A stretch of DNA of 64,000 nt from Nocardioides hwasunensis (lineage in GTDB: Bacteria > Actinomycetota > Actinomycetes > Propionibacteriales > Nocardioidaceae), in NCBI RefSeq assembly GCF_014779665.1, contig NZ_JACXYY010000007.1, positions 248,001 to 312,000 of the forward strand. Reading direction: 5' to 3'. The translations under genes were made by a program, and so were the position numbers. Each line of letters begins with the position of its first letter. The stretch's first letter is position 1. The notes under the pieces were generated by a model that was not told the DNA's origin, ran no database searches, and saw only the letters and a list, made by a program, of their open reading frames with translations. Below, in pieces: positions 1 through 64,000 of this stretch.

Positions 1-85
1 TGCGCCGCCAGGGTCGGGGTGGGCAGTGTCGTACGCCGCCAGGGTCGGGGTGGGCAGTGTCGTACGCCGCCAGGGTCGGGCCAGG
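1..85. repeat. 31-bp tandem repeat, about 2.7 copies, cut by window edge
   Basis: A 31-bp unit beginning GTACGCCGCC and ending GGGCAGTGTC lies complete at 31-61. It is preceded by a copy at 1-30 missing its first base and with one mismatch, and followed by a partial copy from 62 to about 80. The array probably continues left of the window. It sits just past the 3' end of the minus-strand lipid kinase gene, whose stop is at 101. No coding function is apparent. Confidence 0.85.
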
Positions 86-100
86 CGCGACCGCGAGGCG

Positions 101-1675
101 TCAGCGCGGGACGCGGACCAGCAGCCGCCCGTGGATGCACTCCATCCAGAGCTCGCGCCCCTCGCCGATGGAGTCGCCGTCGAGCTGGCGCGGGGTGTCG
201 GAGGTGGCCTTGATCCGGACCCGGGAGCCCGTGCGCCGGTCGATGAGCTCGTCGGTCGCCGAGCTCTTGCGGAGCACCCGGACCGCGAGCGGGATCCAGG
301 ACAGGAACTGGCGCGGGTGGAGGATCACCACGTCGAGCACGCCGTCGTCGATCGCGGCGTCGGGCAGCAGCGGCATGCCGGCCTGGAGGAAGCCGACGTT
401 GCCGACGACGACCGTGCGGGCCCGGTGGACGGTGGGCTCCTGGTCGTCGATCTGGATCTCGATCCGCACCGCCGGGAACATCAGCGACCGCAGCGCCGAG
501 ACGACGTAGGCGACCCAGCCGATCTTCTTCTTGATGTCCTCGTTGACGCCCTCCATGATCGCGGCGTCGAAGCCCATGCCCGCCATCACCATGAAGTGGG
601 TGTCCTCGATGCCGTCGCCGCCGACCTCGACGAGGTCGATCGCGCGGTCCTGGCCGTTGAGGGCGACGTCGATGGCCGAGCGCAGGTAGAGCGGGATGTC
701 GAGGTTGCGGGCCAGGAGGTTGCCGGTGCCGGCGGGGATGATGCCGACCGGGATGCCGGTGCCGGCGAGCTCGGCGCAGACCTCGCGCACGGTGCCGTCC
801 CCGCCGCAGACCATCACCAGGTCGGCGCCCGAGACGGCGGCCTGCTCGGCCATGCCGGTCCCCGGGTCCTCTACCGTCGTGTACTGCCAGGTCGGCTCGG
901 ACCAGCCCGACTCCTTGGCCATCGCGCCGACGATCGAGCGGAACTGTCCGACGTCCTCGACCTTGACCGGGTTGAGGATCACCGCCAGGCGGCGCTCGGA
1001 GGCGTACACCTCCGGCAGCGGGTCGGCCTTGGCCGCCGTCGAGCGCGGTCGCGGGTCGATGAAGGCGAGGGCCACGAAGAAGAGGGTCAGCGCGAGCAGG
1101 GTGCCGCCGATGACGTCCGTGGGGTAGTGCCGCCCGAGCAGGAGCCGGTCGAAGCACACGAGCAGCCACCAGGCCACCACCAGCGTGATGCCGAGCCGGC
1201 GCAGGCTGGCGCGGCGCACGAAGAGCACCAGCAGCATGACCAGCACCGCGGAGTACGCCGCCACGGCCGAGGCGTGGCCGGACGGGAAGCTGTAGTTCTC
1301 GTGCAGGCCCAGGGTGTCCTGCCAGCTCGGCCGGTCGCGCCCCAGCCACAGCTTGGTGCCCGACGTGGCCAAGGCGGTCGAGCTCATCACGACGACGGTG
1401 AGCAGCGCCGCCCAGCGGTGCCGGCGTACGAGCAGCACGAGGGCGAGCAGGACGGTGAGGACCGTCATCCCGATGGTCCCGAAGGCGACCTCGATGACCC
1501 GCAGCGCGTCGATGAGCACGGAGTAGTCCTCCGACCACTCCCGCAGGGACTTGCCCTCGGTGTCGAGGGCCTGGAGCGGCGCCCGCTCGCGGGTGACCAG
1601 GATCGCGAGCACGCCGAACAGCACGAAGGCGATGGCAGCCCAGGTGAGGCAGCGGTTCCGAGAGGCGGGGGTCAC
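101..1675 (-). CDS. PAP2 phosphatase / diacylglycerol kinase-like fusion
   Basis: A 524-residue two-domain membrane protein. The N-terminal ~210 residues have several hydrophobic helices and the three PAP2 signatures: KLWLGRDRP, SFPSGH and GRHYPTD. The C-terminal ~290 residues form a diacylglycerol-kinase/sphingosine-kinase-type catalytic domain with GGDGTVREV and GTGNLLARN. The family is expected to dephosphorylate and phosphorylate lipids at the membrane; the substrate cannot be read from sequence. I chose the GTG at 1675 because PAP2 similarity begins immediately after it. The open frame continues upstream to 3013, but only antisense to serS. The gene diverges from serS across 60 bp. Confidence 0.85.
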   Translation of the reverse strand: MTPASRNRCLTWAAIAFVLFGVLAILVTRERAPLQALDTEGKSLREWSEDYSVLIDALRVIEVAFGTIGMTVLTVLLALVLLVRRHRWAALLTVVVMSSTALATSGTKLWLGRDRPSWQDTLGLHENYSFPSGHASAVAAYSAVLVMLLVLFVRRASLRRLGITLVVAWWLLVCFDRLLLGRHYPTDVIGGTLLALTLFFVALAFIDPRPRSTAAKADPLPEVYASERRLAVILNPVKVEDVGQFRSIVGAMAKESGWSEPTWQYTTVEDPGTGMAEQAAVSGADLVMVCGGDGTVREVCAELAGTGIPVGIIPAGTGNLLARNLDIPLYLRSAIDVALNGQDRAIDLVEVGGDGIEDTHFMVMAGMGFDAAIMEGVNEDIKKKIGWVAYVVSALRSLMFPAVRIEIQIDDQEPTVHRARTVVVGNVGFLQAGMPLLPDAAIDDGVLDVVILHPRQFLSWIPLAVRVLRKSSATDELIDRRTGSRVRIKATSDTPRQLDGDSIGEGRELWMECIHGRLLVRVPR

Positions 1676-1735
1676 CTGCGAAGTATGCCCAAAGGCGGTT
1701 CCTTCTCCCCATCTCCCGGCCGATAGCCTCTGTGC

Positions 1736-3001
1736 ATGATCGACCCTCGCCTGCTCCGTGACGACCCCGACCGCGTGCGTGCCGCCCAGGCCAAGCGCGG
1801 GCTGTCCGACGACGTGGTGGACCGGGCGCTGGCGGCGGACTCCGCGCGCCGGCAGGCGATCGCCGACTTCGAGGCCAAGCGGGCCGAGCAGAAGGCCAGC
1901 GGTGCCCGGGTCGCCAAGGCACAGGGCGAGGAGAAGCAGGCCCTGCTCGCGCAGGTCAAGGAGCTCGCCGCCGGGGTGAAGGAGGCCGAGGCCGCGCGCA
2001 ACGCCGCCGAGGCCGAGTGGGACGAGGCGATCCGGGCGATCCCCAACCCGGCCGCCGACGAGGCACCCGCCGGTGGCGAGGACGACTTCGTCGTGCTGGA
2101 GACCATCGGCACCAAGCCGGAGTTCGACTTCGAGCCGCGCGACCACGTCGAGCTCGGTGCGATGCTCGGTGCCTTCGACCTCGAGCGCGGCGCCAAGGTG
2201 AGTGGCTCGCGCTTCTACTTCTACACCGGCATCGGCGCCCGGCTGCACCGCGCGCTGGTCAACATGGCCATGGACATGGCCCACGCCAACGGCTTCACCG
2301 AGGTCGTCGCGCCCGCCCTGGTGAAGAGCCGGGCGATGGAGGGCACCGGGTTCCTCGGCCAGGCCGCCGACGACGTCTACCGGATCGAGGGCCAGGACCT
2401 CTACCTCGTCGGCACCTCGGAGGTGCCCCTCGCGGCCTACCACTCCGACGAGATCCTCGACGGCGCCCAGCTGCCGCTGCGCTACGCCGCCTTCAGCTCG
2501 TGCTTCCGCAAGGAGGCCGGCTCGCACGGCAAGGACACCCGCGGCATCTTCCGGGTGCACTGGTTCGACAAGGTCGAGATGTTCGTCTACACGACCGTCG
2601 AGGAGTCCTACGCCGAGCACCAGCGCCTGCTGGCCTGGGAGAAGGAGTTCATGGACGCCCTCGAGCTGCACTACCGCGTGATCGACGTCGCCGCCGGCGA
2701 CCTCGGCACCTCGGCGCAGCGCAAGTTCGACTGCGAGGCCTGGATCGCCTCGCAGGGCCGCTTCCGCGAGCTGACCTCGACGTCCAACTGCACCGACTTC
2801 CAGAGCCGTCGCCTCGACATCCGCACCCGCGGCGAGTCGGGCACGGTCAACGTCGCCACCCTCAACGGCACGCTCTGCTCGACCAACCGGCCGATGATCG
2901 CGCTGCTCGAGACCCACCAGAACGAGGACGGCTCGGTCACCGTGCCCCAGGCACTGCGGCCCTACCTCGGTGGCCTCGAGCTCATCAAGCCGCTCGCATG
3001 A
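1736..3001 (+). CDS. serS: Seryl-tRNA synthetase
   Basis: Charges tRNA-Ser with serine in the cytoplasm. It has 421 residues, the usual bacterial length. Residues ~30-100 form the charged, Ala-rich antiparallel coiled coil that grips the long variable arm of tRNA-Ser. Class II motif 2 is FRKEAGSHGKDTRG and motif 3 is the NGTLCSTNRPMIALLE segment near residue 385. The ATG at 1736 is preceded by TAGCCT at 1724-1729 with a 6-nt gap and no Shine-Dalgarno sequence, so the mRNA is probably leaderless. The stop overlaps the start of the next gene (ATGA), suggesting cotranscription with the HAD genes. A cognate tRNA-Ser(CGA) lies 28 kb away. Confidence 0.97.
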   Translation: MIDPRLLRDDPDRVRAAQAKRGLSDDVVDRALAADSARRQAIADFEAKRAEQKASGARVAKAQGEEKQALLAQVKELAAGVKEAEAARNAAEAEWDEAIRAIPNPAADEAPAGGEDDFVVLETIGTKPEFDFEPRDHVELGAMLGAFDLERGAKVSGSRFYFYTGIGARLHRALVNMAMDMAHANGFTEVVAPALVKSRAMEGTGFLGQAADDVYRIEGQDLYLVGTSEVPLAAYHSDEILDGAQLPLRYAAFSSCFRKEAGSHGKDTRGIFRVHWFDKVEMFVYTTVEESYAEHQRLLAWEKEFMDALELHYRVIDVAAGDLGTSAQRKFDCEAWIASQGRFRELTSTSNCTDFQSRRLDIRTRGESGTVNVATLNGTLCSTNRPMIALLETHQNEDGSVTVPQALRPYLGGLELIKPLA

Positions 3002-3837
3002 CGGACTGGACACCGAAGGTGGTCGCGCTCGACATCGACGGCACCCTGCTCAAGTGGGTCGACGGCCAGACCGAGGACTACGAGACCATCACCGCGCCGG
3101 TCTACGACGCGATCCACCGCGCGCTCGACGCCGGCGCGCACATCGTGCTCTCCAGCGGTCGCTCGCCGCACGGCATGACCCGCATCGCCGACCTGCTGGA
3201 CCTCCCGCGCGAGGAGGCCGACCGGCTCTGGATCGTCGCCTCCAACGGCGCGGTGGTCTTCCGCTACCCGCCGATCGACGTCGTCCACGAGGAGACCTTC
3301 GACGCCGCTCCCGCCGTCGCCGCCGTGCTGGAGCACCACCCCCGCGCGCTCGTCGCGGTGGAGGAGCGGGGCGTCGGCGGCTACCGGGTCAACCGCGTCT
3401 TCCCCGAGGGCGAGCTCTCCGGCGAGCAGCTGATCACCGAGGTCGACGACATCGTCGGCCAGCCGGTCAGCCGGGTCATCATCCGCGATCCCGAGGCCAC
3501 CGCAGACGACTTCATCGAGCTCGCCTCGCGGCTGGGCCTCCACGGCACCGACTACGTCGTCGGCTGGACAGCGTGGATGGACCTCTCCCCGGTCGGGGTG
3601 TCGAAGGCCTCCGGCCTCCAGCACGTCTGCGACGCGATCGGCGGCCTCACCGCGGCCGACGTGCTCGCGATCGGCGACGGCCGCAACGACATCGAGATGC
3701 TCCAGTGGGCCGGTCGCGGGGTGGCCATGGGCCAGGCCGTCGACGAGGTGAAGGCGGCCGCGGACTTCGTGACCGACTCCGTCGTCGACGAGGGCGCCGC
3801 CATCGAGATGTCGCGGTGGTTCCCGCCTGATGCCTGA
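2998..3837 (+). CDS. Cof-type HAD hydrolase
   Basis: A 279-residue cytosolic phosphatase of the HAD Cof/IIB type. The nucleophile motif DIDGT is at residues 12-16 and the Ser motif lies in LSSGRS. The C-terminal IGDGRNDIEML provides the Mg-binding acidic residues. A C2-type cap sits between them. Substrates of this family are usually small sugar or cofactor phosphates; none can be assigned here. The ATG overlaps the serS stop by 4 nt, and the 3' end overlaps the next HAD gene by 8 nt, so the three genes are almost certainly translationally coupled. The longer open frame upstream is antisense-like noise inside serS. Confidence 0.9.
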   Translation: MTDWTPKVVALDIDGTLLKWVDGQTEDYETITAPVYDAIHRALDAGAHIVLSSGRSPHGMTRIADLLDLPREEADRLWIVASNGAVVFRYPPIDVVHEETFDAAPAVAAVLEHHPRALVAVEERGVGGYRVNRVFPEGELSGEQLITEVDDIVGQPVSRVIIRDPEATADDFIELASRLGLHGTDYVVGWTAWMDLSPVGVSKASGLQHVCDAIGGLTAADVLAIGDGRNDIEMLQWAGRGVAMGQAVDEVKAAADFVTDSVVDEGAAIEMSRWFPPDA

Positions 3838-4636
3838 CGAGCCGCGCCTCGTCGCGACCGACCTCGACGGCACCCTGCTCGACTCCGGGGGCCGGGTCTC
3901 CGAGCGCACCCGCGCCGTGCTCGACGAGCTCGACGCGCGCGGCGTGCCCGTCGTCTTCACCACCGGGCGCCCGATCCGCTGGATGGTCGACCTCTGGGAC
4001 GCCGTCGGCGGCCACGGGCTGGCGATCTGCAGCAACGGCGGCGTCGTGTACGACGTCGCGGCGCAGCAGGTGCGCGACTACAGCGCGGTGCCGCGCGAGG
4101 TCGGCATGCAGGTCGCCGAGCGGGTGCGTGCTGCGATCCCGGGCACCACCTTCGCCGTCGAGCACACCTCGGGCTGGGCGAGCGAGACCGCCTTCCCGCG
4201 ACACCCGGACGACCAGGAGTCGGTCCAGGGACGGTGGGAGTCGATCTGGGCCGACGACGTCGTCAAGGTGCTCGCGGTCCACCCCGACCTCGACGCGGAG
4301 AACTTCTGGAAGCGCGTCGACGACGCCGTCGGAGACCTCGTCACCACCACCTGGTCCTCGACGTTCGCCCTCGTCGAGATCAGCGCCGCAGGCGTCACGA
4401 AGGCCACGACGCTGGCCACCGTCGCCGCCGAGATGGGGCTCGGGCCCGAGCACGTCGTCGCCTTCGGCGACATGCCCAACGACCTCCCGATGCTCGAGTG
4501 GGCTGGCGCGTCCTACGCGATGGCCAACGCGCACCCGTCGGTGCGCGACCTCGCCGACCACGTCGCGCCGGCCAACGACGAGGACGGCGTCGCGGTCGTG
4601 CTGAGCGAGCTGTTCGACCTCGCGTCGCTAGGCTGA
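3830..4636 (+). CDS. HAD hydrolase, second of a tandem pair
   Basis: A 268-residue HAD phosphatase in the same superfamily as its upstream neighbour, but distinct in sequence. DLDGT is at residues 11-15, followed by FTTGRP, a C2 cap, and FGDMPNDLPMLEW as the Mg-binding motif. Start and end overlaps (8 nt with the gene before) place it third in the serS transcript. The pair may be an old duplication. Family members dephosphorylate sugar phosphates, FMN-like or PLP-like compounds, so the substrate is open. Confidence 0.9.
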   Translation: MPDEPRLVATDLDGTLLDSGGRVSERTRAVLDELDARGVPVVFTTGRPIRWMVDLWDAVGGHGLAICSNGGVVYDVAAQQVRDYSAVPREVGMQVAERVRAAIPGTTFAVEHTSGWASETAFPRHPDDQESVQGRWESIWADDVVKVLAVHPDLDAENFWKRVDDAVGDLVTTTWSSTFALVEISAAGVTKATTLATVAAEMGLGPEHVVAFGDMPNDLPMLEWAGASYAMANAHPSVRDLADHVAPANDEDGVAVVLSELFDLASLG

Positions 4637-4641
4637 TCGCC

Positions 4642-5232
4642 ATGTCCCGTGCCGTGATCCGTTCCCTGGGCGCCGCCGCCGCGCTGCTGCTGGCGTGCCT
4701 GGGACTCGTGCTCACGGTCAGCACCCCGGCCAGCGCCGCGTGCTCCTGCAAGCAGGGCCAGCTCGAGCAGCAGGTCAACCGGGCCGACGCCGTCTTCATC
4801 GGCACCATCGACAAGGTCGCCACCGAGGGCAACGACACGACGTACGACGTCACGGCCTCGCGTGCCTACGCCGGCACCCCGGCGCGCTCGACCCAGGTCG
4901 TGTCCACCTCCACCGGCGGCCGCAACGACTGCGGTCTTGGGGGGCTCACGGTCGGCACGACCTACGTGTTCCTCGCGACCGGCGCCGAGGCGCCCTACGT
5001 CACCGACCGATGCAGCGGCACGAGCCTGGCCAACCCCAACCGGATCGGCAAGGTCGAGGCGCTGCTCGGCGAGGGCACGTCGGTGGACCCGCCACCGCCG
5101 CCGACCGCCGTGCTGACCAAGGTCGAGGAGTCGCCGCCGGCCGGCCTGGCGCGCACCGCCGCCCCCGGGGCGGCCGCCGCGATCATCGGCCTGCTCGGCC
5201 TCGTCGTCGTGCGCCGCCTCGCGCGCCGCTGA
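4642..5232 (+). CDS. Secreted TIMP/netrin-like surface protein
   Basis: A 196-residue exported protein. A Sec signal peptide (Arg near the N-terminus, then an Ala/Leu-rich core) ends ASA, and the predicted mature protein begins ACSC. A Cys-x-Cys amino terminus is typical of TIMP-like domains. The RADAVFIGTI segment, two later cysteines and a length of ~110 residues also fit this fold. The C-terminus has a Pro-rich linker, LARTA, a hydrophobic helix and RRLARR, an arrangement like a sortase anchor but without a canonical LPXTG or LAXTG. I infer a membrane- or wall-attached protein of unknown role. The start is probably leaderless (TAGGCT at 4629-4634, 7 nt before ATG). Confidence 0.7.
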   Translation: MSRAVIRSLGAAAALLLACLGLVLTVSTPASAACSCKQGQLEQQVNRADAVFIGTIDKVATEGNDTTYDVTASRAYAGTPARSTQVVSTSTGGRNDCGLGGLTVGTTYVFLATGAEAPYVTDRCSGTSLANPNRIGKVEALLGEGTSVDPPPPPTAVLTKVEESPPAGLARTAAPGAAAAIIGLLGLVVVRRLARR

Positions 5233-5254
5233 CCAGGACCCGTCCAGCAGCCTC

Positions 5255-5902
5255 CTAGAGGTACATACCGCCCGAGGGTCCGCCGGATCCCTCCGACGCC
5301 TCGCCTCCGGGCATCGTGGGCATGCCGGTCGGCTGGTGCTGCGGCTCGCCGCCGCCCTGACCCATCGGCAAGGCGCGGCGCATCTGCTCGAGCTGGGCGC
5401 GCGAGGCGACCTGCTGGGCGTAGATCGCGGTCTGGATGCCGTGGAAGAGACCCTCGAGCCAACCCACGAGCTGGGCCTGGGCGATGCGCAGCTCGCCCTC
5501 GGACGGTGTGCCGTCCTCGGTGAACGGCAGCGACAGGCGCTCGAGCTCCTCGACGAGCTCCGGCGCGAGGCCGGACTCGAGCTCCTTGATGGAGGCGGCG
5601 TGGATCTCCTTCAGGCGCTGGCGGCTGGCCTCGTCGAGGGGCGCCGCCTTCACCTCCTCGAGCAGCTGGCGGATCATGCTGCCGATCCGCATCACCTTCG
5701 CCGGCTGCTCGACCAGCTCGGTGATGTGGCGCTCGCCCCCGCCGTCCCCGTCGCCGTCCTCGGCGTCGCCGCCGTCGGAGGAGACCTGGGTCATCGCCGG
5801 GAGCGCGCTCGCCGGGATCGTGCCGATCGGCTGACCGTCGGGTCCGACGACCACGACCATGTCCTCGCTCGCTCCGGCGGACTCGGGCTGCTGCTCAGTC
5901 AT
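5255..5902 (-). CDS. bpa: Bacterial proteasome activator Bpa
   Basis: A 215-residue protein of the DUF2587/Bpa family. In mycobacteria Bpa forms an ATP-independent dodecameric ring that docks on the 20S proteasome and feeds it unfolded or heat-shock substrates. The helical core (HITELVEQPAKVMRIGSMIR through about residue 170) matches the family. The acidic disordered N-terminus and the Gly/Pro-rich tail ending GGMYL fit the C-terminal gate-opening motif (GQYL in mycobacteria). The start is supported by TAGGGT six nt upstream. Its presence implies that the genome carries proteasome genes elsewhere. Confidence 0.92.
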   Translation of the reverse strand: MTEQQPESAGASEDMVVVVGPDGQPIGTIPASALPAMTQVSSDGGDAEDGDGDGGGERHITELVEQPAKVMRIGSMIRQLLEEVKAAPLDEASRQRLKEIHAASIKELESGLAPELVEELERLSLPFTEDGTPSEGELRIAQAQLVGWLEGLFHGIQTAIYAQQVASRAQLEQMRRALPMGQGGGEPQHQPTGMPTMPGGEASEGSGGPSGGMYL

Positions 5903-5933
5903 GCCACGACCCTAGCCGGACCCCACAGGCCGA

Positions 5934-6902
5934 TCAGAGCGTGAGGACGAACTTCCCCGCGTGGCCGCCGGTCTCCATCAGCTCGTGGGCCCGGGCGACG
6001 TCCTCGAGCGGCATCGTCGCCTCGACGATCGGTCGGACCTTGCCCGAGGCCACGAGCGGCCAGACGTTCTCGACCACGCCGCAGCAGATCGCGGTCTTCT
6101 CGGCGAGCGGCCGGGCACGCAGCGAGGTCGCGGTGACCGAGGCCCGCTTGCGGAGCAGCGCGTTGATGTCGAGCTCGCCCGTGGCGCCGCCCTGCATGCC
6201 GATGATGACCAGGCGCCCGCCCGTGGCGAGGGCCGAGACGTTGCGACCGAGGTACTTCGCGCCCATGTTGTCGAGGATGACGTCGGCGCCGCCAGCCTTC
6301 TCCAGCACCTCGACGAAGTCCTCGTCGCGGTAGTTGATCGCGTGCGCGGCACCGAGCGATCGGCAGAGCTCGAGCTTCTCCGGCGAGCCGGCGGTGGTGA
6401 ACACCTCGGCACCCAGCGCCGAGGCGAGCTGGATCGCCATCGTGCCGATGCCGCCGGCACCTCCGTGGACGAGCAGGCGCTCGCCCTTCTGCAGGTGGGC
6501 GGTCATGAAGACGTTGGACCACACCGTCGCCGCGACCTCGGGCAGGCCGGCCGCCTCGACGAGGGAGAGGCCGGCCGGCACGGGCATGACCTGCCCGACC
6601 GGCACCGCCACGCGGGCGGCGTTGCCGCCGCCGGCGAGCAGCGCGCACACCTCGTCACCGACCTTCCAGCCCTCGACGCCCTCGCCGAGCTCGGCGATCC
6701 GGCCGCTGCACTCGAGGCCGATGACCTCCGAGGCGCCGGGGGGCGGCGGGTAGACGCCCTTGCGCTGCAGGGTGTCGGCGCGGTTGACCGCGGTCGCGAC
6801 GACGTCCAGCAACACCTCGCCGGCACCGGGCCGCGGCTCCTCGACCTCGCCGACGGACAGGACCTCAGGGCCACCGGCGCCGGTGGTCACGACAGCACGC
6901 AA
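5934..6902 (-). CDS. NAD(P)H:quinone oxidoreductase, zinc-less MDR family
   Basis: A 322-residue medium-chain dehydrogenase/reductase of the quinone oxidoreductase (PIG3-like) type. The N-terminal GroES-like domain has NRADTLQRKGVYPPPP and GLECSG. The nucleotide-binding domain carries HGGAGGIGTMAIQLA near residue 145. It lacks the cysteine ligands of zinc alcohol dehydrogenases. I prefer the TTG at 6902 (LRAVVTTGAGGPEVL), which has GAGGAC 8 nt upstream and begins at the conserved edge of the family. A longer ATG at 6962 would add a basic, unconserved tail overlapping the next gene. It lies 4 nt after the DUF6457 gene, so it is in the same operon. Confidence 0.85.
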   Translation of the reverse strand: MRAVVTTGAGGPEVLSVGEVEEPRPGAGEVLLDVVATAVNRADTLQRKGVYPPPPGASEVIGLECSGRIAELGEGVEGWKVGDEVCALLAGGGNAARVAVPVGQVMPVPAGLSLVEAAGLPEVAATVWSNVFMTAHLQKGERLLVHGGAGGIGTMAIQLASALGAEVFTTAGSPEKLELCRSLGAAHAINYRDEDFVEVLEKAGGADVILDNMGAKYLGRNVSALATGGRLVIIGMQGGATGELDINALLRKRASVTATSLRARPLAEKTAICCGVVENVWPLVASGKVRPIVEATMPLEDVARAHELMETGGHAGKFVLTL

Positions 6903-6906
6903 GGGA

Positions 6907-7230
6907 TCAGTCCTCGTAGAGATCGTCGGAGTGGTCGACCGTCGAGTCGTCCGGGACCTCATCGTCCACGTCGTCGGGATCGGCCGCGTCGGCGGGGCGG
7001 TCCCAGCCCTCTGCGAGCCGCTGTGCCTTGGCGGCCAGCCGCTCGACGGTCTCGGGGCTCGCGTCGCCCGCGCCGGCCGCGAAGCCCAGCAGGTACGCCG
7101 TGATGGGCGCCGCGGTCTTCTGCACGTTCTGGGCGGCGATGCGCGCCAGGTCGAGCACGAGCCCCTCGTCGAGCTCGGTCTCGACGTCGAGCACGTCGCT
7201 CAGCTCATCGATCCAGTCGTGGAGGTTCAC
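6907..7230 (-). CDS. DUF6457 small acidic protein
   Basis: A 107-residue, very acidic protein: residues ~5-75 are helical (LHDWIDELSDVL...), and the tail is almost all Asp/Glu/Pro. It resembles the DUF6457 family, which is often found near molybdenum cofactor guanylyltransferase-like genes, and a MobA-like gene lies 95 bp upstream here. I chose the GTG at 7230 (VNLHDW) because upstream in-frame sequence is unconserved and basic. Its function is unknown; a role linked to molybdopterin cofactor is inference from context only. Confidence 0.75.
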   Translation of the reverse strand: MNLHDWIDELSDVLDVETELDEGLVLDLARIAAQNVQKTAAPITAYLLGFAAGAGDASPETVERLAAKAQRLAEGWDRPADAADPDDVDDEVPDDSTVDHSDDLYED

Positions 7231-7325
7231 GATCCCAATCTCTCGCACCGCCGGGGTCGCGGCAAGGGAGTCGGGTCGATCCGGGCGTGTCCGGAACCTT
7301 GGACGCACCTGCGACGGCACCAGCG

Positions 7326-7892
7326 TCAGGACGGGGGCGGACGGAGGTCGCGCAGGTCGTCCCAGGAGTCGACGTCGACCGCCTCGTCGCCGTCCGTCGG
7401 CACCTCCGCGAGGTCCAGCGGGGCGAGCAGCCGGCGCAACGACATGCCGTGCTGCTCCTCCGGCCCGGGTCGTACGTCGGCCAGGCGGGCCGTGTCGATC
7501 ACCCCGGCGAGCTGTCGCCGGCCGTCGCCGTCGTGGAGGAACGCGCCGTCCCGGCCGGGCGCCGCCTCGCGCAGCCGCCGCATCGTCGTCGCCGTGACGC
7601 GCGGCATGTCGACCGCCAGCACGCCCAGGAGCCGGGGCCGGCGCGGCAGCGCGTCGAGGCCGGCCAGCAGGCCGGCGACCGGTCCGCCGCGGGGCGGGTC
7701 CTCGCACGCGAAGGTCACCGGCCGGTCGGTCGACACGCGGGTCGGCGCGACCACCACGACATCGTCGGCGTCGAGGAACGCCTCGATCGCGTGGGCGAGC
7801 AGGGTGCGGCCGTCGAGCTCGACGCTCGCCTTGTCGACCCCGTCCATCCGCACGGCGGTGCCGCCGGCGAGGACGACGCCGCTGAAGTCCAT
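7326..7892 (-). CDS. MobA-like NTP transferase
   Basis: A 188-residue nucleotidyltransferase of the MobA-like type. The N-terminal VVLAGGTAVRMDGVDKA is the family's GG-x-S/A-x-RMG-x-DKA nucleotide loop. DPPRGGPVAGL contacts the guanine/ribose in homologues, and LAVDMP is the metal-binding Asp motif. Molybdenum cofactor guanylyltransferase transfers GMP from GTP onto Mo-molybdopterin. The protein is short, and its loop carries AVR rather than SRR, so a different nucleotide substrate is possible. ATG at 7892 starts right at the conserved strand. It diverges from the amidase gene with 36 bp between starts. Confidence 0.8.
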   Translation of the reverse strand: MDFSGVVLAGGTAVRMDGVDKASVELDGRTLLAHAIEAFLDADDVVVVAPTRVSTDRPVTFACEDPPRGGPVAGLLAGLDALPRRPRLLGVLAVDMPRVTATTMRRLREAAPGRDGAFLHDGDGRRQLAGVIDTARLADVRPGPEEQHGMSLRRLLAPLDLAEVPTDGDEAVDVDSWDDLRDLRPPPS

Positions 7893-7928
7893 GCGGGCAT
7901 CCTCGCAGGCCGTCCTAGTCTGAACCCC

Positions 7929-8696
7929 ATGACCGATCACCTGCGCGTGCGCGTCCACCAGTGGGCGAGCGGGCTCGACCCGGCCGACAACCGCGTCCGC
8001 CTGGCGCAGGGCGTCGCGCCCGGTGCGGACCTGGTCGTGCTCCCCGAGGCCTTCGCCCGCGACTTCGGTGCCGCCGGCTCCGACGTGAGCGCGTACGCCG
8101 AGCCGCTCGACGGGCCGTTCGCCCACGAGGTCGCCCGCGTCGCCGACGCGGCCTCGTGCACCGTGGTGGCCGGGATGTTCGAGACGGCCGAGGACCCCGG
8201 TCGCCCCTACAACACCCTCGTCGCGCGCGGGGGTGCGTCGGCGTCGTACCGCAAGATCCACCTCTACGACTCCTTCGGCTACCGCGAGTCAGACCGGCTC
8301 ACCGGAGGTGCGCTCGACCCGGTCGTGATCGAGGTCGCGGGCTGGCAGGTGGGCCTGATGACCTGCTACGACCTGCGGTTCCCCGAGCTGGCCCGCCGGC
8401 TCGTCGACGCGGGCGCCGAGGTCATCGTCGTGCCGGCCGCGTGGCTGCCCGGCGAACGCAAGGTCGAGCACTGGCGCACGCTCCTGGCCGCCCGCGCGAT
8501 CGAGAACACCTGCTTCGTGGTCGGCGCCGGGCAGCCGGAACCGCGCTACAGCGGCCACTCCGCGGTCCTCGGTCCGCTCGGTGACACCCTCGCCGCCGCC
8601 GCCGGCGAGGAGGAGACGCTGGAGGTCGTCCTCGACCGCGAGGAGCTCGCGGCGGCCCGCCGCACCAACCCGTCCCTGGCCAACCGCCGGCTGTAA
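7929..8696 (+). CDS. Carbon-nitrogen hydrolase (nitrilase superfamily)
   Basis: A 255-residue amidase with the complete nitrilase-superfamily triad: Glu40 (VVLPEAF), Lys109 (YRKIHLYD) and Cys146 (LMTCYDLRFPE). The length and YRKIHLYDSF fit the Nit/omega-amidase branch (2-oxoglutaramate or deaminated glutathione-type amidases). Actinobacteria lack glutathione, so the substrate is uncertain. ATG at 7929 follows TAGTCT at 7916-7921 with a 7-nt gap (leaderless-type promoter). It is followed after 11 bp by a membrane protein gene. Confidence 0.88.
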   Translation: MTDHLRVRVHQWASGLDPADNRVRLAQGVAPGADLVVLPEAFARDFGAAGSDVSAYAEPLDGPFAHEVARVADAASCTVVAGMFETAEDPGRPYNTLVARGGASASYRKIHLYDSFGYRESDRLTGGALDPVVIEVAGWQVGLMTCYDLRFPELARRLVDAGAEVIVVPAAWLPGERKVEHWRTLLAARAIENTCFVVGAGQPEPRYSGHSAVLGPLGDTLAAAAGEEETLEVVLDREELAAARRTNPSLANRRL

Positions 8697-8707
8697 CCTC
8701 CTCCGTC

Positions 8708-9880
8708 GTGTCTTCCCCCACCTCCAGCAGCCCGCGCGGGTCCGCGCGCGGCAAGCGGGCTGCCGACCGGCCGCCGTCGCGGCTGCGGCGTGGGCGCAGG
8801 TCGGTCGCGGTCGAGCCGCCGCCGACGCCACCGACCCTCCCGGTCGCTCCCGTCGTGGAGGATCCTCCGTTCCCCGGGCCGGGGCGCCGGATGCTGGCGA
8901 CCTGGTTCGGCGTGCTCGCCCTCGGGTGCGCCGTCCTCGCCTGGTCGGCCGTCAACGGCATCTGGCACCACAACCAGACCCTGCGGGCGATCGGGGCCGG
9001 CCCGGAGTGGATCGACGGCGTCGGCTCGGTCCTGGTGGTCACCGCGCTGGCGTGGTTCCTCGGCACCCGCACGGCCGGTCGCCCCCTCATCTCGGCGGGC
9101 CTCGCCTTCGTCCTCGGCGTCGCGAGCCTCCTCGTCGGTGGCCGGGTGCTGCCGACCGGTGCCGCGGTGATGACCTGCGTCATCGGCAGCGTGTACGCCG
9201 TGATGGTGACCGTGCCGGCCGTGACGTGGCTGCGCTCGGTCCGCGAGGTGCTCGTGTCGACGGTCGTCGCCGGGATCACCGCGTTCGCAGCCGTGGGCTT
9301 CGAGCCGACCGTCGCCACCGAGCGCTTCGACCTCGCAGCCCTCTTCCTCGCGCTCGGCCTGGTCTTCACCATCGTCTACCGACTCGGCGCCGGACTGCAC
9401 GGACTCGGCAGGCGCGGGCTGATCGTCGTCGCGATCGGCATCGCCGTGCTGGTCCTGACGCTGGCGTACGCCGAGCTGCTGCGCCGCTACGGCGCCCAGT
9501 CCTTCGTCTCCTCGATCCTCGACTTCACCGACTGGACCACCGACCGCATCGGCGCCTTCCCGCGGCCGCTCGTCGTGCTCCTGGGCATCCCGGCGCTCGT
9601 GTGGGGCACCCACGTCCGCGCCCGCCGGCGCCAGGGGTGGTGGGTGTGCGCGTTCGGCGTCGCGGCCACGGTGCCGCTGGCCACGGGCCTCGTGTCGCCG
9701 GACAGCTCCTACGCCGACGCCGGCCTGCGGGCGGCGTACTCCCTCGTCCTCGGTGTGCTGCTCGGCTACCTGATCATCCGCGCCGACCTGGCGCTGACCG
9801 GGACCAAGGGTCGCGGCGGACGCCGCGCCGAGGAGGCCGGGCCGCACCGGCCGGAGCCGCGCCGGTTCGCCGAGCTGTGA
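8708..9880 (+). CDS. Polytopic membrane protein, unknown function
   Basis: A 390-residue protein. The first ~60 residues are Ser/Arg/Pro-rich and cytoplasmic in character. These are followed by about nine hydrophobic segments (for example GVLALGCAVLAWSAV, LVVTALAWFLG, VMTCVIGSVYAVM, LIVVAIGIAVLVLTLAYAELL) and a short basic tail. No enzymatic motif was seen. The GTG at 8708 follows TAACCT at 8694-8699, 8 nt upstream; that hexamer overlaps the stop codon of the amidase gene. It looks like a lineage-specific integral membrane protein. I do not recognise a function. Confidence 0.8.
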   Translation: MSSPTSSSPRGSARGKRAADRPPSRLRRGRRSVAVEPPPTPPTLPVAPVVEDPPFPGPGRRMLATWFGVLALGCAVLAWSAVNGIWHHNQTLRAIGAGPEWIDGVGSVLVVTALAWFLGTRTAGRPLISAGLAFVLGVASLLVGGRVLPTGAAVMTCVIGSVYAVMVTVPAVTWLRSVREVLVSTVVAGITAFAAVGFEPTVATERFDLAALFLALGLVFTIVYRLGAGLHGLGRRGLIVVAIGIAVLVLTLAYAELLRRYGAQSFVSSILDFTDWTTDRIGAFPRPLVVLLGIPALVWGTHVRARRRQGWWVCAFGVAATVPLATGLVSPDSSYADAGLRAAYSLVLGVLLGYLIIRADLALTGTKGRGGRRAEEAGPHRPEPRRFAEL

Positions 9881-9925
9881 GGTCCGATCCCTGCATACGG
9901 CGCGGTAACCGCTAACGTCGGCGGC

Positions 9926-10153
9926 ATGGCCCGTCCCACCTCCCTCGAGATCGTGTCCGAGCTGGTCGCCAACGTGCTGGTGATCGAGGTCGCGGAGGGC
10001 GACCGCGTCGAGGCCGGTGACACCGTGGTGCTGCTGGAGTCGATGAAGATGGAGATCCCGATGCTCGCCGAGCGCGCGGGCACCGTCACCGCCATCAAGG
10101 TGACGGTCGGCGACGTCGTGCAGGACGGCGACGTCCTCGTCGTCCTCGACTGA
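9926..10153 (+). CDS. Biotin/lipoyl carrier domain protein
   Basis: A stand-alone 75-residue biotinyl carrier domain. ESMKMEIPM places the biotin-accepting lysine at residue 41, flanked by the two half-barrel motifs (VEAGDTVVLLES and VQDGDVLVVLD). Such small BCCPs serve acyl-CoA carboxylases, but no carboxylase or biotin ligase gene is nearby, so its partner is unknown. TAACGT at 9913-9918 lies 7 nt before the ATG, suggesting a leaderless transcript. Confidence 0.9.
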   Translation: MARPTSLEIVSELVANVLVIEVAEGDRVEAGDTVVLLESMKMEIPMLAERAGTVTAIKVTVGDVVQDGDVLVVLD

Positions 10154-10191
10154 TCCTCGCTGCCGACTCCTCGGAGCCCTAGGCTCCTGCC

Positions 10192-10848
10192 ATGAGCCCC
10201 GCGCGCGCCCGGACCGTGCACCTCGTCGTCGCCGTCCTCGCCTGGGGAGCGGTGCTCTTCCAGCTCGTCCTGGTGCTCCGGGGCTCGGACGTGCTGCTCG
10301 AGGACGACCCGCCCGGCATGGGGGAGCGCATCTATCGCTTCTTCGCCTACTTCACGATCCAGAGCAACCTGCTGGTCGCGATCCCCTCCACGGTCCTGGC
10401 CCGCGACCCGCTCGCCGACCGGCCCTGGTGGCGGGTGGCACGGCTGGCCGGCCTCGTCGGCATCACCGTCACCGGGCTGGTGCACTTCTTCCTGCTCCGT
10501 CCGCTGCTCCACCTCGACGGTGCCGACTGGCTCGCCGACAAGTGGCTGCACATGGTCGTCCCGGTCGTGGCCGTCGCCGCCTGGGCCTGGGTCGGACCCC
10601 GGCCGAGGGCCAGCGTGCGGGACGCGGCGTACGCCATCGTCTGGCCCATCGCGTGGACGGCGTGGACGCTGGTCTTCGCCGAGATCGACGGGTGGGTGCC
10701 CTATCCGTTCATGGACGCCGACAAGGACGGCTGGGGCCCGGTCCTCGTCGCGTGCGGCGGGATCACGCTGCTGTTCGTCGGCTTCTTCGCGCTCTACGTG
10801 TGGCTCGACCGCACGCTGTCGCCGACGCCGCCCTCGGCCGAGGCTTGA
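10192..10848 (+). CDS. Pr6Pr family membrane protein
   Basis: A 218-residue integral membrane protein with about six hydrophobic segments. RIYRFFAYFTIQSNLLVAI and the later HMVVPVVAVAAW, with conserved aromatic and charged positions, resemble the FAR-17a/AIG1-like (Pr6Pr) family. Its eukaryotic members include fatty acid ester hydrolases with a Thr/His catalytic pair: a Thr in YFTIQSN and a His in KWLHMVVP would correspond. Enzymatic activity is inference. The ATG at 10192 is preceded by TAGGCT with a 6-nt gap. Confidence 0.75.
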   Translation: MSPARARTVHLVVAVLAWGAVLFQLVLVLRGSDVLLEDDPPGMGERIYRFFAYFTIQSNLLVAIPSTVLARDPLADRPWWRVARLAGLVGITVTGLVHFFLLRPLLHLDGADWLADKWLHMVVPVVAVAAWAWVGPRPRASVRDAAYAIVWPIAWTAWTLVFAEIDGWVPYPFMDADKDGWGPVLVACGGITLLFVGFFALYVWLDRTLSPTPPSAEA

Positions 10849-10892
10849 GCCGCGCCGTCGCGGGCGCGCGGGGCCGGGGCTAGTGTCGAGGG

Positions 10893-11903
10893 ATGGAATT
10901 CCGATACCTCGGCGACAGCGGACTCAAGATCTCCGAGATCACCTACGGCAACTGGCTCACCCACGGCTCCCAGGTCGAGAACGACGTCGCCACGCAGTGC
11001 GTGCGCGCCGCGCTCGACGAGGGCATCTCGACCTTCGACACGGCTGACGTCTACGCCAACACCGCGGCCGAGACGGTGCTCGGCGAGGCGTTGAAGGGCG
11101 AGCGGCGCGAGTCGCTGGAGATCTTCACCAAGGTCTACTGGCCGACCGGCCCGAAGGGCAAGAACGACGTCGGCCTGTCCCGCAAGCACATCATGGAGGG
11201 GATCAACGGCTCCCTCGAGCGCCTGCAGACCGACTACGTCGACCTCTACCAGGCCCACCGCTTCGACACCGAGACCCCGCTCGAGGAGACGATGCAGGCC
11301 TTCGCCGACGTCGTGCGCCAGGGCAAGGCGCTCTACATCGGCGTCAGCGAGTGGACCGCCGACCAGATCCGCGCCGGCGTCGAGCTGTCCAAGGAGCTCG
11401 GCTTCCAGCTGATCTCGAGCCAGCCGCAGTACTCCATGCTCTGGCGCGTCATCGAGGACGAGGTCGTGCCGGCCTCGCGGGAGCTCGGTGTCTCGCAGAT
11501 CGTGTGGAGCCCGATCGCGCAGGGCGTGCTCACCGGCAAGTACAAGCCCGGGGCAGAGCCGCCGGCCGGCTCGCGCGCGACCGACACCAAGGGCGGCGCC
11601 GACATGATCTCGCGCTGGATGAAGGACGACGTCCTCACCGCGGTGCAGGACCTCGAGCCGATCGCCTCCGACCTCGGGCTGAGCATGGCCCAGCTCGCCG
11701 TCGCCTGGGTGCTCCAGAACGACAACGTGGCCGCCGCCCTCGTCGGTGCCTCGCGCCCTGAGCAGGTCGCCGACAACGTCAAGGCCGCCGGCGTACGCCT
11801 CGACGCCGACGTGATGAAGCGCATCGACGACGCCATCGGCTCGGTCGTGGTCCGCGACCCGAAGCTGACCGCGGAGAACTCGCCGAAGTCCCGCCCGGTC
11901 TGA
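10893..11903 (+). CDS. Aldo/keto reductase
   Basis: A 336-residue NADPH-dependent TIM-barrel oxidoreductase, similar to the voltage-gated K-channel beta-subunit-like (AKR6/YghZ-type) branch. The catalytic tetrad is visible as Asp and Tyr in FDTADVYAN, Lys in IFTKVYW and His in LYQAHRFD. The C-terminal NDNVAAALVGASRPEQ forms the cofactor-binding edge. It probably reduces small aldehydes or ketones. The promoter is leaderless-type (TAGTGT at 10881-10886, 6 nt before ATG). It converges on the MFS gene, with a long inverted repeat between them at 11969-12029. Confidence 0.92.
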   Translation: MEFRYLGDSGLKISEITYGNWLTHGSQVENDVATQCVRAALDEGISTFDTADVYANTAAETVLGEALKGERRESLEIFTKVYWPTGPKGKNDVGLSRKHIMEGINGSLERLQTDYVDLYQAHRFDTETPLEETMQAFADVVRQGKALYIGVSEWTADQIRAGVELSKELGFQLISSQPQYSMLWRVIEDEVVPASRELGVSQIVWSPIAQGVLTGKYKPGAEPPAGSRATDTKGGADMISRWMKDDVLTAVQDLEPIASDLGLSMAQLAVAWVLQNDNVAAALVGASRPEQVADNVKAAGVRLDADVMKRIDDAIGSVVVRDPKLTAENSPKSRPV

Positions 11904-11968
11904 CCCGCGCCGCCGCGGTCGTGGCGCCGGGCCTGCGGTCTGGAGGCAACGACCGTCGCCCGCGCCGG

Positions 11969-12029
11969 ACACGTGTCCGCGAAGTTGCCCTGAGTCGGAC
12001 CGATCGGGGGCGACATCTCGGACACGTGT
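11969..12029. other. Long imperfect inverted repeat between convergent genes
   Basis: Two 22-nt arms (11969-11990 and 12008-12029) are complementary except for three spaced positions near the loop. The loop is 17 nt. The outer 11 bp are perfect and begin with ACACGTGT. The element could be a bidirectional terminator for the aldo/keto reductase and MFS genes, but it has no T-tract. It has the same build as the elements at 37897-37955 and 53790-53842. Confidence 0.7.
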
Positions 12030-12068
12030 GCGTCCGGGCGGGAGTACGACGGCTCCGGACGGCGGCGG

Positions 12069-13334
12069 TCAGGCGACCCGCGTGATCCGGTAGCGCACGA
12101 ACGCCGGCACGAGGAGCGCGGCGAGGACTGTGAAGACCACCACGAGCACGCCGCCACCCGCCGCGGCGACCGCGGCACCGGTGGCTGCCGCGGTCGCACC
12201 GTGGGCCACGTCGGCGATGCGGGGTCCGCCGGCGACCACGACGATGAAGATGCCCTGCAGGCGCCCGCGGACCGAGTCGTCGGCGGCGGCCTGGAGCATC
12301 GACATCCGGAAGGCCGCTGAGGCCATGTCGGCCGCGCCCCCGATCGCGAGCATGAGGACCGCGACGGTGAGCATGGCGGCCGGGGCGAGCGAGGCGAACA
12401 TCGCCGAGACGCCGAAGCCGACCATCGCCACGCCCCACACGACGATCGAGATGATGACCGCGAGGCCCTGGCGCTCGACCCGCGAGACCCAGCCCGACAG
12501 CACGCCGCCGACGACCGCGCCGGCCGGGATGGCGGCGAAGAGCAGGGCGAAGGCCAGCCCGCCCTCGCTCGGTCCGCCGAAGTCGACGTGCGCCATCTCG
12601 GGGAACAGCGCCCGCGGCATGCCGAAGACCATGGCGATCAGGTCGACGACGAAGGACATCATCAGCACCGGCTGGGTGCGCAGGTAGCGGAACCCGTCGA
12701 TCACCGCCGACAGCCCGGGTGTCACGGTCGCCCCGATGACCGGCAGCGCGGGGAGGCCGACCACCGCGCCGAGGGTGGCGAAGAGCGTGATCGTGTCGAG
12801 CAGGTAGAGCCACGAGAAGCCGATCAGCGGGATCAGCGCGCCGCCGACGAGGGGGCCCGCGATACCACCGGCCTGCATCACGGTCATGTTGAGCGAGTTG
12901 GCCGCGGGCAGCAGCTCCTTGTCGAGCAGCCTCGGGAGCAGGGCCGAGCGCGTCGGCTGGTTGACCGCGAAGAACGCCTGCTGCACCGCGAACAGCGACA
13001 GCAGCAGCCACACGTCCTCCGCGCCGAGCGCGGCCTGGGCCCAGAAGCACGCGCTGGTCACGATCAGCCCGGTCGTGGTGATCATCAGCAGCGTGCGCCG
13101 GTCGAAGACGTCGGCCAGCGCGCCGCCCCACAGACCGAAGACGACCAGCGGGATCAGCCCGAAGACACCGGTCAACCCGACGTACGCCGACGAGCCGGTC
13201 ATCGCATAGATCTGCGCGGGCACCGCCACGACGGTCAGTTGGGCTCCGATGACCGTGACGATGTTGGCCAGCCACAGCCGCTTGAAGTGCGGGTTGGCGA
13301 GCGGCCGGGTGTCCGCCAGCAGTCGCCTGTCCAC
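12069..13334 (-). CDS. MFS exporter (EntS-like)
   Basis: A 421-residue major facilitator with 12 hydrophobic segments. FGLWGGALADVFDRRTLL is the MFS motif A loop after TM2, and NQPTRSALLPRLL is typical of the EntS/MFS_3 exporter family, which exports siderophores or small drugs. The substrate is unknown. The GTG at 13334 has TAGCCT at the complement of 13341-13346 with a 6-nt gap. The gene diverges from the arsR gene with 66 bp between starts, so its promoter lies within ~60 bp of the metal-sensor operator. Whether it belongs to that regulon is unknown. Confidence 0.88.
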   Translation of the reverse strand: MDRRLLADTRPLANPHFKRLWLANIVTVIGAQLTVVAVPAQIYAMTGSSAYVGLTGVFGLIPLVVFGLWGGALADVFDRRTLLMITTTGLIVTSACFWAQAALGAEDVWLLLSLFAVQQAFFAVNQPTRSALLPRLLDKELLPAANSLNMTVMQAGGIAGPLVGGALIPLIGFSWLYLLDTITLFATLGAVVGLPALPVIGATVTPGLSAVIDGFRYLRTQPVLMMSFVVDLIAMVFGMPRALFPEMAHVDFGGPSEGGLAFALLFAAIPAGAVVGGVLSGWVSRVERQGLAVIISIVVWGVAMVGFGVSAMFASLAPAAMLTVAVLMLAIGGAADMASAAFRMSMLQAAADDSVRGRLQGIFIVVVAGGPRIADVAHGATAAATGAAVAAAGGGVLVVVFTVLAALLVPAFVRYRITRVA

Positions 13335-13388
13335 CTTCGCAGGCTAGGCGACCCGCAGGCGGGGCCGGGTGGGTGGTCCACGATGACC

Positions 13389-13410
13389 TAGCATCGTCGG
13401 GTGGCGATGA
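13389..13410 (+). promoter_or_regulatory. arsR promoter -10 overlapped by predicted operator
   Basis: TAGCAT at 13389-13394 is a -10 hexamer 6 nt before the GTG start. The dyad CATCG (13392-13396), an 8-nt spacer and CGATG (13405-13409) overlaps both it and the predicted transcription start. The same layout, TANCATCG-N8-CGATGA, recurs at the CDF promoter (14451-14472). This points to one shared regulator binding both sites. Confidence 0.7.
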
Positions 13411-13739
13411 AGCAGGAGACCGACGGCCTGACCGCCGAGGCCGCCCTCTTCCACGCGCTGTCGGATCCCTCGAGGCTGCTGATCGTGCGCCACCTCGTCC
13501 TCGGTGAGCACCGCGTCGTCGACCTCACCGCCCACCTCGGTCTGGCGCAGAGCACCGTCTCCAAGCACCTCGCGTGCCTCAAGGACTGCGGCCTGGTCAC
13601 CTCGCGTCCGGAGGGGCGGGCGTCGATGTGGTCGCTCAACCACAGCGACGAGCTGCTCGAGGTCCTCGGCACCGCGGAGCGCCTGCTCGACCTCACGGCC
13701 GTCAGCCCCGGGCACCACTACGAGGACCACCACGGCTGA
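13401..13739 (+). CDS. ArsR/SmtB metal sensor, CmtR-like
   Basis: A 112-residue winged-helix repressor. The recognition helix segment LAQSTVSKHLACLKDCGLV carries Cys59 and Cys63 in a C-x3-C arrangement. This is the position of the metal ligands in mycobacterial CmtR, a Cd/Pb sensor. The C-terminus HHYEDHHG is His-rich and could complete the site, as CmtR's third cysteine does. I predict a repressor that leaves DNA on binding Cd, Pb or Zn. The GTG at 13401 is preferred over the ATG at 13407 because the -10 hexamer sits 6 nt before it. A matching operator occurs at the CDF gene ~1 kb away. Confidence 0.88.
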   Translation: MAMKQETDGLTAEAALFHALSDPSRLLIVRHLVLGEHRVVDLTAHLGLAQSTVSKHLACLKDCGLVTSRPEGRASMWSLNHSDELLEVLGTAERLLDLTAVSPGHHYEDHHG

Positions 13740-13757
13740 GGGAGCGGACGGCGCGCC

Positions 13758-14366
13758 TCAGAGCAGGGTCGACCAGTAGTCCCAGAACCGCTCGAGGATC
13801 AGCAGCACCACGACCATGTAGGCGAGCACCAGCAGCGGTGCGTGCCAGTCGCGCAGCACTGCCGCCGGTCGCCCGGCCGCGCCTTTGCCGAGGACGCCCG
13901 CCGAGACGTTGCGGAGCGTGACGTAGAGGAACATCGGGATCACCACGACCCACACGACCATGCAGTAGGGGCAGAGCGCGCCGATCCGGTAGAGGCTCTG
14001 GAAGACCAGCCACGAGATGAAGACCATCGCGACGGTGACGCCGACTTGGAGCCCGGCCCAGTACCACCGGGCGAGCCGCGCGCCGCCGAGCAGCGCCATG
14101 CCCGTCGCGATGACGACGGGGAACGACGCGACGCCGATGATCGGGTTGGGGAAGCCGAGCAGCGAGGCCTGTGCGGACTCCATCACGTTGCCGCAGCTGA
14201 GCACCGGGTTGATGCTGCAGCTGGGCACGTACGAGCTGTCCTCGAAGAGCCGCAGCCGCTCGAGCAGCAGCACGAAGGCTGCCACGAAGGCGATCAGACC
14301 GCCGACGACGAGGCCCCAGGCGAGGCGGCGGTCGTCGGTCACCGGCTCCGGGTCGTGCTGGCTCAT
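13758..14366 (-). CDS. Vitamin K epoxide reductase family protein
   Basis: A 202-residue membrane protein of the VKOR family, with four to five TM helices. It has both redox pairs: loop cysteines Cys50 and Cys58 (SCSINPVLSCG) and the active-site CPYC at 132-135. Bacterial VKOR reoxidises a DsbA-like thiol oxidase using quinone and supports disulfide formation in secreted proteins. There is no fused or adjacent thioredoxin domain. The ATG at 14366 has GAGGAC 7 nt upstream; a longer start would add a basic, unconserved leader. It lies between, and opposite to, the metal sensor and CDF genes. Confidence 0.92.
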   Translation of the reverse strand: MSQHDPEPVTDDRRLAWGLVVGGLIAFVAAFVLLLERLRLFEDSSYVPSCSINPVLSCGNVMESAQASLLGFPNPIIGVASFPVVIATGMALLGGARLARWYWAGLQVGVTVAMVFISWLVFQSLYRIGALCPYCMVVWVVVIPMFLYVTLRNVSAGVLGKGAAGRPAAVLRDWHAPLLVLAYMVVVLLILERFWDYWSTLL

Positions 14367-14450
14367 CCGTGGTCCTCGGCGCGTGGGCGGGTCTGGTCGG
14401 CTCCATCCTGCGGCATGCGAGCAAGGTGGACGGCGACGCCCCGTCCGGTC

Positions 14451-14472
14451 TATCATCGCCAAAGAGCGATGA
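14451..14472 (+). promoter_or_regulatory. CDF promoter -10 with predicted metal-sensor operator
   Basis: TATCAT at 14451-14456 is a good -10 hexamer. The dyad TCATCGC (14453-14459), N6, GCGATGA (14466-14472) overlaps it and the expected start site. The core CATCG-N8-CGATG and its register relative to the -10 are identical to those at the arsR promoter. This predicts repression of the CDF exporter by the CmtR-like protein. Confidence 0.72.
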
Positions 14473-14500
14473 CAAAGATGACAGGCGATGGAGGATGCAC

Positions 14501-15400
14501 GTGGGTGCAGGACACGGTCACGGCAGTGCGGCGGGCCGGCACCGCTGGCGCCTGGCCGTCGCGTTCGGCCTCGTCGCGAGCTTCTTCGTCGTCGAGCTCG
14601 TGGTCGGCCTCGCCGCCCAGTCGCTCGCGCTGATCTCCGACGCCGGCCACATGGCCGCCGACGTGGTCGCGCTGGGCGCCGCGCTCGTGGCGACCAAGAT
14701 CGCCACCCGGCCCGACGGCACTGGTCGACGTACCTACGGCTCCTACCGCGCCGAGGTGTTCGCCTCCGGCCTCACGGTGCTGATCATGCTGGGCGTCTCG
14801 GCGTTCGTGGTGATCGAGGCCGTAGGCCGCATCGGCGGGCCCGTGGAGGTGGCGTCCGTACCGATGCTGGTCGTCGGCGCCCTCGGTCTGCTCGTCAACG
14901 TCGTCTGCCTGGCGCTGCTGCGGAGCGGGGCGCGGGAGTCGCTCAACGTCAAGGGCGCCTACTTCGAGGTGGTGGCCGACGCCGCCGGCAGCGTCGGAGT
15001 CATCGTCGCCGGGCTCCTCGTCAGCCTCACCGGCGCCGGCCAGTGGGACACCGTCGTCGCCGTCGCGATCGGTCTCTTCGTCGCGGTCCGGGCGGTGGTG
15101 CTCGGGCGTGAGGTGCTCGCCGTGCTCGGGCAGCACGCTCCGCAGGACGTCGACCTCGCCGCGGTCGTGCGCGACCTCGAGCAGGTCTCGGGCGTCGCCG
15201 AGGTGCACGACCTCCACGCGTGGACGCTGACCTCCGGGATGAACGTCGCCACCGCCCACCTCGTGGTGTGCGTCGGCGCCGACGCGCAGGCCGTCCTCGC
15301 CGGTGCGCAGACCACGCTGCGCGAGGGCCACGGCATCGACCACGCCACGCTCCAGGTCGAGGCCAACCCCGCCAAGGAGTGCCACGCCGCATCCTGGTGA
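14501..15400 (+). CDS. Cation diffusion facilitator (Zn/Cd exporter)
   Basis: A 299-residue CDF transporter with six TM helices. The His-rich start (GAGHGHGSAAGRHRW) is followed by TM2 with SLALISDAGHMAADV, the metal-binding D-x-x-H type site, and TM5 with YFEVVADAAGSVGV. The C-terminal ferredoxin-like domain contains VHDLHAWTLTSG. The family exchanges Zn or Cd for protons. The start is decided by the ribosome site: GGAGG at 14490-14494 is 6 nt before GTG 14501 but abuts the ATG at 14495. Regulation by the CmtR-like sensor is inferred from the shared operator. Confidence 0.9.
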   Translation: MGAGHGHGSAAGRHRWRLAVAFGLVASFFVVELVVGLAAQSLALISDAGHMAADVVALGAALVATKIATRPDGTGRRTYGSYRAEVFASGLTVLIMLGVSAFVVIEAVGRIGGPVEVASVPMLVVGALGLLVNVVCLALLRSGARESLNVKGAYFEVVADAAGSVGVIVAGLLVSLTGAGQWDTVVAVAIGLFVAVRAVVLGREVLAVLGQHAPQDVDLAAVVRDLEQVSGVAEVHDLHAWTLTSGMNVATAHLVVCVGADAQAVLAGAQTTLREGHGIDHATLQVEANPAKECHAASW

Positions 15401-15435
15401 GGTCGGCCGCGCCCACCCGATGAGAGGGTGTGCGC

Positions 15436-16056
15436 GTGACCGAGGCAGCCATCGAGCGTACGACGACCCCGACGATCGCGAAGACGGCGAACGTCCTGGC
15501 CAAAGGGCTGCTGGTCGGGATGCTGTTCCTCGCGGTGCTGTACCCCGACCAGGCCAACCTGCGCGACAAGGCCGCCGGGCTCCGCGCCGTCGGCTATCCG
15601 CTGGCCTCCTTCGTCGTGCCGGTCCTGTGGTGGACGCTCTGGCGCGACCGGATCTCGTTCCCGTGGCTGCCCGACCTCCTGATCACCATCACCTGCTTCA
15701 CCGACATCCTCGGCAACCGGATGGACCTCTACGACACGGTCTGGTGGTTCGACGACTGGATGCACTTCATGAACACCGGGCTCCTCGCGGCGGCGTTCAT
15801 CCTCCTCACGCTCTCGCGCGAGGTGGGGCTCGGCCGCGTCCTCGAGCGAGCCCTCGCGTTCGGTGCGACCGCGGCCATCGCCTGGGAGGTGGCCGAGTTC
15901 TTCGCCTTCATCAGCAGGTCGACCGAGCGGCGCTTCGCCTACGCCGACACGCTGAGCGACCTGAGTCTCGGCGTGCTCGGCGCCGTCGTCGCGGCGATCG
16001 TCGTCCATCGCTCGTGGCGCAGCGACCGCCTGCGGCGACCGGGGCCCCTGGCCTAG
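15436..16056 (+). CDS. DUF2238-like membrane protein
   Basis: A 206-residue protein with about six hydrophobic segments and several conserved polar residues near membranes (TDILGNRMDLYDTVWWFDDWMHFMNTG, WEVAEFFAF, TLSDLSLGVLGA). This pattern resembles the YjdF/DUF2238 family of uncharacterised membrane proteins. The GTG at 15436 has AGAGGG 7 nt upstream; the GTG at 15430 is too close to that site. It begins 35 bp after the CDF gene and may be cotranscribed, which hints at a metal link but does not prove one. Confidence 0.75.
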   Translation: MTEAAIERTTTPTIAKTANVLAKGLLVGMLFLAVLYPDQANLRDKAAGLRAVGYPLASFVVPVLWWTLWRDRISFPWLPDLLITITCFTDILGNRMDLYDTVWWFDDWMHFMNTGLLAAAFILLTLSREVGLGRVLERALAFGATAAIAWEVAEFFAFISRSTERRFAYADTLSDLSLGVLGAVVAAIVVHRSWRSDRLRRPGPLA

Positions 16057-16115
16057 GCGCGGCTATGGTGGAGGCGGAGTCATTCGCTCCGACCCTCGAA
16101 AAGCAGGAGCACACC

Positions 16116-16385
16116 ATGTTCGGGATCATCGGATTCCTCATCGCCGGCCTCATCATCGGAGCGCTGGCCCGACTCATCAAGCCCGGCAAGCAGAACCTGG
16201 GCCTCCTGGCCACCCTCGGCCTCGGCATCGTCGGCTCGATCATCGGCGGACTGCTCGCCTCGATGATCGGCACCGGTGACATCGGCGAGCTCAACGTCCT
16301 CGGCTTCATCTTCGCGGTGATCGCCGCCGTGCTGCTGATCGGCGTCGCCGAGACCGTCGCGGGCAAGGACAAGACCCGGGTCTGA
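16116..16385 (+). CDS. GlsB/YeaQ/YmgE family stress membrane protein
   Basis: An 89-residue, very hydrophobic Gly-rich protein with three TM segments: FGIIGFLIAGLIIGALARLI, a middle GLGIVGSIIGGLLASMI and a C-terminal FIFAVIAAVLLIGVAE. It matches the transglycosylase-associated (Tag/GlsB/YeaQ) family, which is induced by general stress in other bacteria. Its molecular function is unknown. The ATG at 16116 has GCAGGAG upstream. The gene is followed by a strong hairpin. Confidence 0.9.
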   Translation: MFGIIGFLIAGLIIGALARLIKPGKQNLGLLATLGLGIVGSIIGGLLASMIGTGDIGELNVLGFIFAVIAAVLLIGVAETVAGKDKTRV

Positions 16386-16413
16386 TCCCGGTGCACACCC
16401 GCAGCTCCAGAGG

Positions 16414-16449
16414 CCCGGACGCCCATCCCCGACGGGGTGGGTGTCCGGG
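16414..16449. terminator. Bidirectional terminator hairpin
   Basis: Stem CCCGGAC...GTCCGGG, continuing CCCA/TGGG and CCCC/GGGG around a very small loop, gives about 15 paired bases. It lies between the convergent GlsB-like and HAD-IIA genes. It has no long T-tract, as usual in GC-rich actinobacteria. Confidence 0.8.
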
Positions 16450-16466
16450 TCTCGGCGCGTCGCGGG

Positions 16467-17276
16467 TCAGGCCTCGTCGGGACGGAACAGCTCGCCGACC
16501 AGCGACACCACGTCGGCGATCGAGTCGACGACCCGCGTGGGTCGGTAGGGGAAGTCCTCCACCTGGTGCCGCTCGGTGGCACCGGTCGCGACCAGGATCG
16601 TGCGCAGGCCGGCTTCGAGGCCGCTGATGATGTCGGTGTCCATCCGGTCGCCGATCATCACGGTGGTCTCCGAGTGCGCCTCGAGCCGGTTGAGGGCGGA
16701 GCGCATCATCAGCGGGTTGGGCTTGCCGATGAAGTAGGGCGAGCGTCCCGTCGCGGTGCTGATCAGCGCGGCCACCGATCCCGTCGCCGGCAGCATCCCC
16801 TGGGCGCTCGGACCACTCGGGTCGGGGTTGGTCGCGATGAAGCGCGCCCCGTCGTTGATGAGGCGGATCGCCCGGGTGATGGCCTCGAACGAGTAGGTCC
16901 GCGTCTCGCCGAGGACGACGTAGTCGGGGTCGCGGTCGGTCATCACGTAGCCGATGTCGTGCACGGCCGCGGTCAGGCCCGACTCGCCCACGACGTAGGC
17001 CGACCCTCCCGGACGCTGGTCGTCGAGGAACTGCGCGGTCGCGAGCGCCGAGGTCCAGATGGAGTCCTCCGGCACGTCGATGCCGCTGCTGCGCAGCAGA
17101 CGCACGCGCAGGTCGCGCGGGGTGTAGATCGAGTTGTTGGTCAGGACCAGGAAGGGGATCTCCTGCTCGCGCAGGGCGGCGATGAACTCCTTCGCGCCGG
17201 GGATCGGGTCCTCCTCTCGGACGAGCACGCCGTCCATGTCGGTCAGCCAGGTGAGGACGGGTCGGGTCTCGGTCAC
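16467..17276 (-). CDS. HAD-IIA phosphatase (NagD-like)
   Basis: A 269-residue HAD hydrolase of the IIA (NagD/4-nitrophenylphosphatase) type. DMDGVLV near residue 14 is the nucleophile motif, LTNNS is motif [10 protein letters not shown] holds the conserved Lys-Pro, and [10 protein letters not shown] is the Mg site. Homologues dephosphorylate nucleoside monophosphates, PLP or glycolytic side products. The start is the GTG at 17276, diverging from the metalloprotease gene by 41 bp. Confidence 0.92.
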
Positions 17277-17317
17277 GAGGACAGTCTGACCGAGGTCGGC
17301 CGACGTAGGCTCGCATC

Positions 17318-17683
17318 GTGGAGGAGCTGGTGTCGGCCGAGGCGTTCGACGACCTCGTGCGCGACGCCATCGACGAGCTCCCCGAGTGGGTCGAGCACTT
17401 CGTCGAGGACATCGTGATCACCGTCGACGACGCGCCTCCCGCCGACCTGGTCGGCCCGGGCCGCACCCTGCTCGGGCTCTACCGCGGCGTCCCGCGCACC
17501 CGCTACGGCGGTCGCCCGCCGGGCTCGATGCCCGACACGATCACCCTCTACCGGCTGCCGATCCTGTCGACCTGCCGCGACGCGGACGACGTACCCGCCC
17601 GCGTGCTCAAGGTGCTCGGGCACGAGGTCGGGCACGCCTTCGGTCTCTCGGACGAGCGGCTGCACGAGCTCGGCTGGTACTGA
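17318..17683 (+). CDS. Small zincin-like metallopeptidase
   Basis: A 121-residue protein of the DUF1025/zincin-like metallopeptidase family, which has a minimal zincin fold. HEVGH at residues 102-106 provides two zinc His ligands and the general-base Glu. Glu117 in the following [12 protein letters not shown] is a candidate third ligand. Substrates are unknown. The GTG at 17318 is 6 nt after TAGGCT (17306-17311), consistent with leaderless translation. Confidence 0.88.
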
Positions 17684-17689
17684 CGCGCC

Positions 17690-17713
17690 GACCCCACCCC
17701 GGCGGGCGGGGTC
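17690..17713. terminator. Hairpin between convergent genes
   Basis: GACCCC and CCC pair with GGG and GGGGTC around a CGGC loop, with one A-C mismatch. It separates the zincin gene from the MMPL gene and overlaps the MMPL stop codon. Confidence 0.6.
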
Positions 17714-20219
17714 AGGCGTCAGGACCGGCGCGGTGCGTCCCACTCGCCGCCTCGACCGGGTGGCTCCGCTCGAGCCCGGCCCCCTCGACGTCGACGTCGG
17801 GGAGGATCCGGTCGAGCCAGCGCGGCAGCCACCACGCGTGCTCGCCGAGCAGGTGCATCGCGGCCGGGATGAGCAGCATCCGGACGACGAAGGCGTCGAT
17901 CAGGACGCCGAAGGCGAGTGCGAAGCCGATCGGCTTGATCGTCGCGTCGTGGCTGAAGATGAAGCCCGCGAAGACCGAGGTCATGATGATCGCCGCGGCC
18001 GTGACCACCGCCCGTCCGGCGCGGAGGCCGTGCTGGACGGCGACCCGTGCAGGTGCGCCGTGGGCGAACGCCTCGCGCATGCCCGAGACGAGGAAGAGCT
18101 GGTAGTCCATCGCCAGGCCGAACAGGATTCCGGTCGCGATGATCGGCAGGAAGCTCAGCACCGGTCCGGGTGCGTGGACGCCGAAGAGGTCGCTCAGGAA
18201 GCCGAGCTGGAAGATCGCGGTGAGCCCGCCGAAGGCCGCGAGCAGCGAGAGCACGAAGCCCAGCGTCGCGGTGACCGGCACCAGGATCGAGCGGAACACC
18301 ACGACGAGGATGAGCAGCGAGAGCCCGACGACCAGGACGAGGTAGACCGGCAGCACGCCGGCGAGCTGCTCGGAGATGTCGATGCCGGCGCTGGCGTTGC
18401 CGGCGACGCCGAGGGTCGCCCGCTCGCCGTCGCTCGTCGTCGGCCGGAGCTCGCGCAGGTTGTGCACCAGGTCGGTGGTCGACTGGCTCGACGGGGACTG
18501 CTCGGGGATGACCTGGAAGGCCAGCGCCGAGCGGTCGGTCGACGCACCGATCGGGACGACGGCGTGGACGTCCCACACCCGGCCGAGCGCCTCGCCGACG
18601 GCGGCCTGCTCGGCGACGACGTCGTCCTTCCCGACGGTCTTCGGCAGGTCGGCGACGACTAGCAGCGGTCCGTTGAACCCGTCGCCGAACTTCTCCGCCT
18701 GCGCCTCGTAGGCCCGGTAGCCCGACGAGTCGGGTGCCCGGGTGGCACCGTCCGGCAGTCCGAGCCGCATCTGGGTGGCGGGGGCGGCGACGGCGAGGAG
18801 CGCGACGACGCCGAGGCCGAGCACCGCCCACGCACGACTGGTGCGCATCGGCTTGTCGCGCTCGCTGACCACCGCGTCGTCGACGCGCTCGCCGGACGCG
18901 AGCCGGGCGCGCTCCTTCTTCCTCAGGATGCGGTGGCCCACCAGGGACAGGATGGCCGGGGTGAGGGTGACCGCCATGAGGATCGCGACCAGCACCGCGA
19001 CAGCCCCGACGGTGCCCATCAGGCCGAGGAAGCCGATGCCCGTCACGTTGAGGGCGAGCAGGGCGACCATCACGGTGACGCCGGCGAAGACGACGGCGTT
19101 GCCCGAGGTGCCGTTGGCGAGGCCGAGCGACTCGTGCAGGTCGGCTCCCTGCATCAGCTGACGGCGGTGGCGGTTGATGATGAAGAGCGAGTAGTCGATG
19201 CCCACGGCGAGACCGAGCATCACGCCGAGCACCGGCGTCACGGACAGGAACTCCACGGTCCCCGACAGTGAGAGCGACCCGAGCGAGGCGATGCCGACGC
19301 CGAGGAGCGCGGTCACCAGTGGCAGCGCCGCTCCGACGAGGGTTCCGAGCATGACGGCGAGGACGATCGCCGCGACGACGACACCGGCGATCTCGCCGGG
19401 TCCGAGGATCTCGGGCACGGTCTGGGCGATCTCCTGCGAGGCGAACACCTCGACGCCGTCGATGTCGGCATCGGCGACGAGGTCCTCGATCGCGGTCTTG
19501 GTCTCCACGCTGACCTCGTTGGTCGCGACGTCGAAGACCACGTTGGCCACTGCGGCCGAGCCGTCCTCCGACACGCTGCGGTAGGGCGCGGACAGCCGCG
19601 ACAGCGTGAGGCCCTGCTCGAGCTGCGGCGCCTGGGCCTCAGCCTTGGCGCGCTGCTCGTCCAGCTCGGCCTGGCCCTCGTCGAGCTGCTTCTCGGCCGC
19701 GGCGAGCTGGGCGCGTACGTCGGCGAGCGTGCCCGCCTCGCGCGCCTGCTCGCGCTGCTGCTCGAGCGCCGCGCGGCCGCCGTCGATCTGCGCCTGGGCC
19801 TCGCGCAGCTTGGCCAGGCCGTCGTCGAGCTGCTCCTTGCCGTCGGAGACCTGCTTCGCCGAGTCGTCGAGCTGTGCCTGGGTCTCGAAGGGGTCGGTCA
19901 CGTCGGCGACGCCGTCGACTCCTGTGATCCGGTCGAAGAGCTCGCCGAGCTGCTTCTCCTGCTGCGAGGTGAAGGCAGCGTCGTCGGTCGTCTCGGCCAC
20001 GAGGGCACCGTTGCCGCCACCGGTGCCCTCGAAGTCGTCCTCGAGCTGCTGGGAGACCCGCGTCGTCGGGGTGTCGGGCAGGGTGATCGCCGACGAGAGC
20101 GTGCCGGCGAACGACACGTACGTCACCGCGGTCACGGCCAGCAGCGCCAGCCACGCACCGATGACGGTCCAGTGGCGGCGGGCCGCGAAGCGACCGAGAC
20201 GGTAGAGGAGCTCAGCCAT
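17712..20219 (-). CDS. MMPL/RND family transporter
   Basis: An 835-residue membrane transporter with two repeats of TM1 + large periplasmic domain + five TMs. The first external domain (residues ~40-230) contains a long Gln/Glu/Ala coiled coil (QLDDSAKQVSDGKEQLDDGL... to ~220), as in YdfJ/MmpL-like lipid or drug exporters. MLGLAVGIDYSLFIINRHR and FGLAMDYQLFLVSGMREA carry the proton-relay Asp-Tyr pairs in TM4 and TM10. Substrate is probably lipid or amphiphile. It lies 45 bp downstream of tetR on the same strand, so it is very likely repressed by it. Confidence 0.93.
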   Translation of the reverse strand: MAELLYRLGRFAARRHWTVIGAWLALLAVTAVTYVSFAGTLSSAITLPDTPTTRVSQQLEDDFEGTGGGNGALVAETTDDAAFTSQQEKQLGELFDRITGVDGVADVTDPFETQAQLDDSAKQVSDGKEQLDDGLAKLREAQAQIDGGRAALEQQREQAREAGTLADVRAQLAAAEKQLDEGQAELDEQRAKAEAQAPQLEQGLTLSRLSAPYRSVSEDGSAAVANVVFDVATNEVSVETKTAIEDLVADADIDGVEVFASQEIAQTVPEILGPGEIAGVVVAAIVLAVMLGTLVGAALPLVTALLGVGIASLGSLSLSGTVEFLSVTPVLGVMLGLAVGIDYSLFIINRHRRQLMQGADLHESLGLANGTSGNAVVFAGVTVMVALLALNVTGIGFLGLMGTVGAVAVLVAILMAVTLTPAILSLVGHRILRKKERARLASGERVDDAVVSERDKPMRTSRAWAVLGLGVVALLAVAAPATQMRLGLPDGATRAPDSSGYRAYEAQAEKFGDGFNGPLLVVADLPKTVGKDDVVAEQAAVGEALGRVWDVHAVVPIGASTDRSALAFQVIPEQSPSSQSTTDLVHNLRELRPTTSDGERATLGVAGNASAGIDISEQLAGVLPVYLVLVVGLSLLILVVVFRSILVPVTATLGFVLSLLAAFGGLTAIFQLGFLSDLFGVHAPGPVLSFLPIIATGILFGLAMDYQLFLVSGMREAFAHGAPARVAVQHGLRAGRAVVTAAAIIMTSVFAGFIFSHDATIKPIGFALAFGVLIDAFVVRMLLIPAAMHLLGEHAWWLPRWLDRILPDVDVEGAGLERSHPVEAASGTHRAGPDA

Positions 20220-20264
20220 GTGGGGGCAGGCCTTTCGGGGAGGGTGGTGGCGAGGTCGGTGGAG

Positions 20265-20921
20265 TCAGCCGGAGTGGCCGACACGGAGCAGGTGCAGCAG
20301 GCGGTCGACCAGGTGGTCCCAGTCGGCGCGAGCTGCGGGAGGTACGTCGTGGGTGAGGACGTCGTGCCGCTCGGCCCACCGCTGACCGACGGCTGCGAGC
20401 CCGTTCGTCAGCAGTGTGAGCGTGAGCTCGAGGTCGAGGGGGTCGAGGTCCGGCGCGCGCTCGCTCAGGCGCTCGCTCAACCGGACCATGACGTGCTCGA
20501 ACGCGGCCCGCGAGATCCCGCCGACCTTGTCGTCGTCGTGGCCGGCCTCCGGGCCCGCGATCGCCTGGTGGATGCTGACGATCGCGGTCGGGAGGTCGAC
20601 ACCTCGCGTGGCCTCGCAGAGCGCGTCGAGGGCCGCCCTCGCTCCGGCCTCTCCCGGCGGCAGGTCCGTCGTGAGCCGGTCGACGGCCACGAGGAGCTCG
20701 TCGATCACCTCGGCAAGGATCTGGTCGCACACCGCGACCAGCAGCTGGTCCACGCCGGCGAAGTGGTTGAAGACCGTACGCCGCGAGACCCCGGCCAGCG
20801 CGGCCACCTGGTCGACCGTGAAGCCACCGGCCCCGTGCTCGCTCGCCAGCGCGCGAGCGGCCTCGACGATGGCGTCGTGCCGCTGCTCGCGCGCCGACGC
20901 CGGACGACAGAGGAAGTTCAC
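20265..20921 (-). CDS. TetR family repressor of the MMPL exporter
   Basis: A 218-residue TetR regulator. The N-terminal HTH is GGFTVDQVAALAGVSRRTVFNHF (residues ~33-55), followed by a helical ligand domain. It precedes and is cotranscribed with the MMPL gene. The palindrome TTGCACT-G-AGTGCAA at 20933-20947, 11 bp before the GTG, is its likely operator, giving negative autoregulation of the pair. Its ligand is probably a substrate of the exporter; this is inference. Confidence 0.9.
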   Translation of the reverse strand: MNFLCRPASAREQRHDAIVEAARALASEHGAGGFTVDQVAALAGVSRRTVFNHFAGVDQLLVAVCDQILAEVIDELLVAVDRLTTDLPPGEAGARAALDALCEATRGVDLPTAIVSIHQAIAGPEAGHDDDKVGGISRAAFEHVMVRLSERLSERAPDLDPLDLELTLTLLTNGLAAVGQRWAERHDVLTHDVPPAARADWDHLVDRLLHLLRVGHSG

Positions 20922-20932
20922 GTCGTCGAGTA

Positions 20933-20947
20933 TTGCACTGAGTGCAA
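20933..20947. promoter_or_regulatory. Predicted TetR operator
   Basis: A perfect 15-bp palindrome (7-1-7), TTGCACT-G-AGTGCAA, lies immediately upstream of the tetR start, where the promoter must be. Its size and position are typical of TetR autoregulation. Confidence 0.75.
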
Positions 20948-20972
20948 ATTGCGCCCGCCCCGTGCTCCGGAA

Positions 20973-20990
20973 TCACCGGATATCCGGTGA
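20973..20990. promoter_or_regulatory. Perfect 18-bp palindrome in tetR upstream region
   Basis: TCACCGGAT followed by ATCCGGTGA is self-complementary without a gap. It lies 25 bp beyond the TetR operator and 160 bp before the small orphan gene. It could be a second regulator's site. No factor can be assigned. Confidence 0.5.
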
Positions 20991-21093
20991 CCGCCCCGGT
21001 TGTGACACCAGATCTCGGCCGCCAAGCGGGAGTCTCGGGTGCGAAGCCCCGGCGGACGCCGACCGGCGGGTTGGAAATCACACCACCCACCCT

Positions 21094-21107
21094 TTGGATC
21101 GATCCAA
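21094..21107. promoter_or_regulatory. 14-bp palindrome before small orphan gene
   Basis: TTGGATC followed by GATCCAA is a perfect palindrome 45 bp before the ATG of the 80-residue gene, within the expected promoter window. It may be an operator; the binding factor is unknown. Confidence 0.45.
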
Positions 21108-21152
21108 TGGATGTGCGCACACTGGACGTACGACGCTTCCCGAGGAGATCCC

Positions 21153-21395
21153 ATGCGCCTGATCGACGAGCTCAACGAGCTCCACGCCCACTACCGCAGC
21201 CAGATCGACCTGGCCGTCGGTCGCGACGACTTCGCAGCCGCCGACCGGCTCGCCCAGGCCTACGAGGACGACGCCATCGCGCTGATGGCCGAGCGCGAGG
21301 GCCTCACCTCGATGCTGCCGCTCACCTTCGGCGCGCCGCGCCAGAGCGCGCTGCGGCGCCTGGTCGCCAGGCTCACCACGCGCACCGCCGCCTGA
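21153..21395 (+). CDS. Small hypothetical helical protein
   Basis: An 80-residue soluble protein of helical character (MRLIDELNELHAHYRSQIDLAV..., then AADRLAQAYEDDAIALMAE) with a short basic C-terminus. I recognise no family. The ATG at 21153 has GAGGAG 6 nt upstream, a much better start than the in-frame upstream codon at 21039. Two palindromes precede it (20973-20990 and 21094-21107), and a clear hairpin follows, so it looks like a real, separately regulated gene. Confidence 0.75.
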   Translation: MRLIDELNELHAHYRSQIDLAVGRDDFAAADRLAQAYEDDAIALMAEREGLTSMLPLTFGAPRQSALRRLVARLTTRTAA

Positions 21396-21399
21396 TCCG

Positions 21400-21419
21400 G
21401 CTGACCGCCCCGGGTCAGC
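21400..21419. terminator. Hairpin between convergent genes
   Basis: A perfect 7-bp stem, GCTGACC/GGTCAGC, with a 6-nt GC loop lies between the small orphan gene and the alcohol dehydrogenase gene, overlapping the dehydrogenase stop. Confidence 0.6.
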
Positions 21420-22452
21420 GGGCGGGGTCGACGATCGTCATCCCGGCGACGGTGAGCCGGTCGAAGCCGGGCAGCAGGAGCGAGGCCTCCGCCAGGTCGA
21501 CCGTGCGCTCGACCAGTCGCTGCTGCTCCAGGTCCCCGGAGGCGATCAGCGCCATCATGGCCGGATAGTCGACCGCGGCCATGCCGTGGCTGCCCAGGAG
21601 GTCGAGCTCCCAGGCGATCACCCGGTCCATCGGCACGCGCGGGTGACCGTCGACCGGAGGCAGCAGGCCCACCTGTGCGAGCCGACCTCGCCGCCGTAGG
21701 CCGAGGATGGCCGCGGAGCACGTCTGCTCGCTCCCGACCGCGTCGACCGCCACGTGGCTGCCGCCGCCCGTGAGGTCGGCGACGATCGCCGCGACGTCGG
21801 CTCCGTCGGCGAGGACGGCGTGCTCGGCCCCCAGCCCGGTCGCGACCTCGAGCGCCTCGGCGTGGCGGTCGACCGCCACCACCCGAGCGCCGAGCGCTCG
21901 GGCGATCATGAGCGCGCTGAGGCCCACGCCGCCCGCGCCCACGACGCACACCCACTCGCCCGGCGCCACCTGCGCGCGACCGACGAGCGCGCGGTACGCA
22001 GTGGCGAACCGGCAGCCCAGCGCGGCCGCGGCGGTGGTCTCCACCTCCTCGGGAACGGCGACCAGGTTGGTGTCGGCCGCGTGCAGCGCCACGAGCTCGG
22101 CGAAGGACCCCCAGTGGGTGAAGCCCGGCTGCTGCTGGTCGGGACAGACCTGTGCGTTGCCGCTGGCGCACCACTCGCAGCGCCCGCACCCGCACACGAA
22201 GGGGACGGTGACCCGGTCGCCCGGCTGCCAGCGCGTGACCCCGGCGCCGACCTCGACGACCTCGCCGGCCAGCTCGTGACCGGGCACGTGCGGGAAGGCG
22301 ATGTCGTCGTGGCCCGCCCAGGCGTGCCAGTCGCTGCGGCACAGGCCCGTCGCCTGGACCCGTACGACGACACCGCCCTCGGGTGCCGAGGGATCGGGGA
22401 CCTCGCGGACCTCCGGCTGTGCCCTGACGGCATCGACCACCATCGCTCGCAT
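21415..22452 (-). CDS. Zinc-dependent alcohol dehydrogenase
   Basis: A 345-residue medium-chain zinc alcohol dehydrogenase. Catalytic zinc ligands are seen in TGLCRSDWHAW and GHELAGE, and the structural zinc cysteines in CGCGRCEWCASGNAQVC. The Rossmann motif is VVGAGGVGLSA near residue 175. The sequence resembles the threonine/sorbitol/formaldehyde-type branch; the substrate is unknown. ATG at 22452 or 22443 is possible. It lies 50 bp downstream of deoA on the same strand and could share its transcript, which would link it to deoxyribose or nucleoside breakdown. That link is only positional. Confidence 0.9.
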   Translation of the reverse strand: MRAMVVDAVRAQPEVREVPDPSAPEGGVVVRVQATGLCRSDWHAWAGHDDIAFPHVPGHELAGEVVEVGAGVTRWQPGDRVTVPFVCGCGRCEWCASGNAQVCPDQQQPGFTHWGSFAELVALHAADTNLVAVPEEVETTAAAALGCRFATAYRALVGRAQVAPGEWVCVVGAGGVGLSALMIARALGARVVAVDRHAEALEVATGLGAEHAVLADGADVAAIVADLTGGGSHVAVDAVGSEQTCSAAILGLRRRGRLAQVGLLPPVDGHPRVPMDRVIAWELDLLGSHGMAAVDYPAMMALIASGDLEQQRLVERTVDLAEASLLLPGFDRLTVAGMTIVDPAR

Positions 22453-22502
22453 GCGGGCGATCCTCGCACCGTCGATCCCGGTCGGTCGCCCTCGACCGGC
22501 CG

Positions 22503-23783
22503 CTAGCCGATCCGTGCGAGCACGCGGTCGTGCGGCGGGGGGCTCGGCGCCTCCGGGGTCGTCGCGGCGATGGCGTCGGTGAGGGACATGGCGGCCGCCA
22601 TCCGATCGGGGGAGGAGGAGTGGACCCGCGCGACCTGCTGCCCCGCACTGACCCGGGTGCCGGCCGAGACCAGCAGCTCGACACCCGCGGTGAGGTCGAC
22701 CTCGTCCTCCTTGCGCTCGCGTCCGGTGCCGGCGGCACGCCCGACCGCGGCGACCTCCCACGCGTCGAGGACGAGGTGCCCCTCCGTGGTCGCGACGACG
22801 TGCTCGACGTGCGTCGCGGTCGGGAGGGTCTGGTCGGGATCGCCACCCTGGGCGGCCACCATGCGTCGCCACACGTCGTACGCGCTGCCGTCGGCGAGCT
22901 TGGTCGCGGGATCCACGTCGATGCCCGCGTGGCGCACCATCTCCCGCGCGAGGGCCAAGGTGAGCTCGACGACGTCGCTCGGCCCGCCGCCCTGCAGGAC
23001 CTCGACCGCCTCGCGGACCTCAAGCGCGTTGCCGACGGTGAGGCCGAGCGGGGTGCTCATGTCCGTCAGCAGGGCGCTCGTCGCGACCCCGAACCGGGTC
23101 GCGGTCCCGACCAGGGCACGGGCGAGCTCGGTGGCCTGGTCGAGGTCCTTCATGAAGGCGCCACTGCCGACCTTCACGTCGAGGACGAGGCCCTGGGTGC
23201 CCTCGGCGATCTTCTTGCCCAGGACGCTCGCGACGATGAGCGGGACGGACTCCACCGTGCCGGTGATGTCGCGCAGGGCGTACATGAGCCGGTCGGCGGG
23301 GGCGAGGTCGTCGCTCTGGCCGCTGATGACACCGCCGACCTCGGTCAGGATGCGGTGCTGCTCGTCGGGGGTGAGCCGGGCGCGCCAGCCGAGGTAGGAC
23401 TCCATCTTGTCGAGCGTGCCGCCGGTGTGCCCGAGCGCCCGACCGGCGGTCTGCGGGACGACGGCGCCACAGGCGACGACGAGGGGGACCAGCGGGAGGC
23501 TGATCTTGTCGCCCACCCCGCCCGTCGAGTGCTTGTCGACCGCGGGTCGACCCAGCGCCGACAGGTCGTGTCGGTGGCCCGAGTCGATCACGGCTCCGGT
23601 GAGGGCGACGGTCTCCGCCTCCGAGGCGCCCCAGCAGCACACGGCCATGCAGAACGCCGCCATCTGCTCGTGGGCCACCTCGCCGGCGACGTATCCCTCC
23701 ACCAGTCCGCGGATCTCCGCGGGGGTGAGCTCCTCGCCGTGTCGCTTCCTGTTCAGCAGCTGTGGGACGGACTGACGACTCAC
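22503..23783 (-). CDS. deoA: Thymidine phosphorylase
   Basis: Cleaves thymidine or deoxyuridine with phosphate to base and 2-deoxyribose-1-phosphate. The length of 426 residues is typical of pyrimidine nucleoside phosphorylases. The KHSTGGVGDKISLPL motif binds phosphate, and SGRALGHTGGTLDK-like sequence (AGRALGHTGGTLDKME) follows. The GTG at 23783 has AGGAG 6 nt upstream. It diverges from the ABC/deaminase operon, and a LacI-type operator (23795-23810) sits 12 bp before its start codon, so both arms are probably repressed together. Confidence 0.96.
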   Translation of the reverse strand: MSRQSVPQLLNRKRHGEELTPAEIRGLVEGYVAGEVAHEQMAAFCMAVCCWGASEAETVALTGAVIDSGHRHDLSALGRPAVDKHSTGGVGDKISLPLVPLVVACGAVVPQTAGRALGHTGGTLDKMESYLGWRARLTPDEQHRILTEVGGVISGQSDDLAPADRLMYALRDITGTVESVPLIVASVLGKKIAEGTQGLVLDVKVGSGAFMKDLDQATELARALVGTATRFGVATSALLTDMSTPLGLTVGNALEVREAVEVLQGGGPSDVVELTLALAREMVRHAGIDVDPATKLADGSAYDVWRRMVAAQGGDPDQTLPTATHVEHVVATTEGHLVLDAWEVAAVGRAAGTGRERKEDEVDLTAGVELLVSAGTRVSAGQQVARVHSSSPDRMAAAMSLTDAIAATTPEAPSPPPHDRVLARIG

Positions 23784-23794
23784 GGGATCTCCTA

Positions 23795-23810
23795 GGTCAA
23801 TCGTATGACT
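23795..23810. promoter_or_regulatory. LacI-type operator O1, deoA side
   Basis: Read on the minus strand, the 16-mer is AGTCATACGATTGACC. It shares the 10-mer AGTCATACGA with operator O2 and has the central CG pair typical of LacI-family sites. It lies just upstream of the deoA ribosome site, where it would block transcription. Confidence 0.8.
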
Positions 23811-23860
23811 AGACGGGAGTGGGAACGATGACACGGATCGGACGAGTTCGGCAAGACCTC

Positions 23861-23890
23861 TTGACGGGGTGATCGCGGGCGGCCTAGGTT
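23861..23890 (+). promoter_or_regulatory. Promoter of the nucleoside/ABC operon
   Basis: TTGACG at 23861-23866 and TAGGTT at 23885-23890, separated by 18 bp, form a good -35/-10 pair. The predicted start site falls inside operator O2, giving a 5' leader of about 65 nt to the receptor gene. Confidence 0.7.
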
Positions 23891-23894
23891 CCCC

Positions 23895-23910
23895 AGTCAT
23901 ACGAATGACT
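23895..23910. promoter_or_regulatory. LacI-type operator O2, ABC operon side
   Basis: AGTCATACGAATGACT has perfect 6-bp arms, AGTCAT and ATGACT, around a CG-centred core. It directly follows the -10 hexamer. Its centre is exactly 100 bp from that of O1, a spacing that would allow looping. The likely ligand is the LacI protein encoded at 29563-30588. Confidence 0.85.
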
Positions 23911-23963
23911 GCTGGCCATCCGGGTCGGCTCTCGGGCCCATGACGCGCATCGGAGAAGACATC

Positions 23964-24998
23964 ATGAAGCGGAAAGCCCTGGCAGCGGTCGCTGCCCTCG
24001 GACTGATGGCGGCCGCGGGCTGCGGGTCGTCGGGCGACGGCTCGGGATCCGGCGACTCGATCGTCTGGGTCGACGGGGGCGGAGCCTTCCACGAGGCGAT
24101 CGACCAGGGCGTCCTCCAGCCCTACGCGAGCGAGAACGACGTCGACATCGTCTCCGAGGCCGGCACCGACAACGCGAAGCTCCGCGCCATGGTCGAGGCC
24201 GACCGGGTGACCTGGGACGTCTACAACGGTGACAACACCTGGGGCACGGAGGCCGACTCCGACTACCTCGAGCCGCTGGACTACTCGGTCATCCCCGAGG
24301 ACGAGATCCTGGACGGCTATGCCTCGAAGTACCGCGTCGCCAACACGATCTACTCCATCCAGCTCGCCTGGAACACCGACAAGGTCAGTGGCACTCCCCA
24401 GGGGTGGGCCGACTTCTTCGACACCGAGACCTATCCCGGCAAGCGCGCCGTCATGGACTACTCCGTCGGTGGCATCGTCGAGATCGCGCTCCTCGCCGAC
24501 GGCGTCGCCCCCGAGGACCTCTACCCCCTCGACCTCGACCGCGCGATCGCGAAGCTCGACACGATCAAGGACGACCTGGTCTTCTGGACCAGCGGCGCCG
24601 AGTCGGAGGACCTCGTCGGCTCCGGTGAGGTCGCGATGGTGATGACCTACAACGCGCGCGCCTACGACGTGAAGAACGAGCTCGGCAAGCCCGTGGACTA
24701 CACCTTCCGCGACCAGATCCTCGCCGCCTCCTACCTCTCGGTCCCCAAGGGGACCAAGAACAAGGACGCCGCGATGGAGCTGATCGCCTACGCCGTCGGG
24801 GCCGACGCCAACGGCAAGCCGAGCCAGTACCTCCCGCTCGCCCCGTCGAACACCGCCGCGACCCCCGACGCCGCGATGGAGAAGGACCTCCCGACCGCGC
24901 ACCTCGACGAGCCGCACGCCGAGTTCGACGACGTGTGGATCGCCGAGAACTCAGCCGACGTCGAGGCCGCCTACCAGAAGTGGCGCTCCACGCTCTGA
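23964..24998 (+). CDS. ABC transporter substrate-binding lipoprotein
   Basis: A 344-residue receptor with a lipoprotein signal: MKRKALAAVAALGLMAAAGC, with the lipidated Cys near residue 20. The mature domain resembles the PotD/PotF-type extracellular solute-binding family (VWDVYNGD-like WDVYNGDNTWGTEAD, RAVMDYSVGG, MVMTYNARAYD). Family membership suggests polyamine-like ligands, but the operon encodes nucleoside enzymes, so a nucleoside or nucleoside conjugate is my inference. ATG 23964 has GGAGA 7 nt upstream and starts the signal peptide cleanly; ATG 23940 does not. Confidence 0.9.
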   Translation: MKRKALAAVAALGLMAAAGCGSSGDGSGSGDSIVWVDGGGAFHEAIDQGVLQPYASENDVDIVSEAGTDNAKLRAMVEADRVTWDVYNGDNTWGTEADSDYLEPLDYSVIPEDEILDGYASKYRVANTIYSIQLAWNTDKVSGTPQGWADFFDTETYPGKRAVMDYSVGGIVEIALLADGVAPEDLYPLDLDRAIAKLDTIKDDLVFWTSGAESEDLVGSGEVAMVMTYNARAYDVKNELGKPVDYTFRDQILAASYLSVPKGTKNKDAAMELIAYAVGADANGKPSQYLPLAPSNTAATPDAAMEKDLPTAHLDEPHAEFDDVWIAENSADVEAAYQKWRSTL

Positions 24999-25038
24999 CG
25001 ATCCCGCAACGCCACGCTCGATGACGAAGGAGGACACC

Positions 25039-25887
25039 ATGTCGCAACCCAGGACCGGGTCGTTGCACTGGCTGCTGATCATGCCGCTCCTGTGCCTGCT
25101 CGCCCTGTTCTTCGTCGCGCCGCTCTACTTCGTCATCGAGCGTGGCTTCACCGACCCGGCCGGCGCCGGACTCGACAACTACCGTCGTGTGCTCGACGAC
25201 CCGGCCGCCCGCCGCTTCGCGTGGAACACCGTCCGCACGGCCGTCACCGTCACGGTGTGTGCCTCCCTGCTCGGCTACACCTACGCCTACGCGACCTTCA
25301 AGGCGTCACGGCGCATGCGGGTGTTCCTGCTCTACTGCGTGCTGGTGCCCTTCTGGACGAGCCTGCTCGTACGGACCTACGCCTGGGCCGTGATGCTCCG
25401 CGACGAGGGCGTCATCAACAAGACGCTGGCCTCGCTGGGCATGATCGATGCGCCGCTGCCACTGCTGCGCAACAGCTTCGCGGTCACGCTCGGGATGACC
25501 CAGATCCTGCTGCCCTTCGTGATCCTGCCCTGCTACAGCGCGATGACGCGCGTGGACGTCAGCCTCGTGCAGGCCGCCCGCAGCCTCGGCGCGAGCCCCA
25601 CGAAGGCGTTCTTCCGCGTGTTCTTGCCACTCACGAGGCCCGGGCTGGCGGCGGGCGCGTTCCTCACCTTCATCCTGGCGACCGGCTACTACATCACCCC
25701 GGTGCTCCTCGGAGGACCAGGCGACCAGCCGATCGCCGTGCTCATCGAGAACGCGGTCCAGCAGCAGGGTGACTGGGGCCTGGCGGGTGCCCTGGCGGCG
25801 CTGACGACCGTGATGGTGCTCGTCGCGCTGATGGCCGGGTGGCGCTCGCTGACGCGCTCGGTGCTCGAGACCGGAAGGAAGAGCTGA
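25039..25887 (+). CDS. ABC permease, PotB-like
   Basis: A 282-residue inner-membrane permease with six TM helices and the EAA-type cytoplasmic loop (VQAARSLGASPTKAFFRVFLPLTRPG). It belongs to the spermidine/putrescine-type permease family and pairs with the next gene to form the translocation channel. ATG 25039 has AGGAGG 5 nt upstream. The stop overlaps the next ATG (TGATG), showing translational coupling. Confidence 0.92.
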   Translation: MSQPRTGSLHWLLIMPLLCLLALFFVAPLYFVIERGFTDPAGAGLDNYRRVLDDPAARRFAWNTVRTAVTVTVCASLLGYTYAYATFKASRRMRVFLLYCVLVPFWTSLLVRTYAWAVMLRDEGVINKTLASLGMIDAPLPLLRNSFAVTLGMTQILLPFVILPCYSAMTRVDVSLVQAARSLGASPTKAFFRVFLPLTRPGLAAGAFLTFILATGYYITPVLLGGPGDQPIAVLIENAVQQQGDWGLAGALAALTTVMVLVALMAGWRSLTRSVLETGRKS

Positions 25888-26672
25888 TGTCCCTCGTCGC
25901 GAGGGTCCTGCGCCCGCTGCCCGTCCTGCTCATCGTGCTGCTGCTCGTGCTGCCGTCGCTGGTGGTCGTGCCGATGAGCTTCTCCTCCTCGCAGATCCTC
26001 GAGTTCCCGCCGCAGGGCTTCAGCCTGCGCTGGTACGAGGCGATCGCGGGCAACGCCGTCTGGCTCGAGGCCGCGCGCAACAGCCTGGCCGTGGCCCTCG
26101 CGGTCGTCGTGCTGTCCACGCTCATCGGCGCGCCGGCCGGGATCGCCATCGGTCTGTGGCGCTGGCGAGGACGGTCCCTCTTCCTCGGCTTCGCCCTGGT
26201 GCCGGCCGTGATGCCCCCCATGGTCCTGGCGATCGGCATGTACATCACCTACGCGCGCTTCGACCTGGTCGGCTACTGGGGCCTGGTCGCCGCGCACACC
26301 GTGATGGCGCTCCCGTTCGTGGTGCTCACGGTGATGTCCAGCGCCCAGCTCGTCGACCCGACCCTCCTCACGGCCGCGCAGAGCCTGGGTGCGAAGCGGT
26401 GGCGCGTGCTCGTCGAGATCGTGCTACCCCTGGTCAAGGGCGGCATGGCCGCAGGGGCGATCTTCGCGTTCATCACCTCGTGGGACGAGGTGGTCGTCGC
26501 GATCTACCTGACCGACCCGACGTTCAAGACCCTGCCCGTCGTCATGTGGAACCAGCTGCGGGAGCGGGTCGATCCCAACGTCGCTGTCGTGGCCACCTTG
26601 CTGTTCGCGGTGACCAGCCTGGTCATGGCGTACGTCGTGCTCAAGGGAGAGAGGAAGAAGCGTGTCCAGTGA
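25887..26672 (+). CDS. ABC permease, PotC-like
   Basis: A 261-residue permease with six TM helices. The EAA loop, TAAQSLGAKRWRVLVEIVLPLVKGG, contacts the ATPase. It is the second half of the heterodimeric channel and starts one base inside the previous gene's stop codon. Its 3' end overlaps the ATPase gene by 11 bp. Confidence 0.92.
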   Translation: MSLVARVLRPLPVLLIVLLLVLPSLVVVPMSFSSSQILEFPPQGFSLRWYEAIAGNAVWLEAARNSLAVALAVVVLSTLIGAPAGIAIGLWRWRGRSLFLGFALVPAVMPPMVLAIGMYITYARFDLVGYWGLVAAHTVMALPFVVLTVMSSAQLVDPTLLTAAQSLGAKRWRVLVEIVLPLVKGGMAAGAIFAFITSWDEVVVAIYLTDPTFKTLPVVMWNQLRERVDPNVAVVATLLFAVTSLVMAYVVLKGERKKRVQ

Positions 26673-27828
26673 GACCCGTACCGGCAGCGAGGCCGGCCCG
26701 TCGCCCAGCGGCCCTCCGGGAGCCGCCGCGCGCGCCCGCGCCGGCACCACGCCGACCGGTGCCGTCCCGGTCGAGCTGCGGGGGGTGAGCAAGTCCTACG
26801 GGACGGAGGTCGCCGTCGCGCCGCTCGACCTCACCGTCGAGGCGGGCTCCTTCGTCTCCTTCCTCGGCCCTTCGGGGTCGGGCAAGACGACGACGCTGAA
26901 GATGATCTCCGGCTTCGAGCGACCCGATGAGGGTGCCGTGCTCTTCGGGGACCGCGACATCACCTCCCAGCCGCCCGAGCAGCGCGGGGTCGGGGTGGTG
27001 TTCCAGAACTACTCGCTCTTCCCGCACATGTCCGTCGCGAAGAACGTCGAGTTCCCCCTCCGGATGCGCGGTGTGGATCGCAGCGACCGGTCGAGGCGGG
27101 TCCGCGCGGCGCTCGAGCTCGTCGAGCTGCCCCACGTCGCGAGCCGCAGTCCGCACGAGCTCTCGGGCGGGCAGCAGCAGCGCGTCGCGATCGCCCGCGC
27201 GCTGGTCTTCGACCCGGCGCTGCTGCTCATGGACGAGCCGCTCGGCGCGCTCGACCGACGCCTGCGCGAGACGATGCAGCTGGAGATCAAGGCCCTGCAC
27301 GAGCGGCTCGACGTCACGATCATCTACGTCACGCACGACCAGGAGGAGGCCCTGGCCATGTCCGACCAGATCGTCGTGTTCAACCAGGGCCGCGTCGAGC
27401 AGGTCGGGACGCCGCAGGACGTCTACGACCGACCGCGGTCGCTGTTCGTGGCCGACTTCCTCGGGGAGTCGTTCTCCATCAGCGGCCAGGTCACCGGGGG
27501 CGCCTTCACCGCGGACGGCGACGTGCCGCTCCGCCTCGACGTCGCTGACGTCGAAGAGGGGCCGGCCCGCTCCATCTGGCGGTCGGGGTCGGTCTCGGCA
27601 GCACCGCGGCCCGGGGAACGTGACTCGTGGGCGTGCGTGCCGACGACGGTCGTCGCCTCGGCGTTCGCCGGGGACCACCTCAAGCTCAAGCTGCGAGTCG
27701 CCTCCGGCGACGAGGGGATCGTGTCGGTCCCGCCCACCTCGAGCGTCCCGATCGCCGGGGACGCCCTCGACATCTACGTCGACCACGCCCGTGCCGTGGT
27801 CGTGAGCGCCTCAGGAGGAACCGCATGA
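26662..27828 (+). CDS. ABC transporter ATP-binding protein
   Basis: A 388-residue ATPase of the spermidine/putrescine (PotA-like) type. An unusual ~30-residue Ser/Pro/Ala-rich N-terminal extension precedes the domain. Walker A GPSGSGKTT lies near residue 70, the signature is LSGGQQQR, Walker B is LLLMDEPLGALD, and the H-loop is VTHDQEEAL. The C-terminal ~120 residues hold a divergent TOBE-like region. The GTG at 26662 overlaps the permease gene, and the stop overlaps the deaminase ATG (ATGA). It powers the two permeases. Confidence 0.93.
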   Translation: MSSETRTGSEAGPSPSGPPGAAARARAGTTPTGAVPVELRGVSKSYGTEVAVAPLDLTVEAGSFVSFLGPSGSGKTTTLKMISGFERPDEGAVLFGDRDITSQPPEQRGVGVVFQNYSLFPHMSVAKNVEFPLRMRGVDRSDRSRRVRAALELVELPHVASRSPHELSGGQQQRVAIARALVFDPALLLMDEPLGALDRRLRETMQLEIKALHERLDVTIIYVTHDQEEALAMSDQIVVFNQGRVEQVGTPQDVYDRPRSLFVADFLGESFSISGQVTGGAFTADGDVPLRLDVADVEEGPARSIWRSGSVSAAPRPGERDSWACVPTTVVASAFAGDHLKLKLRVASGDEGIVSVPPTSSVPIAGDALDIYVDHARAVVVSASGGTA

Positions 27829-28253
27829 CCGTCACCGATGCCGACGTGGCACGCCTCGTCGACGCCGCCACCGCGGCCCGGACACACGCCTACGCCCCGT
27901 ACTCCGTCCACCACGTCGGGGCCTCCGTCCTGACCCTCGACGGAAGCGTGTTCGCCGGTGCCAACATGGAGACCGTCACTCTCCAGGCCTCGGTCCACGC
28001 CGAGCGATCCGCCGTCGTCGCCATGGCCAACGCCGGGCACCGTCGCCTGCGGGCGGTCTGCGTCGTCGGCCCCTACTCCGGCATCCCGTGCTCGGAGTGC
28101 CGCCAGACGGTGTGGGAGTTCTGTGGCGCCGACCCCGACGTGGTGGTCGTCAGTGCCCCCACCGACGGCCCGCTCGAGCTGCTCACCATGGGCGCCATCG
28201 CGCCCTTCCCCTACGGCCCCGAGACCAAGGGCATCGACCCCACCCAGCACTGA
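27825..28253 (+). CDS. Cytidine deaminase-like enzyme
   Basis: A 142-residue zinc deaminase of the small CDA type. His58-Ala-Glu60 and Pro-Cys89-x-x-Cys92 supply the zinc ligands and the catalytic glutamate, and AGANMETVT is the substrate loop. Most tetrameric CDAs of this size use Cys-Ala-Glu; a His first ligand is typical of the larger dimeric E. coli type. NMET replaces the usual NVEN/NIEN segment that reads the ribose. Deamination of cytidine, deoxycytidine or a modified nucleoside is expected. Translationally coupled to the ATPase gene by ATGA. Confidence 0.88.
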   Translation: MTVTDADVARLVDAATAARTHAYAPYSVHHVGASVLTLDGSVFAGANMETVTLQASVHAERSAVVAMANAGHRRLRAVCVVGPYSGIPCSECRQTVWEFCGADPDVVVVSAPTDGPLELLTMGAIAPFPYGPETKGIDPTQH

Positions 28254-28332
28254 GCCCGCGCCGCGCAGCGCGCGAGCAGCACCCACCCTCACACCACGAC
28301 CCCTCGGGTCACACGAGTCAGGACAGCACCGC

Positions 28333-29538
28333 ATGACGAACACCAACGCCGACGCCCGCATCGAGTGGGTCCAGTCCCAGTGCCGGCTCCTCCGAGCCCT
28401 GCGCGAGGAGTACGAGCAGACGCGGCCCTTCGAGGCCATGACCATCGGCACCGGCATCCACCTCGAGCCCAAGACGGTCACCCTGTTGCTCGCCCTGGCC
28501 GCTGGCGGCGCCAACGTCGTCAGCACGGGCAACCTGAACACCACCCAGCCGACGGCCGTGGACTACCTGCGTCGCCACGGCGTCACCGTCGTCGGAGGAC
28601 CCACCCGTGACCGTGCGGAGCACCAGGGCTTCCTCGCCGAGGTCATCGCCCACGAGCCGGACCTGATCCTCGACAACGGAGGCGACCTGTTCGCCCGCTA
28701 CCTCGAGGCGCCCTACGAGGGTCTGCGCGGTGGCACCGAGGAGACGACCTCGGGACGCACTCGCCTCGCCGGTCTCCGCGATCGGCTGGACATGCCCGTC
28801 CTCGTGATCAACGACAGCCCCATCAAGCAGTTCGGCGAGAACCGGCACGCCGTGGGTCAGAGCGTGTTCGAGTCGATGCTGCGGATCACCAACATCATGA
28901 CCAACGGCAAGCGGGTCACCGTCTTCGGCTACGGCGAGTGCGGCCGCGGTGTCGCGATGAACTTCCGCAACGCCTTCGCGCAGGTCACCGTCGTCGACCA
29001 CGACCCCGTCCGACGCCTGGAGGCCTTCCTCGACGGCTACGTCGTCGCCTCGCGCGAGGAGTCGATCCGCGGCGCCGACGTCCTGGTGACGGTCACCGGC
29101 GCGAGCGACGTCCTCACCGCGGCCGATCTGCCGCTCCTCAAGGACGACGCCATCTTGTCCAACGCCGGCCACTTCCCCTTCGAGATCGACGTCGCCGGCA
29201 TGTCGACCGACGCCTCCGTCAAGGACGTCGCCGCCAACGTGAACGGGATGGACACCTGGACCCTCGAGGACGGACGTCGAGTCCACGTGGTCGCAGAGGG
29301 ACACATGATGAACCTCAGTGGTCCGCTCCCGCTCGGCAACTCCATCGACTCCATGGACCTCGGCTTCGCGCTGCAGGCGCGCTGCCTCGAAGCAGTTGCC
29401 ACTGACCGCGTCGGACGGCGAGACTGCGTCGTCCCGGTGCCGCGGTTCATCGACGAGCGCGTCGCCAACGACTACCTCGCCTCCCGGACCACCGCCGAGG
29501 AGAGCGTCGGGCACAGCGCCGTTCCGCTGTCTCGATGA
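28333..29538 (+). CDS. Divergent SAH-hydrolase-fold NAD-dependent enzyme
   Basis: A 401-residue homologue of adenosylhomocysteinase. Conserved features include His43 (equivalent of human His55), Glu137 in EETT (Glu156), Lys165 in NDSPIK (Lys186), the NAD motif GYGECG at 199-204, and His280 in AGHF (His301). Altered positions are Asp131 to Asn115, Asp190 to Glu169 and Cys195 to Val174. The adenine-reading GHPS loop is replaced by LGNS, and the C-terminal Lys/Tyr NAD clasp is missing. It probably keeps the 3'-oxidation chemistry but acts on another nucleoside-type substrate; this is inference. ATG 28333 lies 79 bp after the deaminase gene. Confidence 0.82.
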   Translation: MTNTNADARIEWVQSQCRLLRALREEYEQTRPFEAMTIGTGIHLEPKTVTLLLALAAGGANVVSTGNLNTTQPTAVDYLRRHGVTVVGGPTRDRAEHQGFLAEVIAHEPDLILDNGGDLFARYLEAPYEGLRGGTEETTSGRTRLAGLRDRLDMPVLVINDSPIKQFGENRHAVGQSVFESMLRITNIMTNGKRVTVFGYGECGRGVAMNFRNAFAQVTVVDHDPVRRLEAFLDGYVVASREESIRGADVLVTVTGASDVLTAADLPLLKDDAILSNAGHFPFEIDVAGMSTDASVKDVAANVNGMDTWTLEDGRRVHVVAEGHMMNLSGPLPLGNSIDSMDLGFALQARCLEAVATDRVGRRDCVVPVPRFIDERVANDYLASRTTAEESVGHSAVPLSR

Positions 29539-29562
29539 GCCAGCCCACCGGAAGGGACTGAG

Positions 29563-30588
29563 ATGAAGCGGCCCGCGACCAGCACGGACGTGGCGCGTCG
29601 GGCCGGCGTCAGCCAGTCGACGGTGTCGCTCGTCCTCCGGGGCAAGGACGAAGGACGCGTGACCGCGGAGACCGCGGCCCGGGTCCGGGCCGCGGCGCGC
29701 GACCTGGACTACGAACCCAACGCCGTGGCGCTCAACCTCAAGCGCGGGCGGGCCGACGTCGTCGCGCTCGTCGTGCCCACCATCACCCAGCCCTACTTCG
29801 CCAGCGTGCTCGTGGAGGCCGAGAAGGAGGCCCGGGGGGCCGGTTGCGACGTGATCCTCTTCGACAGCGGCGGCGACGACGACTGGACCCACCGGCTCGC
29901 CCGCATGGTCCGGAGCACACAGCTCGACGGGGCCATCGTGTGGGCACCGACCGACGACGAGGTCGCGGCCCTCACGAGCATCCGGGACCGCCTGGTGCTC
30001 GTCGAGGCAGGCTCGGACCAGTTCACCCGGATCGACCTCCAGATCGAGCACGGTGCGAGCCTCGTCGCCGAGCACCTCGCCGGGCTCGGGCACCGACGGG
30101 TCGGCTACTTCGCCGTGCACCCGGCCCGGGAGACCTACCTCAGACGACGGCGCGCACTCGCCGACTCCCTCGGCGAGCACGACGGCGTGATCGTGGAGAC
30201 GTGCTCGATCGAGTCGGCCCTCGACCTCGACGCCGCCGAGCAGGCCGCCGGCGCCATGCTCGACGCGATCGGTGCGGACGACTCCGTCACCGCGGTCGTG
30301 TGCGACGACGACCTCCTGGCCGCCGCGCTGGTCACCGTGTGCGCCGAGCGGGACGTCGCCGTCCCTGGCCGGGTCTCGGTCGTGGGATACGGCGACCTGA
30401 CCATCTCGCGCCTGGTCCGCCCCCAGCTGACCACGGTGAGCCTCCCGCCATCGGTGGGCAGGCTCGCCATGTCGTCCTTGCTCGACGCCGTGCGGGGCAG
30501 GCCGCGCACGCGGCGCACGCCAGGCCTGGTCTCCGTGCCGGTGACGCTCGTCGAGCGGGCGTCGAGCGCCGCGCCGCAGCAGCTCTGA
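29563..30588 (+). CDS. LacI family repressor of the nucleoside locus
   Basis: A 341-residue LacI/GalR regulator. The HTH and hinge are TSTDVARRAGVSQSTVSLVLRG and the following EPNAVALNLKRGRADVV (to ~residue 60), and a periplasmic-binding-like effector domain follows. It lies 24 bp after the SAH-hydrolase-like gene and ends the operon. Two matching LacI-type operators flank the divergent deoA/ABC promoter region, so I infer repression of both arms with a nucleoside or sugar-phosphate inducer. A strong hairpin follows its stop. Confidence 0.92.
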   Translation: MKRPATSTDVARRAGVSQSTVSLVLRGKDEGRVTAETAARVRAAARDLDYEPNAVALNLKRGRADVVALVVPTITQPYFASVLVEAEKEARGAGCDVILFDSGGDDDWTHRLARMVRSTQLDGAIVWAPTDDEVAALTSIRDRLVLVEAGSDQFTRIDLQIEHGASLVAEHLAGLGHRRVGYFAVHPARETYLRRRRALADSLGEHDGVIVETCSIESALDLDAAEQAAGAMLDAIGADDSVTAVVCDDDLLAAALVTVCAERDVAVPGRVSVVGYGDLTISRLVRPQLTTVSLPPSVGRLAMSSLLDAVRGRPRTRRTPGLVSVPVTLVERASSAAPQQL

Positions 30589-30608
30589 GCCGGGCCCGAG
30601 ACGACGAC

Positions 30609-30635
30609 CGGGCCGGTCCGCGAGGGACCGGCCCG
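30609..30635. terminator. Strong bidirectional terminator
   Basis: An 11-bp perfect stem, CGGGCCGGTCC/GGACCGGCCCG, with a 5-nt loop lies between the lacI gene (+) and the tRNA-Ser gene (-). Confidence 0.85.
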
Positions 30636-30641
30636 ATCGGT

Positions 30642-30731
30642 TGGCGGTGGCGGTGGGATTTGAACCCACGGTGGGTTTGACCCCACACAACATTTCGAGT
30701 GTTGCACCTTCGGCCGCTCGGACACGCCACC
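30642..30731 (-). tRNA. tRNA-Ser (anticodon CGA)
   Basis: A 90-nt class II tRNA including an encoded CCA at 30642-30644. The acceptor GGTGGCG pairs with CGCCACC and the discriminator is G. The D-arm has GAGCGGCCGAAGG, and the anticodon loop ACTCGAAAT reads CGA and decodes UCG. A long variable arm typical of serine tRNAs follows, then TTCAAAT in the T-loop. It would be charged by the SerRS at 1736-3001. Confidence 0.97.
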
Positions 30732-30891
30732 GCGCGGAACATTACCGGAGGGGTCGGGAGAGCAGGAAACCGGCGGCCACCTGTCCGACCAGGTCCAGCA
30801 ACTGGGCCGATGCCGTGGTCTCCCGGCTGTGACGGCGGTAACTTTCGCCGCACGCCTGTGCTCGTCGACGCGCACGCGGGAAGGAGGAGCC

Positions 30892-32811
30892 GTGGCCGCC
30901 GTCCGACGCATCCGTGAGCTCGCCAGGTCCTCGCTGCCCCGGGCCGTGGGGGAGCGGCTTCCGGCCGCGCCGCCGCAGGAGGTGGGCGAGCTGCTCGCCG
31001 ACGAGCGCTTCCGGCAGGCGGTGGCCGAGCAGGCCGCGAGCCAGGGTCGCGACGCGTCCGACGTCATGAAGGAGGTCGAGGGCTACCTCCACGAGATGTC
31101 CGCCGCCCACGACGACCGTGCCTCGCAGGGCTGGGCGCGGATGGGCGAGTGGTTCCTCCGGGCGTACGACGTGCTGGTGGACGAGGACGACATGCACCAG
31201 CTGCGCAGGCTGGACCGGACGCACTCCCTGGCCCTCGCCTTCAGCCACCGGTCCTACCTCGACGGGATGGTCATCCCGAACGCGCTGATGGCGCGGCGGT
31301 TCTCACCGACCTACACCTTCGGCGGTGCCAACCTCAACCTGCCGCTGATCGGCTCGGTGGCCAGCCGCACCGGCGTCATCTTCATCCGTCGGGCCACCCA
31401 GGAGATCCCGGTCTACCGGCTCGCGCTGCGCTCCTACATCCGCCAGATGGTGACCAACCGGCGCAACCTCGCGTGGTCGATCGAGGGCGGTCGCACCCGC
31501 ACCGGCAAGCTCCGACCGCCGGTCCACGGGATCCTGAAGTACCTCACCGACACCGTGCAGGGCGACGGCGACGACGGTGCCCCGGACGTCCAGGTGGTGC
31601 CGCTCTCGGTGGTCTACGACCAGCTCCACGAGGTCGCGCTGATGACCGACGAGGCGCGCGGGGCCCGCAAGACACCGGAGGACTGGCGCTGGCTGGTGCG
31701 CTTCGCGCGGCTCCAGCGCAACCGGCTGGGACGCGCCTACCTGACGGTGGGTGAGCCGTTCTCGCTGAAGGAGCGGATGGACGACCTCGCAGCCGAGGGC
31801 GTCACCGGCCACCAGGCGGTCGAGCGGATCGCGCTGGACATCTCCCACCGGCTCAATCGCGCGACACCGGTCACCGTGACCGCGATCGTCTCCCTGGCGC
31901 TGCTGGGGGCCGACCGGGCCCTGACCGTCGACGAGGTGCTCGACACCGTCGAGCCGCTGGCCACCTACATCGAGGCGCGGCACTGGCCGGTCGCCGGTGC
32001 CGCCGACCTCCGGGACCGCTCGACGATCCGCCGTGCCCTCGCCGAGCTGTCCCGCAGCAGCGTGCTGACGGCGTACGACCAGGGGACCGAGCCGGTCTGG
32101 AAGATCGGCGACGACCAGCACCTGGTCGCCGCGTTCTACCGCAACACGGTGATCCACATCCTCGTCGAGCGCGCGATCGGCGAGCTCGCGCTGCTCACCG
32201 TCAGCGAGCTCGGGCCCGACGCCGAGCTGCCCGAGGGCGGCGAGCTGCAGGTGGGCTGGGAGGAGGCGAAGCGGATGCGCGACCTGCTCAAGTTCGAGTT
32301 CTTCTTCCCCGCGCGTGCCGGCTTCGAGGAGGACCTCCGCGCCGAGCTCGAGCTGCTCGTCGGCGAGGACGCCGGACTGGATGAGCACGGTGCCATGACG
32401 GCCGGCCGCGCCCGCGAGCTCCTCGTCACCGCCCGACCCCACCTGGCCCACCTCGTGCTGCGACCGTTCCTCGACGCCTACCTCGTGCTCGCCGACCGGC
32501 TCGCCGACCGCGGTGACGGCCCCGTCGACGAGGACGACCTGCTCGCCGACGCGCTGGCGGTCGGCCAGCAGTGGGCGCTGCAGCGCAGGGTCGCCAGCGC
32601 GGAGTCGATCTCGCTCGAGCTCTTCCGCACCGCCCTCGCGCTCGCACGCCACCGCGGGCTGCTGGAGGGTGCCGAGGGCATCGGCACGGCCCGCGAGGCG
32701 TTCGCCGCCGAGCTGCGCGACTCGGTGCGCCGCGTCGACATCATCGGCGAGATCGCGGCCGACGCGATGCCCACCCAGGTCCCGCAGCCGCGGCGGCAGG
32801 AGCCCGTGTGA
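30892..32811 (+). CDS. Glycerol-3-phosphate acyltransferase (PlsB-like)
   Basis: A 639-residue acyltransferase of the PlsB/GPAT type, catalysing the first step of glycerolipid synthesis at the membrane. Motif I is HRSYLDG (H-x4-D), motif II FIRR, and motif III IEGGRTRTGK, as in PlsB. A long C-terminal regulatory region follows (residues ~350-639). It is somewhat shorter than E. coli PlsB (about 800). GTG 30892 has AGGAGG 5 nt upstream; the GTG-type start at 30829 would add an unconserved leader overlapping the tRNA side. The stop overlaps the next gene's GTG. Confidence 0.9.
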   Translation: MAAVRRIRELARSSLPRAVGERLPAAPPQEVGELLADERFRQAVAEQAASQGRDASDVMKEVEGYLHEMSAAHDDRASQGWARMGEWFLRAYDVLVDEDDMHQLRRLDRTHSLALAFSHRSYLDGMVIPNALMARRFSPTYTFGGANLNLPLIGSVASRTGVIFIRRATQEIPVYRLALRSYIRQMVTNRRNLAWSIEGGRTRTGKLRPPVHGILKYLTDTVQGDGDDGAPDVQVVPLSVVYDQLHEVALMTDEARGARKTPEDWRWLVRFARLQRNRLGRAYLTVGEPFSLKERMDDLAAEGVTGHQAVERIALDISHRLNRATPVTVTAIVSLALLGADRALTVDEVLDTVEPLATYIEARHWPVAGAADLRDRSTIRRALAELSRSSVLTAYDQGTEPVWKIGDDQHLVAAFYRNTVIHILVERAIGELALLTVSELGPDAELPEGGELQVGWEEAKRMRDLLKFEFFFPARAGFEEDLRAELELLVGEDAGLDEHGAMTAGRARELLVTARPHLAHLVLRPFLDAYLVLADRLADRGDGPVDEDDLLADALAVGQQWALQRRVASAESISLELFRTALALARHRGLLEGAEGIGTAREAFAAELRDSVRRVDIIGEIAADAMPTQVPQPRRQEPV

Positions 32812-34256
32812 GCACCCCACGGACCAACGGCCTCTCCGCAGAGGTCCGGGCGGCGATCGAGGCGATCGAGGCCGGGCCGCAGGGACCGGACGTGGGGGCC
32901 TTCTTCGACCTCGACGGCACCCTGGTCGCCGGCTACACCGCGGCCACGTTCTACGGCGACCGGCTCAAGGGGCGCGAGGTCTCGCCAGCCGAGTTCCTCC
33001 GCACGGTCGTGACCGCGGTCGACGGCGAGCTCGGCGGCGACCCGACCCGGATCGCGCACGTCGCCTTCGCCGCGATGCGCGGCGAGTCCGAGGAGGCCTT
33101 CGCCGACCTCGGGGAGCGGCTCTTCCGCTCCAAGATCGCGGGCACCATCCGGCGCGAGTCGCGTGCGCTCGTCGCCGCGCACCAGCGCGCGGGCCACACC
33201 GTCGCGGTCGCCTCGGCCGCCACGGCCTACCAGATCCGCCCGGTCGCGCGCGACCTCGGCGTCGAGCACCTGGTGTGCACGCGGCTGGTCGTCGAGGACG
33301 GCCAGTTCACCGGCGAGACCGACGGGCCGATGCTGTGGGGACGGCACAAGGCCAGTGGCGTGCGGGCCTTCGCGCGCGAGCACGACGTCGACCTCGCCAC
33401 GTCGTACGCCTACGGCAACGGCTACGAGGACGTCGCCTTCCTCTCCTCCGTCGGCCACCCCACCGCGCTCAACCCGCACCGCGACCTGCGCGCGGCCGCG
33501 GCCCGCCTGGGTTGGCCGGTCCTCGATCTCAGCGACCCCGTCGGCGGTTCCCTGCTGGCGGCGGGCCGCACCGTCGCCGCGCTCGCCGCGATGAACGCCG
33601 GGGTCACCGCGGGCATCGCCTACGGGCTCGCGCGCGGCGACCGGCGAGAAGGGCGCAACCTGGCCGTCCGGCTCGCCACCCAGCTCCCCATGTCCCTCGC
33701 CGGTGTCTCGCTCGAGGTGCTCCACCAGGAGCGTCTCTGGACCCACCGGCCCGCGATCTTCGTGGCCAACCACCAGAGCTCCCTCGACATCCCGGTCCTG
33801 GGCCGGCTGCTCGAGCGCGACTTCACGATCGTGGCGAAGAAGGAGGCGCGCTGGGACCCTCGCGCCATCGTCGGCTCCGTCGTGATCGACCCGGCCTGGA
33901 TCGACCGCTCCGACTCCGCGTCGGCCCGCGCCACCCTCGACGGCGTGGTCGAGCGCATCCGCGGCGGCACCTCGCTGATGATCTTCGCGGAGGGCACCCG
34001 GTCGCCGACGCCGGTGCTCGGCCCCTTCCGCAAGGGGGCGTTCCACCTCGCGGCGCAGGCCGGCGTGCCGGTCGTGCCCGTCGTGCTCCGCAACACCGGC
34101 GAGCTGATGCGCCGCAGCTCGCTGGTGCTCAACCCCGGCGTCGTGGACGTGTGCGTCCTCGAGCCCGAGACCGACTGGCACGAGGACGACATGAGCGAGC
34201 GGATCGCCGCGCTGCACCGGAGGTTCGAGGAGACGCTGGCCAGGTGGCCCGCATGA
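32808..34256 (+). CDS. HAD phosphatase / 1-acylglycerol-3-P acyltransferase fusion
   Basis: A 482-residue two-domain protein. Residues ~25-240 form a SerB-like HAD-IB phosphatase (FFDLDGTLV; VASAATAYQIRPVA; a GNGYEDVAFL Mg site). Residues ~270-482 form a PlsC acyltransferase (NHQSSLDIPV as H-x4-D, and FAEGTRSP). Coupled to PlsB by a GTGA overlap, it would acylate lysophosphatidic acid, and its HAD domain may supply phosphatidate or lysophosphatidate phosphatase activity. That assignment is inference. Similar fusions are common in mycolic-acid relatives. Confidence 0.9.
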   Translation: MSTPRTNGLSAEVRAAIEAIEAGPQGPDVGAFFDLDGTLVAGYTAATFYGDRLKGREVSPAEFLRTVVTAVDGELGGDPTRIAHVAFAAMRGESEEAFADLGERLFRSKIAGTIRRESRALVAAHQRAGHTVAVASAATAYQIRPVARDLGVEHLVCTRLVVEDGQFTGETDGPMLWGRHKASGVRAFAREHDVDLATSYAYGNGYEDVAFLSSVGHPTALNPHRDLRAAAARLGWPVLDLSDPVGGSLLAAGRTVAALAAMNAGVTAGIAYGLARGDRREGRNLAVRLATQLPMSLAGVSLEVLHQERLWTHRPAIFVANHQSSLDIPVLGRLLERDFTIVAKKEARWDPRAIVGSVVIDPAWIDRSDSASARATLDGVVERIRGGTSLMIFAEGTRSPTPVLGPFRKGAFHLAAQAGVPVVPVVLRNTGELMRRSSLVLNPGVVDVCVLEPETDWHEDDMSERIAALHRRFEETLARWPA

Positions 34257-34317
34257 GAGCTCCCCGCGACCTTCTCCCCCGTTCCGCTCCTCCGAACAAC
34301 GCCGTGGGGACCCCGAG

Positions 34318-35694
34318 ATGAGCGACGTCGAGCGCTGGGGCGCAGCGGCGACGTGGTCGACGGCAGCCGAGCTCAGCCCGATGCAGACGCTCCTGTGGCG
34401 CTCCGAGCGGCACCCGGTGCAGTCCTCGACGAGCACCGTGGTCATCGACCTCGACCGTGCGCCCGACTGGGCTCGCTTCGTGGCCGCGACGGAGTGGGGC
34501 ACCCGGCTCGTGCGCCGGCTGCGCCAGCGCGTCGTCGACCCGGTCGTGCCGACCGCCGCACCGACCTGGACCGACGATCCGACCTTCGACCTCGGCTACC
34601 ACCTGCGCCGCGAGCAGGTGAGCAGCCGGGAGGAGGTGCTGCAGCGCGCCGCGCAGATGGCGCTGCGCCCCTTCGACCGGTCGCGGCCGCTCTGGGAGGG
34701 CGTGCTGTTCGAGCTGCCGGAGGGAGCGGCGTACGTCCTCAAGATCCACCACGTGCTCGCCGACCCGCTCGGCACCGTGCAGCTGCTCGCGACGCTCCAG
34801 TCGGGCAGGCGCGGCCACACCGCCCGCAAGCCCGTGGGTGACGACCCCGCGCCGACCGGTGTCGACCCGGTCGACCTCGCCGTCTCCGGGCTCCGCGAGG
34901 AGCTGGCCGCGCTCCCGGACGCTGCGCGGACGACCGCCCGGACCCTCGGCCACGCCGTGACCCGCCCGCAGGCGGTCGTCGCGTCGGGCCTGCGCTACGG
35001 CGCGTCCGTACGACGGCTCCTGACCCGGGGAGCCCCTCAATCGCCGGAGCTGTCGCCGCGCACCGGGAAGAAGTGGACCTTCCTCACCCTCGACGCGCCG
35101 CTCGAGCCGCTGCGCACGATCGCCCGGCAGGGCGGCGGCACCCTCGACGACGCCGCGGTCGCGGTGGTGCTCGGCGGCCTGCGCCGCTACCACCGACGAC
35201 GGGGCAGCGACCCGACCGAGCTCCCCGTCGGCGTACGCGTCTCGCTCGACCGCGCCGACGACCTCGGCAATCGCTTCACCGCTGCGGCCATCGCCGGACC
35301 GCTCGCGATCGATGACCTCGTCGACCGGGTCGCCGCGGTGCGTGGCGAGGTGCTCTCGCTGCACACCGAACGGGCGCTCGAGGTGCTCGACGCCGCCGCC
35401 CCGCTGATGAACCGGATGCCTTCGTTCGTCGGTGCCTCCGCCCTCCGTGCCGCCGCCGCGCCGGACGCCTTCGTGATGACGCTGCCCGGGCCGCCGCGCA
35501 GGCGCTTCATGGCCGGGGCGCAGGTGCAGGGGATGTACGTCCTCGGACCGCTGCCCGGCGCCGCGCTGACTGTCGTGGTCACCACCGTCGGGGAGACCGC
35601 CTGCATCGGGGTCAACGTCGACGCGAGCGCGGTCGCCGACGTCGCAGCGCTGGAGGAGTGCCTGGCCCAGGAGGTCGACGCGATCGCCGGTTGA
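34318..35694 (+). CDS. WS/DGAT-type O-acyltransferase
   Basis: A 458-residue member of the wax ester synthase/diacylglycerol acyltransferase family. The active-site segment is KIHHVLADPLG, an HHxxxD motif whose usual final Gly is Pro. RSRPLWEGVLFE and DDLGNRFTAAAI correspond to the conserved PLW and (G/N)NR motifs. It would esterify diacylglycerol or fatty alcohol with acyl-CoA, the final step after the two upstream acyltransferases. It starts 61 bp after the HAD-PlsC gene, most likely in one operon for triacylglycerol or wax storage. Confidence 0.88.
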   Translation: MSDVERWGAAATWSTAAELSPMQTLLWRSERHPVQSSTSTVVIDLDRAPDWARFVAATEWGTRLVRRLRQRVVDPVVPTAAPTWTDDPTFDLGYHLRREQVSSREEVLQRAAQMALRPFDRSRPLWEGVLFELPEGAAYVLKIHHVLADPLGTVQLLATLQSGRRGHTARKPVGDDPAPTGVDPVDLAVSGLREELAALPDAARTTARTLGHAVTRPQAVVASGLRYGASVRRLLTRGAPQSPELSPRTGKKWTFLTLDAPLEPLRTIARQGGGTLDDAAVAVVLGGLRRYHRRRGSDPTELPVGVRVSLDRADDLGNRFTAAAIAGPLAIDDLVDRVAAVRGEVLSLHTERALEVLDAAAPLMNRMPSFVGASALRAAAAPDAFVMTLPGPPRRRFMAGAQVQGMYVLGPLPGAALTVVVTTVGETACIGVNVDASAVADVAALEECLAQEVDAIAG

Positions 35695-35707
35695 GGTGCC
35701 TCGCGCC

Positions 35708-36181
35708 TCAACCGGCGGACGAGGTCGGGCCGACGTAGCAGAGCATCCGGTAGTCGGCGCCCTCCTCGACGTTCACGAACCCGTGGCGCTCGTAGAAGCG
35801 GCGGGTGTCGGCGTCGACCTCGTCGACGTTGATGTGCATCTCCGGCGACCCGAGGTCGCGCACGAGCGCCCGCGAGAGCTCGAGGACCTGCGTCCCGATG
35901 CCGCGGTCGCGCAGGGCGGGTACGACGTAGAGCTCCTCGAGCTGCGACACCGGGCCGTCGAACCAGATGGCCGGGCGCAGGCTCACCAGGGCGAAGCCCA
36001 CAGCGCGGCCGTCGTCCTCCGCCAGCACCGCGACGATCGCGGGCAGCGCGAGGATGCGGGCGAAGCGCACCTCGAGCACGTCGACCTCGTCGACGTCGGT
36101 CTCGAACTCGGTGTTGAAGTCCCACAGCAGCCGCGCCAGCACGGCAGCGTCGTCGACGCTCGCGCGGTGTACGTCGCTCAT
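35708..36181 (-). CDS. GNAT family N-acetyltransferase
   Basis: A 157-residue acetyltransferase of the GNAT fold. The acetyl-CoA loop is VVPALRDRGIGTQVLE, with the preceding LEELYV strand and the C-terminal DADTRRFYERHGFVN motif. The substrate is unknown. It starts 10 bp after tadA ends, forming an operon with tadA and the TadA-associated gene. Confidence 0.9.
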   Translation of the reverse strand: MSDVHRASVDDAAVLARLLWDFNTEFETDVDEVDVLEVRFARILALPAIVAVLAEDDGRAVGFALVSLRPAIWFDGPVSQLEELYVVPALRDRGIGTQVLELSRALVRDLGSPEMHINVDEVDADTRRFYERHGFVNVEEGADYRMLCYVGPTSSAG

Positions 36182-36191
36182 CAGCGTCTCC

Positions 36192-36641
36192 TCAGCGGTG
36201 GCGGGCGAAGAACCGGTCGAGCAGCGCGGTGGACTCCTCGGCCAGGACCCCGGCCACCACCTCGGGCCGGTGGTTGAGCCGGCGGTCGCGCACGACGTCC
36301 CACAGCGAGCCGACGGCGCCGAGCTGGTCGTCGTACGCCCCGAAGACGAGGCGGTCGACCCGGGCCAGGACGAGGGCGCCCGCGCACATGGTGCAGGGCT
36401 CGAGGGTGACGACCAGGGTGCAGCCGGTCAGTCGCCACTCGCCGCGGGCGGCGGCGGCTGCGCGGAGGGCGACGACCTCGGCGTGGCCGGTCGGGTCCCC
36501 GTCGGACTCGCGCGTGTTGCGTCCGGTGCCGATGACGGAGCCGGTCTCGTCGAGCACGACGGCCCCGACCGGGACGTCGTCGCCCACCAGCGCGGCTCGC
36601 GCCTCGGCCAGGGCCAGGCGCATGGATGCCTCGTGGGTCAT
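36192..36641 (-). CDS. tadA: tRNA-specific adenosine deaminase
   Basis: A 149-residue zinc deaminase that converts A34 to inosine in tRNA-Arg(ACG). His53-Ala-Glu55 and Pro82-Cys83-x-x-Cys86 (PCTMC) form the catalytic zinc site. [16 protein letters not shown] fits the tRNA-deaminase branch. The ATG overlaps the end of the upstream associated gene by 4 nt. Confidence 0.95.
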
Positions 36642-37120
36642 GCAGACGTGAGCCCGACGGCGTCGTCGAAGAGCTTGCCGAAGCCGAGCCGGCGCGCGAT
36701 GTCGGAGAGCATCTCGTCAGGGTAGAGCTCGACGTCGTCGAGCAGCGCGCCCATGTCGATGGCATGCAGGCCGAGGTCGCCGAGCAGGTCGAGGTCGCCG
36801 GCGGGCACCTCGACGTCCTCGTCCTCCGGCGGTGGCAGGCCGAGGAAGTCGATGGCCGACTGGGCGAGCTCCCACTCGTCGGCCGCGGTGACGTCGGACA
36901 GCAGCACCCGCGTGGTCGAGCCGGCGACCCGGACGAGCACGAAGAAGTCCTCGTCGACCGCGACCATGCCGACGGCGCCGGACCGTCCCGAGACATGGCG
37001 CAGGGCGTGGCTCAGCGAGTCGATCGAGGCGAAGGCGGGGGAGGCGATGTCCTGCACCTGCCAGGCGCCGTCCTCGACGAACGCGGCCAACGCGAAGTCG
37101 ACCTCAGCGTGCTCCGACAC
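36638..37120 (-). CDS. tRNA adenosine deaminase-associated protein
   Basis: A 160-residue acidic protein of the actinobacterial family that accompanies tadA. A first domain ([16 protein letters not shown]...) is joined by an acidic linker ([11 protein letters not shown]) to a helical C-terminus ([36 protein letters not shown]). The function is not established. The GTG at 37120 has GGGGAGG 7 nt upstream, and the stop overlaps the tadA ATG, so a role with TadA is likely. Confidence 0.9.
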
Positions 37121-37243
37121 GGACCCACCTCCCCAGGTTGTCCCGACCGCGCTCCCGACCTGTCCAATGTGACAGATCCCCGTCGCACCGCCAACCCTGT
37201 TCCGTCTCGATCAGGTCGAGCGCCGACCACTAGGGTGTGCCCC

Positions 37244-37885
37244 ATGCGCGTCAACGTGGTGAACCACCCCCTCGTCTCCCACAAGCTGACCGTCCTGCGG
37301 GACGAGCACACCGACTCCCCGACGTTTCGTCGGCTGACCGACGAGCTGGTCACCCTGCTGGCCTACGAGGCCACCCGCGAGGTGCGCGTCGACCCCAAGC
37401 CGATCACCACCCCGGTGGGCCCGACGACGGGCGTCTACCTCGCCCAGCCCAAGCCCATGGTCGTGCCGATCCTGCGCGCGGGGCTCGGCATGCTCGACGG
37501 CATGATGCGGCTGCTGCCGACGGCCGAGGTCGGCTTCCTCGGCATGGTCCGCAACGAGGAGACCCTCGAGGCGTCGACGTACGCCGAGCGGCTGCCCGAC
37601 GACCTGTCCGGTCGCCAGTGCTACGTCCTCGACCCGATGCTCGCGACCGGCGGCACCCTCGCCGCCGCCATCACGTTCCTCACCTCGCGAGGGGCCGACG
37701 ACATCACCGCCATCTGCCTGCTCGCCGCGCCCGAGGGCGTCGCCAACCTGGAGAAGGGGCTCGAGGGGCTCGACGTCCCGGTCACCGTGGTGACCGCCGC
37801 GCTCGACCAGAAGCTCAACGAGAAGGGCTACATCGTGCCCGGGCTCGGCGACGCCGGCGACCGGTTGTACGGCGTCGCCCAGTAG
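37244..37885 (+). CDS. upp: Uracil phosphoribosyltransferase
   Basis: Salvages uracil with PRPP to UMP. It has 213 residues, the family norm. The PRPP-binding loop is [13 protein letters not shown], and the uracil-binding C-terminal segment is [18 protein letters not shown] 37244 follows TAGGGT (37231-37236) by 7 nt, suggesting a leaderless mRNA. Uracil released by thymidine/uridine phosphorolysis could feed it, but it is 14 kb from deoA and no LacI-type site was seen here. Confidence 0.97.
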
Positions 37886-37896
37886 CCACCTCGGGG

Positions 37897-37955
37897 TAGT
37901 CCGCATCAGATTTCCGGTCGGACCGGGTCCGGCACCGGAAGATTGATGCGGACTA
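37897..37955. other. Long imperfect inverted repeat after upp
   Basis: TAGTCCGCATCA (37897-37908) and TGATGCGGACTA (37944-37955) pair perfectly. After a 3-nt mismatch the stem resumes as TTCCGG/CCGGAA, around a loop rich in CGGACC. It lies 12 bp after upp and 138 bp before pntA. Its outer end is not GC-rich and no T-run follows, so it does not look like a standard terminator. Confidence 0.75.
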
Positions 37956-38000
37956 TCGAGCGGTGGTGGCGACGCGCGGAGATGCGCGCCTGAGACACCC

Positions 38001-38028
38001 GTGACACACGTCTCGTTTTCGGTACGTT
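38001..38028 (+). promoter_or_regulatory. Candidate pntAB promoter
   Basis: GTGACA at 38001-38006 and TACGTT at 38023-38028, spaced 16 bp, give a plausible sigma-A-type promoter with a leader of about 58 nt before the pntA GTG. Confidence 0.45.
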
Positions 38029-38092
38029 GTGCCCCGGCCCGCACGCCGCTCCGGTCCCGACCAGGTCGGAGCCCCCCACCCAGGAGGCATCA

Positions 38093-39631
38093 GTGCGCAT
38101 CGGCATTCCCCGTGAGTCACGACCCGGCGAGACGCTCGTCGCAGCGACGGCGAAGACGGCCTCGCAGCTCGCCGCGCTGGGCTACGACGTGGTGGTCGAG
38201 CAGGGCGCGGGCGCGGCGGCCGACCAGCCGGACGGCGCGTTCGCCGACGCCGGGGTGCGGGTCGTGGCGGGTGACGAGGTGTGGTCGAGCGACGTGGTGG
38301 TGAAGGTGAACGCACCCACCGACGACGAGATCGGCCGGCTGCGCCCTGGTGCCACGGTCATCAGCCTGATGGCGCCGGCCCGCAGCCCCGAGCTGGTCGA
38401 GCGGCTGGTCGCGCAGGGCGTCACCGCCCTGGCGATGGACGCCGTGCCGCGCATCTCGCGCGCGCAGTCGATGGACGTGCTGTCCTCGATGGCCAACGTC
38501 GCGGGCTACCGCGCAGTGATCGAGGCCGCTCACGAGTTCGGCCGGCTCTTCACCGGCCAGGTCACCGCCGCCGGCAAGGTCCCGCCGGCGCGGGTCTTCG
38601 TCGTCGGCGCGGGCGTCGCGGGACTCGCCGCGATCGGTGCCGCCGGGTCGCTGGGTGCGATCGTCCGCGCGTTCGACGTGCGCCCCGAGGTCGCCGAGCA
38701 GGTCGAGTCGATGGGCGCACAGTTCGTCACCGTCGACATGGAGCAGGAGGTCTCGACGGACGGCTATGCCAAGGAGATGACCGCCGAGCAGGAGGCTGCC
38801 ACCGCCGCGATGTACGCCGAGGAGGCGCGCGCCGCCGACATCGTCATCACCACCGCGCTGATCCCCGGCCGCCCCGCACCCCAGCTGGTCAACGCCGAGA
38901 CCGTCGCGGCGATGCGGCCCGGCTCCGTCGTCGTCGACATGGCCGCGGCCAACGGCGGCAACGTCGCCGCGACGGTGAGGGACCAGCGCGTCGTCACCGA
39001 CAACGGCGTCACGGTGCTCGGCTACACCGACCTCGCCGGACGCCTCGCCGCCCAGACCAGCCAGCTCTACGGCACCAACATCGTCAACCTCCTCAAGCTG
39101 CTCACGCCCGGCAAGGACGGCGTGCTCACCCTCGACATGGACGACGTGGTCCAGCGCGGCATCGCCGTGACGCGGGAGGGTGAGCTCATGTGGCCGCCGC
39201 CGCCCGTGCAGGTGTCGGCCGCCCCGGCCGCACCCGTCGCCGAGACCGGACCCGGGGTGCCCGCGCCGGTCGAGAAGACGCCGCCGGACCCGCGTCGCAG
39301 GCTGTACGCCGCCGGGCTGGCCGCCGTCGCCTTCCTGGCGCTCGCGACGTCCGCGCCGGTGTCGTTCCTGCCGAGCCTCACCGTCTTCGTGCTCGCCGTC
39401 GTCATCGGCTTCTACGTGATCGGCAACGTCCACCACGCGCTGCACACCCCACTCATGAGCGTCACCAACGCGATCAGCGGCATCATCGTGGTCGGCGCGA
39501 TCCTCCAGGCACCGGTCGACAACCTCGCGGTCCAGCTGATCGCGGGGGTCGCCATCCTGCTCGCCAGCATCAACGTCTTCGGTGGCTTCCTGGTCACCCG
39601 GCGGATGCTCAACATGTTCCAGAAGGGCTGA
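38093..39631 (+). CDS. pntA: NAD(P) transhydrogenase subunit alpha, full-length
   Basis: A 512-residue proton-translocating transhydrogenase alpha subunit. Domain I binds NAD(H): residues 1-~370, with [17 protein letters not shown] near residue 170 and the mobile-loop sequence after it. A Pro-rich linker (~375-405) follows, then four TM helices (to residue 512). In many actinobacteria the alpha chain is split into PntAa and PntAb; here it is one polypeptide, as in E. coli. GTG 38093 has AGGAGG 5 nt upstream. It works with PntB to convert NADH + NADP to NADPH using the proton gradient. Confidence 0.95.
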
Positions 39632-39634
39632 GTC

Positions 39635-41077
39635 GTGGTCTCGTTCGTGTCGGGCGCCTACATCCTCGCGGGCCTCCTGTTCATCTTCGCGCTCGCCGGC
39701 CTGAGCAAGCACGAGACGGCCCGTCGCGGCAACGCGTTCGGCATGGCCGGGATGGGTCTGGCGCTGGTCGCCACGCTCCTGCTCGTCCTCGACTACCTCA
39801 CCAACGACCTGATCGCCGACAAGGCCTCGATCTGGGTCGGGCTGGCGATCATCCTCGTCACCGGCACGGTCGGCGCCGTCATCGGCATCCGGCTGGCGCG
39901 CGGGGTCGAGATGACCGGCATGCCCGAGCTGATCGCGATGATGCACAGCTTCGTCGGCCTGGCCGCCGTGCTGGTCGGCTACAACACCTACATCGAGGTC
40001 GCCTCCTTCGGCGGGCACGCCGACGCGGTGCACAACGGTGAGGTGTTCATCGGCGTGTTCATCGGCGCGGTGACCTTCACCGGCTCGGTCGTGGCCAACC
40101 TCAAGCTCAGCGCGAAGATGAAGTCCGCGCCCGTGACGCTGCCGGGCAGGCACCTGCTCAACCTCGGCATCCTCGTGGCGTCGCTGGTGCTGATGGTCTG
40201 GTTCATGAACGCCGACGGCTGGAGCGGGCTCGCCCCGCTGGTGCTGATGACCATCCTGGCGCTGGTGCTCGGCTTCCACCTCGTCGCCGCGATCGGCGGC
40301 GGCGACATGCCGGTGGTCGTGTCGATGCTCAACAGCTACTCCGGCTGGGCGGCCGCCGCCGCGGGCTTCATGCTCTCCAACGACCTGCTGATCATCACCG
40401 GCGCGCTGGTCGGCTCGTCGGGTGCGATCCTCAGCTACATCATGTGCACGGCGATGAACCGCTCCTTCATCAGCGTCATCGCCGGTGGCTTCGGCTCCGA
40501 CGGCGTGGTCAGCGGCGAGGCCCGCGACTACGGCGAGCACCGCGAGATCCAGGCCGACGAGGTCGCCGAGCTGCTCGCCGGTGCCTCGTCGGTGGTGATC
40601 ACGCCCGGCTACGGCATGGCCGTCGCGCAGGCGCAGTACCCGGTCGCCGAGATGACGCGCAAGCTGCGCGAGCGCGGGGTCGACGTCCGCTTCGGCATCC
40701 ACCCCGTCGCCGGCCGGCTGCCCGGACACATGAACGTCCTGCTCGCCGAGGCGAAGGTCCCCTACGACATCGTGCTGGAGATGGACGAGGTCAACGACGA
40801 CTTCCCGAGCACCGACGTCGTGCTCGTGATCGGCGCCAACGACACCGTCAACCCCGCGGCCCTCGAGGAGCCCGGCTCACCCATCGCGGGCATGCCGGTC
40901 CTCGAGGTCTGGAACGCCCACGACGTCATCGTCTTCAAGCGCTCGATGGCCACCGGGTACGCCGGGGTGCAGAACCCGCTGTTCTTCAAGGACAACACCC
41001 AGATGCTCTTCGGCGACGCGAAGGACAAGGTCAACGAGATCGTCGCAGCCCTCGACAGCCGGGTGGGCGTGTCCTGA
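39635..41077 (+). CDS. pntB: NAD(P) transhydrogenase subunit beta
   Basis: A 480-residue beta subunit with about eight TM helices (residues 1-~265). The soluble NADP(H)-binding domain III contains [19 protein letters not shown] and [14 protein letters not shown]. It starts 3 bp after pntA and forms the proton channel and NADPH site of the complex. Confidence 0.96.
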
Positions 41078-41086
41078 TGGGTCCCG

Positions 41087-42187
<1,101 letters not shown>

Positions 42188-42340
42188 GAGGGGTTCCCTG
42201 TTCTCGCGTTGCAGAAGTGGTCCACGAAATCAGCCCCGAACACCTGATGTGGTCGGGACCCCAGCCGGGAGCACTCTCGCACGACGAGGCCGGCTCTGGC
42301 GAGCACCCCCGTCCGACAGCCGGGCGGGCGAGGCCGAGGG

Positions 42341-43075
42341 TCAGCCCAGGTGGACGCCGGCGAACATGCCGATGAGGTAGGTGATCCCTATCGCGAGCAG
42401 GCCGCCGCAGACGTTGCGCAGCACCGCCGGCAGCCGCGGGCTGTAGCCCAGTCTGGCACTCACCGCGCCGGCGCCCGCGAGGGCGAGCGCCACGGTGACC
42501 ACGGTCGTGACGATCCGCGCGGGCTCGGGCACGAAGACCACCAGCAGCAGCGGGATCAGCGCGCCCAGGGTGAAGGCGACCATCGAGGCGAGTGCCGCGT
42601 GCCACGGGTTGGCGAGCGCGTCGGGATCGATGCCGAACTCGACGTGCGCGTGCGCCTGGAGCGCATCGTGCGCGGTGAGCTCCTCGGCGACCTTCTCGGC
42701 TGTCTCGCGCGAGAGCCCCTTGTCGACGTACATCCGGGTGAGCTCCTCCTGCTCGGTCCGGGGCATCTGCTCGAGCTCGCGCCTCTCCATCGCGAGGATC
42801 GAGCGCTCGGAGTCGCGCTGGGTGCTGACCGAGACGTACTCGCCGGCGCCCATGCTCAGCGCACCCGCCGTGAGCGCGGCGATCCCGGCGATGAGGATCG
42901 TGCTGCTGTCGTCGGTCGCGCCGGCCACGCCCATCACCACGCCGGCGGTCGAGACGATGCCGTCGTTGGCTCCCAGCACACCCGCGCGCAGCCAGTTGAG
43001 CCGGCCGGCGACGTCGTCGTCGACGTCCTCGTGCCAGTGCTGCGGCTCCTCGTCGGTGCCGATCTCCAGGCTCAC
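42341..43075 (-). CDS. VIT1/CCC1 family transporter
   Basis: A 244-residue membrane protein of the vacuolar iron transporter family. NWLRAGVLGANDGIVSTAGVVMGVAGA is the TM1 signature, and GALSMGAGEYVSVSTQRDSE is the TM2/cytosolic segment. An acidic, Glu-rich metal-binding linker (ERRELEQMPRTEQEELTRMY...) and three further TMs follow. It probably exports Fe(II) or Mn(II) from the cytoplasm in exchange for protons. The start is the GTG at 43075. Confidence 0.92.
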   Translation of the reverse strand: MSLEIGTDEEPQHWHEDVDDDVAGRLNWLRAGVLGANDGIVSTAGVVMGVAGATDDSSTILIAGIAALTAGALSMGAGEYVSVSTQRDSERSILAMERRELEQMPRTEQEELTRMYVDKGLSRETAEKVAEELTAHDALQAHAHVEFGIDPDALANPWHAALASMVAFTLGALIPLLLVVFVPEPARIVTTVVTVALALAGAGAVSARLGYSPRLPAVLRNVCGGLLAIGITYLIGMFAGVHLG

Positions 43076-43178
43076 CCCTCGATCCTCGTCCTTCGAGGGC
43101 CGTGGGGCAACGAAGGCGAGGCTCCACTGGCCGCCACCGGTCCAGCACCGAGCGCAGCGAGCGTGGCGGAGTGATGCC

Positions 43179-44324
43179 TCACAGCCCCAGGTCGCGTCCG
43201 ATCAGCATCTTCATGATCTCGTTGGAGCCGGCCCAGATCTTGGTGACCCGGGCGTCGCGCCAGGCGCGGGCGACGCGGTACTCGTTCATGAAGCCGTAGC
43301 CGCCGTGGACCTGCACGCAGTGGTCGAGCACGTCGTTCTGCACCTGCGAGGTCCACCACTTCGCCTTGGCCGCGTCGACCGGGGTGAGCTCGGACTTCGT
43401 GTGCGCGAGCACGCACTGGTCGACGAAGGCCTCGGTGACGTCGATGCGCGTGACGAGGTCGGCCAGCAGGAACTGGGTGTTCTGGAAGGAGCCGATCGGC
43501 TGTCCGAACGCCTGGCGGTCCTTCGCGTACTGGATGGTCTCCTCGAGGATCTGCTTGGCGTGGGCCAGGTTGGTGATGGCCGAGCCGAGGCGCTCCTGGG
43601 GCAGGAACTGCATCATCGAGATGAAGCCCGTGTCGAGCGGCCCGACCAGGTCGGCACCCGAGACGCGGACGCCGTCGAAGGCGAGCTCGGCGGTGTCGGA
43701 CTCGTCCTGCCCGACCTTGTCGAGCACCCGGCCGACGCTGAAGCCGTCCAGCGTGGTGTCCACCGCGAACAGCGAGATGCCCTTGGCCTTCTTCTCCGGG
43801 CTGGTGCGCGCCGCCACGAGGACGAGGTCGGCGGAGCCGCCGTTGGTGATGAAGGTCTTGGACCCGCTGATGATCCAGTCGTCGCCGTCGCGCACCGCGG
43901 TGGTCCGCAGGTTCGCCAGGTCGGAGCCGCCGCCGGGCTCGGTCATGCCGATGGCCGTCACCAGCTCGCCGGTCGCTGCCTTGGGCAGCCAGCGCGCCTT
44001 CTGCTCGTCGTCGGTGAGGTGCACGAGATAGGGGACGGTGATGTCGGCGTGGATGCCGACGCAGCTCGGCAGCGTCATGTTGACCTTGGCGAGCTCCTCG
44101 GTGAGCACCGCGTTGAAGCGGTAGTCGCCGGCCTCCGAGCCGCCGAACTCCTCGGGGATCTCCAGGCCGAGGAAGCCCTGCCTGCCGGCCGCGAGCCAGA
44201 AGTCACGGTCGAGGCCGTGGTGCTCGGCGTACGTCTCGAGGTGCGGGGTGACCTCGCGGTCCAGGAACTGCCTGACCGAGGCGCGGAAGGCCTCGTGGTC
44301 CTCGTCGTAGATCTCACGCTTCAT
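43179..44324 (-). CDS. Acyl-CoA dehydrogenase
   Basis: A 381-residue flavoenzyme that introduces the alpha-beta double bond in acyl-CoA. MTEPGGGSDLANLRTTA and DDWIISGSKTFITNGG are the FAD-binding signatures. The C-terminal QVHGGYGFMNEYRVARAWRDARVTKIWAGSNEIM fits the long-chain/FadE-like type; the catalytic base is presumably a Glu in that region or in helix G. The ATG at 44324 lies 7 nt after TAACCT, so it is leaderless-type. No electron-transfer flavoprotein gene is nearby. Confidence 0.94.
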   Translation of the reverse strand: MKREIYDEDHEAFRASVRQFLDREVTPHLETYAEHHGLDRDFWLAAGRQGFLGLEIPEEFGGSEAGDYRFNAVLTEELAKVNMTLPSCVGIHADITVPYLVHLTDDEQKARWLPKAATGELVTAIGMTEPGGGSDLANLRTTAVRDGDDWIISGSKTFITNGGSADLVLVAARTSPEKKAKGISLFAVDTTLDGFSVGRVLDKVGQDESDTAELAFDGVRVSGADLVGPLDTGFISMMQFLPQERLGSAITNLAHAKQILEETIQYAKDRQAFGQPIGSFQNTQFLLADLVTRIDVTEAFVDQCVLAHTKSELTPVDAAKAKWWTSQVQNDVLDHCVQVHGGYGFMNEYRVARAWRDARVTKIWAGSNEIMKMLIGRDLGL

Positions 44325-44417
44325 GGCGCAGAGGTTACCCGCCGGTCACTTCGCAGGCCCGATTGTGTGGAGAACCGTCCGCAGATGCCCGGTCGGGCGT
44401 ACCGTTGAGCGTGGGGG

Positions 44418-44435
44418 CTCGTTGTCGACAACGAG
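44418..44435. promoter_or_regulatory. Perfect 18-bp palindrome before histidine kinase 1
   Basis: CTCGTTGTC followed by GACAACGAG is self-complementary with no gap. It ends 10 nt before the GTG start and lies just after a possible -10 TACCGT (44400-44405). It is a likely operator or a 5' leader hairpin that also covers the ribosome site region. Confidence 0.65.
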
Positions 44436-44445
44436 GGAGCAGGCT

Positions 44446-46233
44446 GTGAGCACAGACGATCGGACGTTCTCGCGCCCGCGCAGCCGGGCGTGGGGCGACG
44501 ACGCCCAGCGCGCCGTGCTGCGCGCGATCGCCGACGACGTCGCGCGGCGCTCGGGCCACAAGGTCGCTGCGATCGAGGTGCTCCGCTCCGACGGCAACCT
44601 CGAGTTCGTGGCGATCAGCGGCAACCCGGCGGCCGAGGCACGACTGCTCGGCAAGGCGGCGCCCCTCTCGCTCGACCAGATGCTGGCCTTCGGGACGTGG
44701 ATCGAGGGATGGGTGCACACGCTCGGGGAGCGCGTCGACGACGAGACGCGGGCCTGGATGGCCGAGTACGGCCACACGCCCGACGCACCGGCCCCCGGGC
44801 GGCCCGACCAGTGGCACCCCGAGGACCGCCTCATGCGGCTGCTCGAGAACGAGGCGGGAGAGCTGCGGGCCACCCTCTACCTCGACGAGCCGCTCGACGG
44901 GCTGCGCGCGACACCGGCGTCGATCGCCGCGGTGAACGACGAGATCCGGGTGATGTACGACGCCGTGGTGAGCATCGTCGAGCGCGAGCTCTACCGCGAG
45001 CAGGTGCGGATGCTCAGCCAGGCTCGCGGTGCGGTCGCGAGCGTGCGTCCGGGCCTGGGCCTGGCCGACTTCCTCGACGAGATGTCCGAGGCCATGGTCG
45101 AGGCGATGCGGGTCGACAGCGTCGACGTGCTGCTGAACGGCGCCAGTGCGCCGGCCCTGGAGCCGCACACGGCCGAGCTCGAGGACCAGATGCGAGAGGT
45201 CTGGCTCCGGCGCGGGCACCTGCTGATGGAGCCGGCGCAGACCTGGGGATTGACCGACGAGGCGATCCCCACGCCACCGGTGCTGGCCGAGCGCATGCGG
45301 GCACGCGGGCTGGCGTCGTGGTTGATCGTGCCGATCGGCGTGGGCGACGACTACCTCGGCACCCTGGCCCTGGGCCGCAACGAGGGGGGAGCCCGGTGGA
45401 TCGACTCGGAGATCGTCGCGGCCGACGCCGTCGCCGCCGACCTGGCCGGTGTCGTCCTCGACTCCCAGCTCATGGAGCAGGAGCGTCGGGCCAACGAGGA
45501 GCTGCGCGACGCGAACGACGCGCGGCGCCACATGGTGTTGACGCTGGCCCACGAGCTGCGCAACCCGGTCAGCGTGCTCTGGACCCACCTCGAGCTGCTC
45601 GACGAGGGCGCCGACGCCGACGGTGACCAGCCCTTCGCCCCGGCCGAGTCGCTGGCGGCGATGGACCGTGCAGCACGCCGCATCGACGCCATGGTCGAGA
45701 ACCTGATGTCGCTGGCCTCGGTGACCGACACCAGCCGGGCGGTGCCGACGTCTCCCGTCGACCTCACCGCGGTCGTCAGGGAGGCCGCCGAGCTCCTCAC
45801 CGACAGCGCGGCGGCGAGCGGGGTCGGGCTCGAGCTCGAGCTGGTGGAGTCCGTGATCGTGCACGGCGACCAGGCGGGCCTCGCCCTGCTCGTGTCCAAC
45901 CTGCTGGCCAACGCCTTCAAGTACACCGACGTCGGCGGCCTGGTCTGCATGAGCCTGGCGCCGAGGACGGTGGACGGCGTGCGGGGGTGTCTGCTCACCT
46001 GTGCCGACTCCGGCATCGGGATCGCCGCCGACGAGCTCGCCCAGGTCTTCACGCCGTTCTTCCGGTCCGGGAGCCCCGACGCCCGCAGGCGCCCCGGCAC
46101 CGGGCTCGGCCTGGCGATCATCGATGGTGTCGTCACGCACCACGGCGGCACGATCGACGTCGAGTCGACCCTCGACGTCGGCACCACGTTCCGGGTGTGG
46201 CTCCCGCTCGCGGAGCCGACGGACGTACGGTGA
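44446..46233 (+). CDS. GAF-domain sensor histidine kinase 1
   Basis: A 595-residue soluble sensor kinase with no TM helix. Residues ~15-170 form a domain shared with the second kinase at 47217. A GAF domain follows (~200-345), then HisKA with the phospho-acceptor in LAHELRNP and a HATPase with NLLANAFKYTD, DSGIGIA and GTGLGLAI. It has no receiver domain and no response regulator gene nearby. GTG 44446 is supported by AGGGAG upstream and by alignment to the paralogue. The stop overlaps the peptidase gene (GTGA). Confidence 0.9.
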   Translation: MSTDDRTFSRPRSRAWGDDAQRAVLRAIADDVARRSGHKVAAIEVLRSDGNLEFVAISGNPAAEARLLGKAAPLSLDQMLAFGTWIEGWVHTLGERVDDETRAWMAEYGHTPDAPAPGRPDQWHPEDRLMRLLENEAGELRATLYLDEPLDGLRATPASIAAVNDEIRVMYDAVVSIVERELYREQVRMLSQARGAVASVRPGLGLADFLDEMSEAMVEAMRVDSVDVLLNGASAPALEPHTAELEDQMREVWLRRGHLLMEPAQTWGLTDEAIPTPPVLAERMRARGLASWLIVPIGVGDDYLGTLALGRNEGGARWIDSEIVAADAVAADLAGVVLDSQLMEQERRANEELRDANDARRHMVLTLAHELRNPVSVLWTHLELLDEGADADGDQPFAPAESLAAMDRAARRIDAMVENLMSLASVTDTSRAVPTSPVDLTAVVREAAELLTDSAAASGVGLELELVESVIVHGDQAGLALLVSNLLANAFKYTDVGGLVCMSLAPRTVDGVRGCLLTCADSGIGIAADELAQVFTPFFRSGSPDARRRPGTGLGLAIIDGVVTHHGGTIDVESTLDVGTTFRVWLPLAEPTDVR

Positions 46234-47093
46234 TCGGCGTGTCCGTCAACGCGCTGGTCGCCGCGCTCCTCCAGGCGCTGCTGACCGTCGGTGCGGTGCC
46301 GGTCCCGGTGGTCGCCGACCGTGCGCCCGTGTCTGCCGAGCCCAGCACCGACGGCACGCAGCCGCAGGCGGCGTCCGGCTGGGGCAGCGTCCCCCCGGCC
46401 TGGCTCGGCACGCGGGAGCTTCCCGACGACGTCGCCACCGGCAACGGTCAGGTGCGGCCCACCCCGCCCGTGATGCGCCACCGCCGCTGGACCCTGCCCG
46501 ACCAGGTGCGGATGCTCCCCGGCTCGGGGTTCGCCAGCAAGGTGGTCTCGCCCGCGCCGCGCCGGGTCATCGCGCGGTCGACCTGGAAGCAGGGGTGTCC
46601 GGTCGCGGCGAGCGACCTCGCCTGGGTGCGGGTGACCTTCTGGGGCTTCGACGCGCAGCGCCACACCGGTGAGCTGCTCGTCAACGCGTCCGTGGCCGAC
46701 GACATCGTCCAGGTCTTCCGCACCCTCTACCGCGTCCGGTTCCCCCAGGAGCGGGTGACGATCGCCCGGACCTACGACCCCGACGCGCCCTCGACCGGAG
46801 ACGGCAACGACACCGGCGCCTTCGTGTGCCGCCCGTCCACCGGCGCGACCTACTTCTCCCAGCACGCCTACGGCCTCGCCATCGACCTCAACTCCTTCCA
46901 GAACCCCTACGCCAAGGGCGACGTGGTGCTGCCCGAGCTGGCGTCGTCGTACCTCGGTCGCGACCGCGTGCGCGCCGGGATGATCACCCCCGACGGACCG
47001 GTGGTGCGCGCGTTCGCCCGGATCGGGTGGCAGTGGGGTGGGGACTGGCGCCAGTCCAAGGACTACATGCACTTCAGCCGCAACGGCCTCTGA
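46230..47093 (+). CDS. Secreted M15-type peptidase
   Basis: A 287-residue exported protein. An N-terminal hydrophobic signal (VNALVAALLQALLTVGAVPVPVVA) and a Pro/Ser-rich linker precede a C-terminal M15 D-Ala-D-Ala carboxypeptidase-like domain. YFSQHAYGLAIDLN supplies the zinc His and Asp, and SKDYMHFS the second His. It probably trims peptidoglycan peptides outside the membrane. Its GTG overlaps the stop of histidine kinase 1, so signalling and wall cleavage are cotranscribed. Confidence 0.88.
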   Translation: MIGVSVNALVAALLQALLTVGAVPVPVVADRAPVSAEPSTDGTQPQAASGWGSVPPAWLGTRELPDDVATGNGQVRPTPPVMRHRRWTLPDQVRMLPGSGFASKVVSPAPRRVIARSTWKQGCPVAASDLAWVRVTFWGFDAQRHTGELLVNASVADDIVQVFRTLYRVRFPQERVTIARTYDPDAPSTGDGNDTGAFVCRPSTGATYFSQHAYGLAIDLNSFQNPYAKGDVVLPELASSYLGRDRVRAGMITPDGPVVRAFARIGWQWGGDWRQSKDYMHFSRNGL

Positions 47094-47216
47094 GGCCCGT
47101 CCACCTCGATTCGACCGGTGAACACCCGGACGATCTTCCGCCATGCCCGAGCCCGCCCCTACGATCCACCTGACGGGTGGGAGGCCGGTCTGGACTCGAC
47201 AGGTGGGCGGGAGCGA

Positions 47217-48974
47217 ATGCGGGACTCGAGCTGGGGCGACGCCCGAGCGCGTGCGCTGCTGCACGACATCACCGCCGACGCTGCTGCCCGCGTCGGCTTC
47301 AAGGTCGGGGTGCTCGAGGTCGTCCGCCCGCAGGGCCTGCTGGAGTTCGTCGCGATCACGGGTGAGCCGGAGGGTGCCCGCCAGCTGCTGGGGACGGGTT
47401 CGCGCCTGGAGGACATGCTCGCCGCGATCGACGACGGCGAGACCTACGGCGCCTTCACGTTCGTCGCGCACGACGCCTACTCCCCGGGCGTCGAGGAGCG
47501 CATGCGGGACACCTCGTGGGTGCCCGACATCCCGCGCACCGACGACCCCGGCGAGTGGCAGCCCCTCGACATGCTGGTCGCCGAGGTGCGCGACGCGGGC
47601 GGTGCACTCCGCGGCCTGCTCTACCTCGACGAGCCCTTCGGCCTCAGGAGGCTGTCGCCCGCGCAGCTCGCCGGGCTCTCCGACACGCTCGGGACGGCGC
47701 TGAGCACCATCGTCGCGGTGATCGAGCGGGAGGAGTTCGCCCACCTGGCGCGCAGCATCCGCGCCGCCCGCCTGATGGTGCAGCCGACCCTCGCGCGTCA
47801 TGACGTCGGCTACCTCCTGCGCGAGGCGCGTGCCACGTTGCTGGACGCGCTGTCCGTCGACGAGCTGGAGATCCGGGTGTTCCTCGACGAGGACGCCGGG
47901 GTCGCCGGCGAGCTCGGCATCGAGATCGCGCCGGACGCACGTCGCGCGCTCGAGGAGGCCGCGACCCGAGCCTGGGCCGAGGACCGCCACGTGCTGATCA
48001 TCGAGCCGGGCAGGATCTGGGGCGACACCGCGCTCGAGGCGGCGTACGCCGACGGTTTCACCGCATCCCTCGAGGCGGCGGGACTCGAGACCCTGGTCGT
48101 CGCGCCCGTCGGCGTCGACGACCGGGTGCTGGGCACGGTCGCCTGTGCGCGGCGGACCGGATCGCGCCGGTGGACCGACAGCGAGTCGCTGGCGATGGTC
48201 GAGATGTGCCACGACCTGGGGCGCGCGATCGCCAACGCGCACGCGACGCAGCGCGAACGTCGTCTGCTCGAGGAGCTGCGCGAGCTCGAGCACGCGCGTC
48301 ACTGGTTCCTGCGCGAGCTCACCCACGAGATCAACAACCCGATGACGGTGATCGCGGCGAACGCCGAGTTCCTGGCCACCGGCGGCGACCTCGAGGACCG
48401 CGACGTGCGCCGTGCGCAGGCGATCCTGCGCGGCACGGAGCGGCTCGCCGACCTGCTGGAGGGCCTCGCCATGCTGTCGCGGGTCAGTGATCCGCAGCGT
48501 CCGCCCGCCATGGAGCGCGTGGACCTGCTCGGTCTCGTCGAGGACACGATCGCCTCGATGTCCGCGGTGGCGGAGCGGGCCGGCATCGTGCTGCACCTCG
48601 TGGGTGACACACGGCCCGCCGTCGTCGCAGCCGACCTGCGCGAGATCTCCAGCGCGGTGTCCAACCTCGTCGACAACGCCGTGAAGTACTCCGACTCCGG
48701 CGACGAGATCTGGCTGGCCATCGAGCGACGCGAGGACGGCGGCATCACCTTCCACTGCCGCGACGAGGGCATCGGCATCTCCGACGCCGACCAGGTCAAC
48801 CTGTTCGCCCCGCTCTTCCGCTCGACGAACGACGACGCCCTGCTGCGGCCGGGCACCGGTCTCGGGCTGGGCATCGTGCGCGAGATCATGCAGCGCCACG
48901 GTGGCACCGTCGAGGTCGACTCCGTCCTCGGCCGCGGCACGTCGGTCAAGCTGCACTTCCGGCCGCAGGGCTGA
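47217..48974 (+). CDS. GAF-domain sensor histidine kinase 2
   Basis: A 585-residue paralogue of the kinase at 44446. Both open with SxxWGDxxxRALL-type sequence, a shared ~150-residue domain (LEFVAI(S/T)G, LYLDEP) and a GAF domain. Its HisKA box is LTHEINNP, and the ATPase motifs are NLVDNAVKYSD, DEGIGIS and GTGLGLGI. ATG 47217 is chosen because it aligns with the paralogue's start; a GTG at 47118 would add 33 unconserved residues. It begins 123 bp after the M15 peptidase. No TM helix and no partner regulator are present. Confidence 0.88.
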   Translation: MRDSSWGDARARALLHDITADAAARVGFKVGVLEVVRPQGLLEFVAITGEPEGARQLLGTGSRLEDMLAAIDDGETYGAFTFVAHDAYSPGVEERMRDTSWVPDIPRTDDPGEWQPLDMLVAEVRDAGGALRGLLYLDEPFGLRRLSPAQLAGLSDTLGTALSTIVAVIEREEFAHLARSIRAARLMVQPTLARHDVGYLLREARATLLDALSVDELEIRVFLDEDAGVAGELGIEIAPDARRALEEAATRAWAEDRHVLIIEPGRIWGDTALEAAYADGFTASLEAAGLETLVVAPVGVDDRVLGTVACARRTGSRRWTDSESLAMVEMCHDLGRAIANAHATQRERRLLEELRELEHARHWFLRELTHEINNPMTVIAANAEFLATGGDLEDRDVRRAQAILRGTERLADLLEGLAMLSRVSDPQRPPAMERVDLLGLVEDTIASMSAVAERAGIVLHLVGDTRPAVVAADLREISSAVSNLVDNAVKYSDSGDEIWLAIERREDGGITFHCRDEGIGISDADQVNLFAPLFRSTNDDALLRPGTGLGLGIVREIMQRHGGTVEVDSVLGRGTSVKLHFRPQG

Positions 48975-48976
48975 GG

Positions 48977-49666
48977 TCAGGGCGTCAAGTCAGGAGAGCA
49001 GCTCGTCGACCCAGGAGGGGACGAGCTCCCCGGGGGCCCCTGCCGCGACTCGTCGAAGTCGGTGGCGCCGGCGCTGCGCTCCAGGTTGAGCTCGAGCGTC
49101 GCACCGCGGGCCCAGTGGACGAAGGCGGCTGCCGGGTAGACGAGGCCGGACGTGCCGATCGACACGAACAGGTCGCAGTCCCAGAGGGCGGCCTCGACGA
49201 GGTCCATGCCGTAGGGGATCTCGCCGCACCAGACGATGTCGGGACGCAGGCTCCGGGAGCCGCAGCCCGGGCACGGAGGAGCGTCGGCCAGCGACCCGGA
49301 CCACTCGTGGCGCTCGTCGCACGCCGTGCACCACGCCGACAGGAGACGTCCGTGGATGTGGTGCACCCGCTCGAGGCCGGCGCGCTCGTGGAGGTCGTCG
49401 ACGTTCTGCGTCACGACCAGCAGGTCCTCGCCCAGCGCCTGCTCGAGCCGGACGAGCGCGTGGTGGGCCGCGTGGGGCTCGACCCGCGACAGAGCGGCGC
49501 GCCGGTCGTCGTAGAACCGCTGCACCAGCCCGGGGTCGTCGGCGTACGCCTCCGGGGTCGCGACCCGCATCGGGTCGTGGCCCTCCCAGAGTCCGCCGGA
49601 GTCGCGGAACGTGGAGAGCCCGCTCTCCGCCGAGATCCCGGCTCCGGTGAGGACGACGACCTTCAT
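48977..49666 (-). CDS. SIR2 family NAD-dependent deacylase, 3' frameshift
   Basis: A sirtuin with the NAD motif TGAGISAESGLSTFRD, the QNVDDLHERAG motif, catalytic His in HIHGRLLSAWC, and four zinc cysteines (CTAC and CPGC). It is probably a class III, CobB-like desuccinylase/deacetylase. The continuous frame gives 229 residues, ending in a low-quality SSSPPGSTS tail. Shifting frame in the G/C run at 49028-49040 instead gives GELVPSWVDELLS, the normal family C-terminus, ending at 48990. So one base appears missing, by mutation or sequence error; the catalytic core is intact. Confidence 0.85.
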   Translation of the reverse strand: MKVVVLTGAGISAESGLSTFRDSGGLWEGHDPMRVATPEAYADDPGLVQRFYDDRRAALSRVEPHAAHHALVRLEQALGEDLLVVTQNVDDLHERAGLERVHHIHGRLLSAWCTACDERHEWSGSLADAPPCPGCGSRSLRPDIVWCGEIPYGMDLVEAALWDCDLFVSIGTSGLVYPAAAFVHWARGATLELNLERSAGATDFDESRQGPPGSSSPPGSTSCSPDLTP

Positions 49667-49766
49667 CGGCGGACTCGTGCGTGAGGCATGCCCCAAGTCC
49701 TATCAGGATCACCCGCAGGGGTGTGACGAATGGAGGGTGGTGGGCACTTCGGGTAGACAGTCGGCC

Positions 49767-50570
49767 ATGACGGACGCGGGGAGCATGTCGGAGGCAGTCG
49801 CGTTCGAGGGCGAGTGGGACGGGCCGGTCGTGGCCACCGCGGTGCACGCGGGGCACGCGCTGCGGCCGGAGATCGCCGAGGCGATGGTGCTGGACGAGGC
49901 CGAGCGCTTCCGCGAGGAGGACCCGTTCACCGACCGGATCGCCGCCGTGGTGCCCGACCGGGTGGTGACCAGCCGCTCACGGTTCGAGGCCGACCTCAAC
50001 CGGCCACGTCGCGAGGCGGTCTACCGCAAGCCCGACGACTGCTGGGGGCTCGAGGTGTGGCGCGACGGCGTGCTGTCCGACGAGCTCTTCGAGGGCAGCC
50101 TGGCGACGTACGACGCGTTCTACGACGCGCTCGCCCCGCGGCTCGACGCCCTCGCCGAGCGCGGCCCCTTCGTGCTGCTCGACGTGCACTCCTACAACCA
50201 CCGCCGCGACGGTGCCGGCGAGCCGCCCGCTCCGGCATCGGACAACCCCGAGGTCAACGTCGGCACCGGAAGCCTCGACCACGACCTCTTCGGACCGCTC
50301 GTCGAGCGGTTCATGGGCGACCTGCGCGACGCCCGGCTCGGGAGTGGCGCGCTGGACGCCCGGGAGAACGTCGCCTTCGAGGGGCGCAACCTCGCCTGGT
50401 GGGTGCACGACCGCTACCCGCGGGTGGGCTGCGTGCTGGCGCTGGAGTTCAAGAAGACGTTCATGGACGAGTGGACCGGCCAGCTCGACGAGGAGCGGCT
50501 TCGCTGCGCGCAGGAGGGTCTCGCGGCCGCGCTGCCGGGTCTCCACGACGAGCTGGAGCGGCTCGGGTGA
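49767..50570 (+). CDS. N-formylglutamate amidohydrolase-like protein
   Basis: A 267-residue zinc hydrolase of the FGase family. Conserved segments are VATAVHAGHALRPEIAE, FEADLNRPR and LLDVHSYNHRRDG, with the expected metal-binding His/Asp residues. No histidine-degradation genes are nearby. Instead it opens a three-gene overlapping operon with a QEGLA peptidase and an ATP-grasp ligase, so a different amide substrate is likely. The ATG is preceded by TAGACA with a 7-nt gap. Confidence 0.88.
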   Translation: MTDAGSMSEAVAFEGEWDGPVVATAVHAGHALRPEIAEAMVLDEAERFREEDPFTDRIAAVVPDRVVTSRSRFEADLNRPRREAVYRKPDDCWGLEVWRDGVLSDELFEGSLATYDAFYDALAPRLDALAERGPFVLLDVHSYNHRRDGAGEPPAPASDNPEVNVGTGSLDHDLFGPLVERFMGDLRDARLGSGALDARENVAFEGRNLAWWVHDRYPRVGCVLALEFKKTFMDEWTGQLDEERLRCAQEGLAAALPGLHDELERLG

Positions 50571-51757
50571 CCCCGGGCTCGACCGACGCCGCGGACCTCC
50601 CCGAGCTCGCCGCCGCCGACCTGGCGGTCGACCACCGGCTGGCGCGGCTGGCCGAGAGCTTCCGCTTCCTCCTCGACATCACGCCGGTCGACGCCGACGA
50701 CCTGCGCGACGGCTTCCTGGCGGGCGACGACCCGGACCCGGCGTTCACCTACCGCGAGCTCGAGACCGACCCGGCCGTGATCCGGGCCGAGCTCGACGAC
50801 ATCGACCCCGGCGAGGTCGAGGACCCGGTGCTCGGGCAGCTGCTGCGCGCCAAGCACCGCGAGATGGAGCTGCAGCTCGAGATGCTCGAGGCGCGCGACA
50901 GCGAGGACTTCCTCCCCCTCAGCGTCGAGCTGTACGGCGGCGTGTCCCCGCAGCTGCGCGCGCAGGCCGAGCAGCTGCTCGACCGCATCACCCGCACCGA
51001 GCCGTCCGACGACGCCCTCGACGCCGAGGCGTTCCTCGCGCTCGCGGAGGAGGAGATCGCGCACTACCGCGGCGAGGACCCCGACCTCGACATGCACGCC
51101 GAGATCCGCCCCGACGTCAACGGCGTGATGGTCTCCGGCGACGTGCTGCTCATCGGCCCGGAGACGAAGGTGCAGCACAACCGCGCCCGGGCCCTGCTCC
51201 ACCACGAGGTGGGCACCCACCTGGTCACCCAGGCCAACGGCAGCCACCAGCCGATCAAGGTCCTCGGGGTCGGGCTCGCCGGCTACGACGAGACCCAGGA
51301 GGGGCTGGCGGTGCTGGCCGAGATCGCCTGCGCCGGTCTCACCGCCTTCCGGCTGCGTCAGCTCGCCGGTCGCGTGGTCACGGTGCACCGGATGATCGCG
51401 GGGGCGAGCTTCGCCGAGGCCCACGAGGCGTTGGTCGCGGCCGACTTCCCGCCCGGCAGCGCCTGGACCACCGTGATGCGCGTGTTCCGGTCCGGCGGGA
51501 TGACCAAGGACGCCATCTATCTCCGCGGCCTCGTCGAGCTGCTCGAGCACCTCGGCGCCGACGGCACGCTCGACCAGCTGTGGCTCGGCAAGTTCTCGCT
51601 GCGCGACCTTCCCCTCATCGGGGACCTGCAGGACCGCGGGCTGCTCCGGCCGCCACGCGTCCTGCCCCGCTACCTGCACGACCCGGAGACCCACGCCAAC
51701 CTCGCGCGGGCTGCCGGGACCGAAGACCTCAGCACCCTTCTGGAGGGACACGCATGA
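50567..51757 (+). CDS. DUF1704 HExxxH / QEGLA-motif peptidase
   Basis: A 396-residue member of the family annotated flavohemoglobin expression-modulating QEGLA motif protein (DUF1704). HEVGTH at residues 213-218 is an HExxxH zinc site, and Glu245 in QEGLA is the expected third ligand. Eukaryotic DUF1704 relatives (MATCAP proteins) are tubulin carboxypeptidases that remove a C-terminal tyrosine, so a carboxypeptidase role is inferred. GTG 50567 overlaps the previous stop, and its own stop overlaps the ATP-grasp ATG. Confidence 0.85.
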   Translation: MTPGSTDAADLPELAAADLAVDHRLARLAESFRFLLDITPVDADDLRDGFLAGDDPDPAFTYRELETDPAVIRAELDDIDPGEVEDPVLGQLLRAKHREMELQLEMLEARDSEDFLPLSVELYGGVSPQLRAQAEQLLDRITRTEPSDDALDAEAFLALAEEEIAHYRGEDPDLDMHAEIRPDVNGVMVSGDVLLIGPETKVQHNRARALLHHEVGTHLVTQANGSHQPIKVLGVGLAGYDETQEGLAVLAEIACAGLTAFRLRQLAGRVVTVHRMIAGASFAEAHEALVAADFPPGSAWTTVMRVFRSGGMTKDAIYLRGLVELLEHLGADGTLDQLWLGKFSLRDLPLIGDLQDRGLLRPPRVLPRYLHDPETHANLARAAGTEDLSTLLEGHA

Positions 51758-52794
51758 AGATCGGGTTCGTCGTCAACGACATCGAGACGGAGAAGGCGGA
51801 GTACACCACCAACCGCCTCGCCATGGCGGCCAAGGAGATGGGGCACGAGGCCTGGTACATGGGCATCGGCGACTTCGCCTACCAGCCCGACGGCTCGCTG
51901 AGCACGAAGGCCCGCGCCGGTCACGCGAAGTCCTACCGCTCCCTCGAGCGGCACCTCGCCGACGTCAAGCGACCCGACGTCGAGCAGCTCATCGGCATCG
52001 ACGAGTTCGACGTGGTGATGCTCCGCAACGACCCGGCCGACGACGCCGAGTCCGATCCGTGGCGCAACAACGCCGGCGTGGCCTTCGGCCAGCTCATCGC
52101 CTCCAGCGGCGTGCTCGTCGTGAACGACCCGACGAGCCTGGCCAACGCGCTGTCGAAGGCCTACTTCCAGCACTTCCCCGAGGTCGTGCGTCCGCGCACC
52201 CTCATCTCGCGCGACGAGGAGATGATCGAGGAGTTCATCAAGGACCTCGGCGGCAAGGCGGTGCTCAAGCCGCTGCAGGGTTCGGGTGGCGCCGGGGTGT
52301 TCCTCATCGACCGCAAGGAGGCGCCCAACCTCAAGCAGATCATCGAGGCGATCTCCCGCGACGGCTACGTCGTCGCCCAGGAGTACCTCCCGGAGGCCGC
52401 CAAGGGCGACGTCCGGCTGTTCGTGATGAACGGCCGGCCCCTGGAGGTCGACGGCAGCTACGCCGCGTTCCGGCGGACGAACACCACTAAGGACATCCGC
52501 TCCAACATGTCCGCCGGGGGCAAGGCCGCCAAGGTCACCGTCACCGACGAGATGCTCGAGATGGTCGAGATCGTGCGCCCCAAGCTGGTCAGCGACGGGA
52601 TGTTCCTGGTCGGTCTCGACATCGTCGGCGACAAGCTGATGGAGATCAACGTCTTCAGCCCGGGCGGGCTCGGCAGCGCGCAGAGCCTCTACGAGACCAA
52701 CTTCGCGCCGGCCATCATCGGCGAGCTCGAGCGCAAGGTGAACATCCGTCGGCACTACCCCGAGATCGACAACGGCAGCCTCGCGACCAGCTGA
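51754..52794 (+). CDS. Glutathione synthetase-like ATP-grasp ligase
   Basis: A 346-residue ATP-grasp enzyme of the GshB/RimK type. VVNDPTSLANALSKAYF starts the ATP-grasp domain, and KAVLKPLQGSGGAGVFLI is the flexible ATP loop. GDVRLFVMNGRPL and LVGLDIVGDKLMEINVFSPGGL carry the Mg-binding acidic and Asn residues. Actinobacteria make mycothiol rather than glutathione, so true glutathione synthesis is unlikely. It ends a tightly overlapping operon with a carboxypeptidase-like enzyme, suggesting ligation of an amino acid to a peptide or protein. Confidence 0.85.
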   Translation: MKIGFVVNDIETEKAEYTTNRLAMAAKEMGHEAWYMGIGDFAYQPDGSLSTKARAGHAKSYRSLERHLADVKRPDVEQLIGIDEFDVVMLRNDPADDAESDPWRNNAGVAFGQLIASSGVLVVNDPTSLANALSKAYFQHFPEVVRPRTLISRDEEMIEEFIKDLGGKAVLKPLQGSGGAGVFLIDRKEAPNLKQIIEAISRDGYVVAQEYLPEAAKGDVRLFVMNGRPLEVDGSYAAFRRTNTTKDIRSNMSAGGKAAKVTVTDEMLEMVEIVRPKLVSDGMFLVGLDIVGDKLMEINVFSPGGLGSAQSLYETNFAPAIIGELERKVNIRRHYPEIDNGSLATS

Positions 52795-52809
52795 CGTCGC
52801 GGTCCCGGC

Positions 52810-53745
52810 TCAGTAGTACCAGGGGAACGGCGACCAGTCGGGCTCGCGCTTCTCAAGGAACTGGTCGCGGCCCTCTTGGGCCTCGTCGGTCATGTAGGCC
52901 AGTCGCGTGGTCTCGCCCGCGAAGAGCTGCTGACCGACGAGGCCGTCGTCGGCGAGGTTGAAGGAGTACTTGAGCATCCGCTGGGCGGTCGGTGACTTGC
53001 CGTTGATCTTCCGGCCCCAGTCGAGGGCGACCCTCTCCAGGTCGGCGTGGTCGACCACGCGGTTGACCGCGCCCATCCGGTGCATGGTCTCGGCGTCGTA
53101 CTCCTCGCCGAGGAAGAAGATCTCGCGGGCGAACTTCTGCCCCACCTGGCGCGCGAGGTAGGCCGAGCCGTAGCCGCCGTCGAACGAGCCGACGTCGGCG
53201 TCGGTCTGCTTGAAGCGGGCGTGCTCGCGGCTGGCGAGCGTCAGGTCGGCGACCGCGTGGAGGCTGTGACCGCCGCCCGCGGCCCAGCCCGGGACGACGC
53301 AGATGACGACCTTCGGCATGAAGCGGATGAGGCGCTGGCACTCGAGGATGTGCAGGCGCGCGAGCTTGGCCTTGTCGATCGGGTTCGGCGGCGCACCCGC
53401 GTCGTCGTGACCACCCGTCTCGTACTGGTAGCCCGCCTTGCCGCGGATGCGCTGGTCGCCGCCGGAGCAGAAGGACCACTTGCCGCTCTTCGGGCTCGGG
53501 CCGTTGCCGGTCAGGATCACGCAGCCGACGTCACCCGACGTACGTGCGTGCTCCAGCGCCTGCAGCAGCTCGTCGACCGTGTGCGGGCGGAAGGCGTTGA
53601 GCACGTCGGGACGGTCGAAGGCGATCCGGACCGTGCCGTGCTCGCGGGCCCGGTGGTAGGTCACGTCGGTCAGGGCCTCGAAGCCGGGCACCACGTCCCA
53701 CGCCTCCGGGTCGAAGATCTCGCTGACGCCCTCGATCGCACTCAT
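52810..53745 (-). CDS. menB: 1,4-dihydroxy-2-naphthoyl-CoA synthase
   Basis: A 311-residue crotonase-fold enzyme that closes the second ring in menaquinone synthesis. FCSGGDQRIRG and VPGWAAGGGHSLHAVADLTLAS form the CoA/oxyanion pocket, and DADVGSFDGGYGSAYLARQVG is the MenB signature. The C-terminal PDWSPFPWYY is typical. The ATG at 53745 lies 6 nt after TACGGT. Other men genes are not in the window. Confidence 0.96.
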   Translation of the reverse strand: MSAIEGVSEIFDPEAWDVVPGFEALTDVTYHRAREHGTVRIAFDRPDVLNAFRPHTVDELLQALEHARTSGDVGCVILTGNGPSPKSGKWSFCSGGDQRIRGKAGYQYETGGHDDAGAPPNPIDKAKLARLHILECQRLIRFMPKVVICVVPGWAAGGGHSLHAVADLTLASREHARFKQTDADVGSFDGGYGSAYLARQVGQKFAREIFFLGEEYDAETMHRMGAVNRVVDHADLERVALDWGRKINGKSPTAQRMLKYSFNLADDGLVGQQLFAGETTRLAYMTDEAQEGRDQFLEKREPDWSPFPWYY

Positions 53746-53789
53746 GGTCGAACCGTATCGAGTGCCTCGGCCGCTCCCGGAGCCGATAC

Positions 53790-53842
53790 CTGAGGACGTG
53801 GTGAACGGGACATCGGTGGGATCTCGTCCACCACGTCCTCAG
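53790..53842. other. Long imperfect inverted repeat in divergent promoter region
   Basis: CTGAGGACGTGGTG (53790-53803) and CACCACGTCCTCAG (53829-53842) pair perfectly over 14 bp. Pairing then continues inward over ACGGGA/TCTCGT with one wobble-type mismatch. It lies between the divergent menB and Ddn-like genes, so it cannot be a terminator for either. Confidence 0.75.
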
Positions 53843-53894
53843 ATAGCTGCGCTGGGCGCTGGAAGATCACCGCCGGTCGTGGTGTTGTGGGGGC

Positions 53895-54332
53895 ATGGCA
53901 CTGACAGGTGAGTACGTCCCGAGCAAGTCCGAGTGGGTCCGCAACCAGGTGGCGGAGTACGAGGCCAGCGGCGGCGAGAAGGCCAACACGCTGCCCGGCA
54001 CCAGCTACCCGATCGTCGTGATCACGTCCGTGGGCGCGAAGTCGGGCAACCTCCGCAAGAACCCGGTGATGAGGGTCGAGCGCGACGGTTCCTACCTCGC
54101 CGTCGCCTCCAAGGGCGGCGCGCCGGAGAACCCCGAGTGGTACTACAACTTCGTCGCGCACCCCGAGGTCGAGCTCCAGGACGGCCCGGAGCCCCACACC
54201 TACACGGTCCGCCAGCTCAGCGGCGCCGAGCGGGCCGACTGGTGGGACCACGCGGTCGCCACCTGGCCGACGTACGCCGAGTACCAGACGAAGACCGACC
54301 GCGAGATCCCGCTGTTCCTGCTCGAGCGCTGA
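53895..54332 (+). CDS. F420-dependent nitroreductase/quinone reductase family (Ddn-like)
   Basis: A 145-residue split-barrel protein of the deazaflavin-dependent nitroreductase (Ddn) family. The conserved core is TSVGAKSGNLRKNPVMRVERDGSYLAVASKGGAPENPEWYYNFVAHPEVELQDG, with the KSG and NP-x-WYxN motifs that bind F420. Family members reduce quinones or nitro compounds with reduced F420. Its position beside menB suggests menaquinone as substrate, which is inference. Confidence 0.93.
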   Translation: MALTGEYVPSKSEWVRNQVAEYEASGGEKANTLPGTSYPIVVITSVGAKSGNLRKNPVMRVERDGSYLAVASKGGAPENPEWYYNFVAHPEVELQDGPEPHTYTVRQLSGAERADWWDHAVATWPTYAEYQTKTDREIPLFLLER

Positions 54333-54366
54333 CAGGCGGGGCTCGCCCGGATGTGAGGCAGGCGGG

Positions 54367-54972
54367 TCAGGTGCGCGAGATGGTGATCGCGAGCCCGAGC
54401 AGGTGCTCGAGCCGAGCCAGCTCGGAGTCGAGGAACTCCGGTCCGCCGCGGCGGCCCATCAGGATCGCGTCGTCGCCGAACGGGGCCGCGCACTCGACGT
54501 AGATCTCGTCGCCGGGAAGGCGGGTCGGGGCAGTGATGTCGGCGGTGTCGAACTCGGTGGGGGCCGCGTCGGTCGCGTGCACGACCTCCCACCCGGAGAC
54601 GCCCCGGCGGATGCGGGCCGCCCAGTCGACACGGAAGGCGATCGGGAGCAGGTCGACGAGCCGGTCGCGCGCGGTGGCGGGGTCCTCGGTGAGCGACTCG
54701 ACGACCTCGAGGTCGAGGAACAGGTTGCCGCCCGCGGCGTAGCGGTTGATCCACAGCACGCTGACGCCGTCGAGGATGCTGCACGCGGAGACGATCGAGT
54801 CGGGCATCGTGCCGGGCACGATCTCGAGCAGCACGTCGTCGACGGCGTAGCCGTCGCGCTTCTCGACGATCTCGATCGCGTCGATGTCGCCGCCGGCCTC
54901 ACCGATCGCGGTCGCGATGCGACCCAGCGACCCGGGCACGTCCGGGAGCTCGACTCGCATCAGGTAGGGCAT
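54367..54972 (-). CDS. ACT domain protein
   Basis: A 201-residue protein. An N-terminal ACT domain (residues ~1-75: MRVELPDVPGSLGRIATAIGEAGGDIDAIEI) is followed by a GAF-like or unassigned C-terminal domain ending LEHLLGLAITISRT. It has no catalytic domain, so it is probably an amino-acid-binding regulatory protein. ATG 54972 is preceded by TAGCCT with a 7-nt gap (leaderless-type). Confidence 0.85.
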   Translation of the reverse strand: MPYLMRVELPDVPGSLGRIATAIGEAGGDIDAIEIVEKRDGYAVDDVLLEIVPGTMPDSIVSACSILDGVSVLWINRYAAGGNLFLDLEVVESLTEDPATARDRLVDLLPIAFRVDWAARIRRGVSGWEVVHATDAAPTEFDTADITAPTRLPGDEIYVECAAPFGDDAILMGRRGGPEFLDSELARLEHLLGLAITISRT

Positions 54973-55047
54973 GGGTCTGAGGCTATCCCGAGCGTGTGTC
55001 GCCGAGGTTTCGTCGCGCCTGCACGAGACCTGAGGTGTCGGGTGGGC

Positions 55048-56820
55048 TCAGGGGGAGGCCGCCAGGCGTACGGCGAGCCCGCTCGCGCGCTGCGCCCGCC
55101 GGCCGATCGCGGCCCGGACCGCCGCCTCGGACCCGACCACCCTCACCTTCTCCCGCGCCCGCGTCACCGCGGTGTAGAACAGCTCGCGCGAGAGCAGGCG
55201 GGAGTCCTCGTCGGGCAGCAGCACGGTCACCACCTCGGCCTGCGAGCCCTGCGACTTGTGGATGGTCATCGCGTGCATGGTCTCCACGTCGCCGAGCCGT
55301 GACGTGGCCAGGTCGCGCGGGCCGTCGCTCGCGGCGATCACCGCCCGCGCGCCGGCGGGTGTCGCCACGACCACGCCGCTGTCGCCGTTGTAGATGCCGA
55401 GCTGGTGGTCGTTGGCGGTGACCAGCAGGGGGCGGCCGACGTAGGCGCGCTCGTGGAGCGGGTCGCCGGTCTCCGTGGTGAGCCAGTGCTCGATGCGGCG
55501 GTTCCAGTGGCGTACGCCGAACGGACCGTCGCGGTGGGCGCACAGCAGCCGGTGGTGGTCGAGTGCGGCGAGCGCACCGGTCACGTCGCCCCGCGCGGCG
55601 GCGTCGCGGACGGCGAGGGCGGCGGCCAGGGCGGTCGAGCGGATGCGTGGTGCCGGGTCGGCCTCGTCGACCCACTCCACCTCGTCGTGGCCGGCGCCGA
55701 GCACCGCCAGCGCCCCGTCGGCGTCGCCGGTCCGCAAGGCCTCGGCGAGCGCGTGGATGTGCGCGCCGAAGCGGTGCGTCCTGTGCAGCTCGGCCACCGG
55801 CGAGTCGGGGCGGCCCTGGAAGCCGCGCACGACGTCGCTCAGGACGGCGCCGGCCTCGACCGACGAGAGCTGGTGGGGGTCACCGACGAGCACGAGCCGG
55901 GCGTCGGGACGGACCGCCTCGAGCAGGCGCGCCATCTGGGTCAGCGACACCATGGACGACTCGTCGACCACGACGACGTCGTGCGGCAGGCGGTTGCCGC
56001 GGTGGTGGCGGAAGCGGGTGGAGTTGCCCGGGTCGGGCCGCAGCAGCCGGTGCAGGGTGGAGGCGGTGACACCGGAGAGCCGCGCCCGGTCGGCCTCGTC
56101 GAAGGCCTCGGCCTCCTGGTGCACCGCCTGCTGGAGCCGTGCGGCGGCCTTGCCAGTCGGGGCGGCGAGCGCGATGCGCAGCCCGTCGGGGTGCTGGTCG
56201 AGGAGCCCGACGAGCAGGCCGGCGACAGCGGTCGTCTTGCCGGTGCCCGGGCCACCGGTGAGGACGGTGGTCCACTGCCCGGCGGCGCACACGCACGCGG
56301 CCACCTGCTCGTCGTAGCTCGGGCGCGGCCGGCCGTTGCGCACAGCGGCCTCCTGCATCGCGGTCACCAGGCGGGCCATGGACGCGGCCATCACCTCGGG
56401 GTCGTGCGCCGGGCTCGTCGCTGCCCGGGAGAGCAGGTCGTCGATGACCTGGGACTCCTGCTCGTGGTAGCGGTCGAGGTAGAGGAGGTCGTTGTCCCAG
56501 CGAACGAGGCCGGCGTCGACCAGCGGGCTGGCCGCCACTGCGGCGACCCACTCGTCGGCGTCGGGCCACGGGAGGTCACCGGGGTCGGCGACGCTCGCGA
56601 GGTCGACGCACACCGACCCGCCGCGGACGGCACGCACGGCCAGGGCGACCGCCAGCAGCACGCGCTCGTCGCTCTCGCGGCCGAGCCTGCCGAGCGCGGC
56701 GGCGACGTGGACGTCGGCGCTGGTCAGCACGCCGGCGGTGTTGAACGTGCCCAGCAGGCCGGTGGCACCCAGCGCGAGCCGGGCGTCGGTGGCGTCGACA
56801 GGATCGAAGAGGTCGGTCAT
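55048..56820 (-). CDS. recD: Exodeoxyribonuclease V subunit alpha
   Basis: A 590-residue 5'-3' SF1B helicase of the RecBCD enzyme. Walker A is GGPGTGKTT near residue 185; VVDESSMVSL and VGDPHQLSSVEAG are motifs II and III; and HAMTIHKSQGSQAEVV and FYTAVTRAREKV are motifs V and VI. The N-terminal ~130 residues interface with RecC. It is third in the recC-recB-recD cluster, 61 bp after recB. Confidence 0.95.
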   Translation of the reverse strand: MTDLFDPVDATDARLALGATGLLGTFNTAGVLTSADVHVAAALGRLGRESDERVLLAVALAVRAVRGGSVCVDLASVADPGDLPWPDADEWVAAVAASPLVDAGLVRWDNDLLYLDRYHEQESQVIDDLLSRAATSPAHDPEVMAASMARLVTAMQEAAVRNGRPRPSYDEQVAACVCAAGQWTTVLTGGPGTGKTTAVAGLLVGLLDQHPDGLRIALAAPTGKAAARLQQAVHQEAEAFDEADRARLSGVTASTLHRLLRPDPGNSTRFRHHRGNRLPHDVVVVDESSMVSLTQMARLLEAVRPDARLVLVGDPHQLSSVEAGAVLSDVVRGFQGRPDSPVAELHRTHRFGAHIHALAEALRTGDADGALAVLGAGHDEVEWVDEADPAPRIRSTALAAALAVRDAAARGDVTGALAALDHHRLLCAHRDGPFGVRHWNRRIEHWLTTETGDPLHERAYVGRPLLVTANDHQLGIYNGDSGVVVATPAGARAVIAASDGPRDLATSRLGDVETMHAMTIHKSQGSQAEVVTVLLPDEDSRLLSRELFYTAVTRAREKVRVVGSEAAVRAAIGRRAQRASGLAVRLAASP

Positions 56821-56881
56821 GCGGAGTCCCCGGGGCGTCGTTCGGAGGAGCGTAGCGGGGGAGAAGAAGGTCCTGGGGTGC

Positions 56882-59800
56882 TCATGGTCGGACTCCGTCC
56901 AGCAGGTCGGACAGCGCCGTCACCAGCGCGACCGGCGGCTCCCAGGAGAAGATCCCGCACGGTCGGCCGTCGACGCTCGGCGTCTGCGGGCCGCACATGC
57001 CGCGGAGGTAGAGGTAGAGCACGCCGCCGAGGTGCTCCGCGGGGTCGTAGTCGGCCAGCCGCCAGCGGAGGTAGCGGTGGAGGACCACGGTGTAGAGCAG
57101 TGCCTGGAGCGGGTAGTCGGAGTGCCCCATCGCCTCGTCGAGGACGTCCGGGCGGTAGTCCCAGGCGGTTGCCGGCGCTGCCCGGTCACCGAGCCAGTTG
57201 GTCTTGTAGTCGATGGTCAGGTAGCGGGTGCGACCTCCGACCGGGACCCGGACGACGACGTCGATGGAGCCGGTGAGGTAGCCGAGCAGCCGTTGTCCGG
57301 CGAGCTCGGGGTCGCCCTCGAGCGTCTCGGCGAAGGCGAGCAACGGGTCGCCGGCGGACAGGTGTGCGCGCAGCAGCGGGCCGAGGTCACCCAGCACGAC
57401 CTGGGCCGCTCTCGGGCCCTCGTCGCGCGCGGCCAGGTCGCCACCGGCGAGCGGCACCTCGAAGTCGAGCTCGCGCAGCCGGTCGGGCAGGTGGATGTCA
57501 CGCAGCGTGAGCCCACCGGCGAGCGGTCCGAGTGGCGAGTCGCACACGGCGACGAGCGCGTCGGCGAGCACCTCGGCGTCGACCTCGACGGCCCACCAGG
57601 CACGGTGCTCCTCGATCTGCGCGAGCAGCTCGGCGCGCAGGTCGTCGGAGGCCGGGTCGGTGTGCTCGAGCACCTCGTGCACCAGCGAGCCGAACGCGGC
57701 ACCCACCGGGAGGTCGGCCATCGGTGAGACCACCGCGACGAGGGCCAGGTCGGTCTCGGGGGGCGCGGCCTCGTCGGCGAGCTGGTCGGCGAGGTCGTCG
57801 AGCTCGGCGTCGTCGAGGTCGGGCGCGTCGTCGGGCTCGGAGAGCACCCGGTCGGGGGCGCCGGCGTGCGGTGCGCCGGCCGCGGAGAGTGCGGAGTACG
57901 ACGTACGGCGCCAGTCGGTGTCGACGTCGCGGTCGAAGGATCGCACCGACAGCGCAGGCAGGTCGCGGTCGATCGGGCTGGCGTCGACGACGCCGGGCAC
58001 GGCGAGCTCGGGCTGCGGCCCGCCCGCGGACTTCCAGCGACCGAGGATGTCGACGACCTCGTCGTCACCGAGCACCGGCTGCTCGTCGTTGACGCTGGCG
58101 TGTCCCGGAGCGCGGCCGAACAGCATCCGGTGGAGCGGGGCGGGGGCGGTGTTGTTGGCGGTCGGGCAGTACCACGCGACGACCTGCGACTGCGCGCGCG
58201 TGAGGGCGACGTAGAGCAGGCGCAGCGACTCGCCCGCGTCCTCGTGGCGGCTCGCGGTGGCCGCGGCGTCGCGCCACCTGCTCGGTCCGCCGACGTCGCG
58301 GCACCGCTCACCGGCGGCGTCGTGGAAGAGCGGTACCTCGTCCTCGCGCACCCACCGGTCCCACAGCGTGGGGAGGTAGACGACGGGGTACTCCAGGCCC
58401 TTGCTGCCGTGGATCGTGACCAGCTGGACGGCGGCCGCGTCGGAGTCGAGGCGACGGGTCCGCCCGGAGGCGACCTCGAGCTTGTCGTCGGCGACCTGGG
58501 TGCGCAGCCAGCCGAGCAGGCCCACCACCCCGAGACGCTCGCTGACGGTGACCTTGTGCAGCGCCTCTCCGATGTGGCGCAGGTCGGTGAGGGTGCGCTC
58601 GCCGCCGACCCGTCCTAGCACCCGAGCGACGAGCCCGTCGAGCACCGCGATCTCGAGGACCGCAGCGACCCCGCGGGCGGCGAAGACGTCGGCGAGGCGG
58701 CGCACGTCCTCGCTGAGCGCGTCGGTCGGGTCGTCGGGTGCCTGGAGGTCCTCGACGGTCCGGCCGAAGAAGTCGGTGAGCGCCGCCGCCCGCACCCGGT
58801 CGGCGCGGTGCGGCTGCTCGAGCGCCTCGAGCAGGGTGAGCCACTGGGTGGCCGCCGCGGTCTTGAAGACCGAGCCCCCTGCGTTCAGCACGGCGGGCAC
58901 GCCGACGGCGGCCAACGCGTCCTGTGCGGCGAGCAGGTCGGCGCGGCGGGCCGCGAGCACGGCGACGTCCTTCGGCTGCACCGGTCGCTGGTCCGAGCCG
59001 GTGCCGACGGTCGCGTCGCTGGTGAGCAGCCGCTTGACGTCGGCGGCGAGGTCGGTGAGGACGTGCTCGCGCCAGTCGGCGATGCGCGGGCGCCGGCGTC
59101 CGAGCTCCTCGTGACGGGCGACGCGCAGGCGGAACGGCGCACCCGCACCCTCGAGGCGCGAGGCCTGGTGGTGAGCGGTGACCGGGTGCACGGCGATCCG
59201 CTCGTCGCCGAGGGCGGCGCCCTCGACCAGCACGTGCAGGGACTCGAGGAGCCGCTGGTCGGCGCGCCAGTTGACGCCGAGGGTCTGCCGGGTGGTGGCC
59301 CGGTCGGCGGCGTCGAGATAGGTGACGATGTCGCCGCCGCGGAAGGCGTAGATCGCCTGCTTCGGGTCACCGATCAGCACGAGCGTCGAGGCGCCGTGGA
59401 AGGCGCGCTCGAACACCTGCCACTGCACCGGGTCGGTGTCTTGGAACTCGTCGATCAGCGCGACCTTCCACCGCTGCCGCATCCGGGCCCGGGCGGGGGA
59501 GTCCTCGGGCCCCAGGGCGTCGGCGAGCTGGGAGAGCAGGTCGTCGTAGGACAGCACGCCGAGGCGTCGCTTGCGGCGCTCGACCTCGGCTAGCACGTCG
59601 GTGGCGAAGCGGACCCGCTCGGCGGCCTGGCCGTCGGGATCCTCGGCGAGCGCCTCCTGCGGGGCGACGTGGGCGCGCGGGTCGCCGACGACCTCGCGGG
59701 CGATCGTCAGCGCCACCTCCCTGCTCCAGGTGGTCGTCTCGCGCCGGGCGAACTGGCGGAGGTAGAGGTCGTCGGTGACCTCGGACGTCAGCTGCTCCAG

Positions 59801-60250
59801 GTCCTCCACGAGCACGGCGCCGGTGTCGGTGTCGCCCGCGACGCCGAGGCTGCGGAGCACGAGCTGGCAGAACTGGTGGATGGTCGCGATCGTGGCCGCG
59901 TCGAACGACGTCAGCGCGACGGTCAGCCGCGCGAGCCGGGTGGCGCGCTCCGCGTCGTCGGCGTCGAGCAGCCACTCGTGCAGGCGGTTGGCCGGGTCGG
60001 CGGAGTCCGGATCGGCGAGCACGGCGGCGGCGTCGTCGAGCTGGCGGCGTACGCGGTCGCGCAGCTCCTGGCTGGCGGCCCGGGTGAACGTCACGACGAG
60101 CATCTCCTCGAGCGTGGCGATGCCCTCGGCGAGGTAGCGGGTGACGAGGGCGGCGATCGTCCAGGTCTTGCCGGTGCCGGCGCTGGCATCGAGCAGCGTG
60201 GTGCCGCTCGGCAGGGAGCCGCGGATGTCGAAGACGTCCATGCTCGTCAT
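56882..60250 (-). CDS. recB: Exodeoxyribonuclease V subunit beta
   Basis: A 1122-residue helicase-nuclease. Walker A ASAGTGKTW lies near residue 25, motif II LIDEFQDTDPVQW follows, and VTIHGSKGLEYPVVY and LLYVALTRAQ are motifs V and VI. The C-terminal RecB nuclease domain carries the metal motif TIDYKTNW. It resects double-strand breaks with RecC and RecD. I chose ATG 60250 (MTSMDVFD), one base after the recC stop; the longer frame to 60343 lies inside recC. Confidence 0.95.
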   Translation of the reverse strand: MTSMDVFDIRGSLPSGTTLLDASAGTGKTWTIAALVTRYLAEGIATLEEMLVVTFTRAASQELRDRVRRQLDDAAAVLADPDSADPANRLHEWLLDADDAERATRLARLTVALTSFDAATIATIHQFCQLVLRSLGVAGDTDTGAVLVEDLEQLTSEVTDDLYLRQFARRETTTWSREVALTIAREVVGDPRAHVAPQEALAEDPDGQAAERVRFATDVLAEVERRKRRLGVLSYDDLLSQLADALGPEDSPARARMRQRWKVALIDEFQDTDPVQWQVFERAFHGASTLVLIGDPKQAIYAFRGGDIVTYLDAADRATTRQTLGVNWRADQRLLESLHVLVEGAALGDERIAVHPVTAHHQASRLEGAGAPFRLRVARHEELGRRRPRIADWREHVLTDLAADVKRLLTSDATVGTGSDQRPVQPKDVAVLAARRADLLAAQDALAAVGVPAVLNAGGSVFKTAAATQWLTLLEALEQPHRADRVRAAALTDFFGRTVEDLQAPDDPTDALSEDVRRLADVFAARGVAAVLEIAVLDGLVARVLGRVGGERTLTDLRHIGEALHKVTVSERLGVVGLLGWLRTQVADDKLEVASGRTRRLDSDAAAVQLVTIHGSKGLEYPVVYLPTLWDRWVREDEVPLFHDAAGERCRDVGGPSRWRDAAATASRHEDAGESLRLLYVALTRAQSQVVAWYCPTANNTAPAPLHRMLFGRAPGHASVNDEQPVLGDDEVVDILGRWKSAGGPQPELAVPGVVDASPIDRDLPALSVRSFDRDVDTDWRRTSYSALSAAGAPHAGAPDRVLSEPDDAPDLDDAELDDLADQLADEAAPPETDLALVAVVSPMADLPVGAAFGSLVHEVLEHTDPASDDLRAELLAQIEEHRAWWAVEVDAEVLADALVAVCDSPLGPLAGGLTLRDIHLPDRLRELDFEVPLAGGDLAARDEGPRAAQVVLGDLGPLLRAHLSAGDPLLAFAETLEGDPELAGQRLLGYLTGSIDVVVRVPVGGRTRYLTIDYKTNWLGDRAAPATAWDYRPDVLDEAMGHSDYPLQALLYTVVLHRYLRWRLADYDPAEHLGGVLYLYLRGMCGPQTPSVDGRPCGIFSWEPPVALVTALSDLLDGVRP

Positions 60251-60251
60251 C

Positions 60252-63200
60252 TCAGATCCCCCGCACCAGCTCGTGCGCCAGCAGCGGCGACCAGACCCGG
60301 AGCGCGTAGTGACCGAGCCGGTGGGGTGCGCCGTCCTCGTCACGCACCTCGTCGGCCAGCAGCGGTGCGGCGAGCAGCTCGTAGGGGGCCTGCTCGCCCC
60401 ACGCGCGGACGTGCCACTGGTCGCCGTCCTCCCGGGGGAAGCCGGTCTCGTTGAAGCGGGGCGTGACCCACTCCGCCGCGGCCTTGGCGTCGGGGTCGGT
60501 CTGCCCGCCTCCCCCCGAGCGCGCGGCGAGGGTGAACTCCTCGGCGAACGCCAGGGTCGTCTTCACCGGGAGCGGCAGGGGCTCGCGCTGGCCGCGCTCC
60601 ATCACGTCGACCAGCTCGCGCAGGTGGGCGCGCGCGTCGTCGTCGGGCATGGGCGAGATCAGCGCGCGGCGGCCGGCGGAGCGCCCCCAGCGGCCGATGG
60701 TGTGGGCGGTCCAGTTCTCGTCAGGGTGGCCGGCGGCGAGGGCGAGCGCGTCGAGCCACGCGGCCATCCGGTGCTTCGCGGCGAGGGTCGAGTAGCTCAC
60801 CGCGACGAGGTTGTTGCCGAAGACGTGGCCGACGGTGCCCGTCAGTCGCCGGTCGCCCAGGTCGATGTCGACGTCGAGGGTGCGGGCGGGGCCGGAGCGC
60901 AGCGGGAGCGCAGCCTCGACGAGGGGACGCACCCGCGTGACGATGTCGGTCAGCATCGCCGAGCCGAGGTCCTCCGGCGGCAGCAGGCCGCGCAGCTGCT
61001 CGGCGAGCATCGCCGCCTGGGGGTCGCCGCCGGCGAGCACGTCACGGACCAGCCGGTCACCCACGTCCCACTTCTCCAGGCCGTCGAGCGTGATCGGGAT
61101 GGCGTCCTTGGTCTCCTCGACGTCGTAGGGCGTGGTGACCCGCAGCCGGTGCCGCAGGAAGCCCCGCACCGGGTGGGCGAAGAAGTCCTGCAGGTCGCTG
61201 AGCGAGACCTCCTCAGCCAGGTCGGGCGCGACGAGAGGGTCGGTGACGAGCGCCGGGTGGACGGGCCGGGGCGCCCGAGCAGCCCGGGCGCCGGCGAGGG
61301 CGGAGCGGTCGAAGGAGAACGGCCGGTCCACGGCGCGCACGAGTGCGCCGGCGGTCAGGTTGGCCTCGTCGAACGGCTGCAGCGGGTGCTGGAGCACCAG
61401 GTCGTCCCGCACGGCGTCGCTGCTGGTGCGGTCGAGCGTGTCGAGCAGCTCGCCGAGCGGCACGGCGGGCGGCTTCGCGTCGCCGGTGTGCTCACCCCGT
61501 CCGGCGTAGGTGATGACCAGCGTCTCGGTCGCGGCGCCGATCGCGTCGAGCAGCAGCTGCCGGTCCTCGGAGCGGATGTCGCGCTCCCCGGTGAGGGGCC
61601 GCCGAGCCAGGACGTCGTCGCCGTCGACGGACTCCAGCCGGGGGAAGACACCGTCGTCGAGCCCGACGAGGCAGACCACCCGGTGGGGCACCGACCGCAT
61701 CGGGACCATGGTGCAGACCGTCAGGGTGCCGGTGCGGAAGTTGGAGCGGGTGGGCCGCCCGCGCAGCCGGTGTCGCAGCAGGGCGCGTACGTCGGCGTGG
61801 CGCAGGCGGGTCTCGTGGTCGCCGACCCCGGCGGAGATCCGGGCGAGCTCCCGGTCGAACTGGGCCACCCGCCACGCGTCGTCGGCGTCGCTGGCGGTGA
61901 GCCCGTGCACAGCCCGACCGAGCGCGGTCGTCCAGTCGGCCACCGAGGAGGCCTCGCCCGCTGCGGCGACGAAGGTGTGGAGCCGGTCGACCATCTCGAC
62001 GAAGCCGCCGACGAGATCGAGGTCGCCGTCGCCGACGTCGTCGAGCGGGAGGGTCGTGCGGACCACCCGGTGGCCCTGGCCGGACATCGCGGCACCGAGC
62101 AGGACGCGCTGGAGCCCGGTCAGCCAGGTGTTGGCGTCGAGCTCCAGGCCGAAGGCGCCGCGGTGGTCTCGGTCGTAGCCCCAGCGGATCGCGGCGTGGT
62201 CGACCCAGCGGGTCATCCGCTCGAGGTGGTCGTCGGTGAAGCCGAAGCGCGCGCGGACCGGCTCGGTCGCGGCGAGGTCGAGCACCGAGGTCGCCGTCAT
62301 CCGGCCGGCGGCGAGCTCGACGAGCTCGGCCGCGACGCCCAGCAGCGGGTTGGTCGCACCCGGTGAGCGGTCGGCGAGCCGGACCCGCAGCCGGTGCGCG
62401 GGGTGGCCGACGTCCTCGTGGGTGACGTCGGCGAGGCCGAAGCCGGCCGAGATGAGCGGCGCGTAGGTCTCGATGTCGGGACACATCACGAGGATGTCGC
62501 GCGGCTCGAGGGTCGGGTCGTCCTGGAGCAGGCCGACGAGCACCTCGCGGAGCACGTCGACCTGGCGCGCGGTGCCGTGGCAGGCGTGCACCTGGACCGA
62601 CCGGTCGGTCTTCGCCCGCACCCGCGAGGCGAGCAGCCCGGCGTCGGGGGAGCGGTTGGCACGCAGGTCGGACTGCAGCCAGCCGAGCATCGTGGCCGGG
62701 TCGGCGTGGCCGGCCGTGCGCTGGTCGGTGTCGACCTCGCCGAGCGTGCGTCGCAGCTCGCGGGAGTCGCGCCCGAGCGAGGCCAGGAGCGGGTGCCCGA
62801 CCATCGCGGCGGAGTCGTCGTCGGCGCGCGCCACCGGACCGGCCCCGGCCGTCGGCGCCAGCGCGGCCCACAGCGCAGGGGACGGCTGGGGGAGCCACAG
62901 GTGCACGTCGCGGTGCCCGCCGAGCGCGCGCAGGAGCTCCACCTCGGTCACCGGCAGCCGGGTGTGGCCGAAGAGCGAGAGCCGCCCGGGCAGGTCGAGA
63001 CCGTCGGCGCCGGCCGCCAGCCGCTCGAGCGTCGAGGTGTGGCGCAGGTCGGGACCCGGCTCGTCGACGCGGTCGACCAGCCGGCGCCACAGCTCCGCCT
63101 GCCACCGCAGGTCGGTGGCCAGCGGCCCGCCCGAGCCGTCGGTGTCGTCGCCGGCGCGCCAGTCGCCGACCAGCTGCGGTCGCTGGACGGCGTAGGAGCT

Positions 63201-63626
63201 GAAGAGACCCGCCAGCCGTCGGGCGACGGCGTAGCGGCGGGCCGAGCGCTCGTCGGCCGGGTCGCCGTGACCGAGGTGTCGGCTCAGGTCCTCGAAGCCG
63301 GGCTCGTCGAGGCAGGAGTCGATCACCTCGAGCAGCGGCCAGGCCAGCCGGTCGGGGCTCCACGGGTCCTCGGCGTCGCGGTCGAGCAGCATCGACACCA
63401 GCGAGTGGGGTGTCACGAAGTCGACGCCGGCGCACACGCCGTCGCCGCCGCGAGCGCCCACCCCGAGGCGGTGCGAGAGCCGCTGGGTGAGCCAGCGCTC
63501 GACGCCACGGGCGGGCACGACCACCACCTCGCGGGCGAACGGGTCGGGCAGCGGGGTGACCAGCAGGTCCGCCAGGCCGTCGGCCAGCGCGTCGGTGCGC
63601 TCGGCGGTGTGCAGGTGCAGGGTCAC
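60252..63626 (-). CDS. recC: Exodeoxyribonuclease V subunit gamma
   Basis: A 1124-residue RecC. It keeps the helicase fold but lacks the ATPase motifs; instead it splits the duplex and recognises Chi-like sequences. Family segments include VVVPARGVERWLTQRLSHRLG near residue 40, LSLFGHTRLPVTEVELLRAL, and LVGLDDGVFPRLESVDGDD. The GTG at 63626 has AGGGTGG about 5 nt upstream; an in-frame GTG at 63656 would add ten residues. It is first in the recC-recB-recD operon. A complete RecBCD is less common in actinobacteria than AddAB/AdnAB. Confidence 0.94.
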   Translation of the reverse strand: MTLHLHTAERTDALADGLADLLVTPLPDPFAREVVVVPARGVERWLTQRLSHRLGVGARGGDGVCAGVDFVTPHSLVSMLLDRDAEDPWSPDRLAWPLLEVIDSCLDEPGFEDLSRHLGHGDPADERSARRYAVARRLAGLFSSYAVQRPQLVGDWRAGDDTDGSGGPLATDLRWQAELWRRLVDRVDEPGPDLRHTSTLERLAAGADGLDLPGRLSLFGHTRLPVTEVELLRALGGHRDVHLWLPQPSPALWAALAPTAGAGPVARADDDSAAMVGHPLLASLGRDSRELRRTLGEVDTDQRTAGHADPATMLGWLQSDLRANRSPDAGLLASRVRAKTDRSVQVHACHGTARQVDVLREVLVGLLQDDPTLEPRDILVMCPDIETYAPLISAGFGLADVTHEDVGHPAHRLRVRLADRSPGATNPLLGVAAELVELAAGRMTATSVLDLAATEPVRARFGFTDDHLERMTRWVDHAAIRWGYDRDHRGAFGLELDANTWLTGLQRVLLGAAMSGQGHRVVRTTLPLDDVGDGDLDLVGGFVEMVDRLHTFVAAAGEASSVADWTTALGRAVHGLTASDADDAWRVAQFDRELARISAGVGDHETRLRHADVRALLRHRLRGRPTRSNFRTGTLTVCTMVPMRSVPHRVVCLVGLDDGVFPRLESVDGDDVLARRPLTGERDIRSEDRQLLLDAIGAATETLVITYAGRGEHTGDAKPPAVPLGELLDTLDRTSSDAVRDDLVLQHPLQPFDEANLTAGALVRAVDRPFSFDRSALAGARAARAPRPVHPALVTDPLVAPDLAEEVSLSDLQDFFAHPVRGFLRHRLRVTTPYDVEETKDAIPITLDGLEKWDVGDRLVRDVLAGGDPQAAMLAEQLRGLLPPEDLGSAMLTDIVTRVRPLVEAALPLRSGPARTLDVDIDLGDRRLTGTVGHVFGNNLVAVSYSTLAAKHRMAAWLDALALAAGHPDENWTAHTIGRWGRSAGRRALISPMPDDDARAHLRELVDVMERGQREPLPLPVKTTLAFAEEFTLAARSGGGGQTDPDAKAAAEWVTPRFNETGFPREDGDQWHVRAWGEQAPYELLAAPLLADEVRDEDGAPHRLGHYALRVWSPLLAHELVRGI

Positions 63627-63702
63627 GCACGCCACCCTATGAGCGCACACCGACACGCGACGCGCTCTGTCCCCAGCCGCGCTGTTCGGCGAGGATCAGC
63701 GC

Positions 63703-64000
63703 GTGGACTACGTGTGGTGGGGACTCGGGCTGCTCGTGCTCGGCGTCACCACGTACGCCGTCGCCCGCGCCGCGCGGATCGAGCTGGGGTGGCTGCCGCT
63801 GACCGCGCTGCTGCGCGCGGTCGTCCAGCTCGCGATCGTCGCCACCATCCTGCGCGGCGTGCTGGCAGTGCCGTGGACCGTCGTCCTCTTCGTGCTGCTG
63901 ATGCTCAGCACGGCCTCGTGGACCGCCGGCTCACGGCTCGCGGAGCTGCCGCGCGGGCACGTGATCGCGCTCGTCGGCGTCCTCGCCGGCGCCACCGTCA
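63703..64000 (+). CDS. FetB/UPF0014-like ABC permease, 3' truncated by window
   Basis: The first ~99 residues of a membrane protein, running off the window end. It starts MDYVWWGLGLLVLGVTTYAVA and continues LTALLRAVVQLAIVATILRGVL and WTVVLFVLLMLSTASWTAG, the TM1-TM3 pattern and RxxxQL signature of the UPF0014/FetB iron-export permease family. The GTG at 63703 diverges from recC by 76 bp. An ATPase partner would be expected outside the window. Confidence 0.75.
   Translation, partial: MDYVWWGLGLLVLGVTTYAVARAARIELGWLPLTALLRAVVQLAIVATILRGVLAVPWTVVLFVLLMLSTASWTAGSRLAELPRGHVIALVGVLAGATV

Follow-up and report, generated by a model that had tools for sequence, protein, structure and literature searches.

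In Nocardioides hwasunensis, a gene resembling S-adenosylhomocysteine (SAH) hydrolase (SAHH) is best read as encoding the enzyme that defines a module for the catabolism of an imported pyrimidine nucleoside. We assign this reading a probability of roughly 0.5. Rather than serving as the housekeeping SAHH, its product would take part in nucleoside breakdown through an NAD-dependent reaction on a nucleoside that is deaminated and carries a modified sugar. The gene lies in an operon within a 64,000-nucleotide stretch of DNA that was analysed as a whole and is called the window here. It is an additional copy, since a canonical SAHH (AhcY) is encoded elsewhere in the same genome (G000:C7:569518-570951), which answers a check proposed in the original prediction. 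Judged by alignment and phylogeny, it belongs to a scattered bacterial SAHH subfamily that shares its loss of the residue taking a proton from the sugar in the SAHH reaction and is a well-supported clade.

Operon Layout and Operator-Like Sites

The SAHH-like gene and its neighbors in the window are as follows.

21415..22452, minus strand: zinc alcohol dehydrogenase-like protein (family and start by eye)
22503..23783, minus strand: second copy of a pyrimidine-nucleoside/thymidine phosphorylase, running divergently from the operon (GTG start, placed by aligning it with locus L003)
23795..23810, minus strand: LacI-type palindrome AGTCATACGATTGACC, 11 bases before the chosen phosphorylase start
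23895..23910, plus strand: LacI-type palindrome AGTCATACGAATGACT, 100 bases from AGTCATACGATTGACC, start to start
23964..24998, plus strand: substrate-binding lipoprotein, PotD-like (start by eye at MKRKAL; the open reading frame opens at 23940)
25039..25887, plus strand: PotB-like permease (family models)
25884..26672, plus strand: PotC-like permease (family models)
26662..27828, plus strand: PotA-like ATPase (family models)
27825..28253, plus strand: variant cytidine deaminase of 142 aa (CDA-like), the genome's second copy (family models, alignment, tree)
28333..29538, plus strand: SAHH-like protein, 401 aa (open reading frame, Pfam, alignment, predicted structure)
29563..30588, plus strand: LacI-family regulator, 24 bases after the SAHH-like gene

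The PotD-like, permease, PotA-like and CDA-like genes follow one another with a gap of 40 bases and then overlaps of 4, 11, and 4 bases, the last between the PotA and CDA-like genes; the SAHH-like gene begins 79 bases after the CDA-like gene, and gaps within the operon range from -11 to 79 bases. The nearest solved relatives of the PotD-like protein bind polyamines/GABA, agropine, and mannopine. A palindrome scan of the window gave three strand matches against 0.15 expected, with none of 100 shuffles scoring as high, and no further LacI-type palindromes were found in the window at one mismatch. The arrangement recurs in a Nocardioides metagenome-assembled genome (MAG; L003, SAHH-like protein 85% identical), where phosphorylase, importer, deaminase, SAHH-like, and LacI genes stand in the same order with the same palindrome pair at the same 100-base spacing.

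An ordinary deaminase gene and an ordinary phosphorylase gene lie side by side elsewhere in the genome (C7:446468 and C7:446902), so that the deaminase, phosphorylase, and SAHH-like genes of the window are all extra copies. The window phosphorylase keeps the conserved motifs of the ordinary copy, and there was no sign of a rebuilt pocket; such conservation would be expected of an enzyme that receives an ordinary nucleoside at the end of the pathway. The zinc alcohol dehydrogenase-like gene, about 50 bases downstream of the phosphorylase gene, is a candidate module member that could act on one of the module's products.

A Predicted SAHH Fold Best Compared With Archaeal-Type Enzymes

The gene is real, and its product is predicted to be a full-length SAHH-fold protein. 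Both Pfam domains, AdoHcyase and AdoHcyase_NAD, score above their cut-offs in the 401-aa reading frame. An AlphaFold2 model from a 17-row alignment (mean pLDDT 87.7, pTM 0.84) replaced a weak earlier model built from the window protein and six relatives (pLDDT 67.9). A fold-level superposition, as called for by the original prediction and made with Foldseek and VIA-align, matched the predicted fold to SAH hydrolases over its whole length, with 7r39_A as the best PDB match (Z 48.4, 390 residues, rmsd 5.0), 7r37_A at Z 47.6, and human SAHH (1li4) at Z 42.7. The protein thus modeled has the SAHH fold and the NAD-binding domain expected of a functional AhcY. It falls below the cut-off of the TIGR00936 ahcY model (283.1 against 497.6 bits) and above that of the NCBIfam adenosylhomocysteinase model NF004005 (313.7 against 275), which the four other clade members tested also pass. 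Its nearest solved relatives by sequence, Thermotoga maritima 3x2e and Pyrococcus furiosus 7r37, are of the archaeal type, unlike human SAHH.

Residues were called from an alignment of the window protein with the T. maritima and P. furiosus enzymes and relatives. Human SAHH numbers are used below (D131, D190, C195, H353, and Lys426/Tyr430). Their spacings are consistent with the Lupinus and AgmF numbers in PMC13406329 and PMC8599513. The key positions of the window protein are H43, E45, K47, N115, E137, K165, E169, N170, V174, H280, and N336. The alignment upheld the predicted match of the NAD motif (GYGECGRG), H43, E137, K165, and H280 to SAHH catalytic residues, as well as the replacement of Asp131, Asp190, and Cys195 by Asn115, Glu169, and Val174. 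The GHPS loop had been described as replaced by LGNS. A change is indeed present, but the loop is not missing: after a two-residue insertion (GPLPLGNS), which occurs in the window protein's own subclade, it continues as G335-N336-S337. Because GHPS aligns as GNS, the real change is His353 to Asn336. The C-terminal Lys/Tyr contacts, in contrast to the loop, are truly absent from a shortened C-terminus that has neither Lys426 nor Tyr430.

Human SAHH is, by these comparisons, the wrong yardstick, and the archaeal-type SAH/S-inosylhomocysteine (SIH) hydrolases appear to be the right one. Archaeal-type SAHHs also lack the C-terminal Lys/Tyr contacts (PMC10978960, section 13), and the absence noted by the original prediction, though correct, does not mark out this protein. 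Nor does a non-Cys residue at position 195, which is Thr in all 36 archaeal-type rows of our table. Both are therefore archaeal-type traits, neither diagnostic by itself. Even so, the tail is shorter than in most relatives of this type, the median number of residues after P370 being 18 in the clade, 38 in archaeal-type rows (the two PDB rows in this group being cut by the local alignment), and 46 in canonical rows. The archaeal-type enzymes (T. maritima 3x2e/3x2f, P. furiosus 7r37) have in common with the window protein the fold, the clasp-less tail, H43/E137/K165/N170/H280, and the base motif HxExK, here H43-L-E45-P-K47. The window protein departs from them in Asp131 to Asn115, Asp190 to Glu169, Thr195 to Val174, His353 to Asn336, Ser to Gly at position 344, the two-residue insertion before GNS, and its nucleoside operon context. 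With canonical AhcY it shares the fold and the 3′-oxidation residues but lacks HxTxE(Q), Cys195, GHPS, and the long tail.

A Clade Sharing Four Active-Site Changes

Relatives were compared in a table of 77 rows, from which matches shorter than 300 residues and identical copies had been dropped; removal of one further copy of the window left 76 rows (26 clade, 36 archaeal-type, and 14 canonical). The four active-site changes co-occur in 26/26 clade rows and in 0/50 other SAHHs, a co-variation that rejects chance or misalignment as the source of the pattern. At the four positions, 25 clade rows have N/E/V/N and the other has N/E/V/D; among archaeal-type rows the combination is D/D/T/H in 33, D/N/T/H in two, and D/D/T/N in one, and every canonical row has D/D/C/H. 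The position of the base that removes the C4′ hydrogen is accordingly Asn throughout the clade and Asp in the 50 others. Further clade-specific positions are 66, 97, 158, 159, 344, and 352. Much of the remaining machinery is kept: HxExK in all 25 clade rows that reach the motif, E137, K165, and N170 in 26/26, and, in the 5′ channel, H43 in 25/25 readable rows, H280 in 26/26, and F281 in 22/26.

The clade forms one side of a branch in an unrooted tree with an SH-aLRT of 100 when the four trait columns are removed. Its support is 100/99, also unrooted, when ten clade-specific columns and 14 rows (four long rows and ten near-copies) are taken out, which argues against a long-branch artifact, with L020 remaining as a long row. 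The branch is separate from all archaeal-type rows (100/99), although the tree, being unrooted, does not fix its placement within the archaeal type. A phage origin was also rejected: in all ten relatives on viral contigs the D-N pair and GHP are intact, and the nine that are readable at position 131 have Asp there (L128 is the tenth).

Members are found in Nocardioides and other actinobacteria, rhizobia, Ruegeria, Rhodobacter and Silicimonas MAGs, Geminicoccus, Vibrio, and Photobacterium. They are rare in the genomes sampled: in the window's genus, three of 215 genomes have matches at E <= 1e-50, all in the clade. In the class of Ruegeria, 2/385 genomes match at E <= 1e-55, and in its phylum 7/398 at E <= 1e-48, all seven in the clade, one of them (G1075) carrying a copy of L023; each of these three counts includes the center genome. 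Among 396 actinobacterial genomes there were 236 matches, and motifs read in the 30 with loci placed three in the clade, the window included. Six other clade genomes have a separate canonical-type SAHH match, in two of them in pieces. No description of such a clade was found in the open-licence papers searched.

Several SAHH-like genes in the comparison set have unusual features of their own. L065 (G963) and L095 (G746) carry archaeal-type copies with Glu in place of the catalytic Lys and N-D instead of D-N, and L095 directly adjoins a canonical SAHH gene. On a plasmid of Roseateles sp. XES5 (L045:5929-8441), two adjacent SAHH-like genes are flanked by LacI and sugar ABC transporter genes; of the pair, the second has lost both catalytic His positions while keeping Asp131 and Asp190. 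Both His positions are likewise replaced (LPIEAKT, NAGG) in a Rubrobacter radiotolerans plasmid gene (L046:5947-7212), and Nonomuraea gerenzanensis has canonical and archaeal-type SAHH genes in tandem (L024:8222-11224).

The Partner Deaminase

The CDA-like protein of the window shares with tetrameric cytidine deaminase the zinc-site motifs HAE...PCxxC and the NxE pair, but differs in pocket motifs and tail. With the deaminases of L003, L091, and L092 it forms one clade (100/100) apart from 13 ordinary deaminases, in a tree from which two unusable rows had been dropped. In all four partners NxEN..Y, which with Phe24 belongs to the ordinary ribose/base pocket, is replaced by NxExVTLQ, Phe24 is His, PC[SA]ECRQ is present, and the protein ends in PYGPxTKGIDP; Phe24 to His also occurs in one ordinary deaminase, L111. 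In CDA structures, the Tyr and Ala changed here contact the 5′-OH, and the kept Asn and Glu the 3′-OH. Such contacts would point to a substrate altered at its 5′ end.

The idea that every clade genome has a dedicated variant deaminase was rejected. Among the 17 besides the window's, only G236, G1061, and G1193 have one; in 13 the best deaminase match reaches no more than 33-41% identity, and one genome has no match. Another genome, G1079, holds an intact variant deaminase (L136:9498-10169, 98% identical to that of L092) beside an IclR fragment. The surrounding 19.9 kb that were retrieved contain no match to the SAHH-like or symporter genes, so that the module appears to have been deleted there.

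Neighborhoods of Other Clade Members

In L091 and L092, whose SAHH-like proteins are 46% identical to that of the window, a variant deaminase gene again lies near the SAHH-like gene, and PotABCD and LacI are replaced by an SSS symporter (its family confirmed for L091) and a regulator that looks IclR-like by eye. A Vibrio nigripulchritudo plasmid (L020) has nucleoside hydrolase, SAHH-like, adenosine deaminase, and ribokinase genes in a row, with a CNT transporter gene 3.9 kb further on. L050 and L051 pair the SAHH-like gene with adenosine deaminase, and L048 has as its neighbor a binding protein whose match to a BMP-type model falls short of the cut-off. A deaminase, an SAHH-like enzyme, and a base-splitting enzyme are thus common to the pyrimidine operon of the window and the purine operon of L020. 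This overlap suggests a role for the SAHH-like enzyme in converting a deaminated nucleoside with an unusual sugar to an ordinary one.

Within 6 kb, nucleoside genes were found at 8/26 clade loci and 0/54 control loci; the queries came from clade loci, so that the window, L020, and L048 matched themselves, the eight represent about five lineages, and many of the control flanks extended for only about 1.5 kb (260,511 bases in total against 295,062). At the other 18/26 clade loci, no nucleoside gene among those searched lay within 6 kb. A LysR-like gene (by eye) is common to six alphaproteobacterial loci that have no nucleoside gene, and three of these have a Gfo/Idh/MocA oxidoreductase (family checked for two).

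A Proposed Pathway and Its Alternatives

What the substitutions mean for catalysis can be judged against characterized enzymes. In the Lupinus enzyme (LlSAHH), K235 and N240 serve 3′-OH oxidation, D139 takes the C4′ proton before elimination, and H62 protonates the leaving sulfur (PMC13406329, section 5). K165 and N170 of the window protein correspond to the Lys/Asn pair for 3′-OH oxidation, and H43 and H280 to the His residues for leaving group and water. The clade as a whole keeps this Lys/Asn pair and the leaving-group His, with Asn at the D139 position (Asn115, matched by spacing). Oxidation at the 3′-OH is therefore likely to be retained, but ordinary elimination is not assured, and with Asn115 in place of the C4′-H Asp the 4',5'-elimination may run differently from the usual way. 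The original prediction proposed that redox-elimination chemistry is retained on a different base or leaving group. Its general sense fits the context (a second cytidine deaminase, a second phosphorylase, a canonical SAHH elsewhere), but the elimination half is doubtful, and the base need not be an unknown one. HxExK enzymes prefer SIH, and the P. furiosus enzyme uses these residues to bind hypoxanthine at its N1/O6 edge (PMC10978960, sections 9 and 11). The motif points to an oxo base, hypoxanthine- or uracil-like, and would suit either kind, purine or pyrimidine.

In the favored account of a catabolic nucleoside module, the PotABCD-type importer would bring in a cytosine-type nucleoside with an altered sugar, probably at its 5′ end, and the variant deaminase would turn its base into the uracil type. 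Using NAD+ that it keeps tightly bound, the SAHH-like enzyme would bind the oxo base through E45/K47, oxidize the 3′-OH through K165/N170, remodel the sugar, most likely by removing or exchanging the 5′ substituent with H43/H280, and reduce it again to give an ordinary nucleoside for the second phosphorylase to split. LacI would control both transcription units. The analysis itself shows the predicted fold, the residues, the single clade, the layout of the operon, the operator-like palindromes, the second copies, and the recurring pairing with the deaminase; we infer the substrate class, order of steps, retained NAD redox, and LacI control. Several observations count against the account: the 18/26 loci without searched nucleoside genes nearby; the six alphaproteobacterial loci with a LysR-like gene; the variant deaminase in only 3/17 other clade genomes; G1079, where that deaminase stands without an SAHH-like gene in the fetched region; the Phe24 to His change in ordinary L111; and the passing of NF004005 by the window protein and four other members.

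The same redox apparatus could instead work without 4',5'-elimination, the 3′-keto intermediate leading to epimerization at C2′ or C3′ and thereby from arabino- or xylo-nucleosides to ribo-nucleosides. Asn at the C4′-H base position in all 26 rows would agree with this, as would the kept E137, K165, and N170 and the partner enzymes, whose deaminase and phosphorylase or nucleosidase activities would flank a conversion to an ordinary nucleoside. The preserved 5′ channel (H43, H280, and F281) suggests 5′ chemistry, however, no base for C2′ was identified, and the literature searched offered no precedent; passages from a nucleoside-antibiotic review, and a search by terms in the PenF paper, revealed no link between SAHH and arabinonucleosides. 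We regard epimerization as rather unlikely. Little probability is also given to a plain archaeal-type SIH/SAH hydrolase that tolerates the substitutions and salvages imported SAH-like compounds, even though HxExK, the short tail, the closest solved structures, the NF004005 match, and three members beside adenosine deaminase fit it. The C4′-H base is lost in every clade row, the genome already has a canonical SAHH, and the partners in the window are pyrimidine enzymes. AgmF, a dehydratase of angustmycin biosynthesis, bears on the same point: an SAHH-family enzyme that does not use SAH, as proposed here for the window protein, and whose NAD is enzyme-held, it needs D129 and D188, and alanine at either abolished its activity (PMC8599513). 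By spacing these are the two changed aspartates (SAHH D131/D190), Asn115 and Glu169 in the window protein. AgmF differs from it in being biosynthetic, with an adenine nucleoside as substrate, unlike the catabolic context of the window.

Two further readings depart more widely from the nucleoside-remodeling module. The SAHH-like protein could be a redox-neutral nucleosidase, working like GH4 and GH109 glycosidases, in which 3′-oxidation, removal of the C2′ hydrogen, and expulsion of the base are followed by hydration and reduction. Loss of the C4′-H base and the reach of Glu169, one carbon longer than Asp190, could be accommodated by such an enzyme, and free nucleobase escapes from SAHHs as a by-product (PMC10978960, section 7). 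Base release is already covered by the phosphorylase in the window or the nucleoside hydrolase in L020, and we hold this reaction improbable. Human AHCYL/IRBIT proteins (3gvp, 3mtg) share the SAHH fold (Z 37.9 for 3gvp_A) and are described as regulatory. A similarly non-catalytic or NAD-sensing role would explain the loss of the catalytic Asp, but it is very unlikely given a gene in a catabolic operon and K165, N170, H280, and H43 kept in every readable clade row.

Implications

Because the C4′-H base is lost, the subfamily shares the change, and the operon context is one of nucleosides, the database label SAHH is probably wrong for the window protein. With five tested clade members passing an adenosylhomocysteinase model, genomes are probably mislabeled and may seem to have two SAHHs. 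More broadly, and only tentatively, a branch of the SAHH family may have moved from the purine chemistry of the methyl cycle to NAD-mediated sugar remodeling of pyrimidine (elsewhere deaminated purine) nucleosides, paired with a dedicated deaminase and dispensing with Asp131 for C4′-H removal, whether by epimerizing or by using another base or the substrate itself. If true, this sugar-remodeling branch would be a new step in nucleoside catabolism with its own deaminase, in a family whose SAH hydrolase is generally treated as a strictly conserved enzyme. By having the 3′-oxidation apparatus without the described C4′-H base, the clade offers a natural experiment on ways in which the chemistry of the family can be redirected. 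An uncharacterized route for using sugar-modified nucleosides is suggested by the operons, whose importer, regulator, and operator-like sites make it testable.
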